NCBI RefSeq assembly: GCF_900215515.1
Contig: NZ_OBEI01000002.1
Location: 310,001 to 374,000, forward strand
Length of the DNA stretch: 64,000 bases
Direction of reading: 5' to 3'
Source: Persephonella hydrogeniphila
Lineage (GTDB): Bacteria > Aquificota > Aquificia > Aquificales > Hydrogenothermaceae
The translations under genes were made by a program, and so were the position numbers. Shown here piece by piece: positions 1 through 64,000 of this stretch; positions within the stretch are counted from its first letter, which is position 1; every line of letters begins with the position of its first letter. The notes under the pieces were generated by a model. That model did no database searches and was not told the origin of the DNA. It saw only the letters and a program-made list of their open reading frames with translations.

Positions 1-95
1 ACCTCTACTGTTTTTTTATCTTCAAGTGTTGGGTTTTTGTGATTTTCAAGGGGGTGATTATGTTCTGGGATAGAACAGCCACAATCTTTGCACAT
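1..95 (-). CDS. hypB: Hydrogenase nickel incorporation GTPase HypB, N-terminal fragment
   Basis: Only the first 31 codons lie in the window; the gene runs off the left edge. HypB is the GTPase that delivers nickel to the NiFe-hydrogenase large subunit together with HypA. The visible start, MCKDCGCS, carries the N-terminal Cys cluster that binds nickel tightly in HypB proteins, followed by a His-containing stretch (HNHPLENH). A GGAGGA ribosome site lies 5 bases before the ATG at 95. It follows nikR and the nickel transporter on the same strand and has its own promoter-like elements with a dyad at the start site. The GTPase domain cannot be seen; the call rests on the N-terminus and context. 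Confidence 0.85.
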   Translation of the reverse strand, partial: MCKDCGCSIPEHNHPLENHKNPTLEDKKTVE

Positions 96-106
96 TGCAA
101 TCCTCC

Positions 107-121
107 TGAATGATTATTCAT
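107..121. promoter_or_regulatory. Candidate NikR operator in front of hypB
   Basis: A perfect inverted repeat TGAAT-N4-ATTCA. Read on the minus strand it is ATGAATAATCATTCA, identical at 14 of 15 positions to the dyad before nikM (2886-2901). It covers the predicted hypB transcription start and ends at the ribosome site. A repressor bound here would block transcription. The link to NikR is inferred from the shared sequence and gene content; it does not match the E. coli NikR site (GTATGA-N16-TCATAC). Confidence 0.6.
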
Positions 122-125
122 TTTT

Positions 126-154
126 ACTATATATCTTTTGTTTAGCTGTGTCTA
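126..154 (-). promoter_or_regulatory. Candidate hypB promoter
   Basis: On the minus strand TAGACA (154-149) and TATAGT (131-126) are separated by 17 bases. Each matches 5 of 6 bases of the sigma-70 consensus. The -35 box overlaps the nikR stop codon. The predicted transcription start near 119 falls within the dyad at 107-121. This is inferred from sequence only. Confidence 0.45.
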
Positions 155-565
155 TATTTCCACCTTTGATGTTTTTGTTAGCTTTGCAAATTTTACACCT
201 TTTAAACCAGAGATTTTTATAGATATACTTTCTATATCTGCAGGTTTTCCCCTGATGATTATTGTTTCAAGGCAGTTGTGGTGGTCAAGATGTACGTGGG
301 TTGTGCACATCACATTTATGTATTTGCTGTGCTGTATATCTATCATTTTCTGGGTAAGTTCCCTTTGATGATGGTCGTATATGACTGTTAGAACTCCGAT
401 CACTTCCTCTTCTCCTGACCATTTATCTTCAATGATCTTTTCCCTTATCATATCTCTTATAAATTCGGATCTTGAAGAGTAACCTTTTTTTACAACTTTG
501 CTGTCTAAATAGTTAAGCAGTTTTTCAGGTATAGTTATACTGAGTCTTGATAATTTTTCTCCCAT
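152..565 (-). CDS. nikR: Nickel-responsive transcriptional regulator NikR
   Basis: A 137-residue NikR. Residues about 5-45 form a ribbon-helix-helix DNA-binding domain ([13 protein letters not shown]) and the rest is the ACT-like nickel-binding domain. The square-planar nickel ligands are all present with E. coli spacing: His79, His90, His92 and Cys98, in QHSK and [10 protein letters not shown]. Start chosen at 565, where AGGAGG (571-576) precedes the ATG by 5 bases; a longer reading would run into nikO. Last gene of the nikMNQOR run, followed by hypB. Known members repress nickel uptake when nickel is plentiful; two matching dyads in this window are its likely targets. Confidence 0.95.
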
Positions 566-575
566 TTTATCCTCC

Positions 576-1358
576 TCAGTATTCATCATGAAAATGGAAA
601 TGAGAGTGGTATATGTGGGCATGTAGATGTCTGTGTTTATGAATAAGGTTTGCTTTTTCTAAAAGCTCTTTATTTTTTATAAAATCGGTAAGGTTTCCAT
701 CATATATAATTTCATGATTTTCAGACAGAACTACAGTTCTTTCCCCTAACTCAGGTGCAAGACCGAGATTATGTGTTGTTGTGATGATTGTTATATCAAG
801 ATCCTGCAAAAAGTCTATTAGCCATCCTGTTGAACGGGGATCTAAGTTTGCAGTAGGTTCGTCTAAAAGGAGTAGCTCCGGCTGTAGAGAGAGTAAAGAT
901 GCAAGGCATACTTTCTGTTTTTCTCCCCCGCTAAGCTCGAAGGGAGATCTGTTCAGAAGGTGTGATATTCCTAATTTTTCTGACCAGAAACTAACCCTTT
1001 CTTCAATATTTTCAAAGCCAAACTGCTTCAGACTAAACGCTATCTCATCATAAACTGTAGGATTAAAAATCATACTGTCGGGATTCTGAAACAGTAAAAC
1101 AACTTCTTTTCTGAATTTTTTTGCAAAATCTCTGTTTTTTAGCTTTTTTTCTGTTATTTTTTCATTTTTATAAAAAAATTCTCCTTTTTTAGGGAATAAA
1201 ATACCGTTTATTATCTTCAATAATGTTGATTTCCCACTGCCGTTTATTCCTAAAATAACTACTTTTTCTCCTTTTTTTACAGAAAGGCTTATGTTGTCCA
1301 ACACTGTTTTATTTCCGTATCTGAAACTAACATTCTTAAGAGATAAAATCTCACTCAA
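576..1358 (-). CDS. nikO: Nickel ECF transporter ATPase NikO with His-rich tail
   Basis: A 260-residue ABC ATPase of the CbiO/NikO group, the energising subunit of an ECF-type nickel transporter. Walker [10 protein letters not shown] is at 37-45, the Q-loop at FQNPD (90-94), the signature LSGGEKQ at 142-148, Walker B LLLLDEPT at 162-169 and the switch His at 196. The C-terminus is unusual: residues 240-257 contain nine His, mostly alternating (HKHRHLHAH then HSHFHFH). Such a tail should bind nickel or zinc. It overlaps nikQ by 8 bases and ends 10 bases before nikR. Cobalt as substrate cannot be excluded, but NikR and HypB nearby favour nickel. Confidence 0.93.
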
Positions 1359-1899
1359 TGAAAAAACCTCTTGATTTCATTGCCTGAGATATCTCTTTAG
1401 AGTCTCTAAAAGATTTGTTTAAAAAGTAAAGAAAAACAGCAGAGGTAAAGTTGTACATATCTTTTATCTCAGGTTTTACAGTTCTGCTTTTTAGAGAATA
1501 TTTGAACTCCTCAAATGTTTTTCTGTATCTCAATATCTGGCTGTAAGATATTGTTAGTAGATATTGAGCTGTTTTTGAGAAAGAGAAAGCTTTAATAATG
1601 TTAACCCTATTTATAAACAGAAATGTCATAAATGTTATTGTAATCACACGAAGATTCAAAAGGGTTATATACTCAAGCCATCCTGTGTTTCTGATAATAG
1701 AAAGTATTATGTAGCTTATGCTTACTACACTGTTAAAAGCAATTACTGATATTACTGTTTTTTTTAGTATGTTGAATGTATCCTTGTTAGATAAGACAAA
1801 CAGAAAAATTAAAAAAGAGAGCAAAAAGTATATGTTGTGGACTGTTGTAAGGAGAATAATAGAGGTTATATAGAAAGCTAATATCAGTTTATCTTTCAT
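1351..1899 (-). CDS. nikQ: ECF transporter transmembrane subunit NikQ/CbiQ
   Basis: A 182-residue membrane protein, the T component that couples NikO to the substrate-binding membrane subunit. Several hydrophobic segments occupy roughly residues 5-110. The cytoplasmic end has SRTV and SQAMKSRGF, matching the conserved Ala-x-x-Arg-Gly coupling-helix motifs of CbiQ/NikQ that touch the ATPase. It is shorter than the usual 220-260 residues, with the shortfall in the N-terminal membrane part. It overlaps nikN by 11 bases and nikO by 8, so translation is probably coupled. Confidence 0.88.
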   Translation of the reverse strand: MKDKLILAFYITSIILLTTVHNIYFLLSFLIFLFVLSNKDTFNILKKTVISVIAFNSVVSISYIILSIIRNTGWLEYITLLNLRVITITFMTFLFINRVNIIKAFSFSKTAQYLLTISYSQILRYRKTFEEFKYSLKSRTVKPEIKDMYNFTSAVFLYFLNKSFRDSKEISQAMKSRGFFIE

Positions 1900-2185
1900 C
1901 TTTTCTCCTTAGAAACATTTTAAGTGTAAAAAATGTCAGAAATATAAGGGTTATTCCTACAATCCCTGATATGTAGTATGACAGGACAGGATTTAGACCG
2001 TTCAGAGAGTAATCCGGTATCAAAGGAGAAAAATCGTTTCTTTTCATTCCTTCAGGGATGAAGCCTAATACCTTTTTGTAAAAATCCGTTTCCCACTCTC
2101 CCCATGCAGGATACTCGGCCAAGAGTCCTAAAGGGGAGATAAAAAAGAGAAAAATCAGAAAATAAAGTATTTTTTTATGTTTCAT
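1889..2185 (-). CDS. nikN: NikN/PDGLE-type small subunit of the nickel transporter
   Basis: A 98-residue protein with an N-terminal membrane helix (residues 5-22), a periplasmic loop and a second helix (72-90). The loop has the family pattern SPLGLLAEYPAWGEW followed by LGFIPEGM. This corresponds to the PDGLE/CbiN-like component that partners the M subunit during metal loading. It lies between nikM and nikQ and overlaps both. The family is clear; the gene symbol is by analogy with NikMN systems. Confidence 0.82.
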   Translation of the reverse strand: MKHKKILYFLIFLFFISPLGLLAEYPAWGEWETDFYKKVLGFIPEGMKRNDFSPLIPDYSLNGLNPVLSYYISGIVGITLIFLTFFTLKMFLRRKDER

Positions 2186-2840
2186 TAATCCCCTCCGTTA
2201 GTAAACCTGCTGTTTTTTGTACAAACTTTACAACTACAAGTGTAAATATTCCTTCAACAATTCCAAAATAAAGCATATGGGAAAAAACAAGAGCAGGTAC
2301 TGTTATATCAAGTCCAAAAGGGAAAAATAATGGTTTGCCATCAGGGGAATGGGCAATTAATGGTTGTATTCCGAGGAATAAAGCGACCAAAAAAGAGGAA
2401 AAAACGATTGAGAACCATCCTGATAAAAAGAGGGCAAACTCTTTGTTTATTTTAGATAATGCTTTATACAGATAATAACCGGTAAAAGATGCCCCAAACC
2501 CTATAGATAATGAGTTTACAGCCCATGCTGTTATTCCCCCATCTCCGAAAACTACAGCCTGTATTAAAAGGACAAGACTGAGGGATACAAAACCTATCCA
2601 CGGGTTTGTAAGTATTGATATTGCAGCTGCTCCTATCGCATGTCCGCTGGTTCCTCCGGGGATAGGTATGTTAATCATCATCACAATAAAGGAAAGGGCA
2701 GTTAATGAGGATATAAGGGGAACTGTTTTTTCGTCTAAAACCTCTTTCAGTTTTTTTATCCCGTACACAAAAAGAGGTAACTGAATGGCATAGGAGGGAA
2801 TATAGGTAATAGGAGATAGATATCCGTCAGGTATATGCAT
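2175..2840 (-). CDS. nikM: Nickel-binding membrane subunit NikM/CbiM
   Basis: A 221-residue integral membrane protein. It begins MHIPDGYLS, the hallmark of CbiM/NikM, where the N-terminal Met-His backbone and His2 form the metal site. The conserved PGGTSGHAIGAA segment with a further His is at residues about 61-72. Six or seven hydrophobic segments follow. First gene of the nickel transport operon; start supported by GGAGAT seven bases upstream. A promoter with a NikR-like dyad in its spacer lies just upstream. The cobalt-specific CbiM is the alternative; context favours nickel. Confidence 0.92.
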   Translation of the reverse strand: MHIPDGYLSPITYIPSYAIQLPLFVYGIKKLKEVLDEKTVPLISSLTALSFIVMMINIPIPGGTSGHAIGAAAISILTNPWIGFVSLSLVLLIQAVVFGDGGITAWAVNSLSIGFGASFTGYYLYKALSKINKEFALFLSGWFSIVFSSFLVALFLGIQPLIAHSPDGKPLFFPFGLDITVPALVFSHMLYFGIVEGIFTLVVVKFVQKTAGLLTEGINET

Positions 2841-2879
2841 CTTTATCTCCGGTAATACTTTTTTTTAATCAGTAATATT

Positions 2880-2908
2880 AGTTTAATGAATGTTTATTCA
2901 TCTGACAA
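2880..2908 (-). promoter_or_regulatory. Candidate nikM operon promoter
   Basis: On the minus strand TTGTCA (2908-2903) is followed after exactly 17 bases by TAAACT (2885-2880). The same -10 hexamer with a 17-base spacer occurs before tRNA-Phe in this window. The predicted transcription start is near 2873, giving a leader of about 33 bases. The NikR-like dyad fills the spacer. Confidence 0.5.
2886..2901. promoter_or_regulatory. Candidate NikR operator in front of nikM
   Basis: A perfect inverted repeat ATGAAT-N4-ATTCAT lying between the -35 and -10 boxes of the nikM promoter. Minus-strand reading ATGAATAAACATTCAT differs at one position from the dyad before hypB. This position would block RNA polymerase. 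It lies only 14 bases before the start codon of the divergent glycosyltransferase gene, which might also be affected. Confidence 0.6.
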
Positions 2909-2914
2909 TAGAGA

Positions 2915-4537
2915 ATGAATATAGAAAATAAGCTAAAATATTCTAAAAAACGGAGCAGTTCTATTTTGAGATACAAACCGTTTCTGATCTCGCTGTTTGT
3001 TTTTATCACAGCTTTTATGGTTTTCTCTGCAAATATAGGAGGCTTATCAATATACTCCCTTGATGAAGCAAAAAACTCAGAATGTGCAAGGGAGATGCTC
3101 GAAAGGGGAGATTTTATTGTTCCTACATTTAATTATGAACTGAGAACAGATAAACCTCCTGTGCATTACTACTTTATGATTGTTGCGTACAAGCTTTTTG
3201 GAGTTAATGAGTTCTCTGCAAGATTTTTTTCATCAGTTTTTGGGGCTTTGACAGTTCTGATAACATTTTTGTTTGCACAGAAATATCTTGGGAAAAGGGA
3301 GGCTTTTTTATCATTTATAGCCTTGATATCTTCTCTCCATTTTTCTATACAGTTCCATATGGCTGTTCCTGATCCTTATCTTATTTTCTGGATAAATGCT
3401 GCTCTTTTTTCCTTTTATATAGGTTTTAAAGAGAAAAAAGGAGTTTTTATTTACCTATTCTATATTTTTATGGGACTTGGAGTGCTTACGAAGGGACCGG
3501 TTGCTGTTGTTTTGCCTTCAGGAATTATTCTTCTTTATCTTATTTTTACCAGAAATCTTACTGTAGAAAACTTAAAATTCCTGCGGGTGCTCTCTGGAAT
3601 AGCTGTACTTCTGATAGTCTCTCTCCCGTGGTATATAGCTGTTTATCTGAAAACAGAGGGAAAGTGGGTGCAGGAGTTTATATTCAAACATAATATACAC
3701 AGATTTTCGCAGCCTATGGAAGGTCACGGAGGGATATTTCTTTTAACATTTTTATTTGTTTTTGTAGGTATGCTTCCTTTCTCTGTTTTTATATTTCAGG
3801 CTTTGAAAAAAGTATGGGAAGATAGAAAAAATGATTTTTTACTTTTTCTTATGATTTTTGCAGGGGTTTACACACTGTTTTTTGCAGTATCAAAAACAAA
3901 ACTACCTAATTACACAGTTCCTGTGTACCCTTCTCTCGCTATTATCATAGGATACTATCTGAGCAGGATTCATACATCAAAGATCTCTTCTCTGATAGTT
4001 AGTGTTATTTTGTATATCCTGATAAGTATTGGTGTTATAGCTGGACTTTATTTTGGTATAAAAAATGAACCGGCCATATCGGACCTTTCTTATCTCTCTA
4101 TATGGTTTATCTTTCTTGTTTTTGGTGGGATATTTGCCCTTATGTTCTTACTGAAAAAAAACTATGTTATGGCTATCTTATCTCTTTCAGTTTTTTCTAT
4201 TTTTACCGGTTTTATATTTTTTTACAAGGCATTTCCTCCTGTTGATAAGAGAAATCCTGTGATGCAGATGCTTCCTTTAATAGAAAAAGATAAACCTGTT
4301 AGATACTACAGGAATTTTAATCCGGCTTTTGTTTTTTATCTCAGGAGACATATAAGTCCGGTTGAGAAAGCAGAGATAAAGAGCTTTCTTTCATCTAAAG
4401 AGAAGGTTTACATACTTACAAGGAAAAGATATCTGAAGGATTTTAAAAATATAGAAAATGCTGTTATTCTGAAAGTTGTAAAGGATCTGTTTGAAAGCAA
4501 AGTATCTGCCCTTGTTTCAAACAGGAGAGAAAGATGA
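2915..4537 (+). CDS. GT39-family membrane glycosyltransferase (ArnT/PMT-like)
   Basis: A 540-residue polytopic membrane protein of the dolichyl-phosphate-mannose-protein mannosyltransferase/ArnT superfamily, which uses polyprenyl-phosphate sugars as donors at the outer face of the inner membrane. The catalytic acidic pair follows the first helix (SLDEAKNSECARE, D50-E51), then RTDKPPVHYY (K80-P82), both GT39 hallmarks. About eleven further hydrophobic segments follow, ending in a soluble tail. No clear ribosome site precedes the ATG at 2915. It overlaps the next gene by 4 bases (ATGA). The acceptor, lipid A or protein, cannot be told. Confidence 0.8.
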   Translation: MNIENKLKYSKKRSSSILRYKPFLISLFVFITAFMVFSANIGGLSIYSLDEAKNSECAREMLERGDFIVPTFNYELRTDKPPVHYYFMIVAYKLFGVNEFSARFFSSVFGALTVLITFLFAQKYLGKREAFLSFIALISSLHFSIQFHMAVPDPYLIFWINAALFSFYIGFKEKKGVFIYLFYIFMGLGVLTKGPVAVVLPSGIILLYLIFTRNLTVENLKFLRVLSGIAVLLIVSLPWYIAVYLKTEGKWVQEFIFKHNIHRFSQPMEGHGGIFLLTFLFVFVGMLPFSVFIFQALKKVWEDRKNDFLLFLMIFAGVYTLFFAVSKTKLPNYTVPVYPSLAIIIGYYLSRIHTSKISSLIVSVILYILISIGVIAGLYFGIKNEPAISDLSYLSIWFIFLVFGGIFALMFLLKKNYVMAILSLSVFSIFTGFIFFYKAFPPVDKRNPVMQMLPLIEKDKPVRYYRNFNPAFVFYLRRHISPVEKAEIKSFLSSKEKVYILTRKRYLKDFKNIENAVILKVVKDLFESKVSALVSNRRER

Positions 4538-5505
4538 TAAAAGTTGGAATTGTAGGTATGGGGCGTGTTTTTGATTATTATATAAAAGCCGTCGAACATG
4601 TCAAAGATATAAAAATTGTCTGTGTTTCTGATATAGAAGAGAAAAGGAGGTCAAAAACTCCTTTGGGAGCAAGGTTCTATAAAAACTTTCACAAAATGAT
4701 ATTAGAGGAAAAACCAGATGCTGTTTTTGTTCTTGTACCGAATCTGCTACATTATGAAGTCTCCAAGATAATATTAGAAGAAGGTATAGATATTCTCCTT
4801 GAAAAACCTGCAACATTGGATATACAGGAACTGAAAAATCTTATTAGTTTATCCTACCGTAAGAGTCTTGTTTTTGTTATTTCGTTTCATTACAGATTTG
4901 CAAAGGAGGTTCAGTGGTTTTATGAAAGGTACAAGGAAGGTATGGAAAAGGAGCTTGGTAGAATAAAGTACTTTCACTGTGGGTTTTATGATCCGTATAT
5001 AGAAAATAACAGAATAAAAGATTTTGTTAAAAGTCTAAATGGAAGCTGGATTGACAGCGGGATCAATGCTCTTTCTGTTATTGATATGTTTATTGATAGG
5101 ATATCTTTGATGGAAAGTAGGCTTACATATGTAGAAAGTGTAAATAAATACGGGGATATCCAGTCTACCGTTACTTTATACAGTCCTTTCTCATACGGAT
5201 TTATAGACACAAACTGGACTCTTGGTATTAACTGTAAAAAGACATCTTTTTTGTTTGAAAATGAGGAAAAAGAGATAGTACTGAATCATTCAAAGCAGCA
5301 GGTTATATTAAAAGAAAAAGGAAATGACCAGATTATTGCAGATTTTTCGAAAACAGGAGATAGACTTGTAAATCATTATATAGGAGTGTTGAGGGATTTT
5401 GTTAATCATTTTAAAAACAGAACAGATAATACAGAAAAAGCCTTGTATCTTCACAGTTTACTTTTTGAGGCTATAGAAAAAAACAGCATCCTGAAAAACT
5501 GTTAA
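4534..5505 (+). CDS. Gfo/Idh/MocA-family oxidoreductase
   Basis: A 323-residue NAD(P)-dependent oxidoreductase. The N-terminal Rossmann fold begins VGIVGMGRVFDYY and the EKPATLD motif, carrying the conserved Lys of the family, is near residue 90. The C-terminal half is the alpha/beta substrate domain. Translationally coupled to the GT39 gene through an ATGA overlap, which suggests a role in making or changing a sugar for the cell envelope. The substrate cannot be deduced. Its stop codon shares a TTAA tetranucleotide with that of rnc on the other strand. Confidence 0.8.
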   Translation: MIKVGIVGMGRVFDYYIKAVEHVKDIKIVCVSDIEEKRRSKTPLGARFYKNFHKMILEEKPDAVFVLVPNLLHYEVSKIILEEGIDILLEKPATLDIQELKNLISLSYRKSLVFVISFHYRFAKEVQWFYERYKEGMEKELGRIKYFHCGFYDPYIENNRIKDFVKSLNGSWIDSGINALSVIDMFIDRISLMESRLTYVESVNKYGDIQSTVTLYSPFSYGFIDTNWTLGINCKKTSFLFENEEKEIVLNHSKQQVILKEKGNDQIIADFSKTGDRLVNHYIGVLRDFVNHFKNRTDNTEKALYLHSLLFEAIEKNSILKNC

Positions 5506-6236
5506 GACTCTTTTTCCTTCTCAGACAGTTTTATATATGCCTTCTTTGCTGCCTTTGATTCTGCTTCTTTTTTTGACTTTCCAGCTCCTTTTGTTCTAAT
5601 TCCTTCTATCACACATTCTACTGTAAAAGTTTTTTCATGTTCTGGTCCCACAGCGGATATAACCCTGTATCTTGGAGGTTTCCCAAATATTTTCTGAGTG
5701 AGTATCTGTAAGAGGGATTTATAATCCCGTGGAATATCTCCCTTTTTAATATCTTCGATAAGCTGATTTTTAAAATATCTGTTAAATATCTGCCTCGGAG
5801 GGTCTATTTTGTAATCAGAGTCGACATATATAGCACCAAAAACAGACTCAAATACATCACATAAGAGAGATTCCCTCTCCATCCCTTTTTGTGCTATCTC
5901 CCCTTTGCTTAAAAGAACTAACTCTCCAAGGTTTATAACTTTTGCCAGTTTTGATAGATATGCTTCGCTTATAACTGCAGATCTTATCTGGGATAACTCT
6001 CCTTCCCTAGCCTGTGGAAATGTTTTAATGAGAATCTCACTTACAATAAGAGATAAGACAGCATCTCCAAGAAATTCCAATACTTCATAATCTGTAAGCT
6101 TTCTGTGGTATTCAACAGCAAAGGAACGATGTGTAAGCGCTGTTAAAGGGAGTGTCTTGTCCTTGAATACATATCCAAGTCTTTCCTCAAGGGAGTTTAT
6201 CCTATCTAAAAACTCTTTCTCGATATCAATGCTCAT
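5502..6236 (-). CDS. rnc: Ribonuclease III
   Basis: A 244-residue double-strand-specific endoribonuclease that processes rRNA precursors and structured RNAs. The RNase III signature [17 protein letters not shown] is at residues about 53-69 and the second acidic site, [15 protein letters not shown], at about 126-140. A C-terminal double-stranded RNA-binding domain ends with the [16 protein letters not shown] motif. Its start overlaps the fabF stop by 11 bases, so rnc is the distal gene of the acpP-fabF-rnc run. This order is common in many bacteria. Confidence 0.96.
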
Positions 6237-7470
6237 AAGCCTTAAATGCTAAACATGCATTTGTTCCACCGAAACCAAAAGAGTTAGATATAGCAACTTT
6301 TACAGGATATTCAACAGCCTTGTTTGGCGTATAATCAAGGTCACAGTCAGGATCCGGATTTTCAAGATTTATTGTAGGAGGTATTATACCTGTCTCGATA
6401 GTTTTTACTGTTGATACAGCTTCTACTGCACCTGCTGCACCTAAAAGATGGCCTATCATCGATTTAATTGAGCTTATCTTCAGCTTGTATGCATGGTCTT
6501 TGAAGACTTTTTTAATACCGAGGGTTTCTACTTTATCGTTTAAAGGTGTAGATGTTCCGTGGGCATTTATATAATCAACCTCTTCAGGATTAATCCTTGC
6601 ATCATTCAATGCCATCTCCATAACTCTTACAGCACCATCTGCATCGGCACACGGAGCTGTTATATGGTGAGCATCTCCTGTCATTCCGTATCCGACAATC
6701 TCTGCGTATATTTTTGCTCCTCTTTTCAGGGCATGTTCTAACTCTTCAAGAACAATGATACCTGCCCCTTCTCCCATAACAAATCCGTCCCTTTCTGCAT
6801 CGAAAGGTCTTGATGCCTTTTGAGGTTCATCATTCCTTGTAGAAAGGGCTTTCATATTTGCAAAACCTGCAATACCAAGGGGTGTTACCGCTGATTCTGT
6901 TCCCCCTGCAACCATTATGTCGGCATCTCCACGCTGGATGATCTTAAAGGCATCTCCTATAGCATGGGTTCCGGTAGCACAGGCCGTAACAACACAAGAG
7001 TTTGGACCTTTAAAACCGAATTCAATAGATATGTAACCTGACGCCATATTTGATATACCAGAAGGGATAAAGAAAGGAGATACCCTTCTGGCTCCTTTCT
7101 CAAGTAATAAAGTTTGTTGTTCTTCAATATCCCTGAGCCCGCCGATACCGGTTCCAACTATAACACCTGCTTTTGTAGGGTCTATTTTGTCAGTTTCAAG
7201 ACCAGAATCTGCTATGGCTTCCTTTGCAGCAACCATAGCAAATTTAACAAAATCACTCATCCTTTTTGCATCTTTTGGATTCAGGTATTTTTTAGGATCA
7301 AAATCTTTCACCTCTCCTGCTATAACAACAGGAAGATTATAAGAATAAGGGTCGAATCTTTTAATAACGTCAATACCGCTTTTGCCGTTAATAAGACCTT
7401 CCCATGTCTCTTTTACATTGTGACCGAGAGGTGTTATAGCTCCTATACCGGTAACGACGACTCTCCTCAT
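6226..7470 (-). CDS. fabF: 3-oxoacyl-ACP synthase II (FabF)
   Basis: A 414-residue beta-ketoacyl-ACP synthase II that elongates acyl-ACP with malonyl-ACP. The catalytic triad is visible: Cys in [11 protein letters not shown] (near 163), His in [11 protein letters not shown] (near 303) and His in [13 protein letters not shown] (near 340). The C-terminal glycine-rich [15 protein letters not shown] is intact. Full length for the family. It begins 6 bases after the acpP stop codon. Confidence 0.97.
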
Positions 7471-7476
7471 GCTGTA

Positions 7477-7707
7477 TTATTCTCCTTTTTTAGCTTTGAT
7501 GTACTCGATTACATCTCCTACTGTTTGAATTTTTTCTGCATCTTCATCTGGGATTTCAACATCAAACTCTTCCTCAAAAGCCATAATGAGCTCAACAACA
7601 TCGAGAGAGTCAGCTCCTAAATCTTCAACAAATTTTGATTCAGGCTTTATCTGCTCTACATCAATTCCCAGCTGGTCTGCGATAATCTCTTTGATTCTTT
7701 CTTCCAT
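7477..7707 (-). CDS. acpP: Acyl carrier protein
   Basis: A 76-residue acidic four-helix carrier protein. The phosphopantetheine attachment Ser is in [12 protein letters not shown] (about residues 34-45). It carries growing acyl chains for the neighbouring FabF and FabG. The ATG at 7707 follows an AGGTT-type site. It sits 30 bases downstream of fabG in the order fabG-acpP-fabF-rnc. Confidence 0.97.
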
Positions 7708-7737
7708 TCTTTTATAACCTCCAAAAATTTATTTTTT

Positions 7738-8472
7738 TCAATACATTCCACCGTTAACGTGAATTGTTTCTCCTGTTATATAATCAGCCATGTCTGAAGC
7801 AAGGAATAAAACAACATCTGCAACATCTTCCGGTTTACCAAATCTTCCAAGAGGTATCTGTTCAAGGTATTTTTCTTTTATTTCTGCTGGAAGTTCTTCT
7901 GTCATATCTGTTTCTATAAATCCGGGAGCTACTGCATTAACTGTTATATTTCTTGGTGCAAGCTCTTTCGCAAGGGATTTGGTGAAACCGATTAATCCTG
8001 CCTTTGTTGTTGCGTAATTAACCTGACCGGGATTTCCTATAAAACCGATTATAGAAGATATATTAATAATTCTTCCCCATCTTTTTTTTATCATACCTTT
8101 TACTACAAGTTGGGTTATTTTGAACGTTCCTGTCAGGTTTGCATGCAAAACAGTATTCCAGTCTTCATCTTTCATTCTTATAAAGAGTGTATCCCTGGTA
8201 ATACCTGCATTATTTACCAGTATATCTACCTGACCTGCTACTTTTTCTATCTCTTTCCACTGCTGGGGAATATCTTCTGAAAAATCTAATTTACAGCCGT
8301 AAGCGTCTATTCCGTACTCATTTTTTAGATTCTCAGCTACTATCTCTGCGTTGCCTTTATTTCTACCTGTAACTATAACACTGGCACCTTTTTCAGCAAA
8401 CCCAGTAGCTATAGCTTTTCCTATTCCTCTTGTCGAACCTGTAACCAGAACAGTTTTACCTTTAAAATCCAA
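7738..8472 (-). CDS. fabG: 3-oxoacyl-ACP reductase (FabG)
   Basis: A 244-residue short-chain dehydrogenase that reduces 3-oxoacyl-ACP with NADPH. The cofactor motif GSTRGIGKAIA is at 12-22, NNAG near 88-91, catalytic Ser in NISSIIG (near 139), and the YATTK active site (near 152-156). The start is TTG at 8472, 7 bases after a GGGGA site; the nearest ATG upstream is out of frame. FadB-type or other SDR roles are unlikely given acpP and fabF next to it. Confidence 0.95.
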   Translation of the reverse strand: MDFKGKTVLVTGSTRGIGKAIATGFAEKGASVIVTGRNKGNAEIVAENLKNEYGIDAYGCKLDFSEDIPQQWKEIEKVAGQVDILVNNAGITRDTLFIRMKDEDWNTVLHANLTGTFKITQLVVKGMIKKRWGRIINISSIIGFIGNPGQVNYATTKAGLIGFTKSLAKELAPRNITVNAVAPGFIETDMTEELPAEIKEKYLEQIPLGRFGKPEDVADVVLFLASDMADYITGETIHVNGGMY

Positions 8473-8525
8473 TACATATCCCCTGAATTTTTTTAAAACA
8501 TCCGATATTATACCATATTTTTGGC

Positions 8526-9545
8526 TTAACTTTCTGGAACAGGTGTCAGAAGTTTACCTTCTTTGAGGAAAAGCTCGATATTTTCGACAGTTGTGTCAAG
8601 TATTCTCTCTGATGCGTCTTTTGTGTAGTAAGCCAGATGTGGCGACACAATTACGTTTTCTTGACTTAGCAGGTATTTTGCCTCAGCTGCTTTCTTCAAT
8701 TTCAATGTTGTGATGGCTGATTCTTTTAAAAGTGCTTCTTCAGCTGTTATTTCTGTTTCTATAGTGTCCAGACCTACTCCACCAGCAAGTCTCCCTTCCT
8801 TTAGAGCCTCAACGATAGCTTCTAATTCAACCACCTCCCCTCTTGATGTGTTTATCAGTATACTGTCGAGCTTCATCAGTTTTATATTGAATCTGTTTAT
8901 CAGAAAATGTGTTGCCCTGTTATATGGAAGATGGACTGTGACTATATCAGACTGTGAAAGAAGCTCTTCAAGGCCGATGTATTTTACCCCGTACTTCTGG
9001 ATAAGCTCTTCATTTTTTGATCTATCGTAGGCAAGTATTTTCATACCAAATCCGTGGGCAATCCGTGCCACATGGGAACCGATTCTTCCTGTACCGATAA
9101 TCCCGATAGTTTTTCCCATGATGTCTATTCCCATCATTCCTTCTCTGGTAAAGATGCCCCGTGTGATATTCTCAATCATAGGTTTAAACTTTCTTGCAAG
9201 TGCGAGGATTAATGCAAATGTGTATTCTGCGACAGTATTATTCCCATAACCGGGAATATAGGCAACTTTAATACCTTTTTCCCTTGCATATTTTACATCT
9301 ATATGGTCGTATCCTGAAGATCTTGTTATTATAAGTTTTAGCTCAGGCATTTTATCGATAACTTCCTTTGACAGTTTTGAGTATATAAAAACACTTACGA
9401 TATCTGCATCTTTTGCTTTGTCAACGGTGCTTTCGTCAAGGGCTTCCTTGAAAAATGCAAAATCTCCCTGAATTCCCTTTTCTCGAATTTTTCTTTCTAT
9501 GTGCAGTTTTTCCCAGTCTTCAACACCAAAAAAGTAAATTTTCAT
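8526..9545 (-). CDS. D-2-hydroxyacid dehydrogenase (D-lactate dehydrogenase-like)
   Basis: A 339-residue NAD-dependent D-2-hydroxyacid dehydrogenase. The Rossmann motif GTGRIGSHVARIA is at residues about 153-165. The catalytic set is present: Arg in NTSRGEVV, Glu in the later acidic segment, and His in VSPHLAYYT. The long helix signature NNTVAEYTFALILALARK resembles D-lactate dehydrogenases (LdhA type) more than SerA or glyoxylate reductases. The physiological substrate is not certain. Its promoter region contains TATAAT (9582-9577) inside a dyad. It ends 53 bases before fabG; a functional link is not obvious. Confidence 0.82.
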   Translation of the reverse strand: MKIYFFGVEDWEKLHIERKIREKGIQGDFAFFKEALDESTVDKAKDADIVSVFIYSKLSKEVIDKMPELKLIITRSSGYDHIDVKYAREKGIKVAYIPGYGNNTVAEYTFALILALARKFKPMIENITRGIFTREGMMGIDIMGKTIGIIGTGRIGSHVARIAHGFGMKILAYDRSKNEELIQKYGVKYIGLEELLSQSDIVTVHLPYNRATHFLINRFNIKLMKLDSILINTSRGEVVELEAIVEALKEGRLAGGVGLDTIETEITAEEALLKESAITTLKLKKAAEAKYLLSQENVIVSPHLAYYTKDASERILDTTVENIELFLKEGKLLTPVPES

Positions 9546-9571
9546 TATTAGACACCTCGTTGTTGATATTA

Positions 9572-9601
9572 CTGAAATTATAAAATAAAAAGCTATTTCA
9601 G
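9572..9601. promoter_or_regulatory. Dyad over the promoter of the D-2-hydroxyacid dehydrogenase gene
   Basis: Inverted repeat CTGAAAT-N16-ATTTCAG in the space between two divergent genes. On the minus strand a TATAAT (9582-9577) overlaps one arm. Possible operator for an unknown regulator; no match to a named motif. Confidence 0.3.
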
Positions 9602-9692
9602 AAAAAATTATAAATTTATCACTTTACTATCTTAGTTTTATATGTAGATTTAAGAATATAAATATTTTCTAATATTTCGGAGGAAAAATATT

Positions 9693-11216
9693 ATGAAAGT
9701 ATCAAATCTTTTAAAGAGTTCTTTGTTCTTTGCATTGAGTAGTTCCGTTTTATTTTTTTCCTGTGAAAACAACAGCGAAAGCAATGCTTATGGAGAAGGT
9801 GATTATCTTGCTTATTCTGGAAGCGTTTATCTTATTAGCCCCAAGGATCCCCAATCTCCAGTTCAGGTCTCTTCAGGGAATACCTCTTACGAATTTGCTA
9901 CTGTTTCGATAGAAAATTTTGAGCCTTCTACAAAAAATTACGCAGGTTTACATGTAAAAGATGCAGTATGGTTGGAAAATAGCGTTTATACGACGAGCCT
10001 GTCTGGGAAAGTTGATTTCAGGAAAAGGCAGATATCAAATCTGTCTAATGTCTGTAGTTTCGGTAATATTTACGGAGATATTGTGAAAACAAAAAAGTAC
10101 TATATGGTTGTAAAAACAAAAGGTTCTGATAACACCTGTGGTACATCTGATGATAAAAGTTTTCTGATAAATTCTGAGATGGTCAGCACAGATAACGCTA
10201 TTCCTCTGAATGGATGGGAGATACTTACTTATATAACAGGAGGTGTAAATGATCCGTATATATATGGTTTTTTGATGTACAACAAAAGCAGTAATTCTAT
10301 ACAAAGATGCAATACAGATTTAACTGGATGTGCCCAGCTTAAGACAGATGTTGTGAATGTTGAAGATATCGCAATTAATAATAATAATGGTGATATCTTT
10401 TTGTGTATAGAAACCTCAAGTGGCTCAACTATTTTTGAGTTCGATGGTGTTTCTCTTACTAATCGAAATGTTTCCTGTGATATGGGATGGGATTACGATT
10501 ACGACAACACTGCTATCTACTCATTACAGAATGATAGAAATCTGTATAAGTTTCCTTATAATGGCAGTGACTGGATGAAGATATACAATGGTGGTGATAT
10601 GGATTTAATATTCAACGTGGCAGATAACTATCTAATTCTGGATAATTTTACAAAAATTATAGGAGTTAATAAAAATGGAAATTCTTCATGGGATTTACAG
10701 ATTCCTGCAATAAATGGAGCTAACCAAGGTAAATCTATCTTTTCTATAGGAAATACCGTATATCTGACTTTAATTGAAAGGGATACAAATGGAAATATCG
10801 TTGATATAAGAGCATGTAAAGCATCAGAAGGTCAGTCTGTAAGCTGTGATAATAACAGCTACTGGCTTTTATTTACCGCCAGTGTTAATGGTAGCATAAG
10901 TCTGAAAGATAGATCTTTAACAGTTTATAAACTGCTAAAGGTAGAAAATGTTGATGTACAGGGAGGAAAATTAGGTGGAGTATTATACTCCCTGTATCCT
11001 GAAGACCCATCTTCCAAATTACAGATAGGTACTGTGCCTCAAAATTTCAAGTTATCATCCTGGGGAGGAGTAGGAAGGTATCTCCTTTTATCAGGGTACG
11101 ATATACAGAACAATCAGTATGATATATTTTTCTTAGATGTGGATAGAGGAAATTCGTTAAAACAGATAACCAACACACCAAATAAGAGTGAGGGTTCATT
11201 TCTGGTATATTTTTGA
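9693..11216 (+). CDS. Secreted lipoprotein of unknown function
   Basis: A 507-residue protein that I do not recognise. It has a lipoprotein signal peptide with the modified Cys in VLFFSCENN (residue about 27), followed by a Ser/Asn-rich linker. The rest is rich in beta-strand-like, Asn/Ser/Gly-containing segments and has about eight further Cys. The pattern LYSLYPEDPSSKLQI near residue 430 echoes VYLISPKDPQSPVQV near residue 48, which hints at internal repetition, perhaps a beta-propeller. GGAGG lies 9 bases before the ATG. It is a single gene with its own leader between two divergent or unrelated units. Confidence 0.75.
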   Translation: MKVSNLLKSSLFFALSSSVLFFSCENNSESNAYGEGDYLAYSGSVYLISPKDPQSPVQVSSGNTSYEFATVSIENFEPSTKNYAGLHVKDAVWLENSVYTTSLSGKVDFRKRQISNLSNVCSFGNIYGDIVKTKKYYMVVKTKGSDNTCGTSDDKSFLINSEMVSTDNAIPLNGWEILTYITGGVNDPYIYGFLMYNKSSNSIQRCNTDLTGCAQLKTDVVNVEDIAINNNNGDIFLCIETSSGSTIFEFDGVSLTNRNVSCDMGWDYDYDNTAIYSLQNDRNLYKFPYNGSDWMKIYNGGDMDLIFNVADNYLILDNFTKIIGVNKNGNSSWDLQIPAINGANQGKSIFSIGNTVYLTLIERDTNGNIVDIRACKASEGQSVSCDNNSYWLLFTASVNGSISLKDRSLTVYKLLKVENVDVQGGKLGGVLYSLYPEDPSSKLQIGTVPQNFKLSSWGGVGRYLLLSGYDIQNNQYDIFFLDVDRGNSLKQITNTPNKSEGSFLVYF

Positions 11217-11312
11217 GGGGCATAAAGCTTTAAGTTTTGTAGTACTTACATTGGAATCTCCTTTTATGGTATTATTTCAGTAAATCAATTCAAAAAATCA
11301 GGAGGTTTTCTG

Positions 11313-11813
11313 TTGAAAATAGAAGGAAAGGTATGGAAGTTTGGTGATGATATCAATACAGATGAGATAATCCCTGCAAGATACCTTGTTACAACTGATC
11401 CAGAGGAACTTGCAAAACATGTAATGGAGGATGCAGATCCTGAGTTTCCAAATAAAGTCCAGCCAGGAGACATAATTGTTGCAGGGAAAAATTTCGGTTG
11501 TGGTTCTTCAAGAGAACATGCTCCCCTTGCATTAAAAGGAGCTAAAATAGGAGCTATTATAGCCGAGTCATTTGCAAGAATATTTTACAGAAATGCTATA
11601 AATCTTGGTCTTCCTATTATAGAGTCTCCAGAGGCAGCAAAAGATGCTGAAGAAGGGGATATTATAGAGATAGATTTTGATGAAGGAAAGATAATAAATA
11701 GGACAAAAGGAAAAGAGTACTCTTTCAAGCCACTACCAGAGAGTTTGAAAAAAGTGTTTGAAGCTGGGGGACTTATGGAATATGCAAAAGATAAACTCTC
11801 AGGAGCTAAGTAA
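11313..11813 (+). CDS. leuD: 3-isopropylmalate dehydratase small subunit
   Basis: A 166-residue swivel-domain subunit of the LeuC-LeuD isomerase in leucine synthesis, of the short archaeal/thermophile type. Diagnostic motifs are [13 protein letters not shown] near the start and [12 protein letters not shown] (about 56-67). TTG start at 11313, with AGGAGG 7 bases upstream. LeuC is not in the window. The small subunit of homoaconitase has the same fold, so leucine synthesis is the likely but not the only role. It abuts the USP gene (stop and next ATG overlap by 1 base). Confidence 0.9.
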
Positions 11814-12700
11814 TGCACTTTGAAAAAATACTGGTAGGTGTTGATTTTAGCGATATATCTCAGCAAGTAATTAAATCTGCAGTTTTCCTTGCAAAGATAT
11901 TTAACAGCGAGATAAAGCTTGTTCATGTGGTTGAAAACACTATCTTTCCTGCAGCTTTTGATGACTTAGAGCCGTTTGTTGATCCTGAAGAGTTTAAAAA
12001 GATAGTTCAGACTGTTGAGGAGATAGCAGAGAAATCCTCTGAAGAGTTGGAGAAAATAGCAAAGGATATCTCTGGAAAAGAGGGAATAAAAGTAGGTTTT
12101 GCTGTTCACACAGGAGACATAGCTGAAGAGATTTTAGAGATATCAGAGCAGGGTAATTTTGATCTTATAGTTATAGGAGCACATAAAAAAGCCCTTGTGG
12201 AAAGTTTACTTTTAGGTAATGAGGCTGAAAAGATTGTTAATAAAGCAAGAACTTCTGTTTTAGTTGTAAAGGGAAAACCGGTAGAAAATCCTCAAAAAAT
12301 ACTGTGTGGTTATGATTTTCTTCCAAATTCTATAGAGGCTCTGGAAACTGCGAAAGAGATAGCTAAGAAAACAGGAGCAGAAATAGATATAGTCCATGCA
12401 GACACAGAGGAAGGTTTTGCCCATTTTAGCCATATATACGAAACAGTGTTCCAGAAAAAAGTAAATATGCTTAAAGAGCTTGTTAATAAACTTGAGAAAG
12501 AAGGAATTAAAGCTGATTTTGAGATAATAAAAATGGAGCCTTCAAAGGCTATATTAGAAGCTGTTAAAGATTTTGGATCTGAGCTTATTGTTGTAGGAAA
12601 AAGGCAGAGAAAAGATATAAAAAGATTCTTCCTTGGGACAATAGCTATGAAAGTAGTTAAAAATGCATCTGTTCCTGTTCTTATAGTGAGAAGAAGGTAA
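11813..12700 (+). CDS. Tandem universal stress protein
   Basis: A 295-residue protein with two UspA domains (about 1-142 and 155-295). Each starts with a strand and a DFS- or DFL-type turn (VGVDFSDIS, CGYDFLPNS). The ATP-loop pattern G-x2-G-x9-G-(S/T/N) is partly kept: VIGAHKKALVESLLLGN in domain 1 and VVGKRQRKDIKRFFLGT in domain 2. Both loops lack the second glycine, so nucleotide binding is uncertain. It begins at the leuD stop codon, so the two are co-transcribed, probably without shared function. Confidence 0.88.
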   Translation: MHFEKILVGVDFSDISQQVIKSAVFLAKIFNSEIKLVHVVENTIFPAAFDDLEPFVDPEEFKKIVQTVEEIAEKSSEELEKIAKDISGKEGIKVGFAVHTGDIAEEILEISEQGNFDLIVIGAHKKALVESLLLGNEAEKIVNKARTSVLVVKGKPVENPQKILCGYDFLPNSIEALETAKEIAKKTGAEIDIVHADTEEGFAHFSHIYETVFQKKVNMLKELVNKLEKEGIKADFEIIKMEPSKAILEAVKDFGSELIVVGKRQRKDIKRFFLGTIAMKVVKNASVPVLIVRRR

Positions 12701-12704
12701 GAAA

Positions 12705-14387
12705 ATGATAAAAAAAATACTTTTTATAGTTTTAGTATCTGCATTTTACTCCTGTATTCCTGTAAAAGGAAAAGAGAAAGCAGACAATCTGTACTTTTAT
12801 TATGCCGCATGTAAATACTCTGCAAAAACGGGAGAGTTTGATACAGCTCTGTACTACTGCAAAAAGGCAATACAGGTAAAACCAGATCTTCCTGAGCTTT
12901 ACAGAGATGCTATAAGACTTGCTTTGCATGGTGGAAATAAAAAAGAAGCAGAAAAACTCTTAGAGGAATACGTACAGAGATTTAAAGATAACCCTGATGT
13001 TTATGCCTACGCAGCCTCTGTTTATTCTGGCTTAAAAAAATATAAAAAGGCTGAGAATTTACTGAAGGAAGGTATTAAAAAATTTCCTAAAAATGAGAAA
13101 ATTCTTTCACAGCTAATTGATACATATCTGAAAGAGAGTAAGGTAGAAAAGGCAGAAAAAGCTTTAAAAGAGTTATTAAAACTGAGACCGGATGATCCCC
13201 GTATATACTATGTTCTTGCAAGGGTTTATCTTTTTAAAGGAGAGAAAGAAAAGGCGGTTGAATATCTTGAAAAGGTTATAAATATAGATCCCCTTTATGA
13301 ACCTGCCTTTACACTTTTAGGAACTATATATTCACAGGACAGAAAGTGGAAAAAAGCAGAGCAGGTTTATAAAAAAGTCCTGCAAAAAGATCCAGATAAT
13401 ATAGAAGCCCTGAATAGACTGTTTCAGATATATGTACAGACAGATCAGGATGAGAAGGCAGAAAAGATAATAAACAAGATTGTGCAGTTAGAACCGGAGA
13501 ACAAAGATGCTCTCCTGAAAAAATTTCTCCTTTATCTGAAGGAAAATAAAGCAAAAGAGATAGTTGAAGAACTTGAGAAACTTTACTCAAAAAACCCTAA
13601 CAATCTTGCTGTTGCTATGATTTTAGGAATGGCTTATGAAAGTCTCGGAAAGTATAAACTTGCTGAGGAGTTATACCTTAAGGTACTACAGGCTGATCCA
13701 AATAATATGGATGTTTTAGAGAGACTTGCTGAAGTGTATGTAAGGATGAAAAAGTACGATATGGCTATAGATGTTCTCAACAAAATGTTTAAGATAAACC
13801 CTAAAGATCATAAACTCTTGATTATGATAGCCCAGCTTGAAGATGAGAGAGGAAATACATATAAAGCCCTTGAGATAATAAAAAAAGCAGAGAAGATAAA
13901 TCCTGAAGATCCAGTTGTGTACTTTTTTGAAGGTGTTTTTTACGATAGATTAAATGACTGGCCTCAGGCGGAAAAAGCACTATTGAAAGCCTTAGAGCTC
14001 AGACCAAGATTTCCAGATGCCCTGAACTATCTTGGTTATTCTTATATAAACAGGGGGATAGCCATAGACAAAGGAATAGAGCTGGTTAAGAAAGCTTTAG
14101 AATATGCCCCTGATAATCCTGCCTATATTGACAGTCTTGCCTGGGGTTATTTCAAGAAAGGGGAGTATAAAAAGGCTTTAGAAGCAATCAAAGAGGCTTA
14201 CAGAAAACTTCCTGATGATCCTGTAATAACAGAACATTATGCAGAAATTTTAGAGGCTTTAGGGAGAAAAGAAGAAGCTCTAAAGTACTATAAAAAGGCA
14301 TTGTCTTTAATAGAACAAAAGGGAGAAGAGGGAGAACCGGGGTTAAAAGATAAAATCCTGAAAAAGATCAAAAAGTTAGAAAAATGA
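12705..14387 (+). CDS. TPR-repeat lipoprotein
   Basis: A 560-residue protein with a signal peptide and a lipobox-like FYSC (Cys17), so probably anchored in the outer or inner membrane facing the periplasm. From about residue 30 to 540 it consists of roughly 14 tetratricopeptide repeats with the usual alternation of Ala/Gly, Tyr and Pro (for example PDDPRIYYVLARVYLFKGE). It overlaps the following lipoprotein gene by 4 bases. A TPR gene directly before lolB is a known arrangement in pseudomonads and relatives, and supports the LolB-like call for the next gene. Confidence 0.87.
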   Translation: MIKKILFIVLVSAFYSCIPVKGKEKADNLYFYYAACKYSAKTGEFDTALYYCKKAIQVKPDLPELYRDAIRLALHGGNKKEAEKLLEEYVQRFKDNPDVYAYAASVYSGLKKYKKAENLLKEGIKKFPKNEKILSQLIDTYLKESKVEKAEKALKELLKLRPDDPRIYYVLARVYLFKGEKEKAVEYLEKVINIDPLYEPAFTLLGTIYSQDRKWKKAEQVYKKVLQKDPDNIEALNRLFQIYVQTDQDEKAEKIINKIVQLEPENKDALLKKFLLYLKENKAKEIVEELEKLYSKNPNNLAVAMILGMAYESLGKYKLAEELYLKVLQADPNNMDVLERLAEVYVRMKKYDMAIDVLNKMFKINPKDHKLLIMIAQLEDERGNTYKALEIIKKAEKINPEDPVVYFFEGVFYDRLNDWPQAEKALLKALELRPRFPDALNYLGYSYINRGIAIDKGIELVKKALEYAPDNPAYIDSLAWGYFKKGEYKKALEAIKEAYRKLPDDPVITEHYAEILEALGRKEEALKYYKKALSLIEQKGEEGEPGLKDKILKKIKKLEK

Positions 14388-14983
14388 GGAACTTTTTTTT
14401 AATACTTTTAGTTGCTATTTTTGTATTTTCCTGTGTCCCTTTAAAGAAAGAAGAAGGATGTAGATTAGAGTTTGAGAGGATAAAGACAGTTTCTAAACAG
14501 CATAAAGATTACTTCATCAGAGGAAATCTTTTTGTCCACGGAGCTTATCTCGTTTTTTACGGAGATATTGGTAGAAGGACATTTATCACTTTGAGATCCC
14601 CTTTCGGGAGAAAATTATTTTCTGTTTATTACTCTGGGGAGAAAATCTGCGTTAGACTACCTGGAGAACCGGAAAAATGTGGAAAGGATCTTGATATATA
14701 CTGGGATTATATAGGAGTAAAAGTACCGTTTAGTATAAGAAATCTTCTCACAGGAAAGATAAATATATCAGACCATGCAGATTACACGTGCAAAAACGGA
14801 GATGTTTACATAGAACAGGACGGTCTGGTTCTTGTCTATAGAGGTTTAAAAATTAAAAAGCTAAAATATAGAGATTTTACAGTTTCTTACTTTTATGAAG
14901 ATAAAGAGTTGAAAAAGGTTGTGGTTAAAAAAGAAGGAAAGGAGATTTTCAGGATTTATATAAGAGAGCTTAGAGAGACATGA
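14384..14983 (+). CDS. Lipoprotein, probable LolB-like outer-membrane lipoprotein receptor
   Basis: A 199-residue lipoprotein (signal peptide ending VFSC, Cys17). The mature part shows the beta-rich pattern of the LolA/LolB fold: YFIRGNLFV, then a strand with ITLRSPFG (like the TxxGPLG segment of LolB), KICVRLPG, then DYIGVKVPFSIRNLLTG (like LGxxxPxxxLxxWLxG). Length matches LolB (about 205). It follows a TPR lipoprotein in the order seen around lolB in Pseudomonas. LolB accepts lipoproteins from LolA and inserts them in the outer membrane. The call is inferred from pattern and order, not from a database hit; a DUF4292-type protein is the alternative. Confidence 0.55.
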   Translation: MRNFFLILLVAIFVFSCVPLKKEEGCRLEFERIKTVSKQHKDYFIRGNLFVHGAYLVFYGDIGRRTFITLRSPFGRKLFSVYYSGEKICVRLPGEPEKCGKDLDIYWDYIGVKVPFSIRNLLTGKINISDHADYTCKNGDVYIEQDGLVLVYRGLKIKKLKYRDFTVSYFYEDKELKKVVVKKEGKEIFRIYIRELRET

Positions 14984-15618
14984 AGGAGTACATAATAAAA
15001 ATTTGTGGATTAACAGATAAAGAGCAGGCTGTTTCAATAGGAAAGATGGGAGCCACCCATATTGGTATGATTTATTTTGAAAAGAGTCCAAGACACATAG
15101 ATATAAAAAAAATAGCCGAAATATCAAAAGCTATTAGAGGATTGGCAAAATCTGTTGCTGTTGTTGTAAATCCAGAAAAGGAAACAGTGGAAAATATACT
15201 CCAGATTGTTGATATAGTTCAGTTCCACGGGGATGAAAGTATAGAATTTGTTTCTCTATTTCCAAAAGAAAGAGTGATAAAGGCTTTTAGAGTAAAAGGA
15301 GAGCAGGATATACAGAAGATGAAACCTTTCATGGAAGAAGGATATACTGTATTAATTGATGCATATTCAGAAAAATCTTACGGTGGGACGGGGAAACAGA
15401 TAAACCCTAAACTTGCAAAGAAGATATCAGATATTTATCCGAAAACAGTTTTATCAGGTGGATTGTCCCCTGATAATATAAAAGAATTACTTGAGTATGT
15501 AAAACCCTATGGTGTTGATGCATCTTCTAAGCTTGAGATTAAACCGGGTGTTAAAGATTTGAACAGGGTTAAAAAATTTATAAAAATGGCGAGAGAGTTT
15601 TATGAGTCAGATAATTAA
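14980..15618 (+). CDS. trpF: Phosphoribosylanthranilate isomerase
   Basis: A 212-residue TIM-barrel enzyme of tryptophan synthesis that converts phosphoribosylanthranilate to the carboxyphenylamino-deoxyribulose phosphate. The catalytic Cys is in IKICGLT (about residues 6-12) and the catalytic Asp in VLIDAYS (near 126). The phosphate-binding end LSGGLSPDNI and VDASSKLE are conserved. It overlaps the preceding lipoprotein gene by 4 bases and the next gene by 17. No other trp gene is near. Confidence 0.95.
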   Translation: MKEYIIKICGLTDKEQAVSIGKMGATHIGMIYFEKSPRHIDIKKIAEISKAIRGLAKSVAVVVNPEKETVENILQIVDIVQFHGDESIEFVSLFPKERVIKAFRVKGEQDIQKMKPFMEEGYTVLIDAYSEKSYGGTGKQINPKLAKKISDIYPKTVLSGGLSPDNIKELLEYVKPYGVDASSKLEIKPGVKDLNRVKKFIKMAREFYESDN

Positions 15619-16177
15619 ACAGTTAAAACCTGTTTTTGAAGAACTGTTTTCTCCGGTGGTGTCTTTTTTAAATAAAATAGGAATTACTCCAAATTTTCTC
15701 ACATTTTCAGGGATAATTTTTGTTCTTGCATCCAGTTATTTTATATACACAGGAGAATTTTTAACAGGAGGAATACTTCTTTTAATCGGGAATCTGTGCG
15801 ATGCACTTGACGGTACTCTGGCAAGAAAATTTAACAAAGAATCAAAATTTGGAGCTTTCCTTGATTCTGTGATAGATAGATTTTCTGATTTCCTCCCTGT
15901 GATTGCTATTGGTCTCTATTTAAAAGAAGATGACACTGTTCTTCTGCTATCTATTTTTGCTGTTTTATTTTCTTTTATGGTCAGCTATACACGGGCAAGA
16001 GCAGAAGGACTCGGTATAGATTGCAAAGTAGGTATAATGGAAAGGGCAGAAAGGTCTGTTGTTTTAATATTATCCCTTATATTTGATTTTATAGTAGCAG
16101 GGCTGTTAATAATAGCAATAGGAGCTCTTATAACAACCCTGCAGAGAATTGTGTGTGTTTACAAAAAATCAGATTAA
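15602..16177 (+). CDS. CDP-alcohol phosphatidyltransferase (PgsA-like)
   Basis: A 191-residue integral membrane phospholipid synthase. The full family motif D-x2-DG-x2-AR-x8-G-x3-D-x3-D is present from DALDGTLARK to FLDSVIDR (about residues 62-84). The later segment SYTRARAEGLGIDC with MERAER resembles glycerol-phosphate or inositol-phosphate type members. Phosphatidylglycerophosphate synthase is the likeliest role, but related inositol-phosphate enzymes share these motifs. It overlaps trpF by 17 bases and ends 2 bases from the convergent infC stop. Confidence 0.8.
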   Translation: MSQIIKQLKPVFEELFSPVVSFLNKIGITPNFLTFSGIIFVLASSYFIYTGEFLTGGILLLIGNLCDALDGTLARKFNKESKFGAFLDSVIDRFSDFLPVIAIGLYLKEDDTVLLLSIFAVLFSFMVSYTRARAEGLGIDCKVGIMERAERSVVLILSLIFDFIVAGLLIIAIGALITTLQRIVCVYKKSD

Positions 16178-16179
16178 AC

Positions 16180-16698
16180 CTATTTTTGACCTTTTGGAAC
16201 AAGGGTAAATAGCATATTTCTTCCTTCTTTCTTTGGAGGTTTTTCAACTTTTGCTATATCAGAGAGATCTTCGATTATCCTCTGGGCAAGTTTTTCTCCT
16301 AACTCCGGGTGTACATTTTCTCTTCCTCTAAACCATATCCAGACTTTTACCTTGTCACCTTCTTCTATAAATTCTCTTATATGCCTCACTTTTGTCTGGT
16401 AATCGTGGTCTTCAATCTTAATCCGGAATTTTATCTCTTTTACATTTTGCATTTTGGCTTTCTGCTTTTTCTTGGCTTCTTTCTCTTTTTTCTTCTGCTC
16501 GAATTTGTACTTTCCGTAGTCCATTATTTTACATACAGGAGGGTTCGCATTTGGTGAGACTTCTACAAGATCAAGATTTTTTTCCTCTGCTATTCTTAAG
16601 GCTTCCTCAACAGGAACGACGCCAAGATTTTGCCCCTTCTCATCAATAAGTCTTACTTCTTTTGCTCTAATCTGTCTGTTAACTCTTAACTCCTGAAT
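16180..16698 (-). CDS. infC: Translation initiation factor IF-3 (probable AUU start)
   Basis: IF-3 of 172 residues; it binds the 30S subunit and discriminates against wrong start codons. The first in-frame ATG (16524) would give only MDYGKYKF onward, losing the N-terminal domain. Reading further upstream stays open and gives the conserved N-domain: LRVNRQIRAKEVRLIDEKG, then ALRIAEEKNLDLVEVSP and NPPVCKIMDYGKYKFEQ. The only plausible start is ATT at 16698, 9 bases after GGAGGT, which lies in the last codons of nadB. AUU is the known self-regulating start of infC in E. coli. A Lys-rich linker and the C-terminal 30S-binding domain follow. Usual neighbours rpmI and rplT are absent. Confidence 0.93.
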   Translation of the reverse strand: MQELRVNRQIRAKEVRLIDEKGQNLGVVPVEEALRIAEEKNLDLVEVSPNANPPVCKIMDYGKYKFEQKKKEKEAKKKQKAKMQNVKEIKFRIKIEDHDYQTKVRHIREFIEEGDKVKVWIWFRGRENVHPELGEKLAQRIIEDLSDIAKVEKPPKKEGRNMLFTLVPKGQK

Positions 16699-16700
16699 GA

Positions 16701-18272
16701 CTAATCTACCTCCAGTTTTATTTTAAAATCATTATAAATCTTTGTATGCTTTTTGTAATCCTCTCTTTCTTCCGGGTAATCTGTCCGGTAATGAGTTCCC
16801 CTACTTTCCTTTCTGTTTTTTGCTGATAATATTATACCCTTTGAAAGATACAAGAGGTCAATCAGATACCTGTTGTTTTTGTATCTTAGGAGTTCTCCTT
16901 CCATCTGTTCCACGATTGATAGAGCTTTATGCAAGCTTTCCTCTGTTCTTTCAAGACCAACTAAATCCCACATAGTTTTTTTTAACTTAATCAGGTATTC
17001 TCTCCTTTTTTCTCTGTTTAGAATATCTTTCCCTGCAGATTCTGATCTTATTTTAATCTCTTTGATCTGCTTATACATATTGTAGGTGTAAACAGAGTAA
17101 GCAGTTTTATAACCAAATGTTACACATTCAAGTAGAGAGTTGCTTGCCAGTCTATTTGCTCCGTGAATTCCAGTACACGAGCTTTCTCCGACAGAAAAAA
17201 TTCCTTCCACAGAAGTTTTTCCGTTAGCCGTCGCCTTTATTCCTCCTATCGAATAATGGGCAGCAGGACTGACAGGTATGAGATCTTTATCGGCAAGATT
17301 GAATTTTTCAAGGAGCGAATACACTGTAGGAAATCTGTCTTTAATGGATATTCCTTTTTCTTTTAGCGGCCTTAAATCTAAAAACACTTTATGTCCTGAA
17401 GAGTACTTTTTGAATATAGCTCTTGCTACTTCATCTCTCGGTTTCATCTCATCAACAAATCTGTTTCCCTTTTCATCTATTAAAACTGCTCCTTCTCCTC
17501 TGATAGCCTCTGTTATAAGGTAAGCAGGTTGACCTTCTATATATAGCGCTGTAGGATGAAACTGTACAAATTCCAGATCTTCTAAAATACATCCTGCTCT
17601 AAAAGCAGCTCCTATTGTATCTCCTGATATTTTGTAAGCTGAAGTGTTTCTCAGGTATATAGGGCTGTATCCTCCTGTAGCTATTACCAGTGATTTGCTT
17701 TTTATAAGAATCTTCTGTGTACCATCACTAATTATGATTCCTGCGTATTCGCCGTCAACTGTTAAAATCTCTTCCAAGTAAAAGTTTGTAAGAAAATCTG
17801 TTTTGTCTTTTACTTTGCTGTACAGAACAGAGCCTATAGCAGTTCCAGTCTTGTCTTTTACATGGAGAACTCTTCTGGTTGAATGTCCTCCTTCCTTTGT
17901 TAAAAGTACTCTTCCCTGTTCATCCCTGTCAAAAGGTACGCCGTATCTTATAAGGTCTATGACCCTTTCCAGCCCTTCTTCAACAAGTATCCTTACATTT
18001 TTTTCTATACACAGCCCTCTTCCTGCTCTGAGTGTATCTCTGTAATGAGATTGGGGATCATCATCTTTTCCGATAGCAGCTGCAATTCCTCCCTGTGCGA
18101 GGAATGAGTTTGATACAGATGGTTGTTTCTTTGTGATTATCAGGGGTTTTATTCCCAGATTGATTAACTGTGCAGCAGTGCTTAATCCTGCTATACCGGC
18201 TCCTGCTATTACTGTATCTACTGTTATAACAGGAAGATTCCGTGTGTCAAAATCTGTCAGGTATCTTTTCAT
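16701..18272 (-). CDS. nadB: L-aspartate oxidase
   Basis: A 523-residue flavoprotein that oxidises L-aspartate to iminoaspartate, the first step of NAD synthesis. The FAD-binding fold begins VDTVIAGAGIAGLSTA, with LAQGGIAAA, the active-site segment GGHSTRRVLHV, and HGANRLASNSLLE near residue 375. The helical C-terminal domain of the fumarate reductase/NadB family follows. It is coupled to yvcK (overlap of 1 base). Its last codons carry the ribosome site of infC. Distinguished from succinate dehydrogenase flavoprotein by length and the GGHSxxRV motif. Confidence 0.94.
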   Translation of the reverse strand: MKRYLTDFDTRNLPVITVDTVIAGAGIAGLSTAAQLINLGIKPLIITKKQPSVSNSFLAQGGIAAAIGKDDDPQSHYRDTLRAGRGLCIEKNVRILVEEGLERVIDLIRYGVPFDRDEQGRVLLTKEGGHSTRRVLHVKDKTGTAIGSVLYSKVKDKTDFLTNFYLEEILTVDGEYAGIIISDGTQKILIKSKSLVIATGGYSPIYLRNTSAYKISGDTIGAAFRAGCILEDLEFVQFHPTALYIEGQPAYLITEAIRGEGAVLIDEKGNRFVDEMKPRDEVARAIFKKYSSGHKVFLDLRPLKEKGISIKDRFPTVYSLLEKFNLADKDLIPVSPAAHYSIGGIKATANGKTSVEGIFSVGESSCTGIHGANRLASNSLLECVTFGYKTAYSVYTYNMYKQIKEIKIRSESAGKDILNREKRREYLIKLKKTMWDLVGLERTEESLHKALSIVEQMEGELLRYKNNRYLIDLLYLSKGIILSAKNRKESRGTHYRTDYPEEREDYKKHTKIYNDFKIKLEVD

Positions 18273-19255
18273 TAAGCAGCGCGTTTTTCTTTGATTTTTT
18301 CAAATATTTTAACAAGAGTTCGTGCAAGTTTTTCGGGATTGTGCCTTACATAATCTCCTGTGTCGAGAAGATCCTCGGCATAAACTGTTATTCCCATTCT
18401 GGATATATTTCCTGCATCTGCTGTAACAGGTTCGGCGTTTTCTTTCATATACTTTCTCAAAAGTTCATCAGGGGGAATGGTTGTATTCAGGATGGCAGCA
18501 TTTATAAATGGACTTTTTACAATCTCATGGATTGTGTTTATATGTTCAGAGGCAGAGAAACGATCTGTTTCTCCGTACTGTGTCATAACATTGCATATAT
18601 ATATCTTATAGGCGTTACTATGGATAACAGCATTCTTTATATCTTCTACCAGTAGATTTGGTATTATACTTGTGTAAAGGCTTCCAGGACCTAAGATAAT
18701 AACATCTGCGTTTTCTATCTTTTCTACAGCTTCTTCAGGGGCTTTTACATCTGCAGGTTCCATCCATATTTTCTTTATTTTGCCTTTCAGTTTTTTTCCG
18801 TATTCTGTTATCTGTGTTTCTCCTTTTATGATCTTACCGTCTGTAAACTCAGCAACTATATCAACAAGCTGATCTGTAGAGGGTATAATTTTTCCTTTTA
18901 TTTTTAGTATGTCTGATGTTATCTCAACTGCATCAAGAAAATCTCCTGTTATTTTTGTAAGAACAGATAAGAATAAATTGCCAAAAGAGTGCCCTTTCAG
19001 CCCATCTCCTTCTTTAAACCTGTACTGAAAAACCTTCGCCAGTATATCTTCATCTTCTGCAAGGGCAACGATACAGTTTCTTATATCTCCTGGGGCAGGT
19101 ATCTGCATTTCTTCCCTGAGCCTGCCGGAACTTCCTCCGTTATCTGCAACGGTGACTATAGCTGTCAGATCTGTTATTGTGTCAGGTACAAGATGTTTTA
19201 TTCCTCTTAACAGGGAGGACAGTCCTGTTCCACCACCAATAGCAACAACTTTCAT
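18272..19255 (-). CDS. yvcK: YvcK/CofD-like gluconeogenesis factor
   Basis: A 327-residue protein with the family start VVAIGGGTGLSSLLRGIK, which binds a nucleotide sugar in B. subtilis YvcK, and the IVTVADNGGSSGRLR segment. Members affect cell shape and growth on gluconeogenic carbon. CofD, an F420 enzyme, shares the fold; the shorter length and GGGTG start match YvcK. It sits 1 base after mtnA and overlaps nadB by 1 base. In many bacteria it neighbours rapZ and whiA, which are not seen here. Confidence 0.88.
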   Translation of the reverse strand: MKVVAIGGGTGLSSLLRGIKHLVPDTITDLTAIVTVADNGGSSGRLREEMQIPAPGDIRNCIVALAEDEDILAKVFQYRFKEGDGLKGHSFGNLFLSVLTKITGDFLDAVEITSDILKIKGKIIPSTDQLVDIVAEFTDGKIIKGETQITEYGKKLKGKIKKIWMEPADVKAPEEAVEKIENADVIILGPGSLYTSIIPNLLVEDIKNAVIHSNAYKIYICNVMTQYGETDRFSASEHINTIHEIVKSPFINAAILNTTIPPDELLRKYMKENAEPVTADAGNISRMGITVYAEDLLDTGDYVRHNPEKLARTLVKIFEKIKEKRAA

Positions 19256-19256
19256 A

Positions 19257-20318
19257 TTAAACTCCCCTGTATTTTAAAAATTTTTGAATATGCTCCCTGT
19301 CAACATGGGATATTATTCCTTTTTCGGTAATAATAGCAGTGATATTAGATGCAGGGGTTATATCAAAAGAGTAGTTCACAGCCTTTGTTTCTTCTGGGGC
19401 TATACGGCAACCACCACAGTTCTTTATTTCATCTTCTGATCTTTCTTCTATTATGATTTGATCTCCGCTTTCTGTACTCAGATCAAAGGTTGATGTTGGG
19501 GCTGCAACATAAAAAGGAATACCATGCTCCTTTGCAAGAACAGACAGGGAGTAGGTTCCTATCTTGTTTGCCACATCTCCACTGGCAGTTATCCTGTCTG
19601 CACCGACAATAACAGCATCTATAATACCTTTTTTCATCAAAAATCCAGCTGAGTTATCTGTTATCAGATAATGAGGTATCCCTTCGTAAACCAGCTCCCA
19701 TGCTGTTAGTCTTGAGCCTTGAAGGTAAGGTCTCGTTTCATCAACATACACTGTTATATCTTTACCATCCTCATATGCGCTTCTTATTACTCCTAAAGCT
19801 GTTCCCCATCCAGAGGTGGCAAGTGCTCCTGTATTACAGTGGGTCAGCACATTTACCTTTTTAGGAAGGAGAACCTGACCGTATCCCCCTATGGATTTAT
19901 TTGCGTGATAATCTTCAAGTTCTATTTTTTCAGCCTCTTTAAACAGCAGTTTTACCATCTCCTGTGTGTCTATTTGCTCTCTCATATATTTCTCAAATTT
20001 TTTCCACATCCTTTCAAGAGCCCAGAAAAGATTTACAGCTGTAGGTCTTGTGTTTTTAAGTCTTTGTAAGACTTTTTTAGCTTTTTGTATATCTTCATTT
20101 TTTTCAACCAGCTCTCTTATTCCTATAGCAAAGCCGTATGCAGCTACAATTCCTATCAACGGAGCTCCTCTTATTACCATATTCGTTATTGCATCAGCAA
20201 CCTTTTCGCATGTCGAAAGCTCTACCCATTCTACCTGAGCAGGAAGCTTTAGTTGATTTATAGCGTACAAAATTCCGTTTTCTGTTTTTATCGGTCGCAG
20301 GTCTTTTATCTTCCTCAA
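19257..20318 (-). CDS. mtnA: S-methyl-5-thioribose-1-phosphate isomerase
   Basis: A 353-residue aldose-ketose isomerase of the methionine salvage pathway, in the eIF2B-related family. Recognised by [13 protein letters not shown], the catalytic Cys in [10 protein letters not shown] (near 160) and Asp in [18 protein letters not shown] (near 240). TTG start at 20318 with GGAGGA 5 bases upstream. No other methionine-salvage gene is nearby. It is followed by yvcK, nadB and infC as one probable transcript. Confidence 0.93.
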
Positions 20319-20363
20319 TAAATCCTCCTTTGTATTTATTAAGCAAAAATCTTGCCAGAAATT

Positions 20364-21656
20364 TTATAACGCTTCTCCTACTGTATCAACAGTATCAACA
20401 ACATCTTTTATTTTTACCTTTGCAAATTCTCCAATTTTTACAGGTTCTTCTGTCTCAATGTATGTTATTCCATCTATCTCAAATGCAGATCTGTATGTTC
20501 TTCCTACTGGAAGGGTCTCCCACTCTTCGGAAAAGCCATCTATAAGAACATCTAATTCTTTTCCTATTAGCTGTCTGTTTTTTTCTTCTGTTATTTTTTC
20601 CTGTATTGCATCAATCTCATTTTTTCTTCTGAGCTTTTCCTCTTCAGGAATACTGTCTTCAAACTTTTCATAAGCTACAGTTCCTTCTTCATGGGAATAG
20701 GTAAATACCCCTAACCAATCGAATTTTGCATCTGATATAAACCTTCTCATCGCTTCGAAATCTTTTTCTTTTTCTGTTGGAAATCCTACTATTACTGCTG
20801 ATCTTACAGCAGCTTCAGGTATGTACTTTTCTTTCCATTCGATTATTTTTTCTATTCTGTTTTTTCTGTACCCTCTCATCATATCTTTTAGGATTTTGTC
20901 TTCAGAGTGCTGAATAGGCATCTCAAAGTATTTTACTACCTTTTCGCTGTCAACCATTTTTTTGAAGAAATCTTCATCTACAGTTGTTGGATATAAATAG
21001 TAAAGCCTGATCCATTTTATACCTTGTATCTTTTCTATTTTCTTTATTAGTTCCCACAGTTTAGGCTCTCCATACAGGTCTATGCCGTAAAAACCTGTGT
21101 CCTGAGATACAATATTTATCTCCTTCACACCTCTGTCAGCAAGGGCTTTTGCCTCTTCTACAATATCTTTGATAGGTCTGCTTCTGTGTCTTCCCCTGAT
21201 CTGTGGGATGGCACAGAAAGCGCATGTATGGTCACATCCTTCTGATATTTTCAGGTAAGCCGTGTGGGAAGGTGTGGCAAGTACTCTATTTTTGTAAATA
21301 TCAAACTCTTCAGGTACTTTTATACCTAATTTTTCTGGGATTAGAAGCTCTTCTTTCAGGTTTATAAACATATCTACTTCAGGTATTTCCTTTTCAAGCT
21401 GATCTTTATACCTTTCTACAAGACATCCAGTAACAACAATTTTTTTTCCCTTTTCTTTTAGTTTGGATATCTCTAATATAGTATCTATAGACTCTTCTTT
21501 TGCTCTGTCTATAAAACCGCATGTATTGATAAGTATAACTTCTGCTTCTTCAAGCTCAGGAACAATCTCTGCCTTTCCTGCTTTTAGCTTTCCAAGAACA
21601 GTTTCTGTATCTACAAGATTTTTGGGACAGCCCAGACTGATAACACCTATTTTCAA
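20364..21656 (-). CDS. rimO: Ribosomal protein S12 methylthiotransferase RimO
   Basis: A 430-residue radical-SAM enzyme that methylthiolates an Asp of ribosomal protein S12. The N-terminal UPF0004 domain starts ISLGCPKNLVDTE with three Cys for one iron-sulfur cluster. The radical-SAM CxxxCxxC is GCDHTCAFCAIPQIRG (near 145-160), and a TRAM domain closes the protein. The ISLGCPKN start separates RimO from MiaB. TTG start at 21656 with GGAGGT 5 bases upstream. Confidence 0.95.
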   Translation of the reverse strand: MKIGVISLGCPKNLVDTETVLGKLKAGKAEIVPELEEAEVILINTCGFIDRAKEESIDTILEISKLKEKGKKIVVTGCLVERYKDQLEKEIPEVDMFINLKEELLIPEKLGIKVPEEFDIYKNRVLATPSHTAYLKISEGCDHTCAFCAIPQIRGRHRSRPIKDIVEEAKALADRGVKEINIVSQDTGFYGIDLYGEPKLWELIKKIEKIQGIKWIRLYYLYPTTVDEDFFKKMVDSEKVVKYFEMPIQHSEDKILKDMMRGYRKNRIEKIIEWKEKYIPEAAVRSAVIVGFPTEKEKDFEAMRRFISDAKFDWLGVFTYSHEEGTVAYEKFEDSIPEEEKLRRKNEIDAIQEKITEEKNRQLIGKELDVLIDGFSEEWETLPVGRTYRSAFEIDGITYIETEEPVKIGEFAKVKIKDVVDTVDTVGEAL

Positions 21657-21689
21657 TAATCTACCTCCAGAATTGGTGAGTATAAATAT

Positions 21690-22937
21690 TTATACTGAAA
21701 CTCTGTTTTTTCCAGCTTTTTTTGCCCGATATAGAGCTTTGTCTGCTTTAGATACAAGGGTGTATATATCTTTTGCATCATCTATAGATGATATACCAGC
21801 AGAAATGGTAACTCTGTCTTTAAATTCACCGCATTTTATCTGGGTATCTGAAAGTTTTTTTACAATCTTATCAACAACAAAGAAAGCATCTTTTTTAGAT
21901 GTAAAAGGTAAGAGAATAAGGAACTCTTCACCTCCATATCTGAATATGAAATCTGACTTTCTTAAATTGTCCTGTATTAATCTTGCCACCTTCTTCAGTA
22001 CACAGTCTCCTATCTGATGGCCGTATCTGTCATTTATCTGTTTAAAGTTATCAATGTCCATCATGGCAATTGATAGAGGTCTTTTTGATATTCTTGAAAT
22101 ATGGAACTGGGAAGAGAGGATAAACTCAAGGCTTCTTCTGCTTAAAACTTTTGTAAGGGGATCAAGGTTTGCGTCCTCTTCATACATAACAGCAAATGTG
22201 AGCCCTAAAAGACTTACAAACTTACCAACAAGATTAAAAAATTCAAGATATTCAAGCAGTAAATGTTTAAAGTCTTTATTTTTTAAAAAGTGGTACATCT
22301 GAAGGGCATTTCCATGGATTTTTTTGTGTAATGTTATGATTTCATCCCTGTACTCATCGTATATCCCGAGGCCTTCAGATTCTTCAAGTCTTTTACCCAT
22401 TTCGCATTTATTATGCCCTATAGGTACACTGCTTTCCTTTCTCAGCTTTCTTATATCTTCTAATATTTTGTTTACCCATACCAGATGGTCTCTTACAAAA
22501 GGTTTAAGCATACTTTCAGAATTTTTTATAATTCTGAGTTTTTCCCTTATCCAGTTTTTATCCTGTTTGATATTCTCAGTCAGGTATCCATAAGCGACTT
22601 TATTCTCTAAGTATCTAAATCTATCTTCAAGCAGGTGGAAGTATTTTGAGTAGCAATCGTTTTCTGAAAGTTTTTCTACAATCTCAGGAAAAAAATGGTC
22701 ATTTATATCAAGCAGTAACATATAGGATATATCATTCTGGAACAAATACCTGCCGAACTTAAATGCTTTTGGTTTTACGGAGTTTATATCTAATTCTGGC
22801 TTGAGAATTTCCCTTAACAAATCAGTATACTGCTCTTTAATATTTTGAATTTCTGACGAAAAGTCAGTGTAGTTTTCAAAATCTTTTTGGAGAAAGTTTG
22901 TGAGTTTATTGGATATATCTTCGACTAAGTCTTTCAT
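21690..22937 (-). CDS. Diguanylate cyclase with CZB-type zinc-sensing domain
   Basis: A 415-residue soluble protein. Residues 1-145 are helical and unrecognised. Residues about 150-215 match the chemoreceptor zinc-binding (CZB) pattern, with His151 (DHLVW), Cys178 (HNKCEMGK), His204 and His208 (HKKIH), as in E. coli DgcZ, where zinc inhibits the enzyme. The C-terminal GGDEF domain has GGEEF at 335-339 and an inhibitory RxxD site (RKSD 326-329). So it should make cyclic di-GMP, with product inhibition, under metal control. Unlike DgcZ it has about 145 extra residues in front. The nickel genes in the window make the metal question interesting. Confidence 0.85.
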   Translation of the reverse strand: MKDLVEDISNKLTNFLQKDFENYTDFSSEIQNIKEQYTDLLREILKPELDINSVKPKAFKFGRYLFQNDISYMLLLDINDHFFPEIVEKLSENDCYSKYFHLLEDRFRYLENKVAYGYLTENIKQDKNWIREKLRIIKNSESMLKPFVRDHLVWVNKILEDIRKLRKESSVPIGHNKCEMGKRLEESEGLGIYDEYRDEIITLHKKIHGNALQMYHFLKNKDFKHLLLEYLEFFNLVGKFVSLLGLTFAVMYEEDANLDPLTKVLSRRSLEFILSSQFHISRISKRPLSIAMMDIDNFKQINDRYGHQIGDCVLKKVARLIQDNLRKSDFIFRYGGEEFLILLPFTSKKDAFFVVDKIVKKLSDTQIKCGEFKDRVTISAGISSIDDAKDIYTLVSKADKALYRAKKAGKNRVSV

Positions 22938-23020
22938 TATTAATCACCTTGCAAATAGTATATCATCAATTATATATTTACTATGTTCTTCACACAACCT
23001 TGATAAACTGGAGGATTATA

Positions 23021-23719
23021 ATGAAAAAAAGATTAATCATCTTTTCTGCTGGTCTTTTAGCTTTAACTGGATGTGTAAAACAGGAAGAGGTGGATCTGCT
23101 TCAGAAAGAGCTTATACAGATTAAAAAAGAACTGTCTGAGATAAAAGAAGATCAAAACAGGATAAAAGAAGATATCTCTCTACTTTCTAAGAGAGTTGAT
23201 AATGTTTCGAAAGTTGCATCACAGAACTCTTTAGAGATACAGAAAATAAAATCTTTCGGAGAAATAAAACCTGAGAAAGGGAAATCAGAGGAGATAGAGA
23301 GAGAAGGGGAAGAGAAAGTAAAATTTCCAGAAAAACCAGAAGACCTGTACAAATACGGTCTTGATGCTTACTATAAGGGGAAGATTGAAGAAGCGAGGGA
23401 GGCTTTTAGTTTATTTGTAAAAAAATTCAGAGATTCTGAGCTTTATGATAATGCTCTTTTCTGGCTGGGACAGACTTACTATACAGAAGGTAGATACGAT
23501 ACAGCCTTAAAAATCTTCAGTAGACTTGTTAATGAGTGTATGACAGGGCAGATATCAGACTGTAATAAACTACCAACAGCGATGCTAAAAGAGGGATACT
23601 CATTGATGAAGTTAGGAGAAGTTGATAAGGCGAAGGAAGTATTCAAGAAAATACTTAAAGAGTTTCCGGATACTGAAGAGGCTGAGATAGCACAGAAAAA
23701 ACTTGAGGTTATGGAGTGA
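23021..23719 (+). CDS. cpoB: CpoB/YbgF-like Tol-Pal-associated TPR lipoprotein
   Basis: A 232-residue lipoprotein. The signal peptide ends LLALTGC (Cys18). Residues about 20-85 are a coiled coil with heptads (LLQKELIQIKKELSEIKE), then a charged linker, then three TPR-like repeats of the YbgF_C type (DLYKYGLDAYYKGKIEEAREAF onward). E. coli CpoB links Tol-Pal to peptidoglycan synthesis during division. Anchoring by lipid instead of a cleaved signal is a variation. The start at 23021 follows GGAGG by 7 bases; longer in-frame readings lack a signal. No tol genes are adjacent. Confidence 0.82.
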   Translation: MKKRLIIFSAGLLALTGCVKQEEVDLLQKELIQIKKELSEIKEDQNRIKEDISLLSKRVDNVSKVASQNSLEIQKIKSFGEIKPEKGKSEEIEREGEEKVKFPEKPEDLYKYGLDAYYKGKIEEAREAFSLFVKKFRDSELYDNALFWLGQTYYTEGRYDTALKIFSRLVNECMTGQISDCNKLPTAMLKEGYSLMKLGEVDKAKEVFKKILKEFPDTEEAEIAQKKLEVME

Positions 23720-24420
23720 TGGAAAACCTCTATAACATACCCTATCACGTTGCTATTATCATGGATGGTAACGGAAGGTGGGCTAAGAGAAGAGGTCTTC
23801 CACGGGTATACGGTCATAGAGAAGGAGCAAAAAGGGTAGAAGATATTATAGATATCTCAAAAAGAGTAGGTATAAAATGGCTTTCTGTTTTTGCATTTTC
23901 TACAGAAAATTGGGGAAGACCTAAAGAGGAAGTAGACGCCATAATGTCTTTACTCGTGGAATATATTAATAAAAAAGTTCCTTATCTTGTTGAGAATAAT
24001 ATAAGACTGAGATTTATGGGAAGAATTGAACAGCTCCCTGATATGATCAAAAATTCTGTTGTAGAAGGAGAGAAAGCTACAGAAAACTGTACCGGTATGA
24101 ATTTTGTAGTTGCTCTTAATTACAGTGGTAAAGCGGAAATAATAGATGCTGTAAATAGAGTTCTGAAGGAAGGTAAGAGAGAGATTTCTGAAGAAGATTT
24201 TAGAGAGTACTTTTATATTCCTGATATGCCAGATCCAGATCTTCTGATAAGAACAAGTGGTGAGGAAAGAATATCAAACTTTATGCTGTGGCAAACTGCA
24301 TATACAGAGTTTTACTTTACTGAAACACTATGGCCAGACTTTGATCAGGAAGAGTTTTTAAAGGCATTGTACGAGTATCAGAGCAGAGAAAGAAGATTCG
24401 GGAAGGTTTTCAGTTTATGA
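23719..24420 (+). CDS. uppS: Isoprenyl (undecaprenyl) diphosphate synthase
   Basis: A cis-prenyltransferase of 233 residues that makes the lipid carrier for peptidoglycan and envelope sugars. HVAIIMDGNGRWAKRRGLPR with the catalytic Asp is near residue 17. SVFAFSTENWGRP and the C-terminal PDLLIRTSGEERISNFMLWQ are diagnostic. The ATG at 23719 overlaps the cpoB stop (TGATG); a GTG one codon earlier is possible. It overlaps cdsA by 4 bases. The uppS-cdsA pair is widely conserved. Confidence 0.96.
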   Translation: MENLYNIPYHVAIIMDGNGRWAKRRGLPRVYGHREGAKRVEDIIDISKRVGIKWLSVFAFSTENWGRPKEEVDAIMSLLVEYINKKVPYLVENNIRLRFMGRIEQLPDMIKNSVVEGEKATENCTGMNFVVALNYSGKAEIIDAVNRVLKEGKREISEEDFREYFYIPDMPDPDLLIRTSGEERISNFMLWQTAYTEFYFTETLWPDFDQEEFLKALYEYQSRERRFGKVFSL

Positions 24421-25184
24421 AAGACCTCCTTGTCAGGACGGTTTCAGGTGTTGTACTTGCTGTTACAGCGGTTCTTGGAGTTCTGTATTTGCCTGTATGG
24501 ATGTTCAAGCTTTTAGTTGCAGTGCTATCGGGAGTTGGAAGCTGGGAGGTCTTCAGTCTTTTAAGTAAAAGATTTAACGGGATAAAACCGATACTGTCTG
24601 GTATGACGGGCTTTTTTTTGTCTGCAGTACTGCTGTTTTTTAACCTGTATCTTGCAATATTTCTTATCTTTCTGTTCAGTTTTTATATCTCCCACAGAGT
24701 CTACAGAATAGATACACTTGCAGCTTATATTTTTGGTTTTTCTTATGCAGTCTTTTTTATATCATCTATCGCTATCCTCCATGAGTACAACAGATTTCTT
24801 GTCCTTGTTCTTTTTGCTACTGTGTGGGCAGGTGATACGATGGCGTATTTTGTAGGGAAGATGGTAGGAAAACACAAGTTTGCTCCGAGACTATCTCCGA
24901 AAAAAACGTGGGAAGGTGCTTTAGGAGGAATAGCAGGTTCTGTTGTTTTAGGGGGGGTTGTGGCGTACTATTTAGAGGTGAAAGATGCCTTTATTCCTGT
25001 GGTACTCTCTGCCTTTCTTATACAGATAGGAGACCTTTTTGAGAGTTTTATAAAAAGGCAGGTAGGTCAGAAGGATTCATCCAATCTTATACCGGGACAT
25101 GGAGGTGTTTTAGACAGAATAGATGCCCTCATTTTTGGGGCTGTTGTATTTGTTATTTATTATCAGCTCAGTAATACTTTATGA
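24417..25184 (+). CDS. cdsA: Phosphatidate cytidylyltransferase
   Basis: A 255-residue polytopic membrane enzyme that makes CDP-diacylglycerol, the precursor of all phospholipids. The family signature near the end is intact: LSPKKTWEGALGG, then DSSNLIPGHGGVLDRIDAL. About seven hydrophobic segments. Translation is coupled to uppS (ATGA). Its 3' end overlaps the convergent mqnC by 17 bases. Confidence 0.95.
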   Translation: MKDLLVRTVSGVVLAVTAVLGVLYLPVWMFKLLVAVLSGVGSWEVFSLLSKRFNGIKPILSGMTGFFLSAVLLFFNLYLAIFLIFLFSFYISHRVYRIDTLAAYIFGFSYAVFFISSIAILHEYNRFLVLVLFATVWAGDTMAYFVGKMVGKHKFAPRLSPKKTWEGALGGIAGSVVLGGVVAYYLEVKDAFIPVVLSAFLIQIGDLFESFIKRQVGQKDSSNLIPGHGGVLDRIDALIFGAVVFVIYYQLSNTL

Positions 25185-26271
25185 TGTTGTAATATGTGTC
25201 CCTCTGTGCAGGCTTAAATCCTGCTTTTCTTATAATATCTGCCATTTTTTCAGGTTTTGGGGCAGCAACTTTCCATCCTGTTGATGCAACGACATTTTCC
25301 TCAATCATTGTACTTCCTAAGTCATTGGCTCCAAAATGAAGACCTACCGGACCTACTTTCATTGTTTGTGTAACATGGGACGACTGCACATTATTAAAGT
25401 TATCAAGATAAATTCTTGAAACGGCAAGAACTTTAAGGTAGTAAACTGTTGTAGCCGTTTCTAAATGATCTAATCTTGTTCCTCCTTTCTGAAAAGTCCA
25501 CGGTATAAATGCTGTAAAAAATCCCTTCCCTTTTTTCAAAGACTCGTCCTGAAGCGTTCTTATATGATTTAGATGTTCGATTATATGTTTTGGCTTTTCT
25601 ACATGCCCAAACATCATAGTTGCCGTTGTTTTCATACCAAGATCGTGAGCCGATCTATGAACTTCAAGCCATGTTTCTGTATTTACTTTGTTTGATGATA
25701 TCTTTTCCCTTACTTCGTCTGAGAGAATTTCTGCTCCACCACCAGGAACACTGTCAAGACCTGCCTCCTGTAGAATCTTTAATACCTCTTTTATAGATAT
25801 ACCTTCTAACTTTGATATATAGAATATTTCAGATGCAGAAAGAGAGTGTATCTGTATCTGGGGAAATCTTTTTTTTATTTCTCTAAAGAGCTGTATATAA
25901 AAATCTATTCTCAGCTCCGGATTAAGGCCTCCCTGCATTAACAGAGTTGTTCCTCCCCAATCGACAAGTTCCTGTATTTTCTGGAAAATATCCTCAAAAT
26001 CCAAGATATACGCATCAGGGGAGTTTCTCTTTGTCTGAAATGCACAGAATTTACAACCTGCAACACATACATTTGTGTAGTTTATATTTCTATCTACAAC
26101 GAATGTTGCTGTGTTATCAGGATGTTTTTTTCTCCTTACTAAATCTGCAAGTCTACCGAGGGTTAAAAGGTCTTCATTCTCAAGAAGATATAAAGCTTCT
26201 TCATCTGTTATTCTTTCATCGTTATTTAACTTATCTATGATATACTCTGTTCCGTAATAAACCTTTTCCAT
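25168..26271 (-). CDS. mqnC: Dehypoxanthine futalosine cyclase (MqnC)
   Basis: A 367-residue radical-SAM enzyme of the futalosine menaquinone pathway that makes cyclic dehypoxanthine futalosine. The CxxxCxxC cluster site is INYTNVCVAGCKFCAF (near 62-77). MqnC-specific segments are LLMQGGLNPEL, SVPGGGAEIL, TTATMMFGHVE and FIPWTFQKGGT. The NYTNVC form and WTFQ favour MqnC over the paralogue MqnE. It implies menaquinone-based respiration without the classical Men pathway. It stands alone here and overlaps cdsA tail to tail. Confidence 0.9.
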   Translation of the reverse strand: MEKVYYGTEYIIDKLNNDERITDEEALYLLENEDLLTLGRLADLVRRKKHPDNTATFVVDRNINYTNVCVAGCKFCAFQTKRNSPDAYILDFEDIFQKIQELVDWGGTTLLMQGGLNPELRIDFYIQLFREIKKRFPQIQIHSLSASEIFYISKLEGISIKEVLKILQEAGLDSVPGGGAEILSDEVREKISSNKVNTETWLEVHRSAHDLGMKTTATMMFGHVEKPKHIIEHLNHIRTLQDESLKKGKGFFTAFIPWTFQKGGTRLDHLETATTVYYLKVLAVSRIYLDNFNNVQSSHVTQTMKVGPVGLHFGANDLGSTMIEENVVASTGWKVAAPKPEKMADIIRKAGFKPAQRDTYYNIIKYY

Positions 26272-26372
26272 TTGCCTCTCCGAACCTGAGAATACCTTTA
26301 TTATATTCTCAATTTTTTGAAAAACAAATATTAATGGTTTATTATTAGGATAAAAAACAAAGGGAAAGAATA

Positions 26373-26672
26373 ATGAATCCGCTTGATCTTTATGAGGGAA
26401 AAAGGGAGTTTAAAGAAAAATTTGAAAAAACAAAAGAGCAAAAAATACACGAGATCAAACAGACTGTAAAAAAATACCTTCCTCCTCCTGCAAAAAATAT
26501 GCTTGATACCCCTGAAGGAACATACGCGTTAATAGCTATAGCTATAGCTATTTTTATCATTTTTCTCAGAATTATCGGTATGACGCTCAGGCTTGTTTCA
26601 AAGATAGTTCTTATAGGTTCAATCCTTGCGGCTATATACTTTTCGTATCTTTACTTTTCCCATACAGGATGA
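26373..26672 (+). CDS. Small membrane protein of unknown function
   Basis: A 99-residue protein. The N-terminal 40 residues are charged and helical (GKREFKEKFEKTKEQKIHEIKQ). Two hydrophobic segments follow at about 51-66 and 76-94 (YALIAIAIAIFIIFL and IVLIGSILAAIYFSYLYF). Preceded by a weak AAGGGAAAG site. I do not recognise the family. Its 3' end overlaps comEC on the other strand by 22 bases. The reading frame looks real because of the clean amphipathic and membrane pattern and the absence of another gene in the gap. Confidence 0.6.
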   Translation: MNPLDLYEGKREFKEKFEKTKEQKIHEIKQTVKKYLPPPAKNMLDTPEGTYALIAIAIAIFIIFLRIIGMTLRLVSKIVLIGSILAAIYFSYLYFSHTG

Positions 26673-28312
26673 ATAGTATAATCGGTGTTCTTTAATATAA
26701 ATGTGCTGTTTTTAATTTTTATCTTTATACTGTTTTTCGTTTTTATTATTTTAATATCTGAGAATCTGCTTTCTTTCCCTGTATATTTGCATCTGTTTTT
26801 ATCTATAATTGTCCTTATTTTGTATATCTTTTTGGAGTATATACAATCCCCATAGGGAGTAACAACAAGATAATCTGGATATTTTCTCCCTTTAAAAACG
26901 TACACCTTGTATTCCGGTTTTGTAGAGCTTAAAGTAAGAAAAATAAAGAGCAAAAGTACGCTTACAGATAACTTCAGGTAGTTATTTATTTTCAAAATGG
27001 CTATTAATATCAGTAGAGAAATAAAAAATATAACAAGGGCTTTATCTGGATTGTATCCAGAATGTACAAAGTTAAGTTCTCCAAAAAAGTTGTTTGTTTT
27101 TAAGAAAAACTCTCCTATAAAGTCCGTTGTTTTTACCATTGGAGGAATCGAAAAAAGTGTTATAAGATTGAGAACAGATAGAAAAAGGTAGGGAAACAAA
27201 ATCAAGACAAGAGCTGGAGTTGCTACTAAGGTCGTTAAGGAAAATTTTCCAAAATAGTGCAGAATAACAGGTGTAGTAAAAAGTACCGCAATAACTGACA
27301 TAAAGAATGAACTGTGGATAAATCTGATGACTTTGTTTTTGAAATCTGTATTGAGGAGTTTTGAATACATAATAAGACCAAAAACAGCGAGAAAGGATAG
27401 CTGAAAACTGACAGAAAATAGAGAAATCGGAGAAAAAAGCAGTACTGCAAAAGCTACAAAAAACAGCAGATTTAAGGATGATATTTTGAGATACTTTATT
27501 TTCGATATAACATATAGTATTCCAAGCATAGAAGCTCTTATTACAGGGATATGAAGACCTGTAAACAACGGATAAAAAATCAGAAAAATTCCTGCTGTAT
27601 AGTAGGAAAACCTTTTCTTTAAACCAAATAAAAAAAGAATTATCAGTATTATCATTCCTACATGCATACCAGAAATAGCAAGGAGATGAGAGGTTCCTGC
27701 ATTAATAAAATTTTCTTTTTCTTCTTTCAGGTATCCCTTTTCTCCGAATATAAGAGCAAGTCCCAGATTGTAACTGGTGTCGTTGAGTGTATTCTGCCTG
27801 TAGTTTTGCATCATCATTTTTTTGAAAGAGTAAACTGGGTACAGAATATTCTTTCTGTTATCTATGTATATGAAATCTTTGTAAGGGTATGCTACTACCA
27901 CTCTGTCCCTTTTCTTTATTTTTCCGATAAAACTTACTGTGGATCCGGTAAATACTTCTCTATTTTCCTCCTTAAGATAAACCATAATTCTGTTATTTTC
28001 TAACAGACCTAAGTCTGAATCTTTTACCAGACAGCTAAAGGATGTAAACCTGTCTGAGACATAGGGAGCAGATAATGTGATACAAGATATATAAACGTAC
28101 TCTTTATCTACGATTTTTGGATTTTTGTGTAAGGAAATACCTAATAAAAATACCGCTGGTATTAGCAAAAAAAAAGAGAGTTTTTTGTTAAGTGTGATAC
28201 AGAGGAGAAGTAATGAAGCAGGAATCAGAACAGGAATATCAATCTTAAAAATATCAGATACCCAGATACCCCCTGCTAATAAGAAAAAGGGAATAATAAA
28301 AAAATCTTTCAA
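26651..28312 (-). CDS. comEC: ComEC/Rec2-type DNA uptake channel, lacking the metallo-beta-lactamase domain
   Basis: A 553-residue polytopic membrane protein with an N-terminal DUF4131-like region and the competence domain, recognised by GTSHLLAISGMHVGMIIL near residue 209 and FPLFTGLHIPVIRASMLG-type segments after it. ComEC forms the inner-membrane channel for single-stranded DNA in natural transformation. Classical proteins (about 750 residues) end in a metallo-beta-lactamase nuclease domain; here only a short tail of about 80 residues with no HxHxDH motif follows the last helix. The only available start is TTG at 28312. It overlaps the terminator of the porin gene and has no ribosome site. 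Confidence 0.82.
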   Translation of the reverse strand: MKDFFIIPFFLLAGGIWVSDIFKIDIPVLIPASLLLLCITLNKKLSFFLLIPAVFLLGISLHKNPKIVDKEYVYISCITLSAPYVSDRFTSFSCLVKDSDLGLLENNRIMVYLKEENREVFTGSTVSFIGKIKKRDRVVVAYPYKDFIYIDNRKNILYPVYSFKKMMMQNYRQNTLNDTSYNLGLALIFGEKGYLKEEKENFINAGTSHLLAISGMHVGMIILIILFLFGLKKRFSYYTAGIFLIFYPLFTGLHIPVIRASMLGILYVISKIKYLKISSLNLLFFVAFAVLLFSPISLFSVSFQLSFLAVFGLIMYSKLLNTDFKNKVIRFIHSSFFMSVIAVLFTTPVILHYFGKFSLTTLVATPALVLILFPYLFLSVLNLITLFSIPPMVKTTDFIGEFFLKTNNFFGELNFVHSGYNPDKALVIFFISLLILIAILKINNYLKLSVSVLLLFIFLTLSSTKPEYKVYVFKGRKYPDYLVVTPYGDCIYSKKIYKIRTIIDKNRCKYTGKESRFSDIKIIKTKNSIKIKIKNSTFILKNTDYTIHPVWEK

Positions 28313-28337
28313 AATAAAAAAGGGGGATAACCCCCCT
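28312..28337 (-). terminator. Intrinsic terminator after the porin-like gene
   Basis: Minus strand: five G-C pairs (28335-28331 with 28326-28322) around a TTAT loop, followed by six T, then ATTTTG. The T-run reaches the TTG start codon of comEC. Transcription should mostly stop before comEC. Confidence 0.8.
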
Positions 28338-28342
28338 CCTAT

Positions 28343-29347
28343 TTAGAACATAAATCCGGCTTCTACACCGATAAATGTTCTGCTGTCTTTTGCGTTGCCG
28401 TCGTCGTCATAAAAACCTTTATCATCTGTGTTCACGTAGGCAAACTCAGCCCTTACAAATGTGTTTTCTGAAGGTTTGTAGGTTGGAGTTATTGTGAAAG
28501 ACCATGCATCGTCTCCTGCTATTCCGTATATACCGCTTGTGCCGTCATTTACATACTCTATTCTCACCGGTATTTCGAAAACATCCATCTTTGCTGATGC
28601 ATAGAGAGCAATTCCGTAGGCTGTATCATCGTTTCCTGGGGCACTGTCATCGAGCCACTGGTAATCTGCATTTATACCTAATTCAATTCCTTCTACATCT
28701 GTGCTGAGAACAACATCTACCATATTAACACCAGAAGACTCATCAAAGTAGCTTATAGCATAGCTTATGTTCTGAACAGAACCCAGTGAGCCTACAGCAA
28801 AAGCATCACTTGTGTTCAGAACGTTCTGTCCGTATTCAGCATACACATCAATTCCTTCAGCTACAGTGTATGTAGCCCTTGCGCCTGCATAATTTACAGG
28901 CTGTCCCCACCATACCATACCGAAAGTGTAATTTTTGTTATCGTAAGTGTGGTAAAGCTCGTATCCTATATTTGTTAAAAGAATACCTGCGTCAATTGTA
29001 AGACCTTCAACCGGTCTGATGCTGACCCATCCATACTCAAGTTCGAATCCCTCAGCAGATTTATGAACTTCAAGCAGATCAGACTGAACAGTTGAGCCAA
29101 ACCCTGCTGTGAAACCGATCATAGAGTTTATCTTTGATGTAAGATCAATAGCGAAAGTTGAAACAGTGAAGTAGTCATTATTTGTATCAGATGCTGTAGC
29201 ACTGTTTCTGATGTTTGTAGTGTAGAAATAGCCTGCTGTTATTCCCCCTGACATTTCAAGGTCAGAGTTTGCAACTGTAAGAGTTCCTGCTTTTGCTGAT
29301 CCTATAGCAAGTAGACCAGCAGCTGCCAATCCTGCGATTTTCTTCAT
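28343..29347 (-). CDS. Porin-like outer-membrane beta-barrel protein
   Basis: A 334-residue protein with a cleavable signal peptide (GSAKA, about residue 20). The mature part consists of amphipathic strands alternating with Asp/Asn/Gly turns and ends in VGVEAGFMF. The terminal Phe is the recognition signal of the BAM outer-membrane assembly machine. It is probably a 12-16 strand channel; the substrate is not known. Strong AGGAGG site and a good terminator suggest high expression. It lies 55 bases after amtB, with a hairpin/dyad between (29378-29395), so uptake of a nitrogen source is a possible but unproven link. Confidence 0.75.
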   Translation of the reverse strand: MKKIAGLAAAGLLAIGSAKAGTLTVANSDLEMSGGITAGYFYTTNIRNSATASDTNNDYFTVSTFAIDLTSKINSMIGFTAGFGSTVQSDLLEVHKSAEGFELEYGWVSIRPVEGLTIDAGILLTNIGYELYHTYDNKNYTFGMVWWGQPVNYAGARATYTVAEGIDVYAEYGQNVLNTSDAFAVGSLGSVQNISYAISYFDESSGVNMVDVVLSTDVEGIELGINADYQWLDDSAPGNDDTAYGIALYASAKMDVFEIPVRIEYVNDGTSGIYGIAGDDAWSFTITPTYKPSENTFVRAEFAYVNTDDKGFYDDDGNAKDSRTFIGVEAGFMF

Positions 29348-29377
29348 ACTGTAACCTCCTTTTTTTATTCTGAATAT

Positions 29378-29395
29378 ACTACCATATTCGGTAGT
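29378..29395. promoter_or_regulatory. Dyad between amtB and the porin gene
   Basis: Perfect inverted repeat ACTACC-N6-GGTAGT in the 55-base gap. There is no T-run after it on either strand, so it is not an ordinary terminator. It may be an operator for the porin gene or an mRNA-stabilising hairpin. Function inferred only. Confidence 0.35.
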
Positions 29396-29402
29396 TTAAT
29401 AT

Positions 29403-30704
29403 TTACAGATTAAAGCCTCTTTCACCGTGGGTTGCCTCATCAAGTCCCATTGTCTCAGTCTCATCGTCAACCCTTGCACCACCTGTTATGATAGAAGACA
29501 CAAAGTACAGTATAGCTGTCATTACTGCTGTGAATACGATTGTAAAGATTACAGATTCTATCTGTACAAGTATTTGCCCCATCCTATCTCCGTTCTGTAA
29601 AGGAGAACCGTCCCATGCAAGAGACTGGAGTGCAAAGAAGCCTGTAGCAATAGCCCCCCATATTCCTGCAAGACCGTGTATTCCAAATGCATCAAGAGAG
29701 TCGTCGTATCCGAGAGCTTTCTTCAGAACAAAAACACCAAACCATCCAACTACACCGGCTACAAGTCCAATTATTATAGCACCTGACGGACTAACAAAAC
29801 CTGCTGCTGGGGTAATGGCTACAAGTCCTGCTATCGCACCTGAAGCAGCTCCCAAGAGGGTTGGTTTTTTAGCTGTTATCCATTCCATTATGATCCATGA
29901 AAGAACGCCTGCTGCAGTTGCTATATTTGTAGTCAGGAGTGCTACACCTGCAACCTCATTTGCTCCAAATGCAGAACCTGCATTGAAGCCAAACCATCCA
30001 AACCACAGAAGACCTGCACCTAAAGATGTTAAAACTACAGAAGAAGGAAGTATTGCTGTTTTCTTGTAATCTTTTCTTTTACCCAGTAAAAGTGCAAGAA
30101 CAAGACCTGTTACACCAGCATTAATATGAACAACTGTACCACCTGCAAAATCTAAAGCACCTGCATCAAATAAAAATCCTCCTCCCCAAACAACATGTGC
30201 TATAGGAGCATAAACGAATGTTACCCATAAAATAGCAAACACCATCCATGTTGAAAATTTCATTCTTTCGATGACAGCCCCAGAAGCGAGAGCTACTGTA
30301 ATAGCAGCAAATGTAGATTGAAAGGCTATAAATACCCATTCAGGAAAAGCTCCAACTCCACTTACCTGAGTATAAGGAATTCCGTTTAGTAAAAACCATC
30401 TCAAGTCACCTGCTATAGCGTATAAAGCTCCCTCTCCGTCTGAGAATGCTATCGAGTATCCCCATAAAGTCCACACTATGATAGCTACTGCATAAGCTCC
30501 AAGAACCATCATTACAGTGTTAACTATGTTTTTTGATCTTGTCATGCCACCGTAGAAAAGCGTTAGTCCTCCTACAGACATCAGGACAACAAAAGCTGTT
30601 GCTGTGATCATCCATGCTGTGTCTCCGGTATCAATTTTCGCTTCTTCTGCGAATGCAAAAGCAGGAAGAAGAACAGATAACAAACCTGCCAGTTTAGTTT
30701 TCAT
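29403..30704 (-). CDS. amtB: Ammonium transporter Amt
   Basis: A 433-residue Amt/MEP/Rh channel with an N-terminal signal-like segment ending FAFAEEAK and eleven transmembrane helices. Family motifs include GGLTLFYGGMTRSKN, the pore region FAGGTVVHINAGVTGL with the first pore His, and DAFGIHGLAGIWGAI with the second. The start at 30704 is supported by AGGAGG 5 bases upstream; a longer in-frame reading would run into the ribosome site and glnB spacer. It sits 28 bases after glnB. GlnB-type proteins plug Amt channels when nitrogen is sufficient. Confidence 0.95.
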   Translation of the reverse strand: MKTKLAGLLSVLLPAFAFAEEAKIDTGDTAWMITATAFVVLMSVGGLTLFYGGMTRSKNIVNTVMMVLGAYAVAIIVWTLWGYSIAFSDGEGALYAIAGDLRWFLLNGIPYTQVSGVGAFPEWVFIAFQSTFAAITVALASGAVIERMKFSTWMVFAILWVTFVYAPIAHVVWGGGFLFDAGALDFAGGTVVHINAGVTGLVLALLLGKRKDYKKTAILPSSVVLTSLGAGLLWFGWFGFNAGSAFGANEVAGVALLTTNIATAAGVLSWIIMEWITAKKPTLLGAASGAIAGLVAITPAAGFVSPSGAIIIGLVAGVVGWFGVFVLKKALGYDDSLDAFGIHGLAGIWGAIATGFFALQSLAWDGSPLQNGDRMGQILVQIESVIFTIVFTAVMTAILYFVSSIITGGARVDDETETMGLDEATHGERGFNL

Positions 30705-30732
30705 TCTATAACCTCCTTTATTTTGTAGATTT

Positions 30733-31146
<414 letters not shown>

Positions 31147-31210
31147 TTATTGAAATATCTTGATTTAAGCTGAAACAGGTGGAATGGATGAAGTTTTAAA
31201 AAAATTGTGA

Positions 31211-31227
31211 TGCACTTTTTTTGGGCA
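31211..31227. promoter_or_regulatory. Candidate NtrC enhancer site, proximal
   Basis: TGCAC-N7-GGGCA, matching 9 of 10 positions of the NtrC half-site pair TGCAC-N7-GTGCA. Centre about 119 bases upstream of the predicted sigma-54 start, a usual enhancer position. Confidence 0.5.
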
Positions 31228-31240
31228 GGATATTTTTAAT

Positions 31241-31257
31241 TGAATTGAAAATGTGCA
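31241..31257. promoter_or_regulatory. Candidate NtrC enhancer site, distal
   Basis: TGAAT-N7-GTGCA, 8 of 10 positions of the NtrC consensus. Its centre is 30 bases (about three helical turns) from the proximal site, on the same face of the helix. Confidence 0.35.
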
Positions 31258-31262
31258 CAAAA

Positions 31263-31292
31263 TAAAAAAGCCCCCTTTAAGGGGGCTTTTTC
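31263..31292 (-). terminator. Intrinsic terminator after groEL
   Basis: AGCCCCC (31269-31275), loop TTTAA, GGGGGCT (31281-31287), with A-runs before and T-runs after, so it works on both strands. It ends the groES-groEL transcript and insulates the glnB control region. Confidence 0.9.
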
Positions 31293-31311
31293 TATAGTTT
31301 GTGGAGAGGGC

Positions 31312-32949
<1,638 letters not shown>

Positions 32950-32976
32950 CTATTTCCACCTCCTTTATTTTTTTTA

Positions 32977-33270
32977 TTACTCGATGATAGCAAGAATATC
33001 GTCTTCTCTGAGAACGATAAGTTCTTCACCGTCAACAACAAACTCATTACCTGCATATTTGCTGTATATAACTCTGTCTCCTACTTTTACTTTGAGAGGT
33101 TTTACTTCTCCATTTTCAAGGAGTCTACCTTCTCCTACAGCTATTACTTCACCTTCTGAAGGTTTTTCTTTAGCTGTATCTGGAATGATTATTCCTGATG
33201 GGGTTTTTTCTTCAACCTCTTCAGCTGGTTTGATAACTACTCTATCGTAGAGAGGTACAATTTTAGCCAT
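32977..33270 (-). CDS. groES: Co-chaperonin GroES
   Basis: A 97-residue lid of the GroEL cage. The mobile loop is [23 protein letters not shown] and the roof hairpin is intact. GGAGG lies 7 bases before the ATG. Its promoter has TATAAT at 33311-33306. No CIRCE element (TTAGCACTC dyad) is seen, so HrcA control is not evident. Confidence 0.97.
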
Positions 33271-33305
33271 CCTGCTCTACCTCCTTTTTTATTTTATTAT
33301 TAGAT

Positions 33306-33345
33306 ATTATATTTCAGTTTTTGAAAAAATGCAATAAGTATGCAT
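33306..33345 (-). promoter_or_regulatory. groES-groEL promoter with an overlapping dyad
   Basis: Minus strand TTGCAT (33334-33329), a 17-base spacer, TATAAT (33311-33306). The -35 box overlaps a dyad ATGCA-N7-TGCAT (33329-33345) that might bind a heat-shock regulator. The promoter is reasonably clear; the dyad is weak. Confidence 0.55.
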
Positions 33346-33417
33346 ACAAAATATGATTGAATTTCGCTCATATTTCATATATACAAACTATCCCCTTTCT
33401 GTATATCTTCAAGTTTT

Positions 33418-36021
33418 TTAGCTTTTGATTACTTTTAGAAGTTCTTCTTTTATCTGATTTATTACTTTTTCGTCTGTTATTTTATTTTTATCTTTAGTCC
33501 GTACATAAAATGCATCTCTTATTCTTTCTCCCTGAGTAACAACCTTTGCTATATGTACATAAAGATCAAATCGAGCAAAAACTTTAAATATATCAAACAG
33601 CAGTCCTATTCTGTCCTCTCCAGAGATATCAAAAATTGTGTATACTTCAGACATCTCATTATCTACTTTTACAAAGGTTGGAGGAGGTATTACAGATGCT
33701 TTGAATGTTGCATTTCTCTTTTTGGATAGATCTTCGAGTGTTATCTCTCCTTTTAGGTAGCTATTGAATAGCTCTTTAAACTGGTTGAATTTTTTATCTT
33801 CTACAACTTCAAGGGAAGATGTAGATATCTGTAGATCAATTACTATTATTCCGTCTTTTCTCATGTAGCTGTAAACAGATAGAATGTTAATTCCCATGTA
33901 GGAAATTATTCCTGTTACTACGAGGAGAGGGTTTTTCACTTTTTTGCTATCTAAAACAACAATCAGTTCAGAAAAACCTATACCGTACTTTTTTTCAAAG
34001 TAGAACTGAGGTTTTCCTGTTTTGAGTAGCTGTTCTTCTAATTTTATATGTCTTACCATATCATCTATAGCTGTAGACATAAGATAGTAGTCAGAGAATC
34101 TTTTCATGTGGAATTCTGCTCTTTCTTTACCTAATTCTATTTCTAATATTGCTTTTAGCTTTTCTCTTTTGATCTCCATTTTCTTTTTGTGTATCTCTTC
34201 GTAAGACACTTTTTCTTCTAATACTTCTAAAGTTTTGTTGTACAGTTCCCATAGCAGAGCATTTTTCCAGTCATTCCACACGTTTGGTCCTACAGCATTT
34301 GCATCACACCATGTCAGTACTGTTAGCATTTTTAAAAGCTCTTTATTTTTTATAGTTCTGGCGAAATCATTTATTACTTTAGGTTCGTTCATATTTCTTC
34401 TCTGGGAGATTTTTGCCATATCAAGATGGTGCAGAACAAGAAAGCTTACAATTTCGGCATCTCTTTTTGAGTAACCGAATCTTAGCATTATCTCTTTAGC
34501 CATTTTTGCTCCGAGTACACAATGGTCAGTCTTATGTCCTTTTCCTATATCGTGGAGGAAAACCGCCCATGTAAGCAGGTCAACCCTGTCTATTTCTTTA
34601 AACAGTTCGTACATCATTTTTCTTTGGGGATTGTCTATTTTCTTGAGGCTTTCTAACTCCTCTACAGCTTTAATAGCATGAGCATCTGTTGTGTATTTGT
34701 GGTAAGCATCGTACTGGAAATGGCATCTCTGATAACCGAACTCTGGGATCAGATCATCTAAAACATAGAAATCCTGCATTTTTCTGAGGGTTTTGGCAAG
34801 ATTGTTAGGGTCTGAGAAAAGTTTCTGGATCATCTTTCTGATTTCTGGATCTTCCCTGTGTTCTCTTAGTTTACCTTCATTTTTTCTTATAAGAAATTCC
34901 AATTCTGATGAGAAATCGAGGTTGTACTCTTTATAGTAAAGGAATGCTCTCAGTACATTTCTGAAATCTTTTTCGAATTTTTCCTTATTAAAAACATCTA
35001 TCTCTATAGATGTTCTTGAGAATACTGCATCTATAGGTTCAAAAATCTCTAACTCTTCCTCTTCTGTTAATGCTTTGAGTATCCTGTTTGTTATAGTGTT
35101 TATGGATTTTGCATACAGATAGTAAAGTCTCATCATTTTTTCTACACTTTCTCTGAGAGTTTCCTCATCAAAGGGAGATTCTATGTAGCCTAATTTTTTG
35201 ACTACTTCTTCCTGAAGTGGTCTTACGAGAACATCACATCTTTTATTACATATCAGGTGCATCTCATTCCTGAGTCTGAGGAGAAAGTTATATGCCCTTA
35301 TCAGTTCCTGATATTCTTCCTCTAAGATTATATTTTTCTCAACAAAGTATCTGTAATCGGGAACATCGTCTAAAACCCTTGCTATCCAGAAAACCTCATG
35401 GAAATCTCTCAGCCCCCCTTCCCCTTCTTTTATATGGGGTTCCATCATGTATATGGTGGAACCAGTTCTCTGGTATCTCATTTTTCTGGCTCTTAATGTT
35501 GCATTTATATAGGCGAGTCTTTTCCTTTTTATTAATCTTTTAAATCTTTTTATCAGATTGTTGTAAATTTCTTCGTTTCCAAATATGAATCTTCCCTGTA
35601 AAAGGGAAGTTGCCACGGTAAGATCTTCTTTAGACAGATCTAAAAATGTTTTTATATCCCTAGGAGAAAATCCTATGTCTACTTTCAGATCTAAAAGGGC
35701 ATAGTAAAATGTTTCTATTCCTTCTTTTAAGGATTCAAAATCTTCTTCTTCTGTTTTAAAAACGAGAGAAAGATCTATATCAGATTTAAAACACAGTTCT
35801 CTTCTGCCATATCCTCCTAAAACAACTATACATATCTGACTTTCATCTTTAAAAGACAGTTTTGCAAGTTCTTTTATTGTCTCATCTGTCAGGTCTGACA
35901 GTGCTCTTACCGTATCCAGTCCAGGGGCACCAGCTCTGTGGAGCTGGATTATTTCTTCTCTTTTATCAAAGAAATTTTTTATTATTCTGTTTTTCCTTTC
36001 AGTAAGAGTTTTTTCTATCAT
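33418..36021 (-). CDS. glnD: Bifunctional P-II uridylyltransferase/uridylyl-removing enzyme
   Basis: An 867-residue sensor enzyme (E. coli about 890) that adds or removes UMP on GlnB according to glutamine. The nucleotidyltransferase motif LGGYGRRELCFKSDIDLS is at 68-85 with the catalytic DxD at 81-83. The HD phosphohydrolase motif HDIGKGHKTDH is near 489. Two ACT domains are at the C-terminus (one visible as DISGEDRIGLLFDI). It overlaps mutL by 4 bases (ATGA), so it is co-transcribed with mutL and not with glnB. Confidence 0.96.
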   Translation of the reverse strand: MIEKTLTERKNRIIKNFFDKREEIIQLHRAGAPGLDTVRALSDLTDETIKELAKLSFKDESQICIVVLGGYGRRELCFKSDIDLSLVFKTEEEDFESLKEGIETFYYALLDLKVDIGFSPRDIKTFLDLSKEDLTVATSLLQGRFIFGNEEIYNNLIKRFKRLIKRKRLAYINATLRARKMRYQRTGSTIYMMEPHIKEGEGGLRDFHEVFWIARVLDDVPDYRYFVEKNIILEEEYQELIRAYNFLLRLRNEMHLICNKRCDVLVRPLQEEVVKKLGYIESPFDEETLRESVEKMMRLYYLYAKSINTITNRILKALTEEEELEIFEPIDAVFSRTSIEIDVFNKEKFEKDFRNVLRAFLYYKEYNLDFSSELEFLIRKNEGKLREHREDPEIRKMIQKLFSDPNNLAKTLRKMQDFYVLDDLIPEFGYQRCHFQYDAYHKYTTDAHAIKAVEELESLKKIDNPQRKMMYELFKEIDRVDLLTWAVFLHDIGKGHKTDHCVLGAKMAKEIMLRFGYSKRDAEIVSFLVLHHLDMAKISQRRNMNEPKVINDFARTIKNKELLKMLTVLTWCDANAVGPNVWNDWKNALLWELYNKTLEVLEEKVSYEEIHKKKMEIKREKLKAILEIELGKERAEFHMKRFSDYYLMSTAIDDMVRHIKLEEQLLKTGKPQFYFEKKYGIGFSELIVVLDSKKVKNPLLVVTGIISYMGINILSVYSYMRKDGIIVIDLQISTSSLEVVEDKKFNQFKELFNSYLKGEITLEDLSKKRNATFKASVIPPPTFVKVDNEMSEVYTIFDISGEDRIGLLFDIFKVFARFDLYVHIAKVVTQGERIRDAFYVRTKDKNKITDEKVINQIKEELLKVIKS

Positions 36022-37547
36022 CTTCTTCCTACCTTTTTTCTTATATTTTCAACGGGAATTTTATAATAAATCGGTCTTCCATGGGGACATAAATTTGGAT
36101 TGTCTGTTTCTAACCAGATTTTTAGAAGGCTCTTAGCCTCTTCATCCGACAGAACATCTCCTGCTTCGATGGACAGTTCACAGGCTAACTCTCCAATAAA
36201 ACTTTCTATCTCTGTTTCTGGAAAATCTGAATTAAGTATTTTTATTATAAAGCTTTTTATTTCTTTGTTTTTAGTATGTTCGGGTACTCCTGTTATGTAC
36301 AGATTTTCGTTTTCTGTGTAGAACTCAAACCCTGCTTTAATAAGCAGATCTTTTATTTTCTCTAAATTTTCCTTTTGTCCTTTAGATATTTTTATTTTCT
36401 GTTCCGGTATTCTTACAGATTTCATACTTCCTGTTCTGTATTTTTTCATTAAAAGTTCGTAATTAATTCTTTCACTTGCAACGTGTTGATCTATAAAGTA
36501 AATCTCCCCATCGTAATAGACTACTAAAAATGTGTTTTCTACCTGTCCAAGAATTTTAAACTCCCTGTTGTATTTTCTTTTTTGCTGGTGAAGGGAAAAA
36601 GATATCTGCGGCTTTTCAAGAGTTTCCAAAGCTTTTTTAACAAGTTCATGAACAGGTTTTTCTTTTCTGAATCTGACATCTATCTTTGCCGGATGAACGT
36701 TGAAGTCAACAAAATACGGGGGAAGTTCCAGAAACAAGGTATAAAAACTTTCTCCTATCTTTGATTTTATTATTCTACTGAGGATGCTGTTTTTGACAGG
36801 TCTACCGTTTATATATATATACCCTTTTCCTGTTCTTGTCTCAGGAGATATATATCCGTAGGCTTTTCCGGTATGATTTTCTTCAAGAAACTGTACAGTC
36901 TGATCTATTTTAGGAAATATATTTTTTATCCTTTCTTCTCTTTTTGAAGGATTGAGAATGTACAGATCTTTGCCATCGATGTTCAGCTTAAAGTATTTGT
37001 CATTATGGTAGATGGCATATCTGATAAAAACATCAATAATATGTTTTAGCTCTGTTTTTTCAGATTTTAAAAACCTTTCCCGTGCCGGAGTATTGAAAAA
37101 TAGATTTTTGACTCTAACAGTAGTTCCTACCGGAGCTCCTGTATCGGACAGATGTTTGAAATTACCTCCTTCTATTATTAATTCTTTGCCTAATGGAAAC
37201 TCTGCCTGCCTCGATATAAGACTGAACAGAGAAACAGAAGATATACTGGATAAGGCTTCTCCTCTGAATCCATAACTTTCAATAGAGTATATGTCCTCAA
37301 TACTGCTTATTTTACTTGTTGTGTATCTATTTACAGCTTCTAAAACGTCATCAGGATGTATACCTGTTCCGTTATCTTTAAGTTCAATTAACTTTTTTCC
37401 TCCTTTCTCCACTTTTATCTCTATTCTGTCAGCCTTTGCATCAAGGGCGTTCTCAATAAGTTCTTTTAAGACACTGGCAGGTCTTTCGACAACTTCTCCT
37501 GCTGCTATCTTGTTTATAAGACTGTCTGGTAATTTCTTTATTCTCAT
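36018..37547 (-). CDS. mutL: DNA mismatch repair protein MutL
   Basis: A 509-residue GHKL ATPase of mismatch repair. ATP-site motifs are LIENALDAKAD, DNGTGI and SYGFRGEALSS. The C-terminal domain has DQHVASERINYE near residue 355, which fits the endonuclease motif DQHA-x2-E-x4-E with Ala replaced by Val, and ends with CPHGRPIYYKI. So it should nick DNA itself, as expected where MutH is absent. Shorter than most MutL proteins, mainly in the linker. Confidence 0.95.
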   Translation of the reverse strand: MRIKKLPDSLINKIAAGEVVERPASVLKELIENALDAKADRIEIKVEKGGKKLIELKDNGTGIHPDDVLEAVNRYTTSKISSIEDIYSIESYGFRGEALSSISSVSLFSLISRQAEFPLGKELIIEGGNFKHLSDTGAPVGTTVRVKNLFFNTPARERFLKSEKTELKHIIDVFIRYAIYHNDKYFKLNIDGKDLYILNPSKREERIKNIFPKIDQTVQFLEENHTGKAYGYISPETRTGKGYIYINGRPVKNSILSRIIKSKIGESFYTLFLELPPYFVDFNVHPAKIDVRFRKEKPVHELVKKALETLEKPQISFSLHQQKRKYNREFKILGQVENTFLVVYYDGEIYFIDQHVASERINYELLMKKYRTGSMKSVRIPEQKIKISKGQKENLEKIKDLLIKAGFEFYTENENLYITGVPEHTKNKEIKSFIIKILNSDFPETEIESFIGELACELSIEAGDVLSDEEAKSLLKIWLETDNPNLCPHGRPIYYKIPVENIRKKVGRR

Positions 37548-37639
37548 TTTGCCCTTGTAAATCCTCTCTAAAGTAATAATATTATTTATTGCATAGATAA
37601 ATTAGGAAAACAAAGAAAAAACACAAGGAGGGCTGACAG

Positions 37640-37993
37640 ATGGCTGTTAGAAAGCTGGAAAAATCAGAATGGGAAGAGTATTTCAACAATTTTGACAAAA
37701 AGTACAGGGAAGGTCAAATTCCTGCAAAAGAGGTACAGATAGAGATTGTTAATGATGAGATTGGTGATCAAGTAGAAACATGGTGGCAGCCTCTTGTAGG
37801 TCTTGCTTATGACCCAAAAGATGATGAGTTTGAGGTGGCAGCTGAAAGACATGATCATCTGATACACAAACCGGCAGAGATTTATGTAGATGAAGATGTA
37901 GATGGAAGCATAAAGACTGTTGAAGTAGTTCAGGAAGATGGTACAAAACATATAATAAAGTTAAGAACTCCAGAAGCACTTCCTGAAAAATAA
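37640..37993 (+). CDS. DUF5335-family protein
   Basis: A 117-residue acidic protein. The pattern matches DUF5335: LEKSEWEEYFNNF, then EIGDQVETWWQPLVGLAYDPKDDEFEV, RHDHLIHKPAEIYVDED and HIIKLRTPE. No signal or membrane segment. Function unknown in the family as a whole. It has its own AAGGAGG site and stands alone between divergent mutL and a convergent lipoprotein gene. Confidence 0.75.
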   Translation: MAVRKLEKSEWEEYFNNFDKKYREGQIPAKEVQIEIVNDEIGDQVETWWQPLVGLAYDPKDDEFEVAAERHDHLIHKPAEIYVDEDVDGSIKTVEVVQEDGTKHIIKLRTPEALPEK

Positions 37994-37996
37994 AAT

Positions 37997-38015
37997 AAGG
38001 GGCAGTTTGCCCCTT
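37997..38015. terminator. Hairpin between two convergent genes
   Basis: AAGGGGCA, loop GTT, TGCCCCTT: a perfect 8-bp stem. It overlaps the stop codon of the minus-strand LVIVD gene and follows the plus-strand DUF5335 gene. No long T-run, so a weak terminator or processing/stability hairpin for both messages. Confidence 0.6.
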
Positions 38016-40503
38016 ACTCAAGAACTGAACTATCTATCACCTGAATTCCAAACTCTCTGTCAGATAGTATAATAATAGAATCTTTTGCCTGTATTGCTCT
38101 GAATGCACTTCCAGGAGTTTTTATTATTTTTTTTATGGTAGGATTTAAAGGATCCGTTATATCCATAATATATAAGCCTGAATAACTGGCAGATACATAA
38201 GCTGTATTACCATCTTTAGATAATCTAACAGAGGATGCATACAATCCTGTCTTAATAGACTTTAATACAGACAGATTATATGGGTCTGAAATATCAACCA
38301 CTGTGATACCTGATGTAGCATCTGAAATATATGCTAATGTTTCGTTACTTAGCAGAATCACATCGTTTGCATATCCAGGAGTATCAATAGAGTTTATAAC
38401 TTGTGGATTGTCTGTATCCGATATATCTATTACCGTAAAATTCAATCCTGTTGTAGTAAAAACAAGATTTTGTGATGAAGAAAGAACAACAGATCTTGGT
38501 CTACCGAATCCTGTTACAGTATTTAATATGGTAGAGGTTTGTAAATCAATTATATGCAATCCTTGAGTGTCGTCGGCTACATATGCTACAGTCTCATCTG
38601 CAGATAATGCCACATCATAGGCAAAACCGGGAGTGTCAATTGTTTTTATTACTGTAGGATTTGTAGGATTACTTATATCTATAATTTTTAAGCCATCTAA
38701 AGCATCAGCTAAATATATCTTTTGATTATCTGAGGATAGAATAACACTCTGTGCATTTGATGTTTCTGCAGCACCAGTAATCTCTGGATTGGCAGGTTGT
38801 GATATATCAACTATCTGTAAACCGGCTGCACCGGAAGCAAAATAAACTGTTGAACCGTCAGAGGATACATCAATATCTTTAGCATAAGATGGCAATTCTA
38901 ATGAACTTATAATATAAGGATCTTTTACATCTTTTAGATCCATAATTTGTATACCGGCATCCATATCAGCTACAAGAACAATATCCCTATCGGGAAATTT
39001 ATCTATTTTGTAGGCATTGTTTTTTGTCCTACATACACCAGAAAGTGATGGGCTTTGTGGATCTGTAATATCAACAATATAGACACCTGCATATCCATCT
39101 GAAATATAGATTTTACTGTTGTTAGAGGCCAAAACCACATCATATGCAATCCATGCTGTATTAAATCTACCTATTTCAACCGGTGTAAAAATATTAGTGA
39201 TATCTATTACCTTAAGTCCTGCAATACCATCAGCCACATACAATTTGGTTTCGTCAGGGGATAGAGTAAGACTAAAGGATTTTCCGTCAGTGTCAAATGA
39301 GGTTGTCAGTTGTGGATCAGAAGGGTCTGATATATCTATAATTTTTATACCTGAAGTTCCGTCAGCTACAAATGCTTTAGAAGCATCTGAGGATAGCTCT
39401 ATACTGTAAGAGTTATCTGTTGTAAAACTACCTTTTAAAACAGGATTATAAGGATCAGATATGTCTATTATCTGAAGATTGGATGGTTCTACGACAAAAA
39501 TTAAGTTTCTTACAGTTTCTATATCAATAGCAGTATCTATGGTTTCAAAAAAGGAGATAAAAGATGGATTTTCAGGAGAGCTAATATCGTATATTTTTAT
39601 TCCAGAGGCACCATCTGCAACTATAAGTAAAGATTTATCATTAACGATATTTACGTCGTAGGCACTATCTGTAGATACTGAATTTATAATAACAGGATTA
39701 GAAATATCTGATATGTCTACTATCTGTACGCCAGATGTATAATCTGCAACATATATTATATTGTTCAATATAGCTGTACTTATTGCTTTTCCAGGTGTAT
39801 CGGTACTCCCGATGATATAGTTAAATTTATCAAAAATATGCTCACCTTTATGTATACTTCTTGTTATTTCTCCTATTTTGTATCTGTATACTTCTATCAG
39901 ATCATTTTTGTTTTTTACTGGATTAAAAGAAAGAAGATCTTTAATGTCTACCTGACCATCTAAATTAACATCGTCAAGTGTAGATTTTATCTCTTTATTC
40001 AGTAAAGAACTGAAAAGTTCGGGATCGAAGTTATACTTCAAATATTTAGCTACCTTCTCATAAACGATCTCACTGGCAATAGTAACTCTTATTTCAGAAG
40101 TGCTCTTTATATCTGAGCCTTTTGCTATTAGTCTGATTACGCCTTTATTTTTTACTGGTATTTCATCTTTAATCCCATCATCATTTGAGTCCCAGTCCTT
40201 GCCTCCGTAAACTTTGTAAAGATAAAATACATTTTCTTCTAACTCTTCTAAATGGGAATTAAATCTTCCAATTTCTTCTAAAAGGTTTCCATCTGATGTA
40301 TATTCAGTCCATTGCAAATTTAATGAACCATCGTTTTCAATTTTGTAAATTTCTACCGTAGCCTCTCCCAGATTTCCTAACTGGGCTATACCGTTTAGAT
40401 GGTTAATAGAACCATTTGAATATTTAGGGCAGGATGAGCTGTTAAAATCACAGGATGTCAGATAAGTAAAAATAATAATGAGAAAAAAAATTCTTTTTAT
40501 CAT
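38014..40503 (-). CDS. LVIVD-repeat surface lipoprotein with calcium-binding loops
   Basis: An 829-residue lipoprotein. The signal peptide ends YLTSC. The N-terminal part has two calcium-loop patterns: WDSNDDGIKDE and the dockerin/EF-hand-like DVNLDGQVDIKD. From about residue 240 it has 14 repeats of about 42 residues, each ending like GLKIIDISDPxNP (LVIVD repeats). Fourteen blades fit two seven-bladed beta-propellers. Probably exposed on the surface or in the periplasm; ligand unknown. Start taken at 40503, where AAAGGTG precedes and the signal peptide begins; a reading from 40542 has no ribosome site. Confidence 0.82.
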   Translation of the reverse strand: MIKRIFFLIIIFTYLTSCDFNSSSCPKYSNGSINHLNGIAQLGNLGEATVEIYKIENDGSLNLQWTEYTSDGNLLEEIGRFNSHLEELEENVFYLYKVYGGKDWDSNDDGIKDEIPVKNKGVIRLIAKGSDIKSTSEIRVTIASEIVYEKVAKYLKYNFDPELFSSLLNKEIKSTLDDVNLDGQVDIKDLLSFNPVKNKNDLIEVYRYKIGEITRSIHKGEHIFDKFNYIIGSTDTPGKAISTAILNNIIYVADYTSGVQIVDISDISNPVIINSVSTDSAYDVNIVNDKSLLIVADGASGIKIYDISSPENPSFISFFETIDTAIDIETVRNLIFVVEPSNLQIIDISDPYNPVLKGSFTTDNSYSIELSSDASKAFVADGTSGIKIIDISDPSDPQLTTSFDTDGKSFSLTLSPDETKLYVADGIAGLKVIDITNIFTPVEIGRFNTAWIAYDVVLASNNSKIYISDGYAGVYIVDITDPQSPSLSGVCRTKNNAYKIDKFPDRDIVLVADMDAGIQIMDLKDVKDPYIISSLELPSYAKDIDVSSDGSTVYFASGAAGLQIVDISQPANPEITGAAETSNAQSVILSSDNQKIYLADALDGLKIIDISNPTNPTVIKTIDTPGFAYDVALSADETVAYVADDTQGLHIIDLQTSTILNTVTGFGRPRSVVLSSSQNLVFTTTGLNFTVIDISDTDNPQVINSIDTPGYANDVILLSNETLAYISDATSGITVVDISDPYNLSVLKSIKTGLYASSVRLSKDGNTAYVSASYSGLYIMDITDPLNPTIKKIIKTPGSAFRAIQAKDSIIILSDREFGIQVIDSSVLE

Positions 40504-40654
40504 GAAAGCACCTTTAATGAGTTTTATTATTAATAAATACATTTAATCGTTTTAAATTGCAATCTCTGTAATAATACGAAAAGTAAATATCATAAGGTAA
40601 ACTGAAGGAATTAAGGATGAATGGAAGGGTATCTTAATTAAATAGACGATTTAA

Positions 40655-40730
40655 TGGTGGCCAAGGGCGGAATCGAACCGCCGACACCGCGGTTTTCAGC
40701 CGCGTGCTCTACCAACTGAGCTACCTGGCC
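40655..40730 (-). tRNA. tRNA-Phe (GAA)
   Basis: A 76-base cloverleaf including an encoded CCA end. The acceptor stem GGCCAGG pairs with CTTGGCC (one G-T). The anticodon stem CGCGG/CCGCG encloses the loop CTGAAAA, giving anticodon GAA. The T-arm GGCGG-TTCGATT-CCGCC is canonical. Stems are GC-rich compared with the surroundings, as in thermophiles. Confidence 0.98.
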
Positions 40731-40745
40731 ACTTCTGGATTTAAT

Positions 40746-40774
40746 AGTTTATATCTGTTGGTAGTTTCTGTCAA
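40746..40774 (-). promoter_or_regulatory. tRNA-Phe promoter
   Basis: Minus strand TTGACA (40774-40769), 17-base spacer, TAAACT (40751-40746). The predicted start near 40739 is 9 bases before the mature tRNA end. It lies between the upstream DUF4105 gene stop (40784) and the tRNA. Confidence 0.7.
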
Positions 40775-40783
40775 GCCCTGTAT

Positions 40784-42616
40784 TTAGAAAAATCTATTTA
40801 CTGAAAACGATATTTCGTATCTGTTTCTGTAGAAAACTCTATCCAGTAAAAGCTTTATCTGTAATGCACTGTCTGTTTGAACTGGATAGTTCGCTATAAA
40901 CTTTGTATTATATCCGTAGAAACTTTTATTTCCTAATGCATAGAAGGGATATAAGGAGAGTAATATTTTTAAGTCTTTGAATTTTTTCAGAAACACTGTT
41001 TCTGTCCCCAATTTAATACGGGAGTTTCCTGCGTTTTCAACTCCTATCTGTCCTGCTGTTTTTAACATCCCTGAAATGAAATAATTCCCTTCTTTTCCAT
41101 AAGTAACTCCCATTCCAAAATCTACACCAAAAAACTGTTCTCTTTTCTGTTCTATCCAATCTCTTTTGATACCTGCAGACACCATCCAGGATACAGGCTT
41201 AAATATGACATCTCTCAGAGCATAGGATTTTATGCTTATGAATGAAAGTTGGTTTAGGACTGTTTTATTTCTGTCTGGTATATTCCTTACCTCAAAGTAA
41301 GGAAATAAAACTTCAGAACCGAATATATAGCCTTCATCTTTATCTTCAAGACCGTGGTAAGCTCCCCTGTAAAGAACAGATATAAATATTTTTCCGTTTT
41401 CTGTTCCTGTCAGAAAGGATATTAACTGGCTTTTGTGGGCTTCATCTGGTGGTGTTTTTTTCTCAGGTTTGTAATGGAAAATGTATCTGACTCTACTTCT
41501 GGCTTTTAAAAGTGTGAGAAACTTTTTTCTGTACTCTTTGTATGGCATCCTTTCTTTAATAGAGTAATACATAAAGATAAGTTTTGATAGCTCTAATATT
41601 TGTGCTTTTTTTCTGATAGATAGATTTTTTTTAAGTATATTCTCAGGGGTTGTTTTGAAGCTGGCTATATCTTTTGATAAGGTGATATCTTTTTCTGTAA
41701 TATCCGGATTTATTTTAATAAACTCTTTTATTCTGCTGGTTGCTGATGGGCGGTAGTATACAGATTTTATTAATCCTTTTTTCTTTAGAAATCTAATGGT
41801 GTCTACAGGGATAGTCCAGTAGTTAAAATGGTAGACAGATTTAAGTTCAGGATTGGCTATATCTATTAAGTGTAAAATTTGGTATGAACAGTTTTTATTG
41901 AAGAAGTAGTAGTATGTATATCTGTCTTTTAGCTCCCATAAATGAAACGTTAAAAGCTTTATTTTTTCTTTAGGTAAATCCAGTGAGTACTCCCATAGAT
42001 CTCTACTTTCCAGATTGTTGTACTCAAATATCTTTTTGTAATAAGGGAAGACAGAGAAAAAGCCTTTATACAGTCCAAAAATACCTTTTAGATAGTATTT
42101 GAAACCTTCAGATTGATCTGCATGGGCTGCGTAATTAACTGCATATCCTAAAAGCCGGCTTTTTACCGGAGGATCTATTCGTATGAAAGTATGTCCATAC
42201 ATAGAGGCAGGACTGTTTATGTATGCGTCAGAAAAGATTATTGATACAGAGTAAGGATTTATCTCTTTGATAAACTCCTTAAACTTTTTGCATTCAGGCT
42301 TTGCGTTTAATTTTATTTTTACTTTTTTACTTAAAAATAAATATCTGGCTGGGTATTTACATACTGGATGATCATCCCCTTTTTCTGTAGAGGTTTCAAA
42401 TGCTTTTATTGTAGCTGCCAGTTCTTTTAACGGATTTTTGTTTCCATCCTGAGAAATAAAAAAGGCAGGATCGTCAATTTCACTTTTACCGTCCTTGTAA
42501 TGCAGTAAACTGAGCCATTCTGCTGAGTGTGATATTTTATTCAGATCCTGAGAGAATGAGATACCTATTGTAAAAAGACAGGCTAAAAAGCCTGTCCTTA
42601 TGATTTTTTGAACCAA
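40784..42616 (-). CDS. DUF4105/Lnb-type periplasmic protein with barrel-like C-terminal domain
   Basis: A 610-residue secreted protein with a signal peptide (FSQ, about residue 23). The DUF4105 core includes FSDAYINSPASMYGHTFIRID with His142 and FFNKNCSYQILHL with Cys243; together these suggest a papain/NlpC-like thiol active site. A Bdellovibrio member of this family has been reported as a lipoprotein N-acyltransferase (Lnb). The C-terminal third is rich in aromatic strands and ends in Phe-Phe, like an outer-membrane barrel. It follows the DUF3015 gene by 3 bases. A transcription terminator lies in its codons 7-15. Acyltransferase activity is an inference. Confidence 0.75.
   Translation of the reverse strand: MVQKIIRTGFLACLFTIGISFSQDLNKISHSAEWLSLLHYKDGKSEIDDPAFFISQDGNKNPLKELAATIKAFETSTEKGDDHPVCKYPARYLFLSKKVKIKLNAKPECKKFKEFIKEINPYSVSIIFSDAYINSPASMYGHTFIRIDPPVKSRLLGYAVNYAAHADQSEGFKYYLKGIFGLYKGFFSVFPYYKKIFEYNNLESRDLWEYSLDLPKEKIKLLTFHLWELKDRYTYYYFFNKNCSYQILHLIDIANPELKSVYHFNYWTIPVDTIRFLKKKGLIKSVYYRPSATSRIKEFIKINPDITEKDITLSKDIASFKTTPENILKKNLSIRKKAQILELSKLIFMYYSIKERMPYKEYRKKFLTLLKARSRVRYIFHYKPEKKTPPDEAHKSQLISFLTGTENGKIFISVLYRGAYHGLEDKDEGYIFGSEVLFPYFEVRNIPDRNKTVLNQLSFISIKSYALRDVIFKPVSWMVSAGIKRDWIEQKREQFFGVDFGMGVTYGKEGNYFISGMLKTAGQIGVENAGNSRIKLGTETVFLKKFKDLKILLSLYPFYALGNKSFYGYNTKFIANYPVQTDSALQIKLLLDRVFYRNRYEISFSVNRFF
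42571..42596 (-). terminator. Intrinsic terminator inside the start of the DUF4105 gene
   Basis: Minus strand GACAGGCT, loop TTTT, AGCCTGTC, then TTTTTA: a perfect 8-bp stem plus T-run. It lies 20 bases into the DUF4105 coding sequence and 24 bases after the DUF3015 stop, so it should end most DUF3015 transcripts and limit DUF4105 expression. Confidence 0.75.
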
Positions 42617-42619
42617 CTA

Positions 42620-43084
42620 TTATACTGTTTGTGCGATTTCTACAATTTTGTCTATTACATCAGCTGATTGAACTTTTTCTGATGGATAAATTTTGTCAAA
42701 ATTCTCCTGCAGTCTTGCGTAAAATTCAGCTTTCTTATCTTCTGGTATGTTCATAAGCTCTGCAACTGTATCGAGAGTTTCTCCATTTCCAGATGCGATG
42801 TCAGAGGCCAGCTGATCCATGTTTTCTGAAACGAATTTGAACAGTCTGTCGTTTTTTACAACTTTTTGAGGCTGTTTACACTCGAGAGTACCTGTTGTGA
42901 TACCAAATGTCTGGTTTCCAAATGTACCGTTTGTTGTTACCGCAAGTATTTCAAAAAGTGTTGAGTCAGGTGCGTCTTTAAATATCATATAACCAAGACC
43001 ACAACCTGTGTTTTCTTTGTTAACAGCAAAAGATGGGATTGAAAGAATAGCTACGCCTAATGCTGCTGCCACAAATTTTTTCAT
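42620..43084 (-). CDS. DUF3015-family periplasmic protein
   Basis: A 154-residue protein with a signal peptide (SIPSFA, about residue 20). The mature part has the DUF3015 signs: NTGCGLGYMIF, TNGTFGNQTFGITTGTLECKQP, two conserved Cys that may pair, and a helical C-terminal half. Function is unknown. DUF3015 and DUF4105 genes are also neighbours in pseudomonads, which points to a shared envelope task. Confidence 0.8.
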   Translation of the reverse strand: MKKFVAAALGVAILSIPSFAVNKENTGCGLGYMIFKDAPDSTLFEILAVTTNGTFGNQTFGITTGTLECKQPQKVVKNDRLFKFVSENMDQLASDIASGNGETLDTVAELMNIPEDKKAEFYARLQENFDKIYPSEKVQSADVIDKIVEIAQTV

Positions 43085-43204
43085 ATTCCTAACCTCCCTT
43101 AAGTTATTTTAATATAAGTATACGTATTTATTTTTCGTCTGTGAAGCTATTTTTTTTAATTTTAGTGTAGAATATTTAACCAGACTAAAAAAGGGAGGTA
43201 TTCT

Positions 43205-43498
43205 ATGCAGGGCGATCCAATGAGCAGTATAGTTGGTGCTGTGCTGTGGATGATAATACTTATTGCCATATTTTACTTTTTACTGTACAGACCACAGCAA
43301 CAGCAAAGAAAGAAGCATCAGGAGTTTATAAACTCTCTAAAAAAGGGAGATAAGGTCATTACTTCAGGAGGGATAGTAGGGGAAATAAAAGGGATAGACG
43401 ATAAAACTGTAACTCTGAAAGTTGCTGAAGGGACAATGATAAAAGTTCTCAAAACTGCTGTTTCTGCTCCTTATGAAGAAGAAAAGAAAGAGGACTAA
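43205..43498 (+). CDS. yajC: Sec translocon accessory protein YajC
   Basis: A 97-residue protein with one transmembrane helix (about 10-28) followed by the conserved LLYRPQQQQRKKHQEFINSLKKGDKVITSGGIVGEI. YajC associates with SecDF and the translocon. GGAGGT lies 6 bases before the ATG. secD and secF are not adjacent. Its stop codon overlaps that of the phosphoesterase on the other strand (CTAA). Confidence 0.95.
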   Translation: MQGDPMSSIVGAVLWMIILIAIFYFLLYRPQQQQRKKHQEFINSLKKGDKVITSGGIVGEIKGIDDKTVTLKVAEGTMIKVLKTAVSAPYEEEKKED

Positions 43499-44223
43499 TC
43501 TTTTTTCATCTTCAGTATGTTAGAAAATACCTCAGGCAGTCCGGCATTTATAATATCTGCCGCTGCCTTTTCAAAATCGTATTCGACTCTCCGGAACTCT
43601 ATAAAATTCTCCTCTGTATCAACTAAGGTATATCCTGCTCTGGGATCTCTATCCCTGGGCTGACCTACACTTCCGGCACATATCAGGAACTGTTGGTTTT
43701 CTTTTATTTTGTATCTGCCGGTTTTTTCGGAAAACACATTATCTTCATCCTTCACAAAAAGTATCTGGAGATGAGCATGCCCGTAAAAACAAAAACGATT
43801 ATCAAAGCATGTAAATGTTTCCTTTGCATCTCTCAGTGAGGTCAAAAAATGGTACGTTCCGGGGATAGAAGGCTCATCGTGAGTGAGGATAAATTCAGCT
43901 TCTTCATAAAAGTTTTCCAGAGAGTTTATGTAATCGAAATCTTCTTTAGAAAGCTGGTCGTAAGTCCAGTCTGCAGCCTGTATAGCATAGGGATTTGTTA
44001 GAAAAACCTCCTCAGGATTTGAGACAAATATATCATGTTCTCCTTTTATGGTAATATCACAGTTTTCTTTGACCCAGTCTAATGTTTCTTTTGGGTGGGC
44101 TCCAAAATTGATTATATCTCCCAAACAGAATATCTTATCTGCTCTTTTTTCTCTAATGTCTTTTTCTACTGCTTCAAGGGCATGTATATTACTGTGTATA
44201 TCTGATATTACTGCTATTCTCAT
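43495..44223 (-). CDS. Calcineurin-like metallophosphoesterase
   Basis: A 242-residue phosphoesterase of the YfcE/MJ0936-like group. Metal motifs: DIHSN (D8, H10), GDIINFG, KGEHD, LTHDEP and GHAHLQ. The usual GNHD is GEHD here, replacing the metal-ligand Asn by Glu, which may change the metal or activity. Substrate not known. It overlaps nusB by 4 bases (ATGA), so it belongs to the ribH-nusB transcript. Confidence 0.82.
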   Translation of the reverse strand: MRIAVISDIHSNIHALEAVEKDIREKRADKIFCLGDIINFGAHPKETLDWVKENCDITIKGEHDIFVSNPEEVFLTNPYAIQAADWTYDQLSKEDFDYINSLENFYEEAEFILTHDEPSIPGTYHFLTSLRDAKETFTCFDNRFCFYGHAHLQILFVKDEDNVFSEKTGRYKIKENQQFLICAGSVGQPRDRDPRAGYTLVDTEENFIEFRRVEYDFEKAAADIINAGLPEVFSNILKMKKD

Positions 44224-44663
44224 ACTTTTACATCCTGTTTGTTGTACTTTTTGTGGATGGTGCTGAGAACCCCGTTTATGAATTTTAATGTATCTTCATT
44301 GTCTATATAGCATTTTGCCAGATCTAATATATCTACAAAAACTCTGCCTTTGTCCTGAATATCAGAAAAAACAAGTTCATACGTACCTAATCTTAGAAGA
44401 GCTCTTTCTGGATAACCTAATCGTTCCAGACGCCATTCTTTCAGATTTTCACTTATAATTCTGTCAATATCCTCAATGGAGTCGGTGATACCTTTTGCTA
44501 TTGAGTATGCATACTCGATTACTTCCGGAGATAATTTGTTCCTTATCTCTTTGATCTGTTCTTCTACAATCTCAAATATATCTCCACCTTTCAGATCATA
44601 ACTGTAGAGAACTCTAAATAGAATTTCTCTTGCTTTTTTCCTGAATTTACCTGTTTTTTCCAT
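44220..44663 (-). CDS. nusB: Transcription antitermination factor NusB
   Basis: A 147-residue all-helical RNA-binding protein that, with NusE, supports antitermination of rRNA operons. Recognised by RKKAREILFRVLYSYDL near the start and ERLGYPERALLRLGTYEL in the middle. Its ATG directly abuts the ribH stop codon. ribH-nusB is a very common pair. Confidence 0.95.
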   Translation of the reverse strand: MEKTGKFRKKAREILFRVLYSYDLKGGDIFEIVEEQIKEIRNKLSPEVIEYAYSIAKGITDSIEDIDRIISENLKEWRLERLGYPERALLRLGTYELVFSDIQDKGRVFVDILDLAKCYIDNEDTLKFINGVLSTIHKKYNKQDVKV

Positions 44664-45128
44664 TTAATCCATTTCCTTTAAAACGTTTACCATTTCTATT
44701 GCTGTCAAAGCAGCATCAAACCCTTTATTACCCATTTTTGTACCGGCTCTTTCCACTGCCTGTTCTATAGTATCTGTAGTAAGAATACCATATGCAACAG
44801 GAACTTCTGTTTCAAGGGATACAAGTGCAATACCTTTTGTTACTTCTGCAGCAACATACTCAAAATGTGGAGTGGCGCCTCTGATTACAGCACCGAGGCA
44901 GATAACTGCATCATATTCCCCTGATTTTGCTGCTTTTTTGGCAGTTAAAGGAATCTCAAATGAGCCGGGGACTCTTATAACAGTAATATTCTCCTCAGAG
45001 CCACCATGCCTGATTATACAGTCAATAGCTCCTTCAAGGAGTTTTTCTGTTATAAGGTTGTTAAATCTTCCTAATACAATGGCAAACTTTAAACCTTCTG
45101 CTGTAAGTTTTCCTTCTATATTTCTCAT
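44664..45128 (-). CDS. ribH: 6,7-dimethyl-8-ribityllumazine synthase
   Basis: A 154-residue riboflavin-synthesis enzyme that forms an icosahedral shell in thermophiles. Motifs: [47 protein letters not shown] with the catalytic His, and AYGILTTDT. Start placed at ATG 45128, 6 bases after AGGTGA; GTG at 45137 and ATG at 45134 are in frame but lack a ribosome site. Confidence 0.95.
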
Positions 45129-45137
45129 TTTCATCAC

Positions 45138-46193
45138 CTAAAGATTGTTTATTACATCTTTAACTGTTTCTATGATATACGACACCTCATCATTTTTCAA
45201 AGCTGCATGTACAGGAATTGCAAATATCTCTTTTGTTATTTTTTCACCAAAGCTACAGTCTAAATGTTCTGTATTTCTCAGCTGATGTAATGTGTATTCA
45301 TAGTAGACCCTTGCTCCTATTCCTTTCTGTATCAGTTTTTCCACAATCTCATCTCTCTGGGGATGTCTAAGGGCGTATATATGGTATACATGTTTTCTTC
45401 CTTCAAACTCTTTAGGAAGAATAAGACCAGGAAGCTCTTTAAACTCTTCATTGTAAAGTCTGGCTATCTTCCTTCTTTTTTCGTTCGTTTCATCTAATTT
45501 TTGTAACTGCCAGTATCCTATACCTGCCTGAAATTCAGTTATTCTCAGATTAAGAGCAGGATGATCCCCAAATTCTATCCAGTTTGATATTTTTTCATCA
45601 AGTTCTATACTGTTAGTCAGTATAGCTCCTCCTTCGCCCATGGCAACGTTTTTTGATGCATAAAAGCTGAATGTAGAGATATCTCCTAAATTTCCTGCTT
45701 TTTTTCCTTTGTACTCTGCTCCATGTGCCTGAGCTGCATCTTCAAGAACATAAACGCCTCTATCTTTACATATCTGGTTTATCTTGTCCATATCTGCAGT
45801 TTGACCAAATAGATGAACAGGGATTACGACTTTTGGGCTGTATTTTTTTACAGCATCTTCAAGCTGGGAAGGATCCATACAGTAATCTTCTCCTACATCC
45901 ACGACTACAGGAGTTCCTCCTGCCAGTATAACAGCATCTATGGTTGCCATAAAACTTATTGATGGAACTATGACCGTATCTTTTTTTGTATTTACTCCGA
46001 GGGCTTTCAAGGCTACATATAAAGCTGCTGTTCCACTGCATACTGTATGGCAGAATGTTGTGCCTATATAATCACTGAAGGATTCTTTGAATTTTAGAGT
46101 CCACTTTCCTCTTGTGATCTGTCCGCTTTTCATTATCTCCAAGACAGTTTTTTCTTCTTCTGCACCAAAAACAGGCTTTATTATCGGTATCAT
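45138..46193 (-). CDS. DegT/DnrJ/EryC1-family sugar aminotransferase
   Basis: A 351-residue PLP-dependent aminotransferase of the nucleotide-sugar type. The PLP Lys is in FSFYASKNVAMGEGGAI and the cofactor-holding segment is CSGTAALYVALKAL. It begins 10 bases after the oxidoreductase gene at 46204, with GGAGAAAAG before the ATG; an earlier in-frame Met is inside that ribosome site. A DegT plus Gfo/Idh pair recalls WlbC/WlbA or WbpE/WbpB of 3-amino-sugar synthesis. No acetyltransferase or glycosyltransferase is adjacent, so the exact sugar is unknown. Confidence 0.85.
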   Translation of the reverse strand: MIPIIKPVFGAEEEKTVLEIMKSGQITRGKWTLKFKESFSDYIGTTFCHTVCSGTAALYVALKALGVNTKKDTVIVPSISFMATIDAVILAGGTPVVVDVGEDYCMDPSQLEDAVKKYSPKVVIPVHLFGQTADMDKINQICKDRGVYVLEDAAQAHGAEYKGKKAGNLGDISTFSFYASKNVAMGEGGAILTNSIELDEKISNWIEFGDHPALNLRITEFQAGIGYWQLQKLDETNEKRRKIARLYNEEFKELPGLILPKEFEGRKHVYHIYALRHPQRDEIVEKLIQKGIGARVYYEYTLHQLRNTEHLDCSFGEKITKEIFAIPVHAALKNDEVSYIIETVKDVINNL

Positions 46194-46203
46194 CTTTTCT
46201 CCT

Positions 46204-47019
46204 TTATGCTGAGAATTTTTCAAACTCTTTTAAGATATTTAAAGCTCTATAAGAGCTCTCAAAAGAAGGAGCTTCAACGAACTGCTTTATCATAAGTTCT
46301 AATTTGTCGATGTTATCTTTTTCTTTTACAGTACCATCATCGTATATAATCCTGTCCTGTGCAAAATCCAGTATGATATTTCCTTCTTTTCCTTTTAAAA
46401 GCCATTCCCTTCGTAGATATTTATGGCTCCATGCTACCTGAAGGAAAAACTCGTTAGATTCTGTTTCTCCAAAAACATCAAATATATCTCCCCTGTCAAG
46501 CACTTTTTTTATCTTAAAACTTCCGAACAGGTAGCTCATTATATATAGATCATGCCATGCAAGATCATAAAAGGGGTTGATATATCCCCTTCCAAGGTTC
46601 AGTCTGTATGCTTCTACATCGTCAATTTTTCTATTTAGCTTAAGATTTCTAATAGTGTTAGATCTCAGTTCTATTTCCGATACAGATAGTACAGTGCCTT
46701 TTTTTTGGGCAAAATTTATGGCTTCTTCAAGCTCAGAAGGATTTATTGATGGTGGTTTTTCCACCATTACATTTATTTCCCTTTCTATAGCTTTTTTTGC
46801 AAGGGGAATGTGTGACCGAGGGTCTGTAGCTATAAACAGGTAGTTTAGATCTTCCTTTTTTAAAGCTTCATCAATATCTGTGTATTTTTTGTATCTGTCT
46901 GGGTATGACTTTAATCGATCTGTGTCTATATCTATCAGGACAGTGTCATACCCGAGATTGTCAAATTTGTTGATGTACTTAGAGCCCATATTCCCTGTTC
47001 CTACTATACCAACTTTCAA
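46204..47019 (-). CDS. Gfo/Idh/MocA-family oxidoreductase (short form)
   Basis: A 271-residue oxidoreductase with a Rossmann start VGIVGTGNMGSKYINKF and the VEKPPSINPSE motif with the conserved Lys near residue 92. It is shorter than the usual 320-350 residues. It probably oxidises a nucleotide-sugar hydroxyl to the ketone that the following DegT aminotransferase would aminate. The first Gfo/Idh protein in the window (4534-5505) is only distantly similar. The substrate is inferred from pairing only. Confidence 0.78.
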   Translation of the reverse strand: MKVGIVGTGNMGSKYINKFDNLGYDTVLIDIDTDRLKSYPDRYKKYTDIDEALKKEDLNYLFIATDPRSHIPLAKKAIEREINVMVEKPPSINPSELEEAINFAQKKGTVLSVSEIELRSNTIRNLKLNRKIDDVEAYRLNLGRGYINPFYDLAWHDLYIMSYLFGSFKIKKVLDRGDIFDVFGETESNEFFLQVAWSHKYLRREWLLKGKEGNIILDFAQDRIIYDDGTVKEKDNIDKLELMIKQFVEAPSFESSYRALNILKEFEKFSA

Positions 47020-47106
47020 AAAAATACCTCCTTATTAAAGTTTCAAATGAAACAATAAAGCAAAAATTATGCCACTAAGGGTATAAGAAATAAAGCTATC
47101 TGGAAG

Positions 47107-47133
47107 GATAAAACTTTTGCATATTTGCAAAAG
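47107..47133 (-). terminator. Intrinsic terminator after dapA
   Basis: Minus strand CTTTTGCA, loop AATA, TGCAAAAG, then TTTTATCC. A perfect 8-bp stem starting right after the dapA TAG, with a short T-run. Confidence 0.7.
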
Positions 47134-48015
47134 CTACTGTATGAGTCCGTACTCTTTTAATACCTGCTTTAGTTTTTCTTCATTTTCTGACTTCATATAG
47201 TACAGGGGAAGCCTCATCTCTATGTCATCTATCAGTCCCATATGGTATGCTGCTGTTTTTACTGGGATAGGATTTGTTTCTATAAATAGTATTTTAAAAA
47301 GTTTCCAGTATCTGTCGTGTATTTTCCTTGCCTCTTCGAACTTTCCTTCGTTTGCCAGCCTGCACATCTCTGCTATATCTTTAGGTACAAGATTGTTTGC
47401 AACAGATATAACACCTTTTGCTCCAACAGACATCATAGGAAGGGTAAGTGAATCATCTCCGGAAAGTATAATTACATCTGGATTTGTCAGATTAATAGTT
47501 TCTGAAACTCTTGACACATCTCCTGTAGCTTCTTTAATGCCTATCACATTGGGAAAATCTGAGTATAATCTTGCGAATGTTTCAGGAAGCATGTCTGTTC
47601 CCGTTCTTGAAGGGATGTTGTACAGGATTAGAGGTATGTTTGTTTCTTCACATATAGCTTTGAAATGCTGGTATATACCCTCCTGAGTAGGTTTATTGTA
47701 ATAAGGAACTATCTGCAGAGAACCATCTGCACCGGCCTTTTCTGCAGACTTTGTTAATGCTATAGCTTCATGGGTTGCATTTGCACCTGTCCCTGCAATT
47801 ATAGGTATTCTTTTGTTTGCATACTCAACAGCAAGATTTATAAGTTCCTCATGTTCAGGGAAGGTAAGTGTTGCAGACTCTCCTGTAGTTCCTGCTACTA
47901 CAATTGCATCAGTTCCGTTTTTTACATGAAAATCTATCAGATTTTTCAGAGATTTTCTATCTATAGAACCATTTTTGAAAGGTGTTATTAGAGCGACTAT
48001 AGAACCTCTAAACAT
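47134..48015 (-). CDS. dapA: 4-hydroxy-tetrahydrodipicolinate synthase
   Basis: A 293-residue TIM-barrel lyase that condenses pyruvate with aspartate semialdehyde in lysine and diaminopimelate synthesis. The Schiff-base Lys is in GIKEATGD (near 161) and the catalytic Tyr in LYNIPSRTGTDM (near 133). GTTGESATLT near 43-52 is conserved. Single gene with its own terminator, divergent from mreB. No lysine riboswitch is seen before it. Confidence 0.95.
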   Translation of the reverse strand: MFRGSIVALITPFKNGSIDRKSLKNLIDFHVKNGTDAIVVAGTTGESATLTFPEHEELINLAVEYANKRIPIIAGTGANATHEAIALTKSAEKAGADGSLQIVPYYNKPTQEGIYQHFKAICEETNIPLILYNIPSRTGTDMLPETFARLYSDFPNVIGIKEATGDVSRVSETINLTNPDVIILSGDDSLTLPMMSVGAKGVISVANNLVPKDIAEMCRLANEGKFEEARKIHDRYWKLFKILFIETNPIPVKTAAYHMGLIDDIEMRLPLYYMKSENEEKLKQVLKEYGLIQ

Positions 48016-48104
48016 TTTTACCTCCGTTCTTGAGAAATTTAAGATTAATAATAGTTTATAATATATTTGCTTTTTTATCCTTTAAAAATATGAACGGAGG
48101 GATT

Positions 48105-49145
48105 ATGTTTTTAGACAGAATTATAGGACTTTTTTCAAATGATATCGGTATAGATTTAGGGACAGCAAATACACTTGTTTTCGTTAAGGGAAAAGGAATC
48201 CTTCTCTCAGAACCTTCTATCGTTTCTGTAGACACAAGAACAGGAAAGGTAATAGCTGTCGGTTCTGAATCTAAAAAGATGATAGGTAAAACCCCTAAAG
48301 AGATTGAAGTGATAAGACCATTGAAAGATGGTGTAATTGCAGATTTTGATGTTACACAGGAGATGCTCAAATACTTTATAAAAAAGGTTCATTCTAATAT
48401 GTCCTTTTCAAAAATTTTAAGACCAAGACCTCGGGTTATCATAGGAGTTCCATCAGGAATAACTACTGTTGAGAAAAGGGCTGTTATTGATGCTGCAAGA
48501 CAGTCAGGTGCAAGGGAAGTTTTTCTGATAGCTGAGCCTATGGCAGCTGCTTTAGGTGCCGGTCTTCCTATACAGTCTCCTGGAGGAAATATGATCGTCG
48601 ATATAGGAGGAGGAACATCTGAGATAGCAGTTATATCCCTTTCTGGTCTTGTTCTGTCAGAATCTATAAAAGTTGCTGGAGATGAGATGACAGAGGCTAT
48701 AATCCAGTATATGAAAAGACATCATAATCTTCTTATAGGAGAGCAGTCGGCAGAAAGGATTAAGATGGAATTAGGCTCTGCCTATCCTTCAGAAAGGGAT
48801 AAAAAGACAATGGTAGTTCCAGGTAGAGATTTAAGAGGTCTTCCGGGAAGTGTAGAGATAAAAGGAGAAGAGATTAGACACGCCCTTGAGAATGTTATAC
48901 AGAGCATAGTAAATGCTGTTAGACTTGCTCTGGAAAAAACACCTCCAGAACTTTCTGCAGATATTGTAGAAAGAGGAATCGTTCTTGCAGGAGGAGGCTC
49001 TCTTCTCCATGCAATGGATATAAGGCTTAGAGAGGAAACCAATCTTCCTGTATATTACTGTGAAGATCCGTTGACTGCTGTAGCAGAAGGTATAGGAAAA
49101 GCTCTGGATGATATTGATCTGATAAGAAAGATATCTCTCCAGTAA
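48105..49145 (+). CDS. mreB: Rod shape-determining actin homologue MreB
   Basis: A 346-residue actin-like ATPase that forms filaments under the membrane and guides lateral wall synthesis. Motifs: IGIDLGTANTLVFVKGKGI near the start, MIVDIGGGTSEIAVISL and VLAGGGSLL. The start at 48105 follows GGAGGG by 4 bases; upstream in-frame codons lack homology. First gene of the complete mre-mrd operon (48105-53257), with no gap larger than 2 bases. Confidence 0.97.
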   Translation: MFLDRIIGLFSNDIGIDLGTANTLVFVKGKGILLSEPSIVSVDTRTGKVIAVGSESKKMIGKTPKEIEVIRPLKDGVIADFDVTQEMLKYFIKKVHSNMSFSKILRPRPRVIIGVPSGITTVEKRAVIDAARQSGAREVFLIAEPMAAALGAGLPIQSPGGNMIVDIGGGTSEIAVISLSGLVLSESIKVAGDEMTEAIIQYMKRHHNLLIGEQSAERIKMELGSAYPSERDKKTMVVPGRDLRGLPGSVEIKGEEIRHALENVIQSIVNAVRLALEKTPPELSADIVERGIVLAGGGSLLHAMDIRLREETNLPVYYCEDPLTAVAEGIGKALDDIDLIRKISLQ

Positions 49146-49146
49146 A

Positions 49147-49947
49147 ATGAAAAAAAAGATTCTTATCTTTGTTGTTTTTACGTTTGTTTTTCTTTTGGGG
49201 GGTACTTTTATTGTCAGAACTGGTTTTGTAAAAGGTATAGCCCTTGATGCTTCATACCCGTTCTTGAATTCTGTTTCTAAGATTTCTGATTTTTTAGACT
49301 ATATTTTTGAACTTTTTACTTCTAAAGATCAGCTGATTAAAAAAAACACAGAGTTAGAAAAAAAAGTTGAACTGCTGAAAGCCCAGATTATTTATCTGAA
49401 AAGATTAGAAAAGGAAAATCTGGAGCTGAAAAAAATAGTAAATTTTATAAAGAACTATCCGGAATACAGTTTTAAAACAGGAAAAGTAATAGGATATTCT
49501 CCTGATAACTGGAATAATTTTATTATCATAAATCTTGGAAAGAATGACGGACTGAAAGTAGGAGATATTGTTGTATCAGATGGATATCTTCTTGGAGAGG
49601 TGTACCAGACAGGATTTAACTCATCTTCTGTTATTCTTATCTCAGATAAAAATTTCAGGATATCTGTTAGATGTAGAAAAACAAGGGAGACTGTTTTTTA
49701 CCAGGGGAAAAATCAGAAGGAAGGAAAACTTATTTATGTTAAACCGGAACAGGATATAAGAATTGGAGATGTTATAGAGACTTCAGGTGTAGATTCGGGA
49801 ATTCCTGAAGGAATACCTATCGGTACTGTAAAATCTGTTTCCTATGAAGAGGGTGATTTTTATAAAGATGTTTCTGTGAGTATTAATGTAAATCCTATGA
49901 AAATAGAATATGTTGTTGTTATCTCAAGGAAAGAAGGTAAAAAATGA
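49147..49947 (+). CDS. mreC: Cell shape-determining protein MreC
   Basis: A 266-residue bitopic protein with one N-terminal helix (5-25), a coiled coil (about 58-95) and two periplasmic beta domains. GYSPDNWNNFIIINLGKNDGLKVGD is typical. It links MreB to the elongation synthases PBP2 and RodA. Starts 1 base after the mreB stop and overlaps mreD by 4. Confidence 0.93.
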   Translation: MKKKILIFVVFTFVFLLGGTFIVRTGFVKGIALDASYPFLNSVSKISDFLDYIFELFTSKDQLIKKNTELEKKVELLKAQIIYLKRLEKENLELKKIVNFIKNYPEYSFKTGKVIGYSPDNWNNFIIINLGKNDGLKVGDIVVSDGYLLGEVYQTGFNSSSVILISDKNFRISVRCRKTRETVFYQGKNQKEGKLIYVKPEQDIRIGDVIETSGVDSGIPEGIPIGTVKSVSYEEGDFYKDVSVSINVNPMKIEYVVVISRKEGKK

Positions 49948-50393
49948 GGCTATACTTTTTTGCTTTTTCTCTCTTTTTGCTACAGATATCCATTATTACA
50001 AGGTTTTTCTCTTTTGAAGGTATAATCCCTGACTTTCTTACAATATTTGTTATTATATACAGCCTGAAAAATAGTCTGAAAGAGTCAATAAAGATGGCAG
50101 TTTTCGTCGGTATTTTGCAGGATCTTTTATCTCCTTCAGGTCTTATTTTTAACACATTAACAAAGCTTATTGTTGTGGGTATCACTTTTTCTATGAAAGA
50201 CAGATTTTATTACTCTAATTTGGTTGTAAAAGGTGTACTTATTGTAGTTATAACCTTTATTGATATAGGGATTAAAAGCTCACTGATATTTTTTAAAACA
50301 GGTATCTTTGAGATATCCTATTACCATCTTGTATATCTTGTATTAAATTTTGTTATTTTTTATCTGGTGACATTTTTAGATGAAGTTAAGTAG
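49944..50393 (+). CDS. mreD: Rod shape-determining membrane protein MreD
   Basis: A 149-residue hydrophobic protein with about five membrane segments. The gene order and the GILQDLLSP motif common to MreD support the call; MreD sequences are otherwise poorly conserved. Overlaps mreC by 4 bases and mrdA by 14. Confidence 0.88.
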   Translation: MRLYFFAFSLFLLQISIITRFFSFEGIIPDFLTIFVIIYSLKNSLKESIKMAVFVGILQDLLSPSGLIFNTLTKLIVVGITFSMKDRFYYSNLVVKGVLIVVITFIDIGIKSSLIFFKTGIFEISYYHLVYLVLNFVIFYLVTFLDEVK

Positions 50394-52173
50394 AGTAAAA
50401 CTGCTTATAGGTGTTTTTATCTTTGCATTTGTTATTTTAGGGGGGCGTCTTTTTTACCTTCAGGTAATTAAAGGAGATTACTACAGACAGATAGCAGAGA
50501 GAAACCATATAAGAATAATAGTGTCGAACCCTCCAAGGGGAAAAATTTATGATAGAAATGGTATACTTCTGGCTTACGATGAGCCTACATTTCAGATTTA
50601 TACATACCCTTATCTTGTTAAAAAAAGAATTAACAGATTAAGAAAAAATTTGAAAGATATATTAGGTATAGAACTGACAAATGAGATGATAGATAAGATA
50701 AAAAAAGGCTACTCAAATAAAGTGATTATTAAAAAAAGTATCGACGAAAAAATCGTAAAAAAATTTATAGATAACTGGCAATTTTTTGAGGGTCTTTTCT
50801 TAGAGGTTCAGCCACGGAGAGTTTATACAGAGTATGCCAGATACATGCCGCATCTTCTTGGGTATGTAGGATACCCTTCTAAAAGGGAGTTGGAAGAAAA
50901 TCCGGATCTGATGCCTGATACTCTTATAGGAAAAAGTGGAGCTGAAAAGATATTTGATAAATATCTGAGGGGAGAATACGGTGCAAAAGCTGTAATGGTA
51001 GATGCTAGGGGAAGGATTGTAAAAACTGTATGGGAGAAAAAGCCAAAAAGGGGAAGTGATATTTATCTTACGGTAGATGCAAGAATACAGAAGATCGCTT
51101 ACGACTCTTTCAAAAAATCAGGGCAAAAATCGGGAGCTGTTATTGTGGTTGACCCAAAAACTTACGATATCCTTGCTCTTTTAAGTTATCCTATCTATGA
51201 TATACAGAGATTTTCAGACGGACTTACAAAAAAAGAGTGGAACAGTTTAATAAAAAACAAGTATAAACCCCTCTTTAATAAAGCCTTAAATGGAATATAT
51301 CCTCCTGGATCTATATTTAAAATTACTGTAGCTCTTGCTGCACTTCAGGAAGGTATTATATATCCATACCAGAAACTTTTTTCTGGATCCCAGTTCCAGA
51401 TAGGAAAGTGGGTTTACAGAAACTGGGATCCAAGAGGTTGTGGAAATATAGATGTGATGCAGGCTCTTGAGATGTCGTGTGATACATTTTTTTATCAGGT
51501 GGGGATAAAGCTTGGAGCAGAAAAGATAAGTTTTTATGCAAGACTTTTTGGTCTTGGAGAGAAGCTAAATCCGGATATAGAAAGTAAGAAGGCAAGAATA
51601 CCTGATCCTGAATGGAAGGCCGGTTATATAGGGGAGCCATGGTATCTTGGAGACACTGTGAATTACAGTATAGGACAGGGTTTTCTTGCTATTACTCCCT
51701 TTGATGGTACAAAAATTCTTCTACCTGTTGTAAACGGAGGAAATGTGCTAAAGCCAAAACTGCTAAAGGCGTACTTTGATATGGAAAAAAGAAAATTTGT
51801 AGAGGTAAAACCTCAGCTGATAAGGAAATTAAATATAAAGAATTTCTACTACAGGATAATAAAGAAAGGGCTTTATAAAGTTATTTATGGAGAGAAAGGT
51901 ACAGCAAAGCTTCTATCTCTTTCTCCTGTAAAAAATGCAGGAAAAACAGGTACTGCACAGGTGTTCAGACATAAAAAGAGAAAAGAAAAGATAGAAAAAT
52001 GGTATCTTCAGAACCATGCATGGTTCGTTGATTTTCTTCCCTATAAAAGACCGAAATTTGTGATTTCTGTCTTTGTTGAACACGGGATAGGAGGTAGTAA
52101 AACAGCTGTCCCTATAACAAAATCTATAATTGATGAAATGTATGCTGAAGGAATTATAAATGAGGTTAATTAG
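50380..52173 (+). CDS. mrdA: Penicillin-binding protein 2 (elongation transpeptidase)
   Basis: A 597-residue class B PBP. One N-terminal membrane helix (8-26) and the pedestal start NPPRGKIYDRNGILLAYDEP. The transpeptidase domain has the Ser in GSIFKITVALAAL (SxxK), YSIGQG at the second motif and GKTGTAQ at the third. It crosslinks lateral-wall peptidoglycan with RodA. Overlaps mreD and rodA by 14 bases each. Confidence 0.96.
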   Translation: MKLSRVKLLIGVFIFAFVILGGRLFYLQVIKGDYYRQIAERNHIRIIVSNPPRGKIYDRNGILLAYDEPTFQIYTYPYLVKKRINRLRKNLKDILGIELTNEMIDKIKKGYSNKVIIKKSIDEKIVKKFIDNWQFFEGLFLEVQPRRVYTEYARYMPHLLGYVGYPSKRELEENPDLMPDTLIGKSGAEKIFDKYLRGEYGAKAVMVDARGRIVKTVWEKKPKRGSDIYLTVDARIQKIAYDSFKKSGQKSGAVIVVDPKTYDILALLSYPIYDIQRFSDGLTKKEWNSLIKNKYKPLFNKALNGIYPPGSIFKITVALAALQEGIIYPYQKLFSGSQFQIGKWVYRNWDPRGCGNIDVMQALEMSCDTFFYQVGIKLGAEKISFYARLFGLGEKLNPDIESKKARIPDPEWKAGYIGEPWYLGDTVNYSIGQGFLAITPFDGTKILLPVVNGGNVLKPKLLKAYFDMEKRKFVEVKPQLIRKLNIKNFYYRIIKKGLYKVIYGEKGTAKLLSLSPVKNAGKTGTAQVFRHKKRKEKIEKWYLQNHAWFVDFLPYKRPKFVISVFVEHGIGGSKTAVPITKSIIDEMYAEGIINEVN

Positions 52174-53257
52174 ATTTTTTTCAGGTTACGATTTTTTACT
52201 GTTATTTCTTGTATTTTTTCTGATAGTGTGGAGTGTTATAAATATTTACAGTGCAACCATAAATGAGTATAAAACTCTGTACATAAAACAGGCGATTTAT
52301 GGATTTGTAGGAATCGTTATTATCTTTTTATTTCCTCTCATAAACTACAGAAAGTTTTTAAACTTTTCTCCCTTTATATACCTTTCAGGTGTTTTAATGC
52401 TGGTCAGTGTTATCTTTGCCGGTACTACTATACTGGGAGCAAAAAGATGGATAAGTCTCGGATTTTTTACTGTACAGCCTTCAGAGTTTATGAAATTTGT
52501 CCTTATTGTGACTGTAGCTTATATATTGGGGCAGAGGAAAGATGGAATAGATAACAGGCAACTTCTTATAGTTACTGGTGTTGTGTCAGTTCCCTTTTTA
52601 CTTACATTGAAACAGCCGGATCTCGGAACAGCTATAACATTATTAATTCCAGTACTGACGATGCTCTTTGTTGGAGGACTTAGCAAAAAGATAATCTACG
52701 GGAGCATTATTATTGGGATTATACTATCTCCTTTTATATGGGAGCATCTTGCAGACTACCAGAAAAAAAGGATTCTTGCCTTTATCAATCCAGAAGCAGA
52801 TCCTTTCAAAAGTGCTTACCATATTTTGCAGTCAAAAATAGCTGTAGGTTCTGGAGGATTAACAGGAAAAGGCTTTTTAAATGGTACACAATCAAAACTG
52901 TTTTTTTTACCGGAACAGCACACAGATTTTATTTTTGCAACAATAGGTGAGGAGTGGGGTTTTGTTATTTCATTTTTAATTCTGTTAGTTTATCTTCTTA
53001 TAGGTCTGAGAATACTTTACTGGGGAATAAAAGTGAGAGATATAGAAGGAAAATATATATGTTTTGGTGCAGGAAGTCTTATTCTTACACAGGCTTTTAT
53101 TAATATAGCTATGACAGTTGGTTTTGCACCTGTTGTAGGAATAACACTTCCTTTCCTCAGTTACGGTGGAAGTTCAATGATAACTTTTTCTTTAATAGTT
53201 GGTCTGGTTTTAAGTGTGATAAGAGTTTATAAAACAGAAAAACTTTCCTTCAGTTGA
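52160..53257 (+). CDS. rodA: Rod-shape SEDS peptidoglycan polymerase RodA
   Basis: A 365-residue polytopic SEDS glycosyltransferase that polymerises lipid II. Motifs: GAKRWISLGFFTVQPSEFMK, LKQPDLGTA, and LPEQHTDFIFATIGEEWG with the essential acidic residue, ending LPFLSYGGSSM. Ten or so helices. Last gene of the operon, followed at once by a strong terminator. Confidence 0.96.
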   Translation: MRLIRFFSGYDFLLLFLVFFLIVWSVINIYSATINEYKTLYIKQAIYGFVGIVIIFLFPLINYRKFLNFSPFIYLSGVLMLVSVIFAGTTILGAKRWISLGFFTVQPSEFMKFVLIVTVAYILGQRKDGIDNRQLLIVTGVVSVPFLLTLKQPDLGTAITLLIPVLTMLFVGGLSKKIIYGSIIIGIILSPFIWEHLADYQKKRILAFINPEADPFKSAYHILQSKIAVGSGGLTGKGFLNGTQSKLFFLPEQHTDFIFATIGEEWGFVISFLILLVYLLIGLRILYWGIKVRDIEGKYICFGAGSLILTQAFINIAMTVGFAPVVGITLPFLSYGGSSMITFSLIVGLVLSVIRVYKTEKLSFS

Positions 53258-53283
53258 AAGGGGGAGTAAGCTCCCCCTTTTTT
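53257..53283. terminator. Bidirectional terminator between rodA and rpmA
   Basis: AAAGGGGGAG (53257-53266), loop TAAG, CTCCCCCTTT (53271-53280) and further T. It overlaps the last base of the rodA stop and the rpmA stop codon. A-run on one side and T-run on the other make it work in both directions. Confidence 0.92.
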
Positions 53284-53539
53284 ATGCGTCTATCGGATAA
53301 ACAGATACTACCTTTTTTCCTTTTGCTCTTTCAAACTTAACGACGCCATCGATGAGAGCAAAAAGAGTGTAGTCTTTGCCAAGACCTACATTCTTCCCGG
53401 GGTATATTTTTGTTCCTCTCTGTCTTACCAGTATATTTCCGGCTTTTACCACCTGACCGTCGTATCTTTTAACACCAAGTCTTTTACTGAAGGAATCCCT
53501 TCCATTCTTAGCTGAACCACCACTTTTCTTTGAAGCCAT
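53282..53539 (-). CDS. rpmA: 50S ribosomal protein L27
   Basis: An 85-residue ribosomal protein whose N-terminus reaches the peptidyl-transferase centre. It starts [20 protein letters not shown], then [13 protein letters not shown] and [16 protein letters not shown]. It lacks the extra N-terminal residues cleaved in Firmicutes. Follows rplU by 15 bases. Confidence 0.98.
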
Positions 53540-53554
53540 ATTTTAAATCCTCCT

Positions 53555-53848
53555 TTAAGCCTTAATTTCTTTAATTTTTATTAAAGTGTAAGGCTGTCTG
53601 TGTCCATTTAGCTTTTTGTAGTTCTTTTTTCTTTTGAAATGAAATACAAGGACTTTTTTGTTTTTTCCGTGTTTCACCACTTCAGCTTCTACTTTTCCTT
53701 CTGTTTTTATGTTTCCCTCATCATCTCTTATAAGAGAAGCTTCAAGCTCGACAGTCTCACCGGGATTGGCATTTAATTTTTCAACTCTAAGTAGCATTTC
53801 TGGTTCTACTTTATACTGCTTACCACCTGTTTTTATAACAGCATACAT
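53555..53848 (-). CDS. rplU: 50S ribosomal protein L21
   Basis: A 97-residue 23S rRNA-binding protein: MYAVIKTGGKQYKVEPE at the start, and VFHFKRKKNYKKLNGHRQPYT with the conserved basic RNA-binding stretch near the end. First gene of the rplU-rpmA pair; GGAGG lies 7 bases before the ATG. Confidence 0.98.
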   Translation of the reverse strand: MYAVIKTGGKQYKVEPEMLLRVEKLNANPGETVELEASLIRDDEGNIKTEGKVEAEVVKHGKNKKVLVFHFKRKKNYKKLNGHRQPYTLIKIKEIKA

Positions 53849-53941
53849 TTTTCCTACAACCTCCTGTTAACAATTTAAAGCAAAAAAATATTTTATTACA
53901 AATATTTATTATCTTCAACATTTTAAAACTATGATCAATGA

Positions 53942-53955
53942 TTGATGCAGGTCAA
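53942..53955 (+). promoter_or_regulatory. FNR/DNR-type box before nrdD
   Basis: TTGAT-GCAG-GTCAA, 9 of 10 matches to the FNR site TTGAT-N4-ATCAA and a full match to the DNR form TTGAT-N4-GTCAA. Its centre is about 41 bases before the predicted nrdD start, the usual position for activation by this family. A second ATTGAT arm makes an overlapping dyad ATCAATGATTGAT (53934-53946). Confidence 0.6.
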
Positions 53956-53976
53956 TTACAAATAAATTTTCATCTG

Positions 53977-53982
53977 TATACT
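53977..53982 (+). promoter_or_regulatory. nrdD -10 element
   Basis: TATACT, 5 of 6 to the consensus, with no good -35 box, as expected for an activated promoter. Predicted start near 53989-53990, leader about 42 bases. Confidence 0.5.
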
Positions 53983-53993
53983 ATATATTGTGC
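53978..53993 (+). promoter_or_regulatory. NrdR-like box 1
   Basis: ATACTATATATTGTGC matches 14 of 16 positions of the NrdR box ACACWATATATWGTGT. It covers the -10 element and the transcription start, so a bound repressor would shut the gene off. Confidence 0.55.
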
Positions 53994-54006
53994 CTAATTA
54001 ATAGTA

Positions 54007-54022
54007 ACACTATATATAGAAG
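54007..54022 (+). promoter_or_regulatory. NrdR-like box 2
   Basis: ACACTATATATAGAAG matches 13 of 16 positions of the NrdR box. It begins 29 bases after box 1; known pairs are usually 31-32 apart. It ends in the ribosome site of nrdD. Confidence 0.5.
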
Positions 54023-54031
54023 GAGGGCGTT

Positions 54032-55837
54032 ATGGGTGCCTACTTGGTTGAAAATTACCTTAAAAAGTTAGACTGGAGAGTTTATGAGAACAGTAACACC
54101 ACCTATTCACTACAGGGTCTTAACTTTTATATATCTTCAGAAGTAACTAAGGAGTACTGGCTTACCTCTGTGTACAATGAAAAGATAGCAAATGCCCATA
54201 AAGAAGGAGATATACATATACATGATCTCCAAAATCTCAGTGTTTACTGTGTAGGATGGGATCTGTATGATCTTCTGACAACAGGGTTTAAGGGTGCTTA
54301 CGGAAAAGCTGAAAGCAATCCTCCTAAACATTTTTCTTCGGCACTTGGACAGATAGTTAACTTTCTGTACACATTACAGGGTGAAGCTGCAGGAGCACAG
54401 GCGTTCTCAAATTTTGATACGCTTCTTGCTCCTTTTGTAAGATACGATGGATTATCTTTTAAACAGGTAAAACAGGCTATACAGGAGTTTGTTTTTAATC
54501 TTAATGTTCCCACAAGGGTCGGATTTCAAACACCTTTTACAAATCTTACTTTTGATCTAAAGGCTGAAAATTCCCCCTATGCAGATCAGTATGTTGTTGT
54601 TGGAGGACAGATACAGAAAGAGAAATACAGGGATTTCCAGAAAGAGATGGATATGATTAATGAGGCTTTCTTTGAGGTGATGAGCGAAGGGGATGCTTCA
54701 GGAAGGATTTTTACATTTCCTATACCGACGTACAACATAACAGAGGATTTTGATTGGGATAATCCTGTACTTGAAAAACTGTGGAAGATGACAGGTAAAT
54801 ATGGAATTCCTTATTTTGCAAACTTTATAAACTCTGATCTTGATCCTAATGATGCAAGAAGTATGTGCTGTAGATTAAGATTAGATGTAAGGGAACTGAA
54901 AAAAAGAGGAGGAGGACTGTTTGGTGCAAATCCATTAACAGGTTCGATAGGTGTTGTAACAATTAATCTTCCAAGAATAGGATATCTATCTAACAGTAAG
55001 TCTCAATTTTTTGAAAGATTAAATGAACTTCTTGAGATAGCGAAGGAAAGTCTTGAAATAAAAAGAAGATTTCTTGAGGACTTAACAGATAAAGGATTAT
55101 ATCCGTATTCTAAATTCTATCTGAGAAGCATAAAAGGACAGACAGGGGAGTACTGGAAAAACCATTTTTCAACAGTCGGTGTTATCGGTATGAATGAGGC
55201 AGCTTTAAACCTGCTGGGAGTTGATATAGCAACAGAAGAAGGTAAAAAATTTGCAGAAGAGGTTCTTGATTTTATAAACAGCAAACTTATTAAATTTCAG
55301 ATGGAAACAGGGAATAATTACAATCTTGAGGCTACTCCTGCTGAAGGAACTTCTTACAGGCTGGCAAAAATTGATAAATCTAAATATCCAGATATAATCG
55401 TTGCAAACGAGAAAGAGTACAGGTATGGAGCAGCTCCTTACTACACAAACTCAACCCATCTTCCTGTTGATTACTCAGATGATCCTATTTTTGTTTTAGA
55501 AAATCAGGATAGCCTCCAGACAAAATATACAGGAGGAACTGTTATTCATTTCTTCCTTGGAGAAAAGGTATCAGATACAGAAGCGGTTAAAGGTTTTATT
55601 AGGTATGTGTGTGAAAACTACCATCTTCCGTACTTTACACTTACACCGACATTTAGCGTTTGTCCTGTCCACGGTTATATATCAGGTGAACACAGGGAAT
55701 GTCCAGAATGTGGAGAAGAAACAGAGGTCTATTCAAGGATTGTTGGATACTTTAGACCTGTTAAACACTGGAATGATGGAAAAAAAGAAGAGTTTAAAAA
55801 TAGAAAGATGTATAAGATTGCTGCTGCCGCCACTTGA
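54032..55837 (+). CDS. nrdD: Anaerobic (class III) ribonucleoside-triphosphate reductase
   Basis: A 601-residue glycyl-radical enzyme that makes dNTPs without oxygen. The radical Gly is near the end in RIVGYFRPVKHWNDGKKEEF. Four zinc Cys precede it (SVCPVHG and CPECG). Active-site Cys are in ARSMCCRLRLD. It starts directly in the catalytic core (NTTYSLQGLNFYIS), so the N-terminal ATP-cone of the E. coli protein (712 residues) is missing. AAGGAGGG lies 5 bases before the ATG. Followed by its activase nrdG. Confidence 0.95.
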   Translation: MGAYLVENYLKKLDWRVYENSNTTYSLQGLNFYISSEVTKEYWLTSVYNEKIANAHKEGDIHIHDLQNLSVYCVGWDLYDLLTTGFKGAYGKAESNPPKHFSSALGQIVNFLYTLQGEAAGAQAFSNFDTLLAPFVRYDGLSFKQVKQAIQEFVFNLNVPTRVGFQTPFTNLTFDLKAENSPYADQYVVVGGQIQKEKYRDFQKEMDMINEAFFEVMSEGDASGRIFTFPIPTYNITEDFDWDNPVLEKLWKMTGKYGIPYFANFINSDLDPNDARSMCCRLRLDVRELKKRGGGLFGANPLTGSIGVVTINLPRIGYLSNSKSQFFERLNELLEIAKESLEIKRRFLEDLTDKGLYPYSKFYLRSIKGQTGEYWKNHFSTVGVIGMNEAALNLLGVDIATEEGKKFAEEVLDFINSKLIKFQMETGNNYNLEATPAEGTSYRLAKIDKSKYPDIIVANEKEYRYGAAPYYTNSTHLPVDYSDDPIFVLENQDSLQTKYTGGTVIHFFLGEKVSDTEAVKGFIRYVCENYHLPYFTLTPTFSVCPVHGYISGEHRECPECGEETEVYSRIVGYFRPVKHWNDGKKEEFKNRKMYKIAAAAT

Positions 55838-55845
55838 CGGCTGTG

Positions 55846-55890
55846 TTTTCTCCCCCTCTCCCCTTTCCTCCCTCCCCGGGAGGCCTTTTT
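55846..55890 (+). terminator. Pyrimidine tract and hairpin between nrdD and nrdG
   Basis: Positions 55846-55877 are 32 pyrimidines in a row, mostly C, striking in this AT-rich DNA. It runs into a hairpin CCTCC-CCG-GGAGG (55871-55883) followed by CCTTTTT, which looks like an intrinsic or partial terminator before nrdG. Confidence 0.5.
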
Positions 55891-55913
55891 AAAACTATAA
55901 GAGAGGAAAAGTT

Positions 55914-56609
55914 ATGAAAATTGGAGGATTCCAGAAATTTTCTTTGATTGATTATCCGGGAAAGATATCTGCCGTTATTTTTGTTCAGGGTTGTAATTTT
56001 AGATGTCATTACTGTCATAACAGAGATCTTGTTCTTCCTGAATATTTTTCAAAAACTATCCCTGAAGAGGAGATTATAGATTTCCTTTCTTTGAGAAAAG
56101 GCAAGCTTCAGGGTGTTGTTATAACTGGAGGAGAGCCTACAATATTTCCTGACCTTCCAGATTTTATATACAAAATAAAGAAAATGGGCTTTTATATAAA
56201 GTTAGATACAAACGGTTCAAATCCTGATATGCTTTCATTACTTATTGAGAGGAAGCTTGTAGATTTTGTAGCTATGGATATCAAAGCTCCTGTTGAGAAG
56301 TACGGGGAAATCACAGGGGCAAGTGTGGACAAAAATAAGATTATCCAGTCTATAGATATTCTAAAAAACTCAGGTGTACATTATGAGTTTAGAACAACAG
56401 TTGTAAAAGGACTGATATCAGAGATAGATCTGTATAGAATTGCTAATTTAATAAAAGGTGCGGTGCGTTATGCAGTCCAAAATTTCCATCCTGTTGAAAC
56501 AGTGGTAAATGAAAATTTTAAAAAACAGGAAGGATACTCAAAAAATCAACTTAAGGATATAGAAAAGAAACTGAAAAGTAAATTTCCTCAGTTCATTGTA
56601 AGAGCTTAA
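55914..56609 (+). CDS. nrdG: Anaerobic ribonucleotide reductase activating protein
   Basis: A 231-residue radical-SAM activase that puts the glycyl radical on NrdD. Cluster motif QGCNFRCHYCHNRDL at about residues 28-42, GGEPTIFPDLPDF after it. Of the longer (about 230-residue) type common in archaea and thermophiles. The PflA-type is an alternative, but the position next to nrdD decides. Ends in a 4-base overlap with the opposite gene. Confidence 0.92.
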   Translation: MKIGGFQKFSLIDYPGKISAVIFVQGCNFRCHYCHNRDLVLPEYFSKTIPEEEIIDFLSLRKGKLQGVVITGGEPTIFPDLPDFIYKIKKMGFYIKLDTNGSNPDMLSLLIERKLVDFVAMDIKAPVEKYGEITGASVDKNKIIQSIDILKNSGVHYEFRTTVVKGLISEIDLYRIANLIKGAVRYAVQNFHPVETVVNENFKKQEGYSKNQLKDIEKKLKSKFPQFIVRA

Positions 56610-56959
56610 ACTGTGCTTCCTGTAAATACCAGTTTTAAAGGCATGACAGGAAATATGTTCTGTGATTCATAAATGTAATTCTTGACAGCCGAGTTATAGT
56701 AGGAAGTAGCTAATTTGAGAGCTTCTTCTTTACTTTCTGTATCTACGTAGCTTGATATCAGATGGATTGTTTTTATATAACTCCTGTCTGAAAGCTCAAA
56801 TATAAGATCAAGCAGATTTTCTATCTGATTTTGAAAAACTTCTGTTTCTAATTCTTGGTCTAAAAACTCTTTTAACAGTCTGTCTGTGATTTCGAGAAAT
56901 TTCCCAAACTCAGAATAGCTAAACAGATTCATCTGAGGAGGAATACTGTAAAAATACAT
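56606..56959 (-). CDS. Small helical protein of unknown function
   Basis: A 117-residue acidic protein with no signal peptide. Residues about 15-90 look helical and carry many Leu/Glu; the C-terminal part (VKNYIYESQNIFPVMPLKLVF) is more hydrophobic. I do not recognise it. ATG at 56959 is preceded by AAGGTGG; a GTG at 56968 is possible. It lies 43 bases downstream of cmk and shares its stop-codon tetranucleotide TTAA with nrdG on the other strand. Confidence 0.6.
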   Translation of the reverse strand: MYFYSIPPQMNLFSYSEFGKFLEITDRLLKEFLDQELETEVFQNQIENLLDLIFELSDRSYIKTIHLISSYVDTESKEEALKLATSYYNSAVKNYIYESQNIFPVMPLKLVFTGSTV

Positions 56960-57002
56960 ACCTTCCACCTTCCTTTCCCCTTAAGGTTTTACTTAAGATA
57001 AA

Positions 57003-57686
57003 TTAAATATTTTTTTGTTGCAACTCTGTTTTTTCTTTTATTATCTGTAAAACTTCCTGAAATACCTGTGACAAACTTTTTCCGGTAGTGTCTATTACTA
57101 TCGCATCATCTGCAGGCTTCAATGGGCTATCTTTCCTCGTTTCATCTAAAAAATCTCTCTCCTTTATCTCCTTGAGTATATCCACATAACTGACATTAAT
57201 TCCTTTCTCTTTTAACTCTTTATATCTTCTTTCTGCCCTTACCTCAGGTGAAGCTGTAAAGAAAAACTTTATCTCTGCATCAGGAAATATAACTGTTCCT
57301 GTATCTCTCCCTTCTAATACAGCGTTTTTAGCCTTTTCCCCTAAACTTCTCTGCATCTGAACGAGTATTTTTCTTACTTCCGGATATCTTGCTATTTTTG
57401 AGGCTATTTTCCCTATCTCTTCTGTTCTTATTAAATCAGAAACATCTTCTCCATCTAAGAGTACCCTTACACCGTTTTCTGAAGGTCTAAGATCGATATC
57501 TGTTTCCTTTAATGTCTTTAAAACAGATCTGATATCATCAGGGTCTATGCCTTTTCTTTTTATTTTAAGGGCTACAGCTCTGTACATAGCTCCAGTATCG
57601 ATATATGTGAAACCAAGTTCCTTTGCGATCATCTTTGCAATTGTTGATTTACCGGAGCCTGCAGGTCCATCGATAGTTATTATCAA
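57003..57686 (-). CDS. cmk: Cytidylate kinase
   Basis: A 227-residue P-loop kinase that phosphorylates CMP and dCMP. GPAGSGKSTIAKMIAKELG at 6-24, IDTGAMYRAVALK for CMP binding, and LEGRDTGTVIFPDAEIKFF. Full length. Upstream of it a 65-base gap separates it from a divergent secreted protein gene. Confidence 0.95.
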   Translation of the reverse strand: MIITIDGPAGSGKSTIAKMIAKELGFTYIDTGAMYRAVALKIKRKGIDPDDIRSVLKTLKETDIDLRPSENGVRVLLDGEDVSDLIRTEEIGKIASKIARYPEVRKILVQMQRSLGEKAKNAVLEGRDTGTVIFPDAEIKFFFTASPEVRAERRYKELKEKGINVSYVDILKEIKERDFLDETRKDSPLKPADDAIVIDTTGKSLSQVFQEVLQIIKEKTELQQKNI

Positions 57687-57751
57687 ATCTGTTTCTCCTG
57701 AAAAAATTTTTTATATTTATTAATTGTATAACACTGGTCAGGGAGTAGTGG

Positions 57752-58933
57752 ATGTTTTTGAGAGTTTTGCTGATTTTTGTCTTTTTTGTGATAAATGCAT
57801 GGGGAAAAGTTGTAAAGGAAAAAACTGTTCAGGACGGAAGGGAGATATACACTGTAAGACTACACGACAGTCCTGTGATAGAGACTTTCTGGGTAAAACT
57901 TGAAAAAGGGGGATACATGCTTACAGGGAAGATAGAAGATTACAGATGTCAGACTTTAACAGATTTCAGCTTTGATGAGATAGTAAGAACTATAAAAAAG
58001 GAGTATGGCTATATCAGATACAGGCTGTATGTAAAGTCCATTAACGCTGTTGTTCTTCCGAATAAAGAGCCTTTCATGGCAGAACCATATAATATGAACA
58101 TAAATCCAACTATAACAGATGATCTGTATCTGATAAACAGATATCTGAAGAATAAAGTAAAAGAGCTAATAAATAACAATAAAAAGTTTAAAGAGAGGTT
58201 TGAAGAACTAAAAAAGTACTATATAAACGCTGGTTTTGATAGTAAAGAAGCAGAAAGGAGAGCTTTTATTAAGCTGTCAAAATTGGTAAAAGTGGAAATA
58301 AAAAACTGGATACCTGAGGAAAAACTCCCTAAAAAATTATTTATGGTATGTTCTACAGATCTGGAAGAAAAGGGGTTAATGATAAGACATATATACGATG
58401 TTTATCCTGTAAGGGCAAGTATTAAGAAAGATAGATTTTTAGAGATACGTAAAATAGAAAAAAAAGACAATCTGATATCTGTAAAAGTATCAGTATATCC
58501 TCACATAACAAAAGAGACAAAATATGTGATGTTTGATATAATCACAGTAGATCCTGTATCTGTAAAAACAAATGACTGTAAATACGGATATATAGGAGCT
58601 TACCCTTATCTATCAGAAAAGCAGGAAAATTATTCCACCTCTCTTCAAACGATGGATAAAGGATTTTATCTTGTTCTGATGCCCTATGAAACATTGAAAG
58701 ATATCCAGTTCAATCTGAAAATAGATTTTTACTGTTCTCAGAAAAAAAGGGATAAGATATCTTTACTGAATCCAGAAGGTAAAGATATTTCTAAGCTTTC
58801 CAGTAGTTACCAGATGAACTACTCAATCAAAAGATTTTTAGAAAAATATGGTTTAAACTCTGTAAAGTTAAAATTAGAGATACTCTCTCCTCAAGGATAC
58901 AGATCTGGCATTTTTGAGATCAGTATACCCTGA
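57752..58933 (+). CDS. Secreted protein of unknown function, four-Cys type
   Basis: A 393-residue protein with a signal peptide ending NAWG (about residue 18). Residues about 130-190 form charged helices, and the C-terminal half looks like beta domains. Four Cys are spread through the mature part (YRCQ, MVCST, NDCKY, FYCSQ), enough for two disulfides. I do not recognise it. GGGAG lies 8 bases before the ATG. Its 3' end overlaps by 14 bases a convergent gene for another secreted protein with a helical front, a beta end and four Cys. Confidence 0.65.
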   Translation: MFLRVLLIFVFFVINAWGKVVKEKTVQDGREIYTVRLHDSPVIETFWVKLEKGGYMLTGKIEDYRCQTLTDFSFDEIVRTIKKEYGYIRYRLYVKSINAVVLPNKEPFMAEPYNMNINPTITDDLYLINRYLKNKVKELINNNKKFKERFEELKKYYINAGFDSKEAERRAFIKLSKLVKVEIKNWIPEEKLPKKLFMVCSTDLEEKGLMIRHIYDVYPVRASIKKDRFLEIRKIEKKDNLISVKVSVYPHITKETKYVMFDIITVDPVSVKTNDCKYGYIGAYPYLSEKQENYSTSLQTMDKGFYLVLMPYETLKDIQFNLKIDFYCSQKKRDKISLLNPEGKDISKLSSSYQMNYSIKRFLEKYGLNSVKLKLEILSPQGYRSGIFEISIP

Positions 58934-59825
58934 ATTCCCTATCCATAACATGTTTGTTTTCTTCAACCGTTAATCTTATATAAACCGAATCAGGAAGATG
59001 TTCAACCATTAAGACCGGTTTTCTGCAGGGATTTTCAGATGCAGGAAAGGGAGGAAATTCTTTTTTTACTCCAACAAAATCGTAAGATGCATATCCATAA
59101 GGAACAACAGGAGTATTCAAACTCAATCTGTACTTTTTTCCAGTTTTTGTTTTAAACAGTTTAATGGGAGAGAAACCTTTTACTTTTAGATTTATACGAA
59201 GGGTATATACATTTTTTAGACTGGCCAACCCTTTTATACCTTTTATATTTTCAAGCTCTTTTTTGTCTGCCAGTATAAGGTCTATAGAGTACTCTTTTTT
59301 GTCGGCAGGAAAGTATATCCATATAGATCTGTCTGTTAGGCAGGAAGGGGATATTTTGTTTTCTCCCTTGTGTTTTAACTCTAATATCCCGAATTTTTGG
59401 GGATCTGCTTCAACATTAAAAAATATAAAATTTACTCCTCCAACACTGTATCCGTATGCTTTTACAGAGAAGTTTACCTTTTTACTTTTCTTTACTTTTT
59501 CCTGGTATTTTTTTTCTAACTTTTTTAGCTCCTTGTCTACATCCTCCTGATACCTTTCTGTTGCTTTTTCTATTATATTTTCGTATTCCTTTATGTACGG
59601 CTTACATCCCTTTTCTTCAATCTCTTTCTCTAGTCTTTTATCTTTCCAGTAGTACTTTTTATAAATAGACAGACATTCATCAAGTTTTTTTCTAAATGTA
59701 CTGTCTTTTTTCTCAAGCTCTTCCTGTACGTACTTTTCTAATCGGGATGTTATCTGGTCTGGGTAAGTTATTCCTGCTAACAGTAAAAATAACAGAAACA
59801 GGAGATTAATCCTGTGCGTAATCAT
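58920..59825 (-). CDS. Secreted protein of unknown function, helical front and beta end
   Basis: A 301-residue protein with a signal peptide (LLLAGITYP, about residue 22). Residues 25-115 are highly charged helices, likely coiled coil (EDVDKELKKLEKKYQEKVKK), followed by a beta-rich domain. Four Cys (DECL, KGCKP, PSCLT, NPCRKP). Not recognised. It overlaps the HAD gene upstream by 20 bases and the convergent secreted-protein gene by 14. The plan resembles that neighbour, but I cannot align them by eye. Confidence 0.65.
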   Translation of the reverse strand: MITHRINLLFLLFLLLAGITYPDQITSRLEKYVQEELEKKDSTFRKKLDECLSIYKKYYWKDKRLEKEIEEKGCKPYIKEYENIIEKATERYQEDVDKELKKLEKKYQEKVKKSKKVNFSVKAYGYSVGGVNFIFFNVEADPQKFGILELKHKGENKISPSCLTDRSIWIYFPADKKEYSIDLILADKKELENIKGIKGLASLKNVYTLRINLKVKGFSPIKLFKTKTGKKYRLSLNTPVVPYGYASYDFVGVKKEFPPFPASENPCRKPVLMVEHLPDSVYIRLTVEENKHVMDREFRVY

Positions 59826-60576
59826 AGCTATTTAATACCTCGCATATTTCTTCCGGTGACTTTATTGTAAAATCTCCTTCTATATCTCTGTTATGCTCGT
59901 TTCTGTATAAGATAAACCTGACATTTTTGTTTTCTTCTCTGTTGTAGCTTTCGACCATCTTTTTATCTGCCTTTGTATCTCCTATATAAAAAACTGGATT
60001 GTCAAAATCTACTTTCTCAAAAAACAGTTTCATAGGATATGAAGATGGTTTTCTGAGCTCAGGACTGGGTATATCGTTTTCTGTTATTATATAATCAAAG
60101 TATCTGTACAGATCAAATTTCTTAAATGAAAAATCAAGATCTTCAAAAGGCCTTCCTGTTATAACACCTAATATATCTGATTTTTTTCTCAACCTTTCTA
60201 AAACATCGTGGGGGAATATCATCTCTTCTCTTTCTCTGTGTTTGTGGTAGAAATCCTCAAACACATCAACAAGTTTTTCGTATTCAGGAAGTTCTATACC
60301 TGATTTTTCTGCAAAGCTGTACATATCTTTTATATTCTGGCTGTAAGGGGCAAAATCTTTTTTGAAGTTTTCTAAAGGTTTACCGGATAAAGCGTATATA
60401 ATTCCTGCAACAGATGCATCCCAATCGTTATTTATATTAAATCTGAACTTTATATCTAAAAGTTTATCTTTTGGTTTTTTTATGCCGGTGAAATACTCAA
60501 CAGTATCCTTTATCGAGTAATGATAAGACTTTGTAACATCTATTAAGACACCATCTACATCAAAAATAACTACCAT
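59806..60576 (-). CDS. HAD-superfamily hydrolase
   Basis: A 256-residue haloacid-dehalogenase-type phosphatase. Motif I FDVDGVLIDV with nucleophile D6 and D8, motif II VITGRPFEDL, and motifs III/IV KPSSYPMKLFF and YIGDTKADKKM. A helical cap lies between motifs I and II. The DVDGVLIDVTKSYHYSI start resembles the TIGR01548 group. Substrate unknown. It starts 3 bases after argH and overlaps the next gene by 20, so it is in the argH transcript. Confidence 0.82.
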   Translation of the reverse strand: MVVIFDVDGVLIDVTKSYHYSIKDTVEYFTGIKKPKDKLLDIKFRFNINNDWDASVAGIIYALSGKPLENFKKDFAPYSQNIKDMYSFAEKSGIELPEYEKLVDVFEDFYHKHREREEMIFPHDVLERLRKKSDILGVITGRPFEDLDFSFKKFDLYRYFDYIITENDIPSPELRKPSSYPMKLFFEKVDFDNPVFYIGDTKADKKMVESYNREENKNVRFILYRNEHNRDIEGDFTIKSPEEICEVLNSYDYAQD

Positions 60577-60579
60577 TTT

Positions 60580-61956
60580 TTACTCCTTTAATTTTTCTTC
60601 CCAGTATTTTATCTGTTCTAGAACTCTCTCTTTTGCAGTTCCTCCGTAAGATTTTCTCGCATCTGCAACGTAATAAGGATTGAGTATTTTCAATGCATCT
60701 TCTTCAAAGAGTTCTGAAAAATCTTTAAGCTCTTCCAGTGTTATGCTCTCAAGTTCTCTGTTCTGGCTTGTTAGATAGGCAACAATCTGTCCCACAACAT
60801 GGTGAGCCTGTCTGAAAGGCATACCTTTTCTTACGAGATAATTTGCAAGATCTGTTGCCAGAGAAAAGCCACCGGCAGCCTTTTCCATAATATCTTTTCT
60901 GGGCTTTAACCCCTCTATTATTTTTGTCATTCCTATAATTGAACCTTTAACTGTTCTTACAGCATCAAAAACAGGCTCTTTATCTTCTTGGAGATCCCTG
61001 TTGTATGCCATAGGAAGACCTTTTACAACTGTTAGCAGGGCTATTAAATCTCCGTAGACTCTACCTGTTTTTCCCCTTATAAGCTCTAAAACGTCTGGAT
61101 TTTTTTTCTGTGGCATAATTGATGAGCCTGTAGTTAGCTTATCAGGAAGCTCTACAAATGAAAACTCTGTAGAGTTCCATATTATAAGGTCTTCAGACTG
61201 CCTTGACAGATTTGACATGCAGATTGCAGCATCTGACAGAAACTCAATAATTGCATCCCTTGAGGCAGTTGCATCGAGGGAATTCCTCATTACCTGAGAA
61301 AATCCCAACTCTTTTGCTGTCATCTCTCTATCTATAGGAAAATCCACACCTGCAAGGGCACCGCTTCCAAGGGGCATCTGGTCTATTCTTTTCAGTGTAT
61401 CTCTGAATCTCTCTTCATCTCTGTTGTAAATCTCAAGGTATGCCAGAAAGTAATGTGCCATTCTTACAGGCTGTGCCCTCTGGAGATGGGTGTATGCAGG
61501 CATTACAATATCTACAGTCTCTTTTGCTTTTTTCAGCAGTGCCTTCTTAAGTTCTAATAAAAGATTTATTATGTCTTCTGTCTGCTCTTTCAGATAAAGT
61601 CTGAAAGCTGTTATTACCTGATCATTTCTGCTTCTTCCTGTATGAAGTTTTCCTCCAGTATCACCTATTTTTTCTATCAATGCTTTTTCTATATTCATAT
61701 GAACATCTTCAAGCTCTTTTTTCCAGCGAAACTTTCCTTCCTCTATCTCTTTTTTAATTTCTTCAAGCCCTTTTATTATCTTTTCTGCATCTTCTTCAGG
61801 TATTATTCCCTGTTTTCCAAGCATTCTTGCATGGGCTATGCTTCCTTTTATGTCATAAATTGCCAGTTCTTTATCAAAGGAGATACTCTCGGTAAACTCC
61901 TCAACAAATTGATCTGTTCCTTCAGAAAATCTTCCACCCCATAATTTTTTTTCCAT
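60580..61956 (-). CDS. argH: Argininosuccinate lyase
   Basis: A 458-residue fumarase-superfamily lyase, the last step of arginine synthesis. LWGGRFSEGTDQFVEEFTES at the start, HTGRSRNDQV, and the signature TGSSIMPQKKNPD with the catalytic Ser near 280. Start placed at 61956, 6 bases after AAGGAG; an earlier in-frame ATG (61971) lies ahead of that site. Confidence 0.96.
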   Translation of the reverse strand: MEKKLWGGRFSEGTDQFVEEFTESISFDKELAIYDIKGSIAHARMLGKQGIIPEEDAEKIIKGLEEIKKEIEEGKFRWKKELEDVHMNIEKALIEKIGDTGGKLHTGRSRNDQVITAFRLYLKEQTEDIINLLLELKKALLKKAKETVDIVMPAYTHLQRAQPVRMAHYFLAYLEIYNRDEERFRDTLKRIDQMPLGSGALAGVDFPIDREMTAKELGFSQVMRNSLDATASRDAIIEFLSDAAICMSNLSRQSEDLIIWNSTEFSFVELPDKLTTGSSIMPQKKNPDVLELIRGKTGRVYGDLIALLTVVKGLPMAYNRDLQEDKEPVFDAVRTVKGSIIGMTKIIEGLKPRKDIMEKAAGGFSLATDLANYLVRKGMPFRQAHHVVGQIVAYLTSQNRELESITLEELKDFSELFEEDALKILNPYYVADARKSYGGTAKERVLEQIKYWEEKLKE

Positions 61957-61970
61957 TTTCTCTCCTTCCA

Positions 61971-61998
61971 TTGACTTAGTCGGTATATATACTATAAC
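61971..61998 (+). promoter_or_regulatory. Promoter of the membrane diguanylate cyclase gene
   Basis: TTGACT (61971-61976), 16-base spacer, TATAAC (61993-61998); each 5 of 6 to consensus. The predicted start near 62005 is about 2 bases before the ATG at 62007, so the message would be leaderless. Confidence 0.5.
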
Positions 61999-62006
61999 TT
62001 ATCTTT

Positions 62007-63506
62007 ATGGACGCAAAAATAAAAAAATCAGCCGTAATATATATATTCATATTTTTACTGTTATCAATCGGTATATGGTTTTTGTTTGACCTTAAAAAAA
62101 TACAGAATAAACAGGTTTATCTCAACCAGAAAATTATAAAAGCAGCTGCCGAGTTTAAAGCGACCCTTAACGGGTACAAAATGGTTATTGATTTTGTTGA
62201 GAATAAGTATTTTATAGACCCTGATATTCTCAAGATTATATACCTATGTATGAAATCCCCCCCTGAAAAGAGAGCTAACTGTAAGAAAACTCTGTTTAAA
62301 AAACTAAAGCCTCTGTATACAGAGATGAAAAAGTACCAGATAAATTATGTACAGCTGAGATTTCCTGATGGGACTGTTTTTTTCAGATTCCACAGACAAC
62401 AGATAAAAGAAAGCCCACTAAAAAGTAAAAAAAATTTTATTTTTGGAGAGAATAAAAGAATAACAGGAGGTTTTAGATTTCCTTTTGAGCTTTACTACAA
62501 AAACATTTTTCTTGGAACAGGAGAAATCATAGTATCTTATGATGCTATAAAAGAAGAACTGAGGAGAATATTTAAAGGGGAGTATCGATTCCTTGTGTAT
62601 AAAGATTTTATGCTTAACAGAGTCCTGAAGGAAGAAAGGAAAAGCTACATTCAGAGCGATATATCTCCAGATTTTTATTATGTTAGCTCTGGAAAGAGAA
62701 ATTTCCAGATAGATCCTGAGATTCTTGCAGAGATAAACAGAAAATTAAAGGAAAAAATAAAAGATAAAGTAGGCAGATTCCGGAACTTTGCTGTTGATGT
62801 TAATGTAAATGGTGATTACTATGTAGTCTCATTTATCGTAATAAGAAGTATGAAAGGTGAAAAAATAGGTTATCTTGTATATTATGAGAAGGATAATACT
62901 ATATCTTTATTTGATGAGACTTTCCTGATAATGTATGCAAGTGTTGAGTTTGCCCTTGTAGCTATGCTTGGACTTATCATAACTACAATTAAAAGGGGAG
63001 AGAAGTTCAGAATCCTTTCAGAGATAGATACACTTACAGGGATATACAACAAAGGTAAATTTAACAGAGTTTTAGATGAAGAACTGAAAAAGGTAAGAAG
63101 ATACAAAAGACCCCTCGGTCTTATACTTTTTGATATAGACCATTTTAAAAAGATAAATGATACATACGGACATCAGGTAGGTGATTATGTTCTGAAAACA
63201 GTAGCAAAGATTGTGAAGGACAATATCAGAGATACAGATATATTTGCCAGATGGGGAGGAGAGGAGTTTGTTATCCTTGCACCGGAGACAGATATTAACG
63301 GCCTGAAAATACTTGCTGAAAAATTGAGAAAAGCCATAGAAGATTATAACTTTGAAAAAGTAGGAAAAGTAACAGCAAGTTTCGGTATAACAGAAGCGAT
63401 ACCGGAAGATACTGTCGATTCTGTTGTAAGAAGAGCAGATGAAGCACTGTACGCAGCGAAAGAAAGGGGCAGAAACAGAGTCGAGATTATTTTACCTGAG
63501 ATTTAG
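62007..63506 (+). CDS. Membrane diguanylate cyclase with periplasmic sensor
   Basis: A 499-residue protein: membrane helix 8-28, periplasmic sensor about 30-305, second helix about 306-326, then a GGDEF domain. The active site is GGEEF (417-421) with an inhibitory RDTD site (408-411). The sensor segment VQLRFPDGTVFFRFHRQ resembles double-Cache sensors of diguanylate cyclases. So it should make cyclic di-GMP in response to an outside signal. No ribosome site precedes the ATG; see the promoter. Its 3' end overlaps cinA by 15 bases. Confidence 0.9.
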   Translation: MDAKIKKSAVIYIFIFLLLSIGIWFLFDLKKIQNKQVYLNQKIIKAAAEFKATLNGYKMVIDFVENKYFIDPDILKIIYLCMKSPPEKRANCKKTLFKKLKPLYTEMKKYQINYVQLRFPDGTVFFRFHRQQIKESPLKSKKNFIFGENKRITGGFRFPFELYYKNIFLGTGEIIVSYDAIKEELRRIFKGEYRFLVYKDFMLNRVLKEERKSYIQSDISPDFYYVSSGKRNFQIDPEILAEINRKLKEKIKDKVGRFRNFAVDVNVNGDYYVVSFIVIRSMKGEKIGYLVYYEKDNTISLFDETFLIMYASVEFALVAMLGLIITTIKRGEKFRILSEIDTLTGIYNKGKFNRVLDEELKKVRRYKRPLGLILFDIDHFKKINDTYGHQVGDYVLKTVAKIVKDNIRDTDIFARWGGEEFVILAPETDINGLKILAEKLRKAIEDYNFEKVGKVTASFGITEAIPEDTVDSVVRRADEALYAAKERGRNRVEIILPEI

Positions 63507-64000
63507 TCTTATCAAGTTTAATGCATACTGTGAGACGGCAAGTCTTATATCGTTTCTTTCTCCTTTAAAAACGACCCTGTGAACCTCTGTTTTTTTTCTA
63601 TCAGAATAACCTATGTAATGAAGTCCAACTGGCTTTTCTTTTGTTCCCCCTGTAGGTCCTGCAATTCCTGTGTCAGATACAGATATGTCTGTTTTTAACA
63701 GGGTTTTAACACCTTCTGCCATCTGTTTTGCAACAGGTTCACTTACAGCTCCGTACCTTTCTATATCTTCTTTTTTTACACCGAGGGTGTTTACCTTTAC
63801 CTGATTTGAGTATGAAACAACTCCTCCCATCATATACTCTGAAGCTCCCGGAACATTTACTATCCTTGTAGCTATAAGCCCTCCTGTTGATGATTCTGCT
63901 GTTGATACTGTGAGACCTTTTTCTTTAAGGATATTTCCTACAATCTCTTCCATCTCCTTTTCTTCTTCTGTATATATAAGCTCTCCTAATCTTTCTCTTA
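63492..64000 (-). CDS. cinA: CinA, C-terminal part (nicotinamide-nucleotide amidase domain)
   Basis: The 3' part of cinA; the gene continues beyond the right edge. The C-terminal PncC-type amidase domain has STAESSTGGLIATRI, GGVVSYSNQVKVNTLGV and SDTGIAGPTGG. An internal Met at 63953 could start a stand-alone 153-residue amidase, but the frame stays open to the edge and reads RERLGELIYTEEEKEMEE, the usual linker after the molybdopterin-binding-like domain of full CinA. So 169 codons of a longer protein are visible. Confidence 0.9.
   Translation of the reverse strand, partial: RERLGELIYTEEEKEMEEIVGNILKEKGLTVSTAESSTGGLIATRIVNVPGASEYMMGGVVSYSNQVKVNTLGVKKEDIERYGAVSEPVAKQMAEGVKTLLKTDISVSDTGIAGPTGGTKEKPVGLHYIGYSDRKKTEVHRVVFKGERNDIRLAVSQYALNLIRLNLR

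What the first reader, a model, noticed from the sequence alone, without database searches (positions are those of the whole stretch)
42571..43084. Terminator hidden in the signal-peptide codons of the DUF4105 gene
A perfect 8-bp hairpin with a T-run follows the DUF3015 gene but lies inside codons 7-15 of the next gene. The same bases encode the hydrophobic core RTGFLACLF of a signal peptide. Ribosomes starting on the DUF4105 message would cover the hairpin, so readthrough may depend on translation: an attenuator-like way to fix a high DUF3015 to DUF4105 ratio or to regulate DUF4105.
Basis: partly seen in the sequence, partly recalled or inferred. Interest (0 to 1): 0.65.

Follow-up and report, generated by a model that had tools for sequence, protein, structure and literature searches.

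The report
mRNA hairpin inside signal-peptide codons
In Persephonella-like hot-vent bacteria, the stretch of message that encodes the start of one secreted protein (DUF4105/Lnb-like) also folds into an RNA hairpin that has been kept by selection, probably to cap or end the message of the gene before it (DUF3015) so that far more of that first protein is made; the principle is known from other operons, but the place and the repeated reinvention are unusual.

Summary
On the minus strand, 20-23 nt after the DUF3015 stop, a perfect 8-bp hairpin (11 pairs with its A/U edge) followed by UUUUU lies in codons 7-14 of the TTG-started DUF4105 (Lnb_N) gene. All seven related Persephonella-type genomes with this gene pair keep a hairpin on the same in-frame codons. 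Three stem pairs have changed on both sides, the rare Ala codon GCC is always used, and within the signal peptide only the stem codons (G9, A12, C13) and the start are invariant. Aquificaceae have different hairpins, 24-38 nt after the DUF3015 stop, in the same gene's signal codons. The hairpins beat synonymous-codon nulls in 11 of 14 junctions; relatives of DUF4105 without DUF3015 upstream mostly lack one.

The T-run is not conserved: it is absent in half of Persephonella and all Aquificaceae, and is no more than hydrophobic codons give. So the conserved element is a hairpin, not necessarily a terminator. Best reading: an intercistronic 3'-end hairpin that raises DUF3015 over DUF4105, acting as a leaky intrinsic terminator in this species and mainly as a decay barrier elsewhere. 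Attenuation by ribosomes starting on DUF4105 is unlikely. Coding-embedded protective hairpins are known in E. coli operons.

The parts
43117..43145 (-). promoter-like site TTCACA-17-TATACT upstream of DUF3015; the only plausible promoter for both genes in the scan
   Evidence: 10 of 12 matches; no minus-strand site listed between 43116 and 42617
43093..43098 (-). GGGAGG Shine-Dalgarno of DUF3015, 8 nt before ATG
   Evidence: read directly
42620..43084 (-). DUF3015 gene (154 aa, secreted, PF11220)
   Evidence: E 4e-41
42614..42616 (-). TTG start of DUF4105, 3 nt after the DUF3015 stop codon, no SD; in-frame starts of relatives are weak TTGs that often overlap the DUF3015 end
42574..42599 (-). 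conserved RNA hairpin: 8-bp perfect stem 42577-42596 plus G-U, A-U, A-U edge pairs; loop UUUU
42572..42576 (-). UUUUU run after the stem (makes the site terminator-like in this species; not conserved in all relatives)
42548..42616 (-). signal-peptide codons MVQKIIRTGFLACLFTIGISFSQ, which contain the hairpin; only M1, G9, A12, C13 invariant in the genus alignment
40784..42616 (-). DUF4105 gene: DUF7843 + Lnb_N (PF13387) + DUF7840, 610 aa, Lnb/permuted NlpC-P60-like
   Evidence: PMC12994826

Best explanation
The element is an intercistronic 3'-end hairpin for the DUF3015 part of a two-gene message, embedded in the signal-peptide codons of the second gene because the two genes abut. Transcription starts at the DUF3015 promoter. 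In the window's species a fraction of polymerases stops at hairpin+UUUUU, a leaky intrinsic terminator partly masked by the ribosome finishing DUF3015 23 nt upstream, and the rest read through to DUF4105. In all relatives, with or without the U run, the hairpin blocks 3'-to-5' exonucleases after the DUF4105 part is cut, so the DUF3015 segment outlives it. Both routes, plus the weak TTG start of DUF4105, give much DUF3015 and little DUF4105. Shown: gene order, hairpin, its conservation, covariation and synonymous-site constraint. Inferred: termination, decay protection, expression ratio.
For: The hairpin sits at the same in-frame place in all 8 genus genomes with the pair. 98% of stem cells are paired, three pairs changed on both sides; covariation score reached by 2 of 500 shuffles, though these ignore relatedness. 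It exceeds synonymous-codon nulls at p <= 0.02 in 11 of 14 junctions. Ala codon GCC is always used, though a minority codon in these genes (4-39%; in G027 it is the only GCC of 24 Ala codons). Six Aquificaceae junctions carry hairpins of quite different sequence in the same gene's signal codons, 24-38 nt after the DUF3015 stop, with two more seen in fragments. Two of three gammaproteobacterial pairs have an ordinary hairpin plus U-rich tail between the genes and the third has a strong hairpin there. DUF4105 relatives without DUF3015 upstream mostly lack a strong hairpin (1 of 7 at p < 0.05 versus 11 of 14; Fisher p = 0.016). The junction ranks 2nd of 136 abutting gene pairs conserved between G000 and G017 for embedded-hairpin strength. 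In E. coli, 17 of 26 hairpins protecting an upstream operon gene lie inside the next gene's coding sequence and have conserved wobble sites (PMC5927463).
Against: No RNA data exist here for any of these species. One Aquificaceae junction (G044) has no hairpin; G021 and G056 do not beat the synonymous null. G033 has a hairpin in its DUF4105 signal codons without DUF3015 upstream. Related sequences are not independent, so covariation and shuffle counts overstate significance. DUF4105 translation would melt the hairpin whenever a ribosome passes, which limits protection to untranslated or cut messages.
Confidence: 0.6

Rival explanations
1. Purely a leaky intrinsic terminator: hairpin plus U run ends most transcripts; DUF4105 is made from readthrough only; decay protection plays no part.
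For: The sequence resembles the strict terminators of this genome (hairpin, 5 U). G022 and G023/G017 also have U-rich tails. In Pseudoalteromonas and Salinivibrio the junction has an ordinary terminator. No separate promoter for DUF4105 was found.
Against: U run missing in G027/G028, G019, G021 and all Aquificaceae while the hairpin stays; where present it is no richer than the amino acids predict (P 0.10-0.21).
Confidence: 0.25
2. Translation-gated attenuator (first reader, amended): the lead ribosome finishing DUF3015 and re-initiating 3 nt later at TTG opens the hairpin, so DUF4105 is transcribed only when translation keeps up with RNA polymerase.
For: Stop-to-hairpin spacers of 23, 24, 24, 12, 9 and 9 nt fall in the range where ribosomes partly repress terminators (PMC4824070). 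TTG abuts or overlaps the DUF3015 stop.
Against: No leader peptide and no alternative RNA fold seen. Terminators within the first 100 bp of a gene are not repressed by that gene's own ribosomes in E. coli. Half of the relatives lack a terminator to gate. Aquificaceae hairpins sit 24-38 nt away, most of them past the masking range.
Confidence: 0.12
3. Side effect of protein coding: G-x-x-A-C is a required signal-peptide or lipobox motif and the palindrome is incidental.
For: G9, A12 and C13 are invariant at the protein level in the genus; xLAC/xIAC resembles a lipobox.
Against: Synonymous codons for the same protein fold far worse; GCC is always chosen; covarying pairs use non-identical residues (T/A8, F/S/L10, L/I/F11); Aquificaceae proteins lack the motif but have hairpins; only about 5 hydrophobic residues lie between R7 and C13, and the hydrophobic stretch continues past C13.
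Confidence: 0.08
4. The hairpin acts on DUF4105 translation or export, slowing the ribosome on the signal peptide or damping initiation at TTG.
For: It begins about 17 nt after the TTG, at the front edge of an initiating ribosome. G033 has a hairpin in its signal codons without DUF3015 upstream.
Against: In Gammaproteobacteria the hairpin at this junction is outside the coding sequence; its distance from the start varies; DUF4105 genes elsewhere do without it.
Confidence: 0.08

Closest known systems
Operon-internal protective RNA structures embedded in the downstream coding sequence (Dar and Sorek 2018, E. coli; PMC5927463)
   Same: Hairpin lies in the coding region of the downstream gene, follows the upstream gene's stop, is conserved in relatives, has constrained synonymous sites, and is expected to raise the upstream gene.
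   Different: Here it lies much closer to the start (about 17 nt in, against 107 +/- 56 nt), in signal-peptide codons, bears a U tract in some species, and has been re-formed with unrelated sequences in another family. No RNA ends were measured.
malE-malF intercistronic hairpin (segmental mRNA stability, as described in PMC5927463)
   Same: Hairpin between a gene needed in large amount and the next gene of the same message.
   Different: malE-malF is intergenic; here it overlaps coding sequence.
Intrinsic (Rho-independent) terminator near a stop codon, efficiency tuned by the terminating ribosome (tR2 reporter study, PMC4824070)
   Same: Hairpin + U run 20-23 nt after a stop codon in the window's species.
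   Different: U run not conserved; the site is also coding for the next gene; termination not measured.
Ribosome-mediated attenuators (pyrBI and amino-acid operon leaders, as cited in PMC4824070)
   Same: A terminator-like hairpin near translated codons.
   Different: No leader peptide, sensing codons or competing hairpin; sits between two structural genes.

Membership tests
Intrinsic (Rho-independent) terminator | Stable GC-containing hairpin | tested here: met
   -17.2 kcal/mol at 37 C, -7.3 at 70 C
Intrinsic (Rho-independent) terminator | U tract directly after the stem | tested here: met
   UUUUU in G000; also G022 and G023/G017; not met in G027/G028, G019, G021 or Aquificaceae
Intrinsic (Rho-independent) terminator | Transcript 3' ends / termination in vitro | not testable with these tools
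   no RNA data for this organism
[quoted passage not shown]
Coding-embedded protective operon hairpin (Dar and Sorek type) | Conserved structure with constrained synonymous sites | tested here: met
Coding-embedded protective operon hairpin (Dar and Sorek type) | Upstream segment more stable than downstream; 3' end at the hairpin | not testable with these tools
   needs RNA-seq after transcription arrest and Term-seq
Coding-embedded protective operon hairpin (Dar and Sorek type) | No intrinsic-terminator signature (their selection rule excluded hairpin + U tract) | tested here: not met
   G000 has UUUUU, so in this species it would have been filtered out as a terminator; relatives without the U tract would pass
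Ribosome-mediated attenuator | Leader peptide and mutually exclusive antiterminator fold | tested here: not met
   only one stable fold in the 66-nt region; the upstream gene is DUF3015, not a leader
Ribosome-mediated attenuator | Readthrough depends on translation | not testable with these tools
   would need reporters
Lipoprotein signal peptide (lipobox) | n-region, h-region of ordinary length, L-x-[GA]-C | tested here: inconclusive
   x-A-C present, but -3 is F/S/L and only about 5 residues separate R7 from C13; read by eye, no predictor run

The most novel reading that the evidence does not exclude
A family of overlapped terminator/signal-peptide switches: the lead ribosome of the upstream secreted protein sets, through the 9-24 nt stop-to-hairpin spacing, how often polymerase passes a terminator written in the next gene's signal-peptide codons. 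The U-rich codons of hydrophobic signal peptides supply the U tract for free, so Aquificota could have re-evolved the device at several operons (a similar hairpin lies in the signal codons after alaS).
Probability: 0.12. Interest if true: 0.6.

Novelty: new member of a known kind. Interest (0 to 1): 0.42.

Why it matters
It is a clean case of one stretch of DNA under two codes at once: a cleavable signal peptide and a conserved RNA hairpin. Within the genus the RNA seems to dictate which signal-peptide residues are invariant, which warns against reading such residues as protein function. It also suggests that compact thermophile genomes fold their intercistronic 3'-end signals into the next gene's flexible signal-peptide codons, where the U-rich hydrophobic codons make a terminator easy to evolve. 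This can be checked genome-wide with Term-seq.

Tried and rejected
(a) Repeat or known RNA family: Rfam gives only one sub-threshold plus-strand match, E 0.27; rejected. (b) Chance: rejected by relatives and synonymous nulls, although a single-genome count alone would not exclude it. (c) A later true start of DUF4105 that leaves the hairpin intergenic: rejected in this species, no ATG/GTG/TTG between the TTG and the DUF7843 domain. (d) DUF4105 as the only lipoprotein N-acyltransferase: rejected, Lnt is present in all 14 genomes of the genus. (e) Viral relatives of DUF3015: none. (f) Further pairs in the class of the odd MAG L024/G136: none. (g) Gammaproteobacterial chromosomes could not be sampled beyond three plasmid-borne copies.

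Full report
What was checked. The sequence and ORFs confirm the anatomy on the minus strand: DUF3015 gene 43084-42620 (PF11220, E 4e-41) and, 3 nt after its TAA, a TTG-started ORF 42616-40784 with DUF7843, Lnb_N (PF13387) and DUF7840. Between them and overlapping the second ORF is AAG-GACAGGCU-UUUU-AGCCUGUC-UUUUUAC. It folds at -17.2 kcal/mol with z -4.15 and stays folded at 70 C (-7.3 kcal/mol). There is no other usable start before the DUF7843 domain, so the hairpin bases are codons 7-14 of the signal peptide.

Close relatives. Seven other genomes of the genus have the pair; named database copies are called Persephonella sp.. Every one has a hairpin on exactly the same codons: (A/G)C(A/G)-GG(C/T)-NNN-NNN-GCC-TG(C/T). 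The proteins are only 49-65% identical, and inside the signal peptide just M1, G9, A12 and C13 are invariant, of which G9, A12 and C13 are stem codons. Counting pairs on six distinct sequences: 98% of cells paired, three of eight pairs changed on both sides (G-C/A-U twice; U-A/A-U/C-G next to the loop), covariation score reached by 2 of 500 shuffles, and no slid register close to it. These controls do not remove relatedness. The Ala codon in the 3' arm is always GCC, whose share in these genes is 4-39%; in G027 it is the only GCC among 24 Ala codons.

Distant relatives. In Aquificaceae, DUF3015 is again followed at once by DUF4105, usually with a weak TTG or GTG start at or inside the DUF3015 end. 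Six junctions have strong hairpins in the signal codons, but of different sequence and encoding different residues (ACCCCCGCCGAAGGCGGGGGU, ACCCCCUCCCAAGGAGGGGGU, GGGGACUUCCCUUUUCGGGAGUCCCC and so on), starting 24-38 nt after the stop; two further fragments, G099 and G100, carry the same kind. One, G044, has none. A MAG outside the phylum (L024) has the hairpin across the DUF4105 ATG. In three gammaproteobacterial plasmids the two genes are separated by 45 nt to some 100 nt and the hairpin is ordinary and intergenic: with a U-rich tail in Salinivibrio and Pseudoalteromonas, with a weaker UGUUU tail in Photobacterium. So a hairpin at this junction is the rule, and in Aquificota it has been absorbed into the next gene.

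Is it selected as RNA? Drawing synonymous codons from each gene's own usage, the observed hairpin is stronger at p <= 0.02 in 11 of 14 junctions (G000 p = 0.002; not in G021, G056, G044). For DUF4105 genes with no DUF3015 upstream, one of seven passes (G033); Fisher p = 0.016. In the home genome, 5 of 178 abutting gene pairs reach a similar z, and among 136 junctions conserved with G017 this one ranks second. The phenomenon is therefore uncommon but not unique in the genome.

Is it a terminator? In this species it looks like one: it is one of 25 strict hairpin+T sites on 382 kb and the only one near a same-strand gene start. But the U tract is present only in G000, G022 and G023/G017, and is no richer than the encoded Leu/Phe/Ile codons tend to be (P 0.21, 0.10, 0.11); G027/G028, G019, G021 and all Aquificaceae lack it. 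What selection keeps is the hairpin. A hairpin without a U tract at this position is what Dar and Sorek described in E. coli: of 26 structures that protect an upstream operon gene from 3'-to-5' decay, 17 lie inside the next gene's coding sequence, with conserved wobble positions (PMC5927463).

Mechanism. Shown: gene order, hairpin, conservation, covariation, synonymous constraint, spacers of 9-24 nt (genus) or 24-38 nt (Aquificaceae). Inferred: (1) both genes are read from the promoter-like site at 43145-43117; (2) the hairpin gives the DUF3015 message a 3' end, by partial termination where a U tract exists and by blocking exonucleases otherwise; (3) the outcome is DUF3015 in excess, reinforced by its good ribosome site against the bare TTG of DUF4105. 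The ribosome finishing DUF3015 could mask the hairpin in part, since that paper finds repression that fades over about 30 nt; this is the only version of translation dependence that the geometry allows, and it is untested.

What the genes do. DUF4105 proteins include Lnb, a lipoprotein N-acyltransferase of Bacteroides, related to permuted NlpC/P60 enzymes (PMC12994826). Here the Lnb_N motif residues GHTF and NCSYQ are present, but all 14 genomes of the genus also encode Lnt, so the role is open. The function of DUF3015 is unknown; it is always next to DUF4105 in the Aquificota copies examined.

Verdict.

Noticed in passing
home contig G000:C2 about 133,230-133,310, minus strand (outside the window); G017:C2 near 112,650: The gene after alaS starts with a signal peptide (MYLNIRRAVLLIVLLSTGAYSQ) whose codons also hold a compact hairpin (AAGGAGGGCUGUAUUACUGAUAGUCCUCCUUU). 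G017 has a hairpin of different sequence at the same place: a second case like the finding.
   Followed up: partly
G000:C2 263,190 (plus) and 181,034 (minus), outside the window: Strong conserved hairpins in the first codons of lpxA (after a thioredoxin gene) and of tsaD (after a carboxyl-terminal protease gene); stronger than the synonymous null in two species.
   Followed up: partly
window about 23,719 (plus): Hairpin in the first codons of the undecaprenyl diphosphate synthase gene, conserved in G017, but over highly conserved protein sequence (HVAIIMDGNGRWA), so it may be only coding constraint.
   Followed up: no
L009 (G033), 3326-3372, minus strand: A DUF4105 gene without DUF3015, downstream of three tRNAs and of an unidentified reading frame that may be a gene remnant, with its own hairpin AAGGAAGGGUUUUAUUCCUUCCUU in the signal codons.
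   Followed up: partly
G044, G056, G101, G102 junctions (L025, L027, L030, L029): DUF4105 appears to start at a TTG inside the last codons of DUF3015 (a conserved AUUG) in several Aquificaceae: overlapping genes with a weak start, suggesting translational coupling.
   Followed up: partly
G000:C5:37116-38291 against window 40784-42616: All 14 genomes of the genus carry a good Lnt, and eight also carry the full-length Lnb-like DUF4105 gene; why some keep both is unclear.
   Followed up: no
L042/L039 (G099:C110): The DUF3015 gene is split by an apparent frameshift in this draft genome, possibly an assembly error.
   Followed up: no
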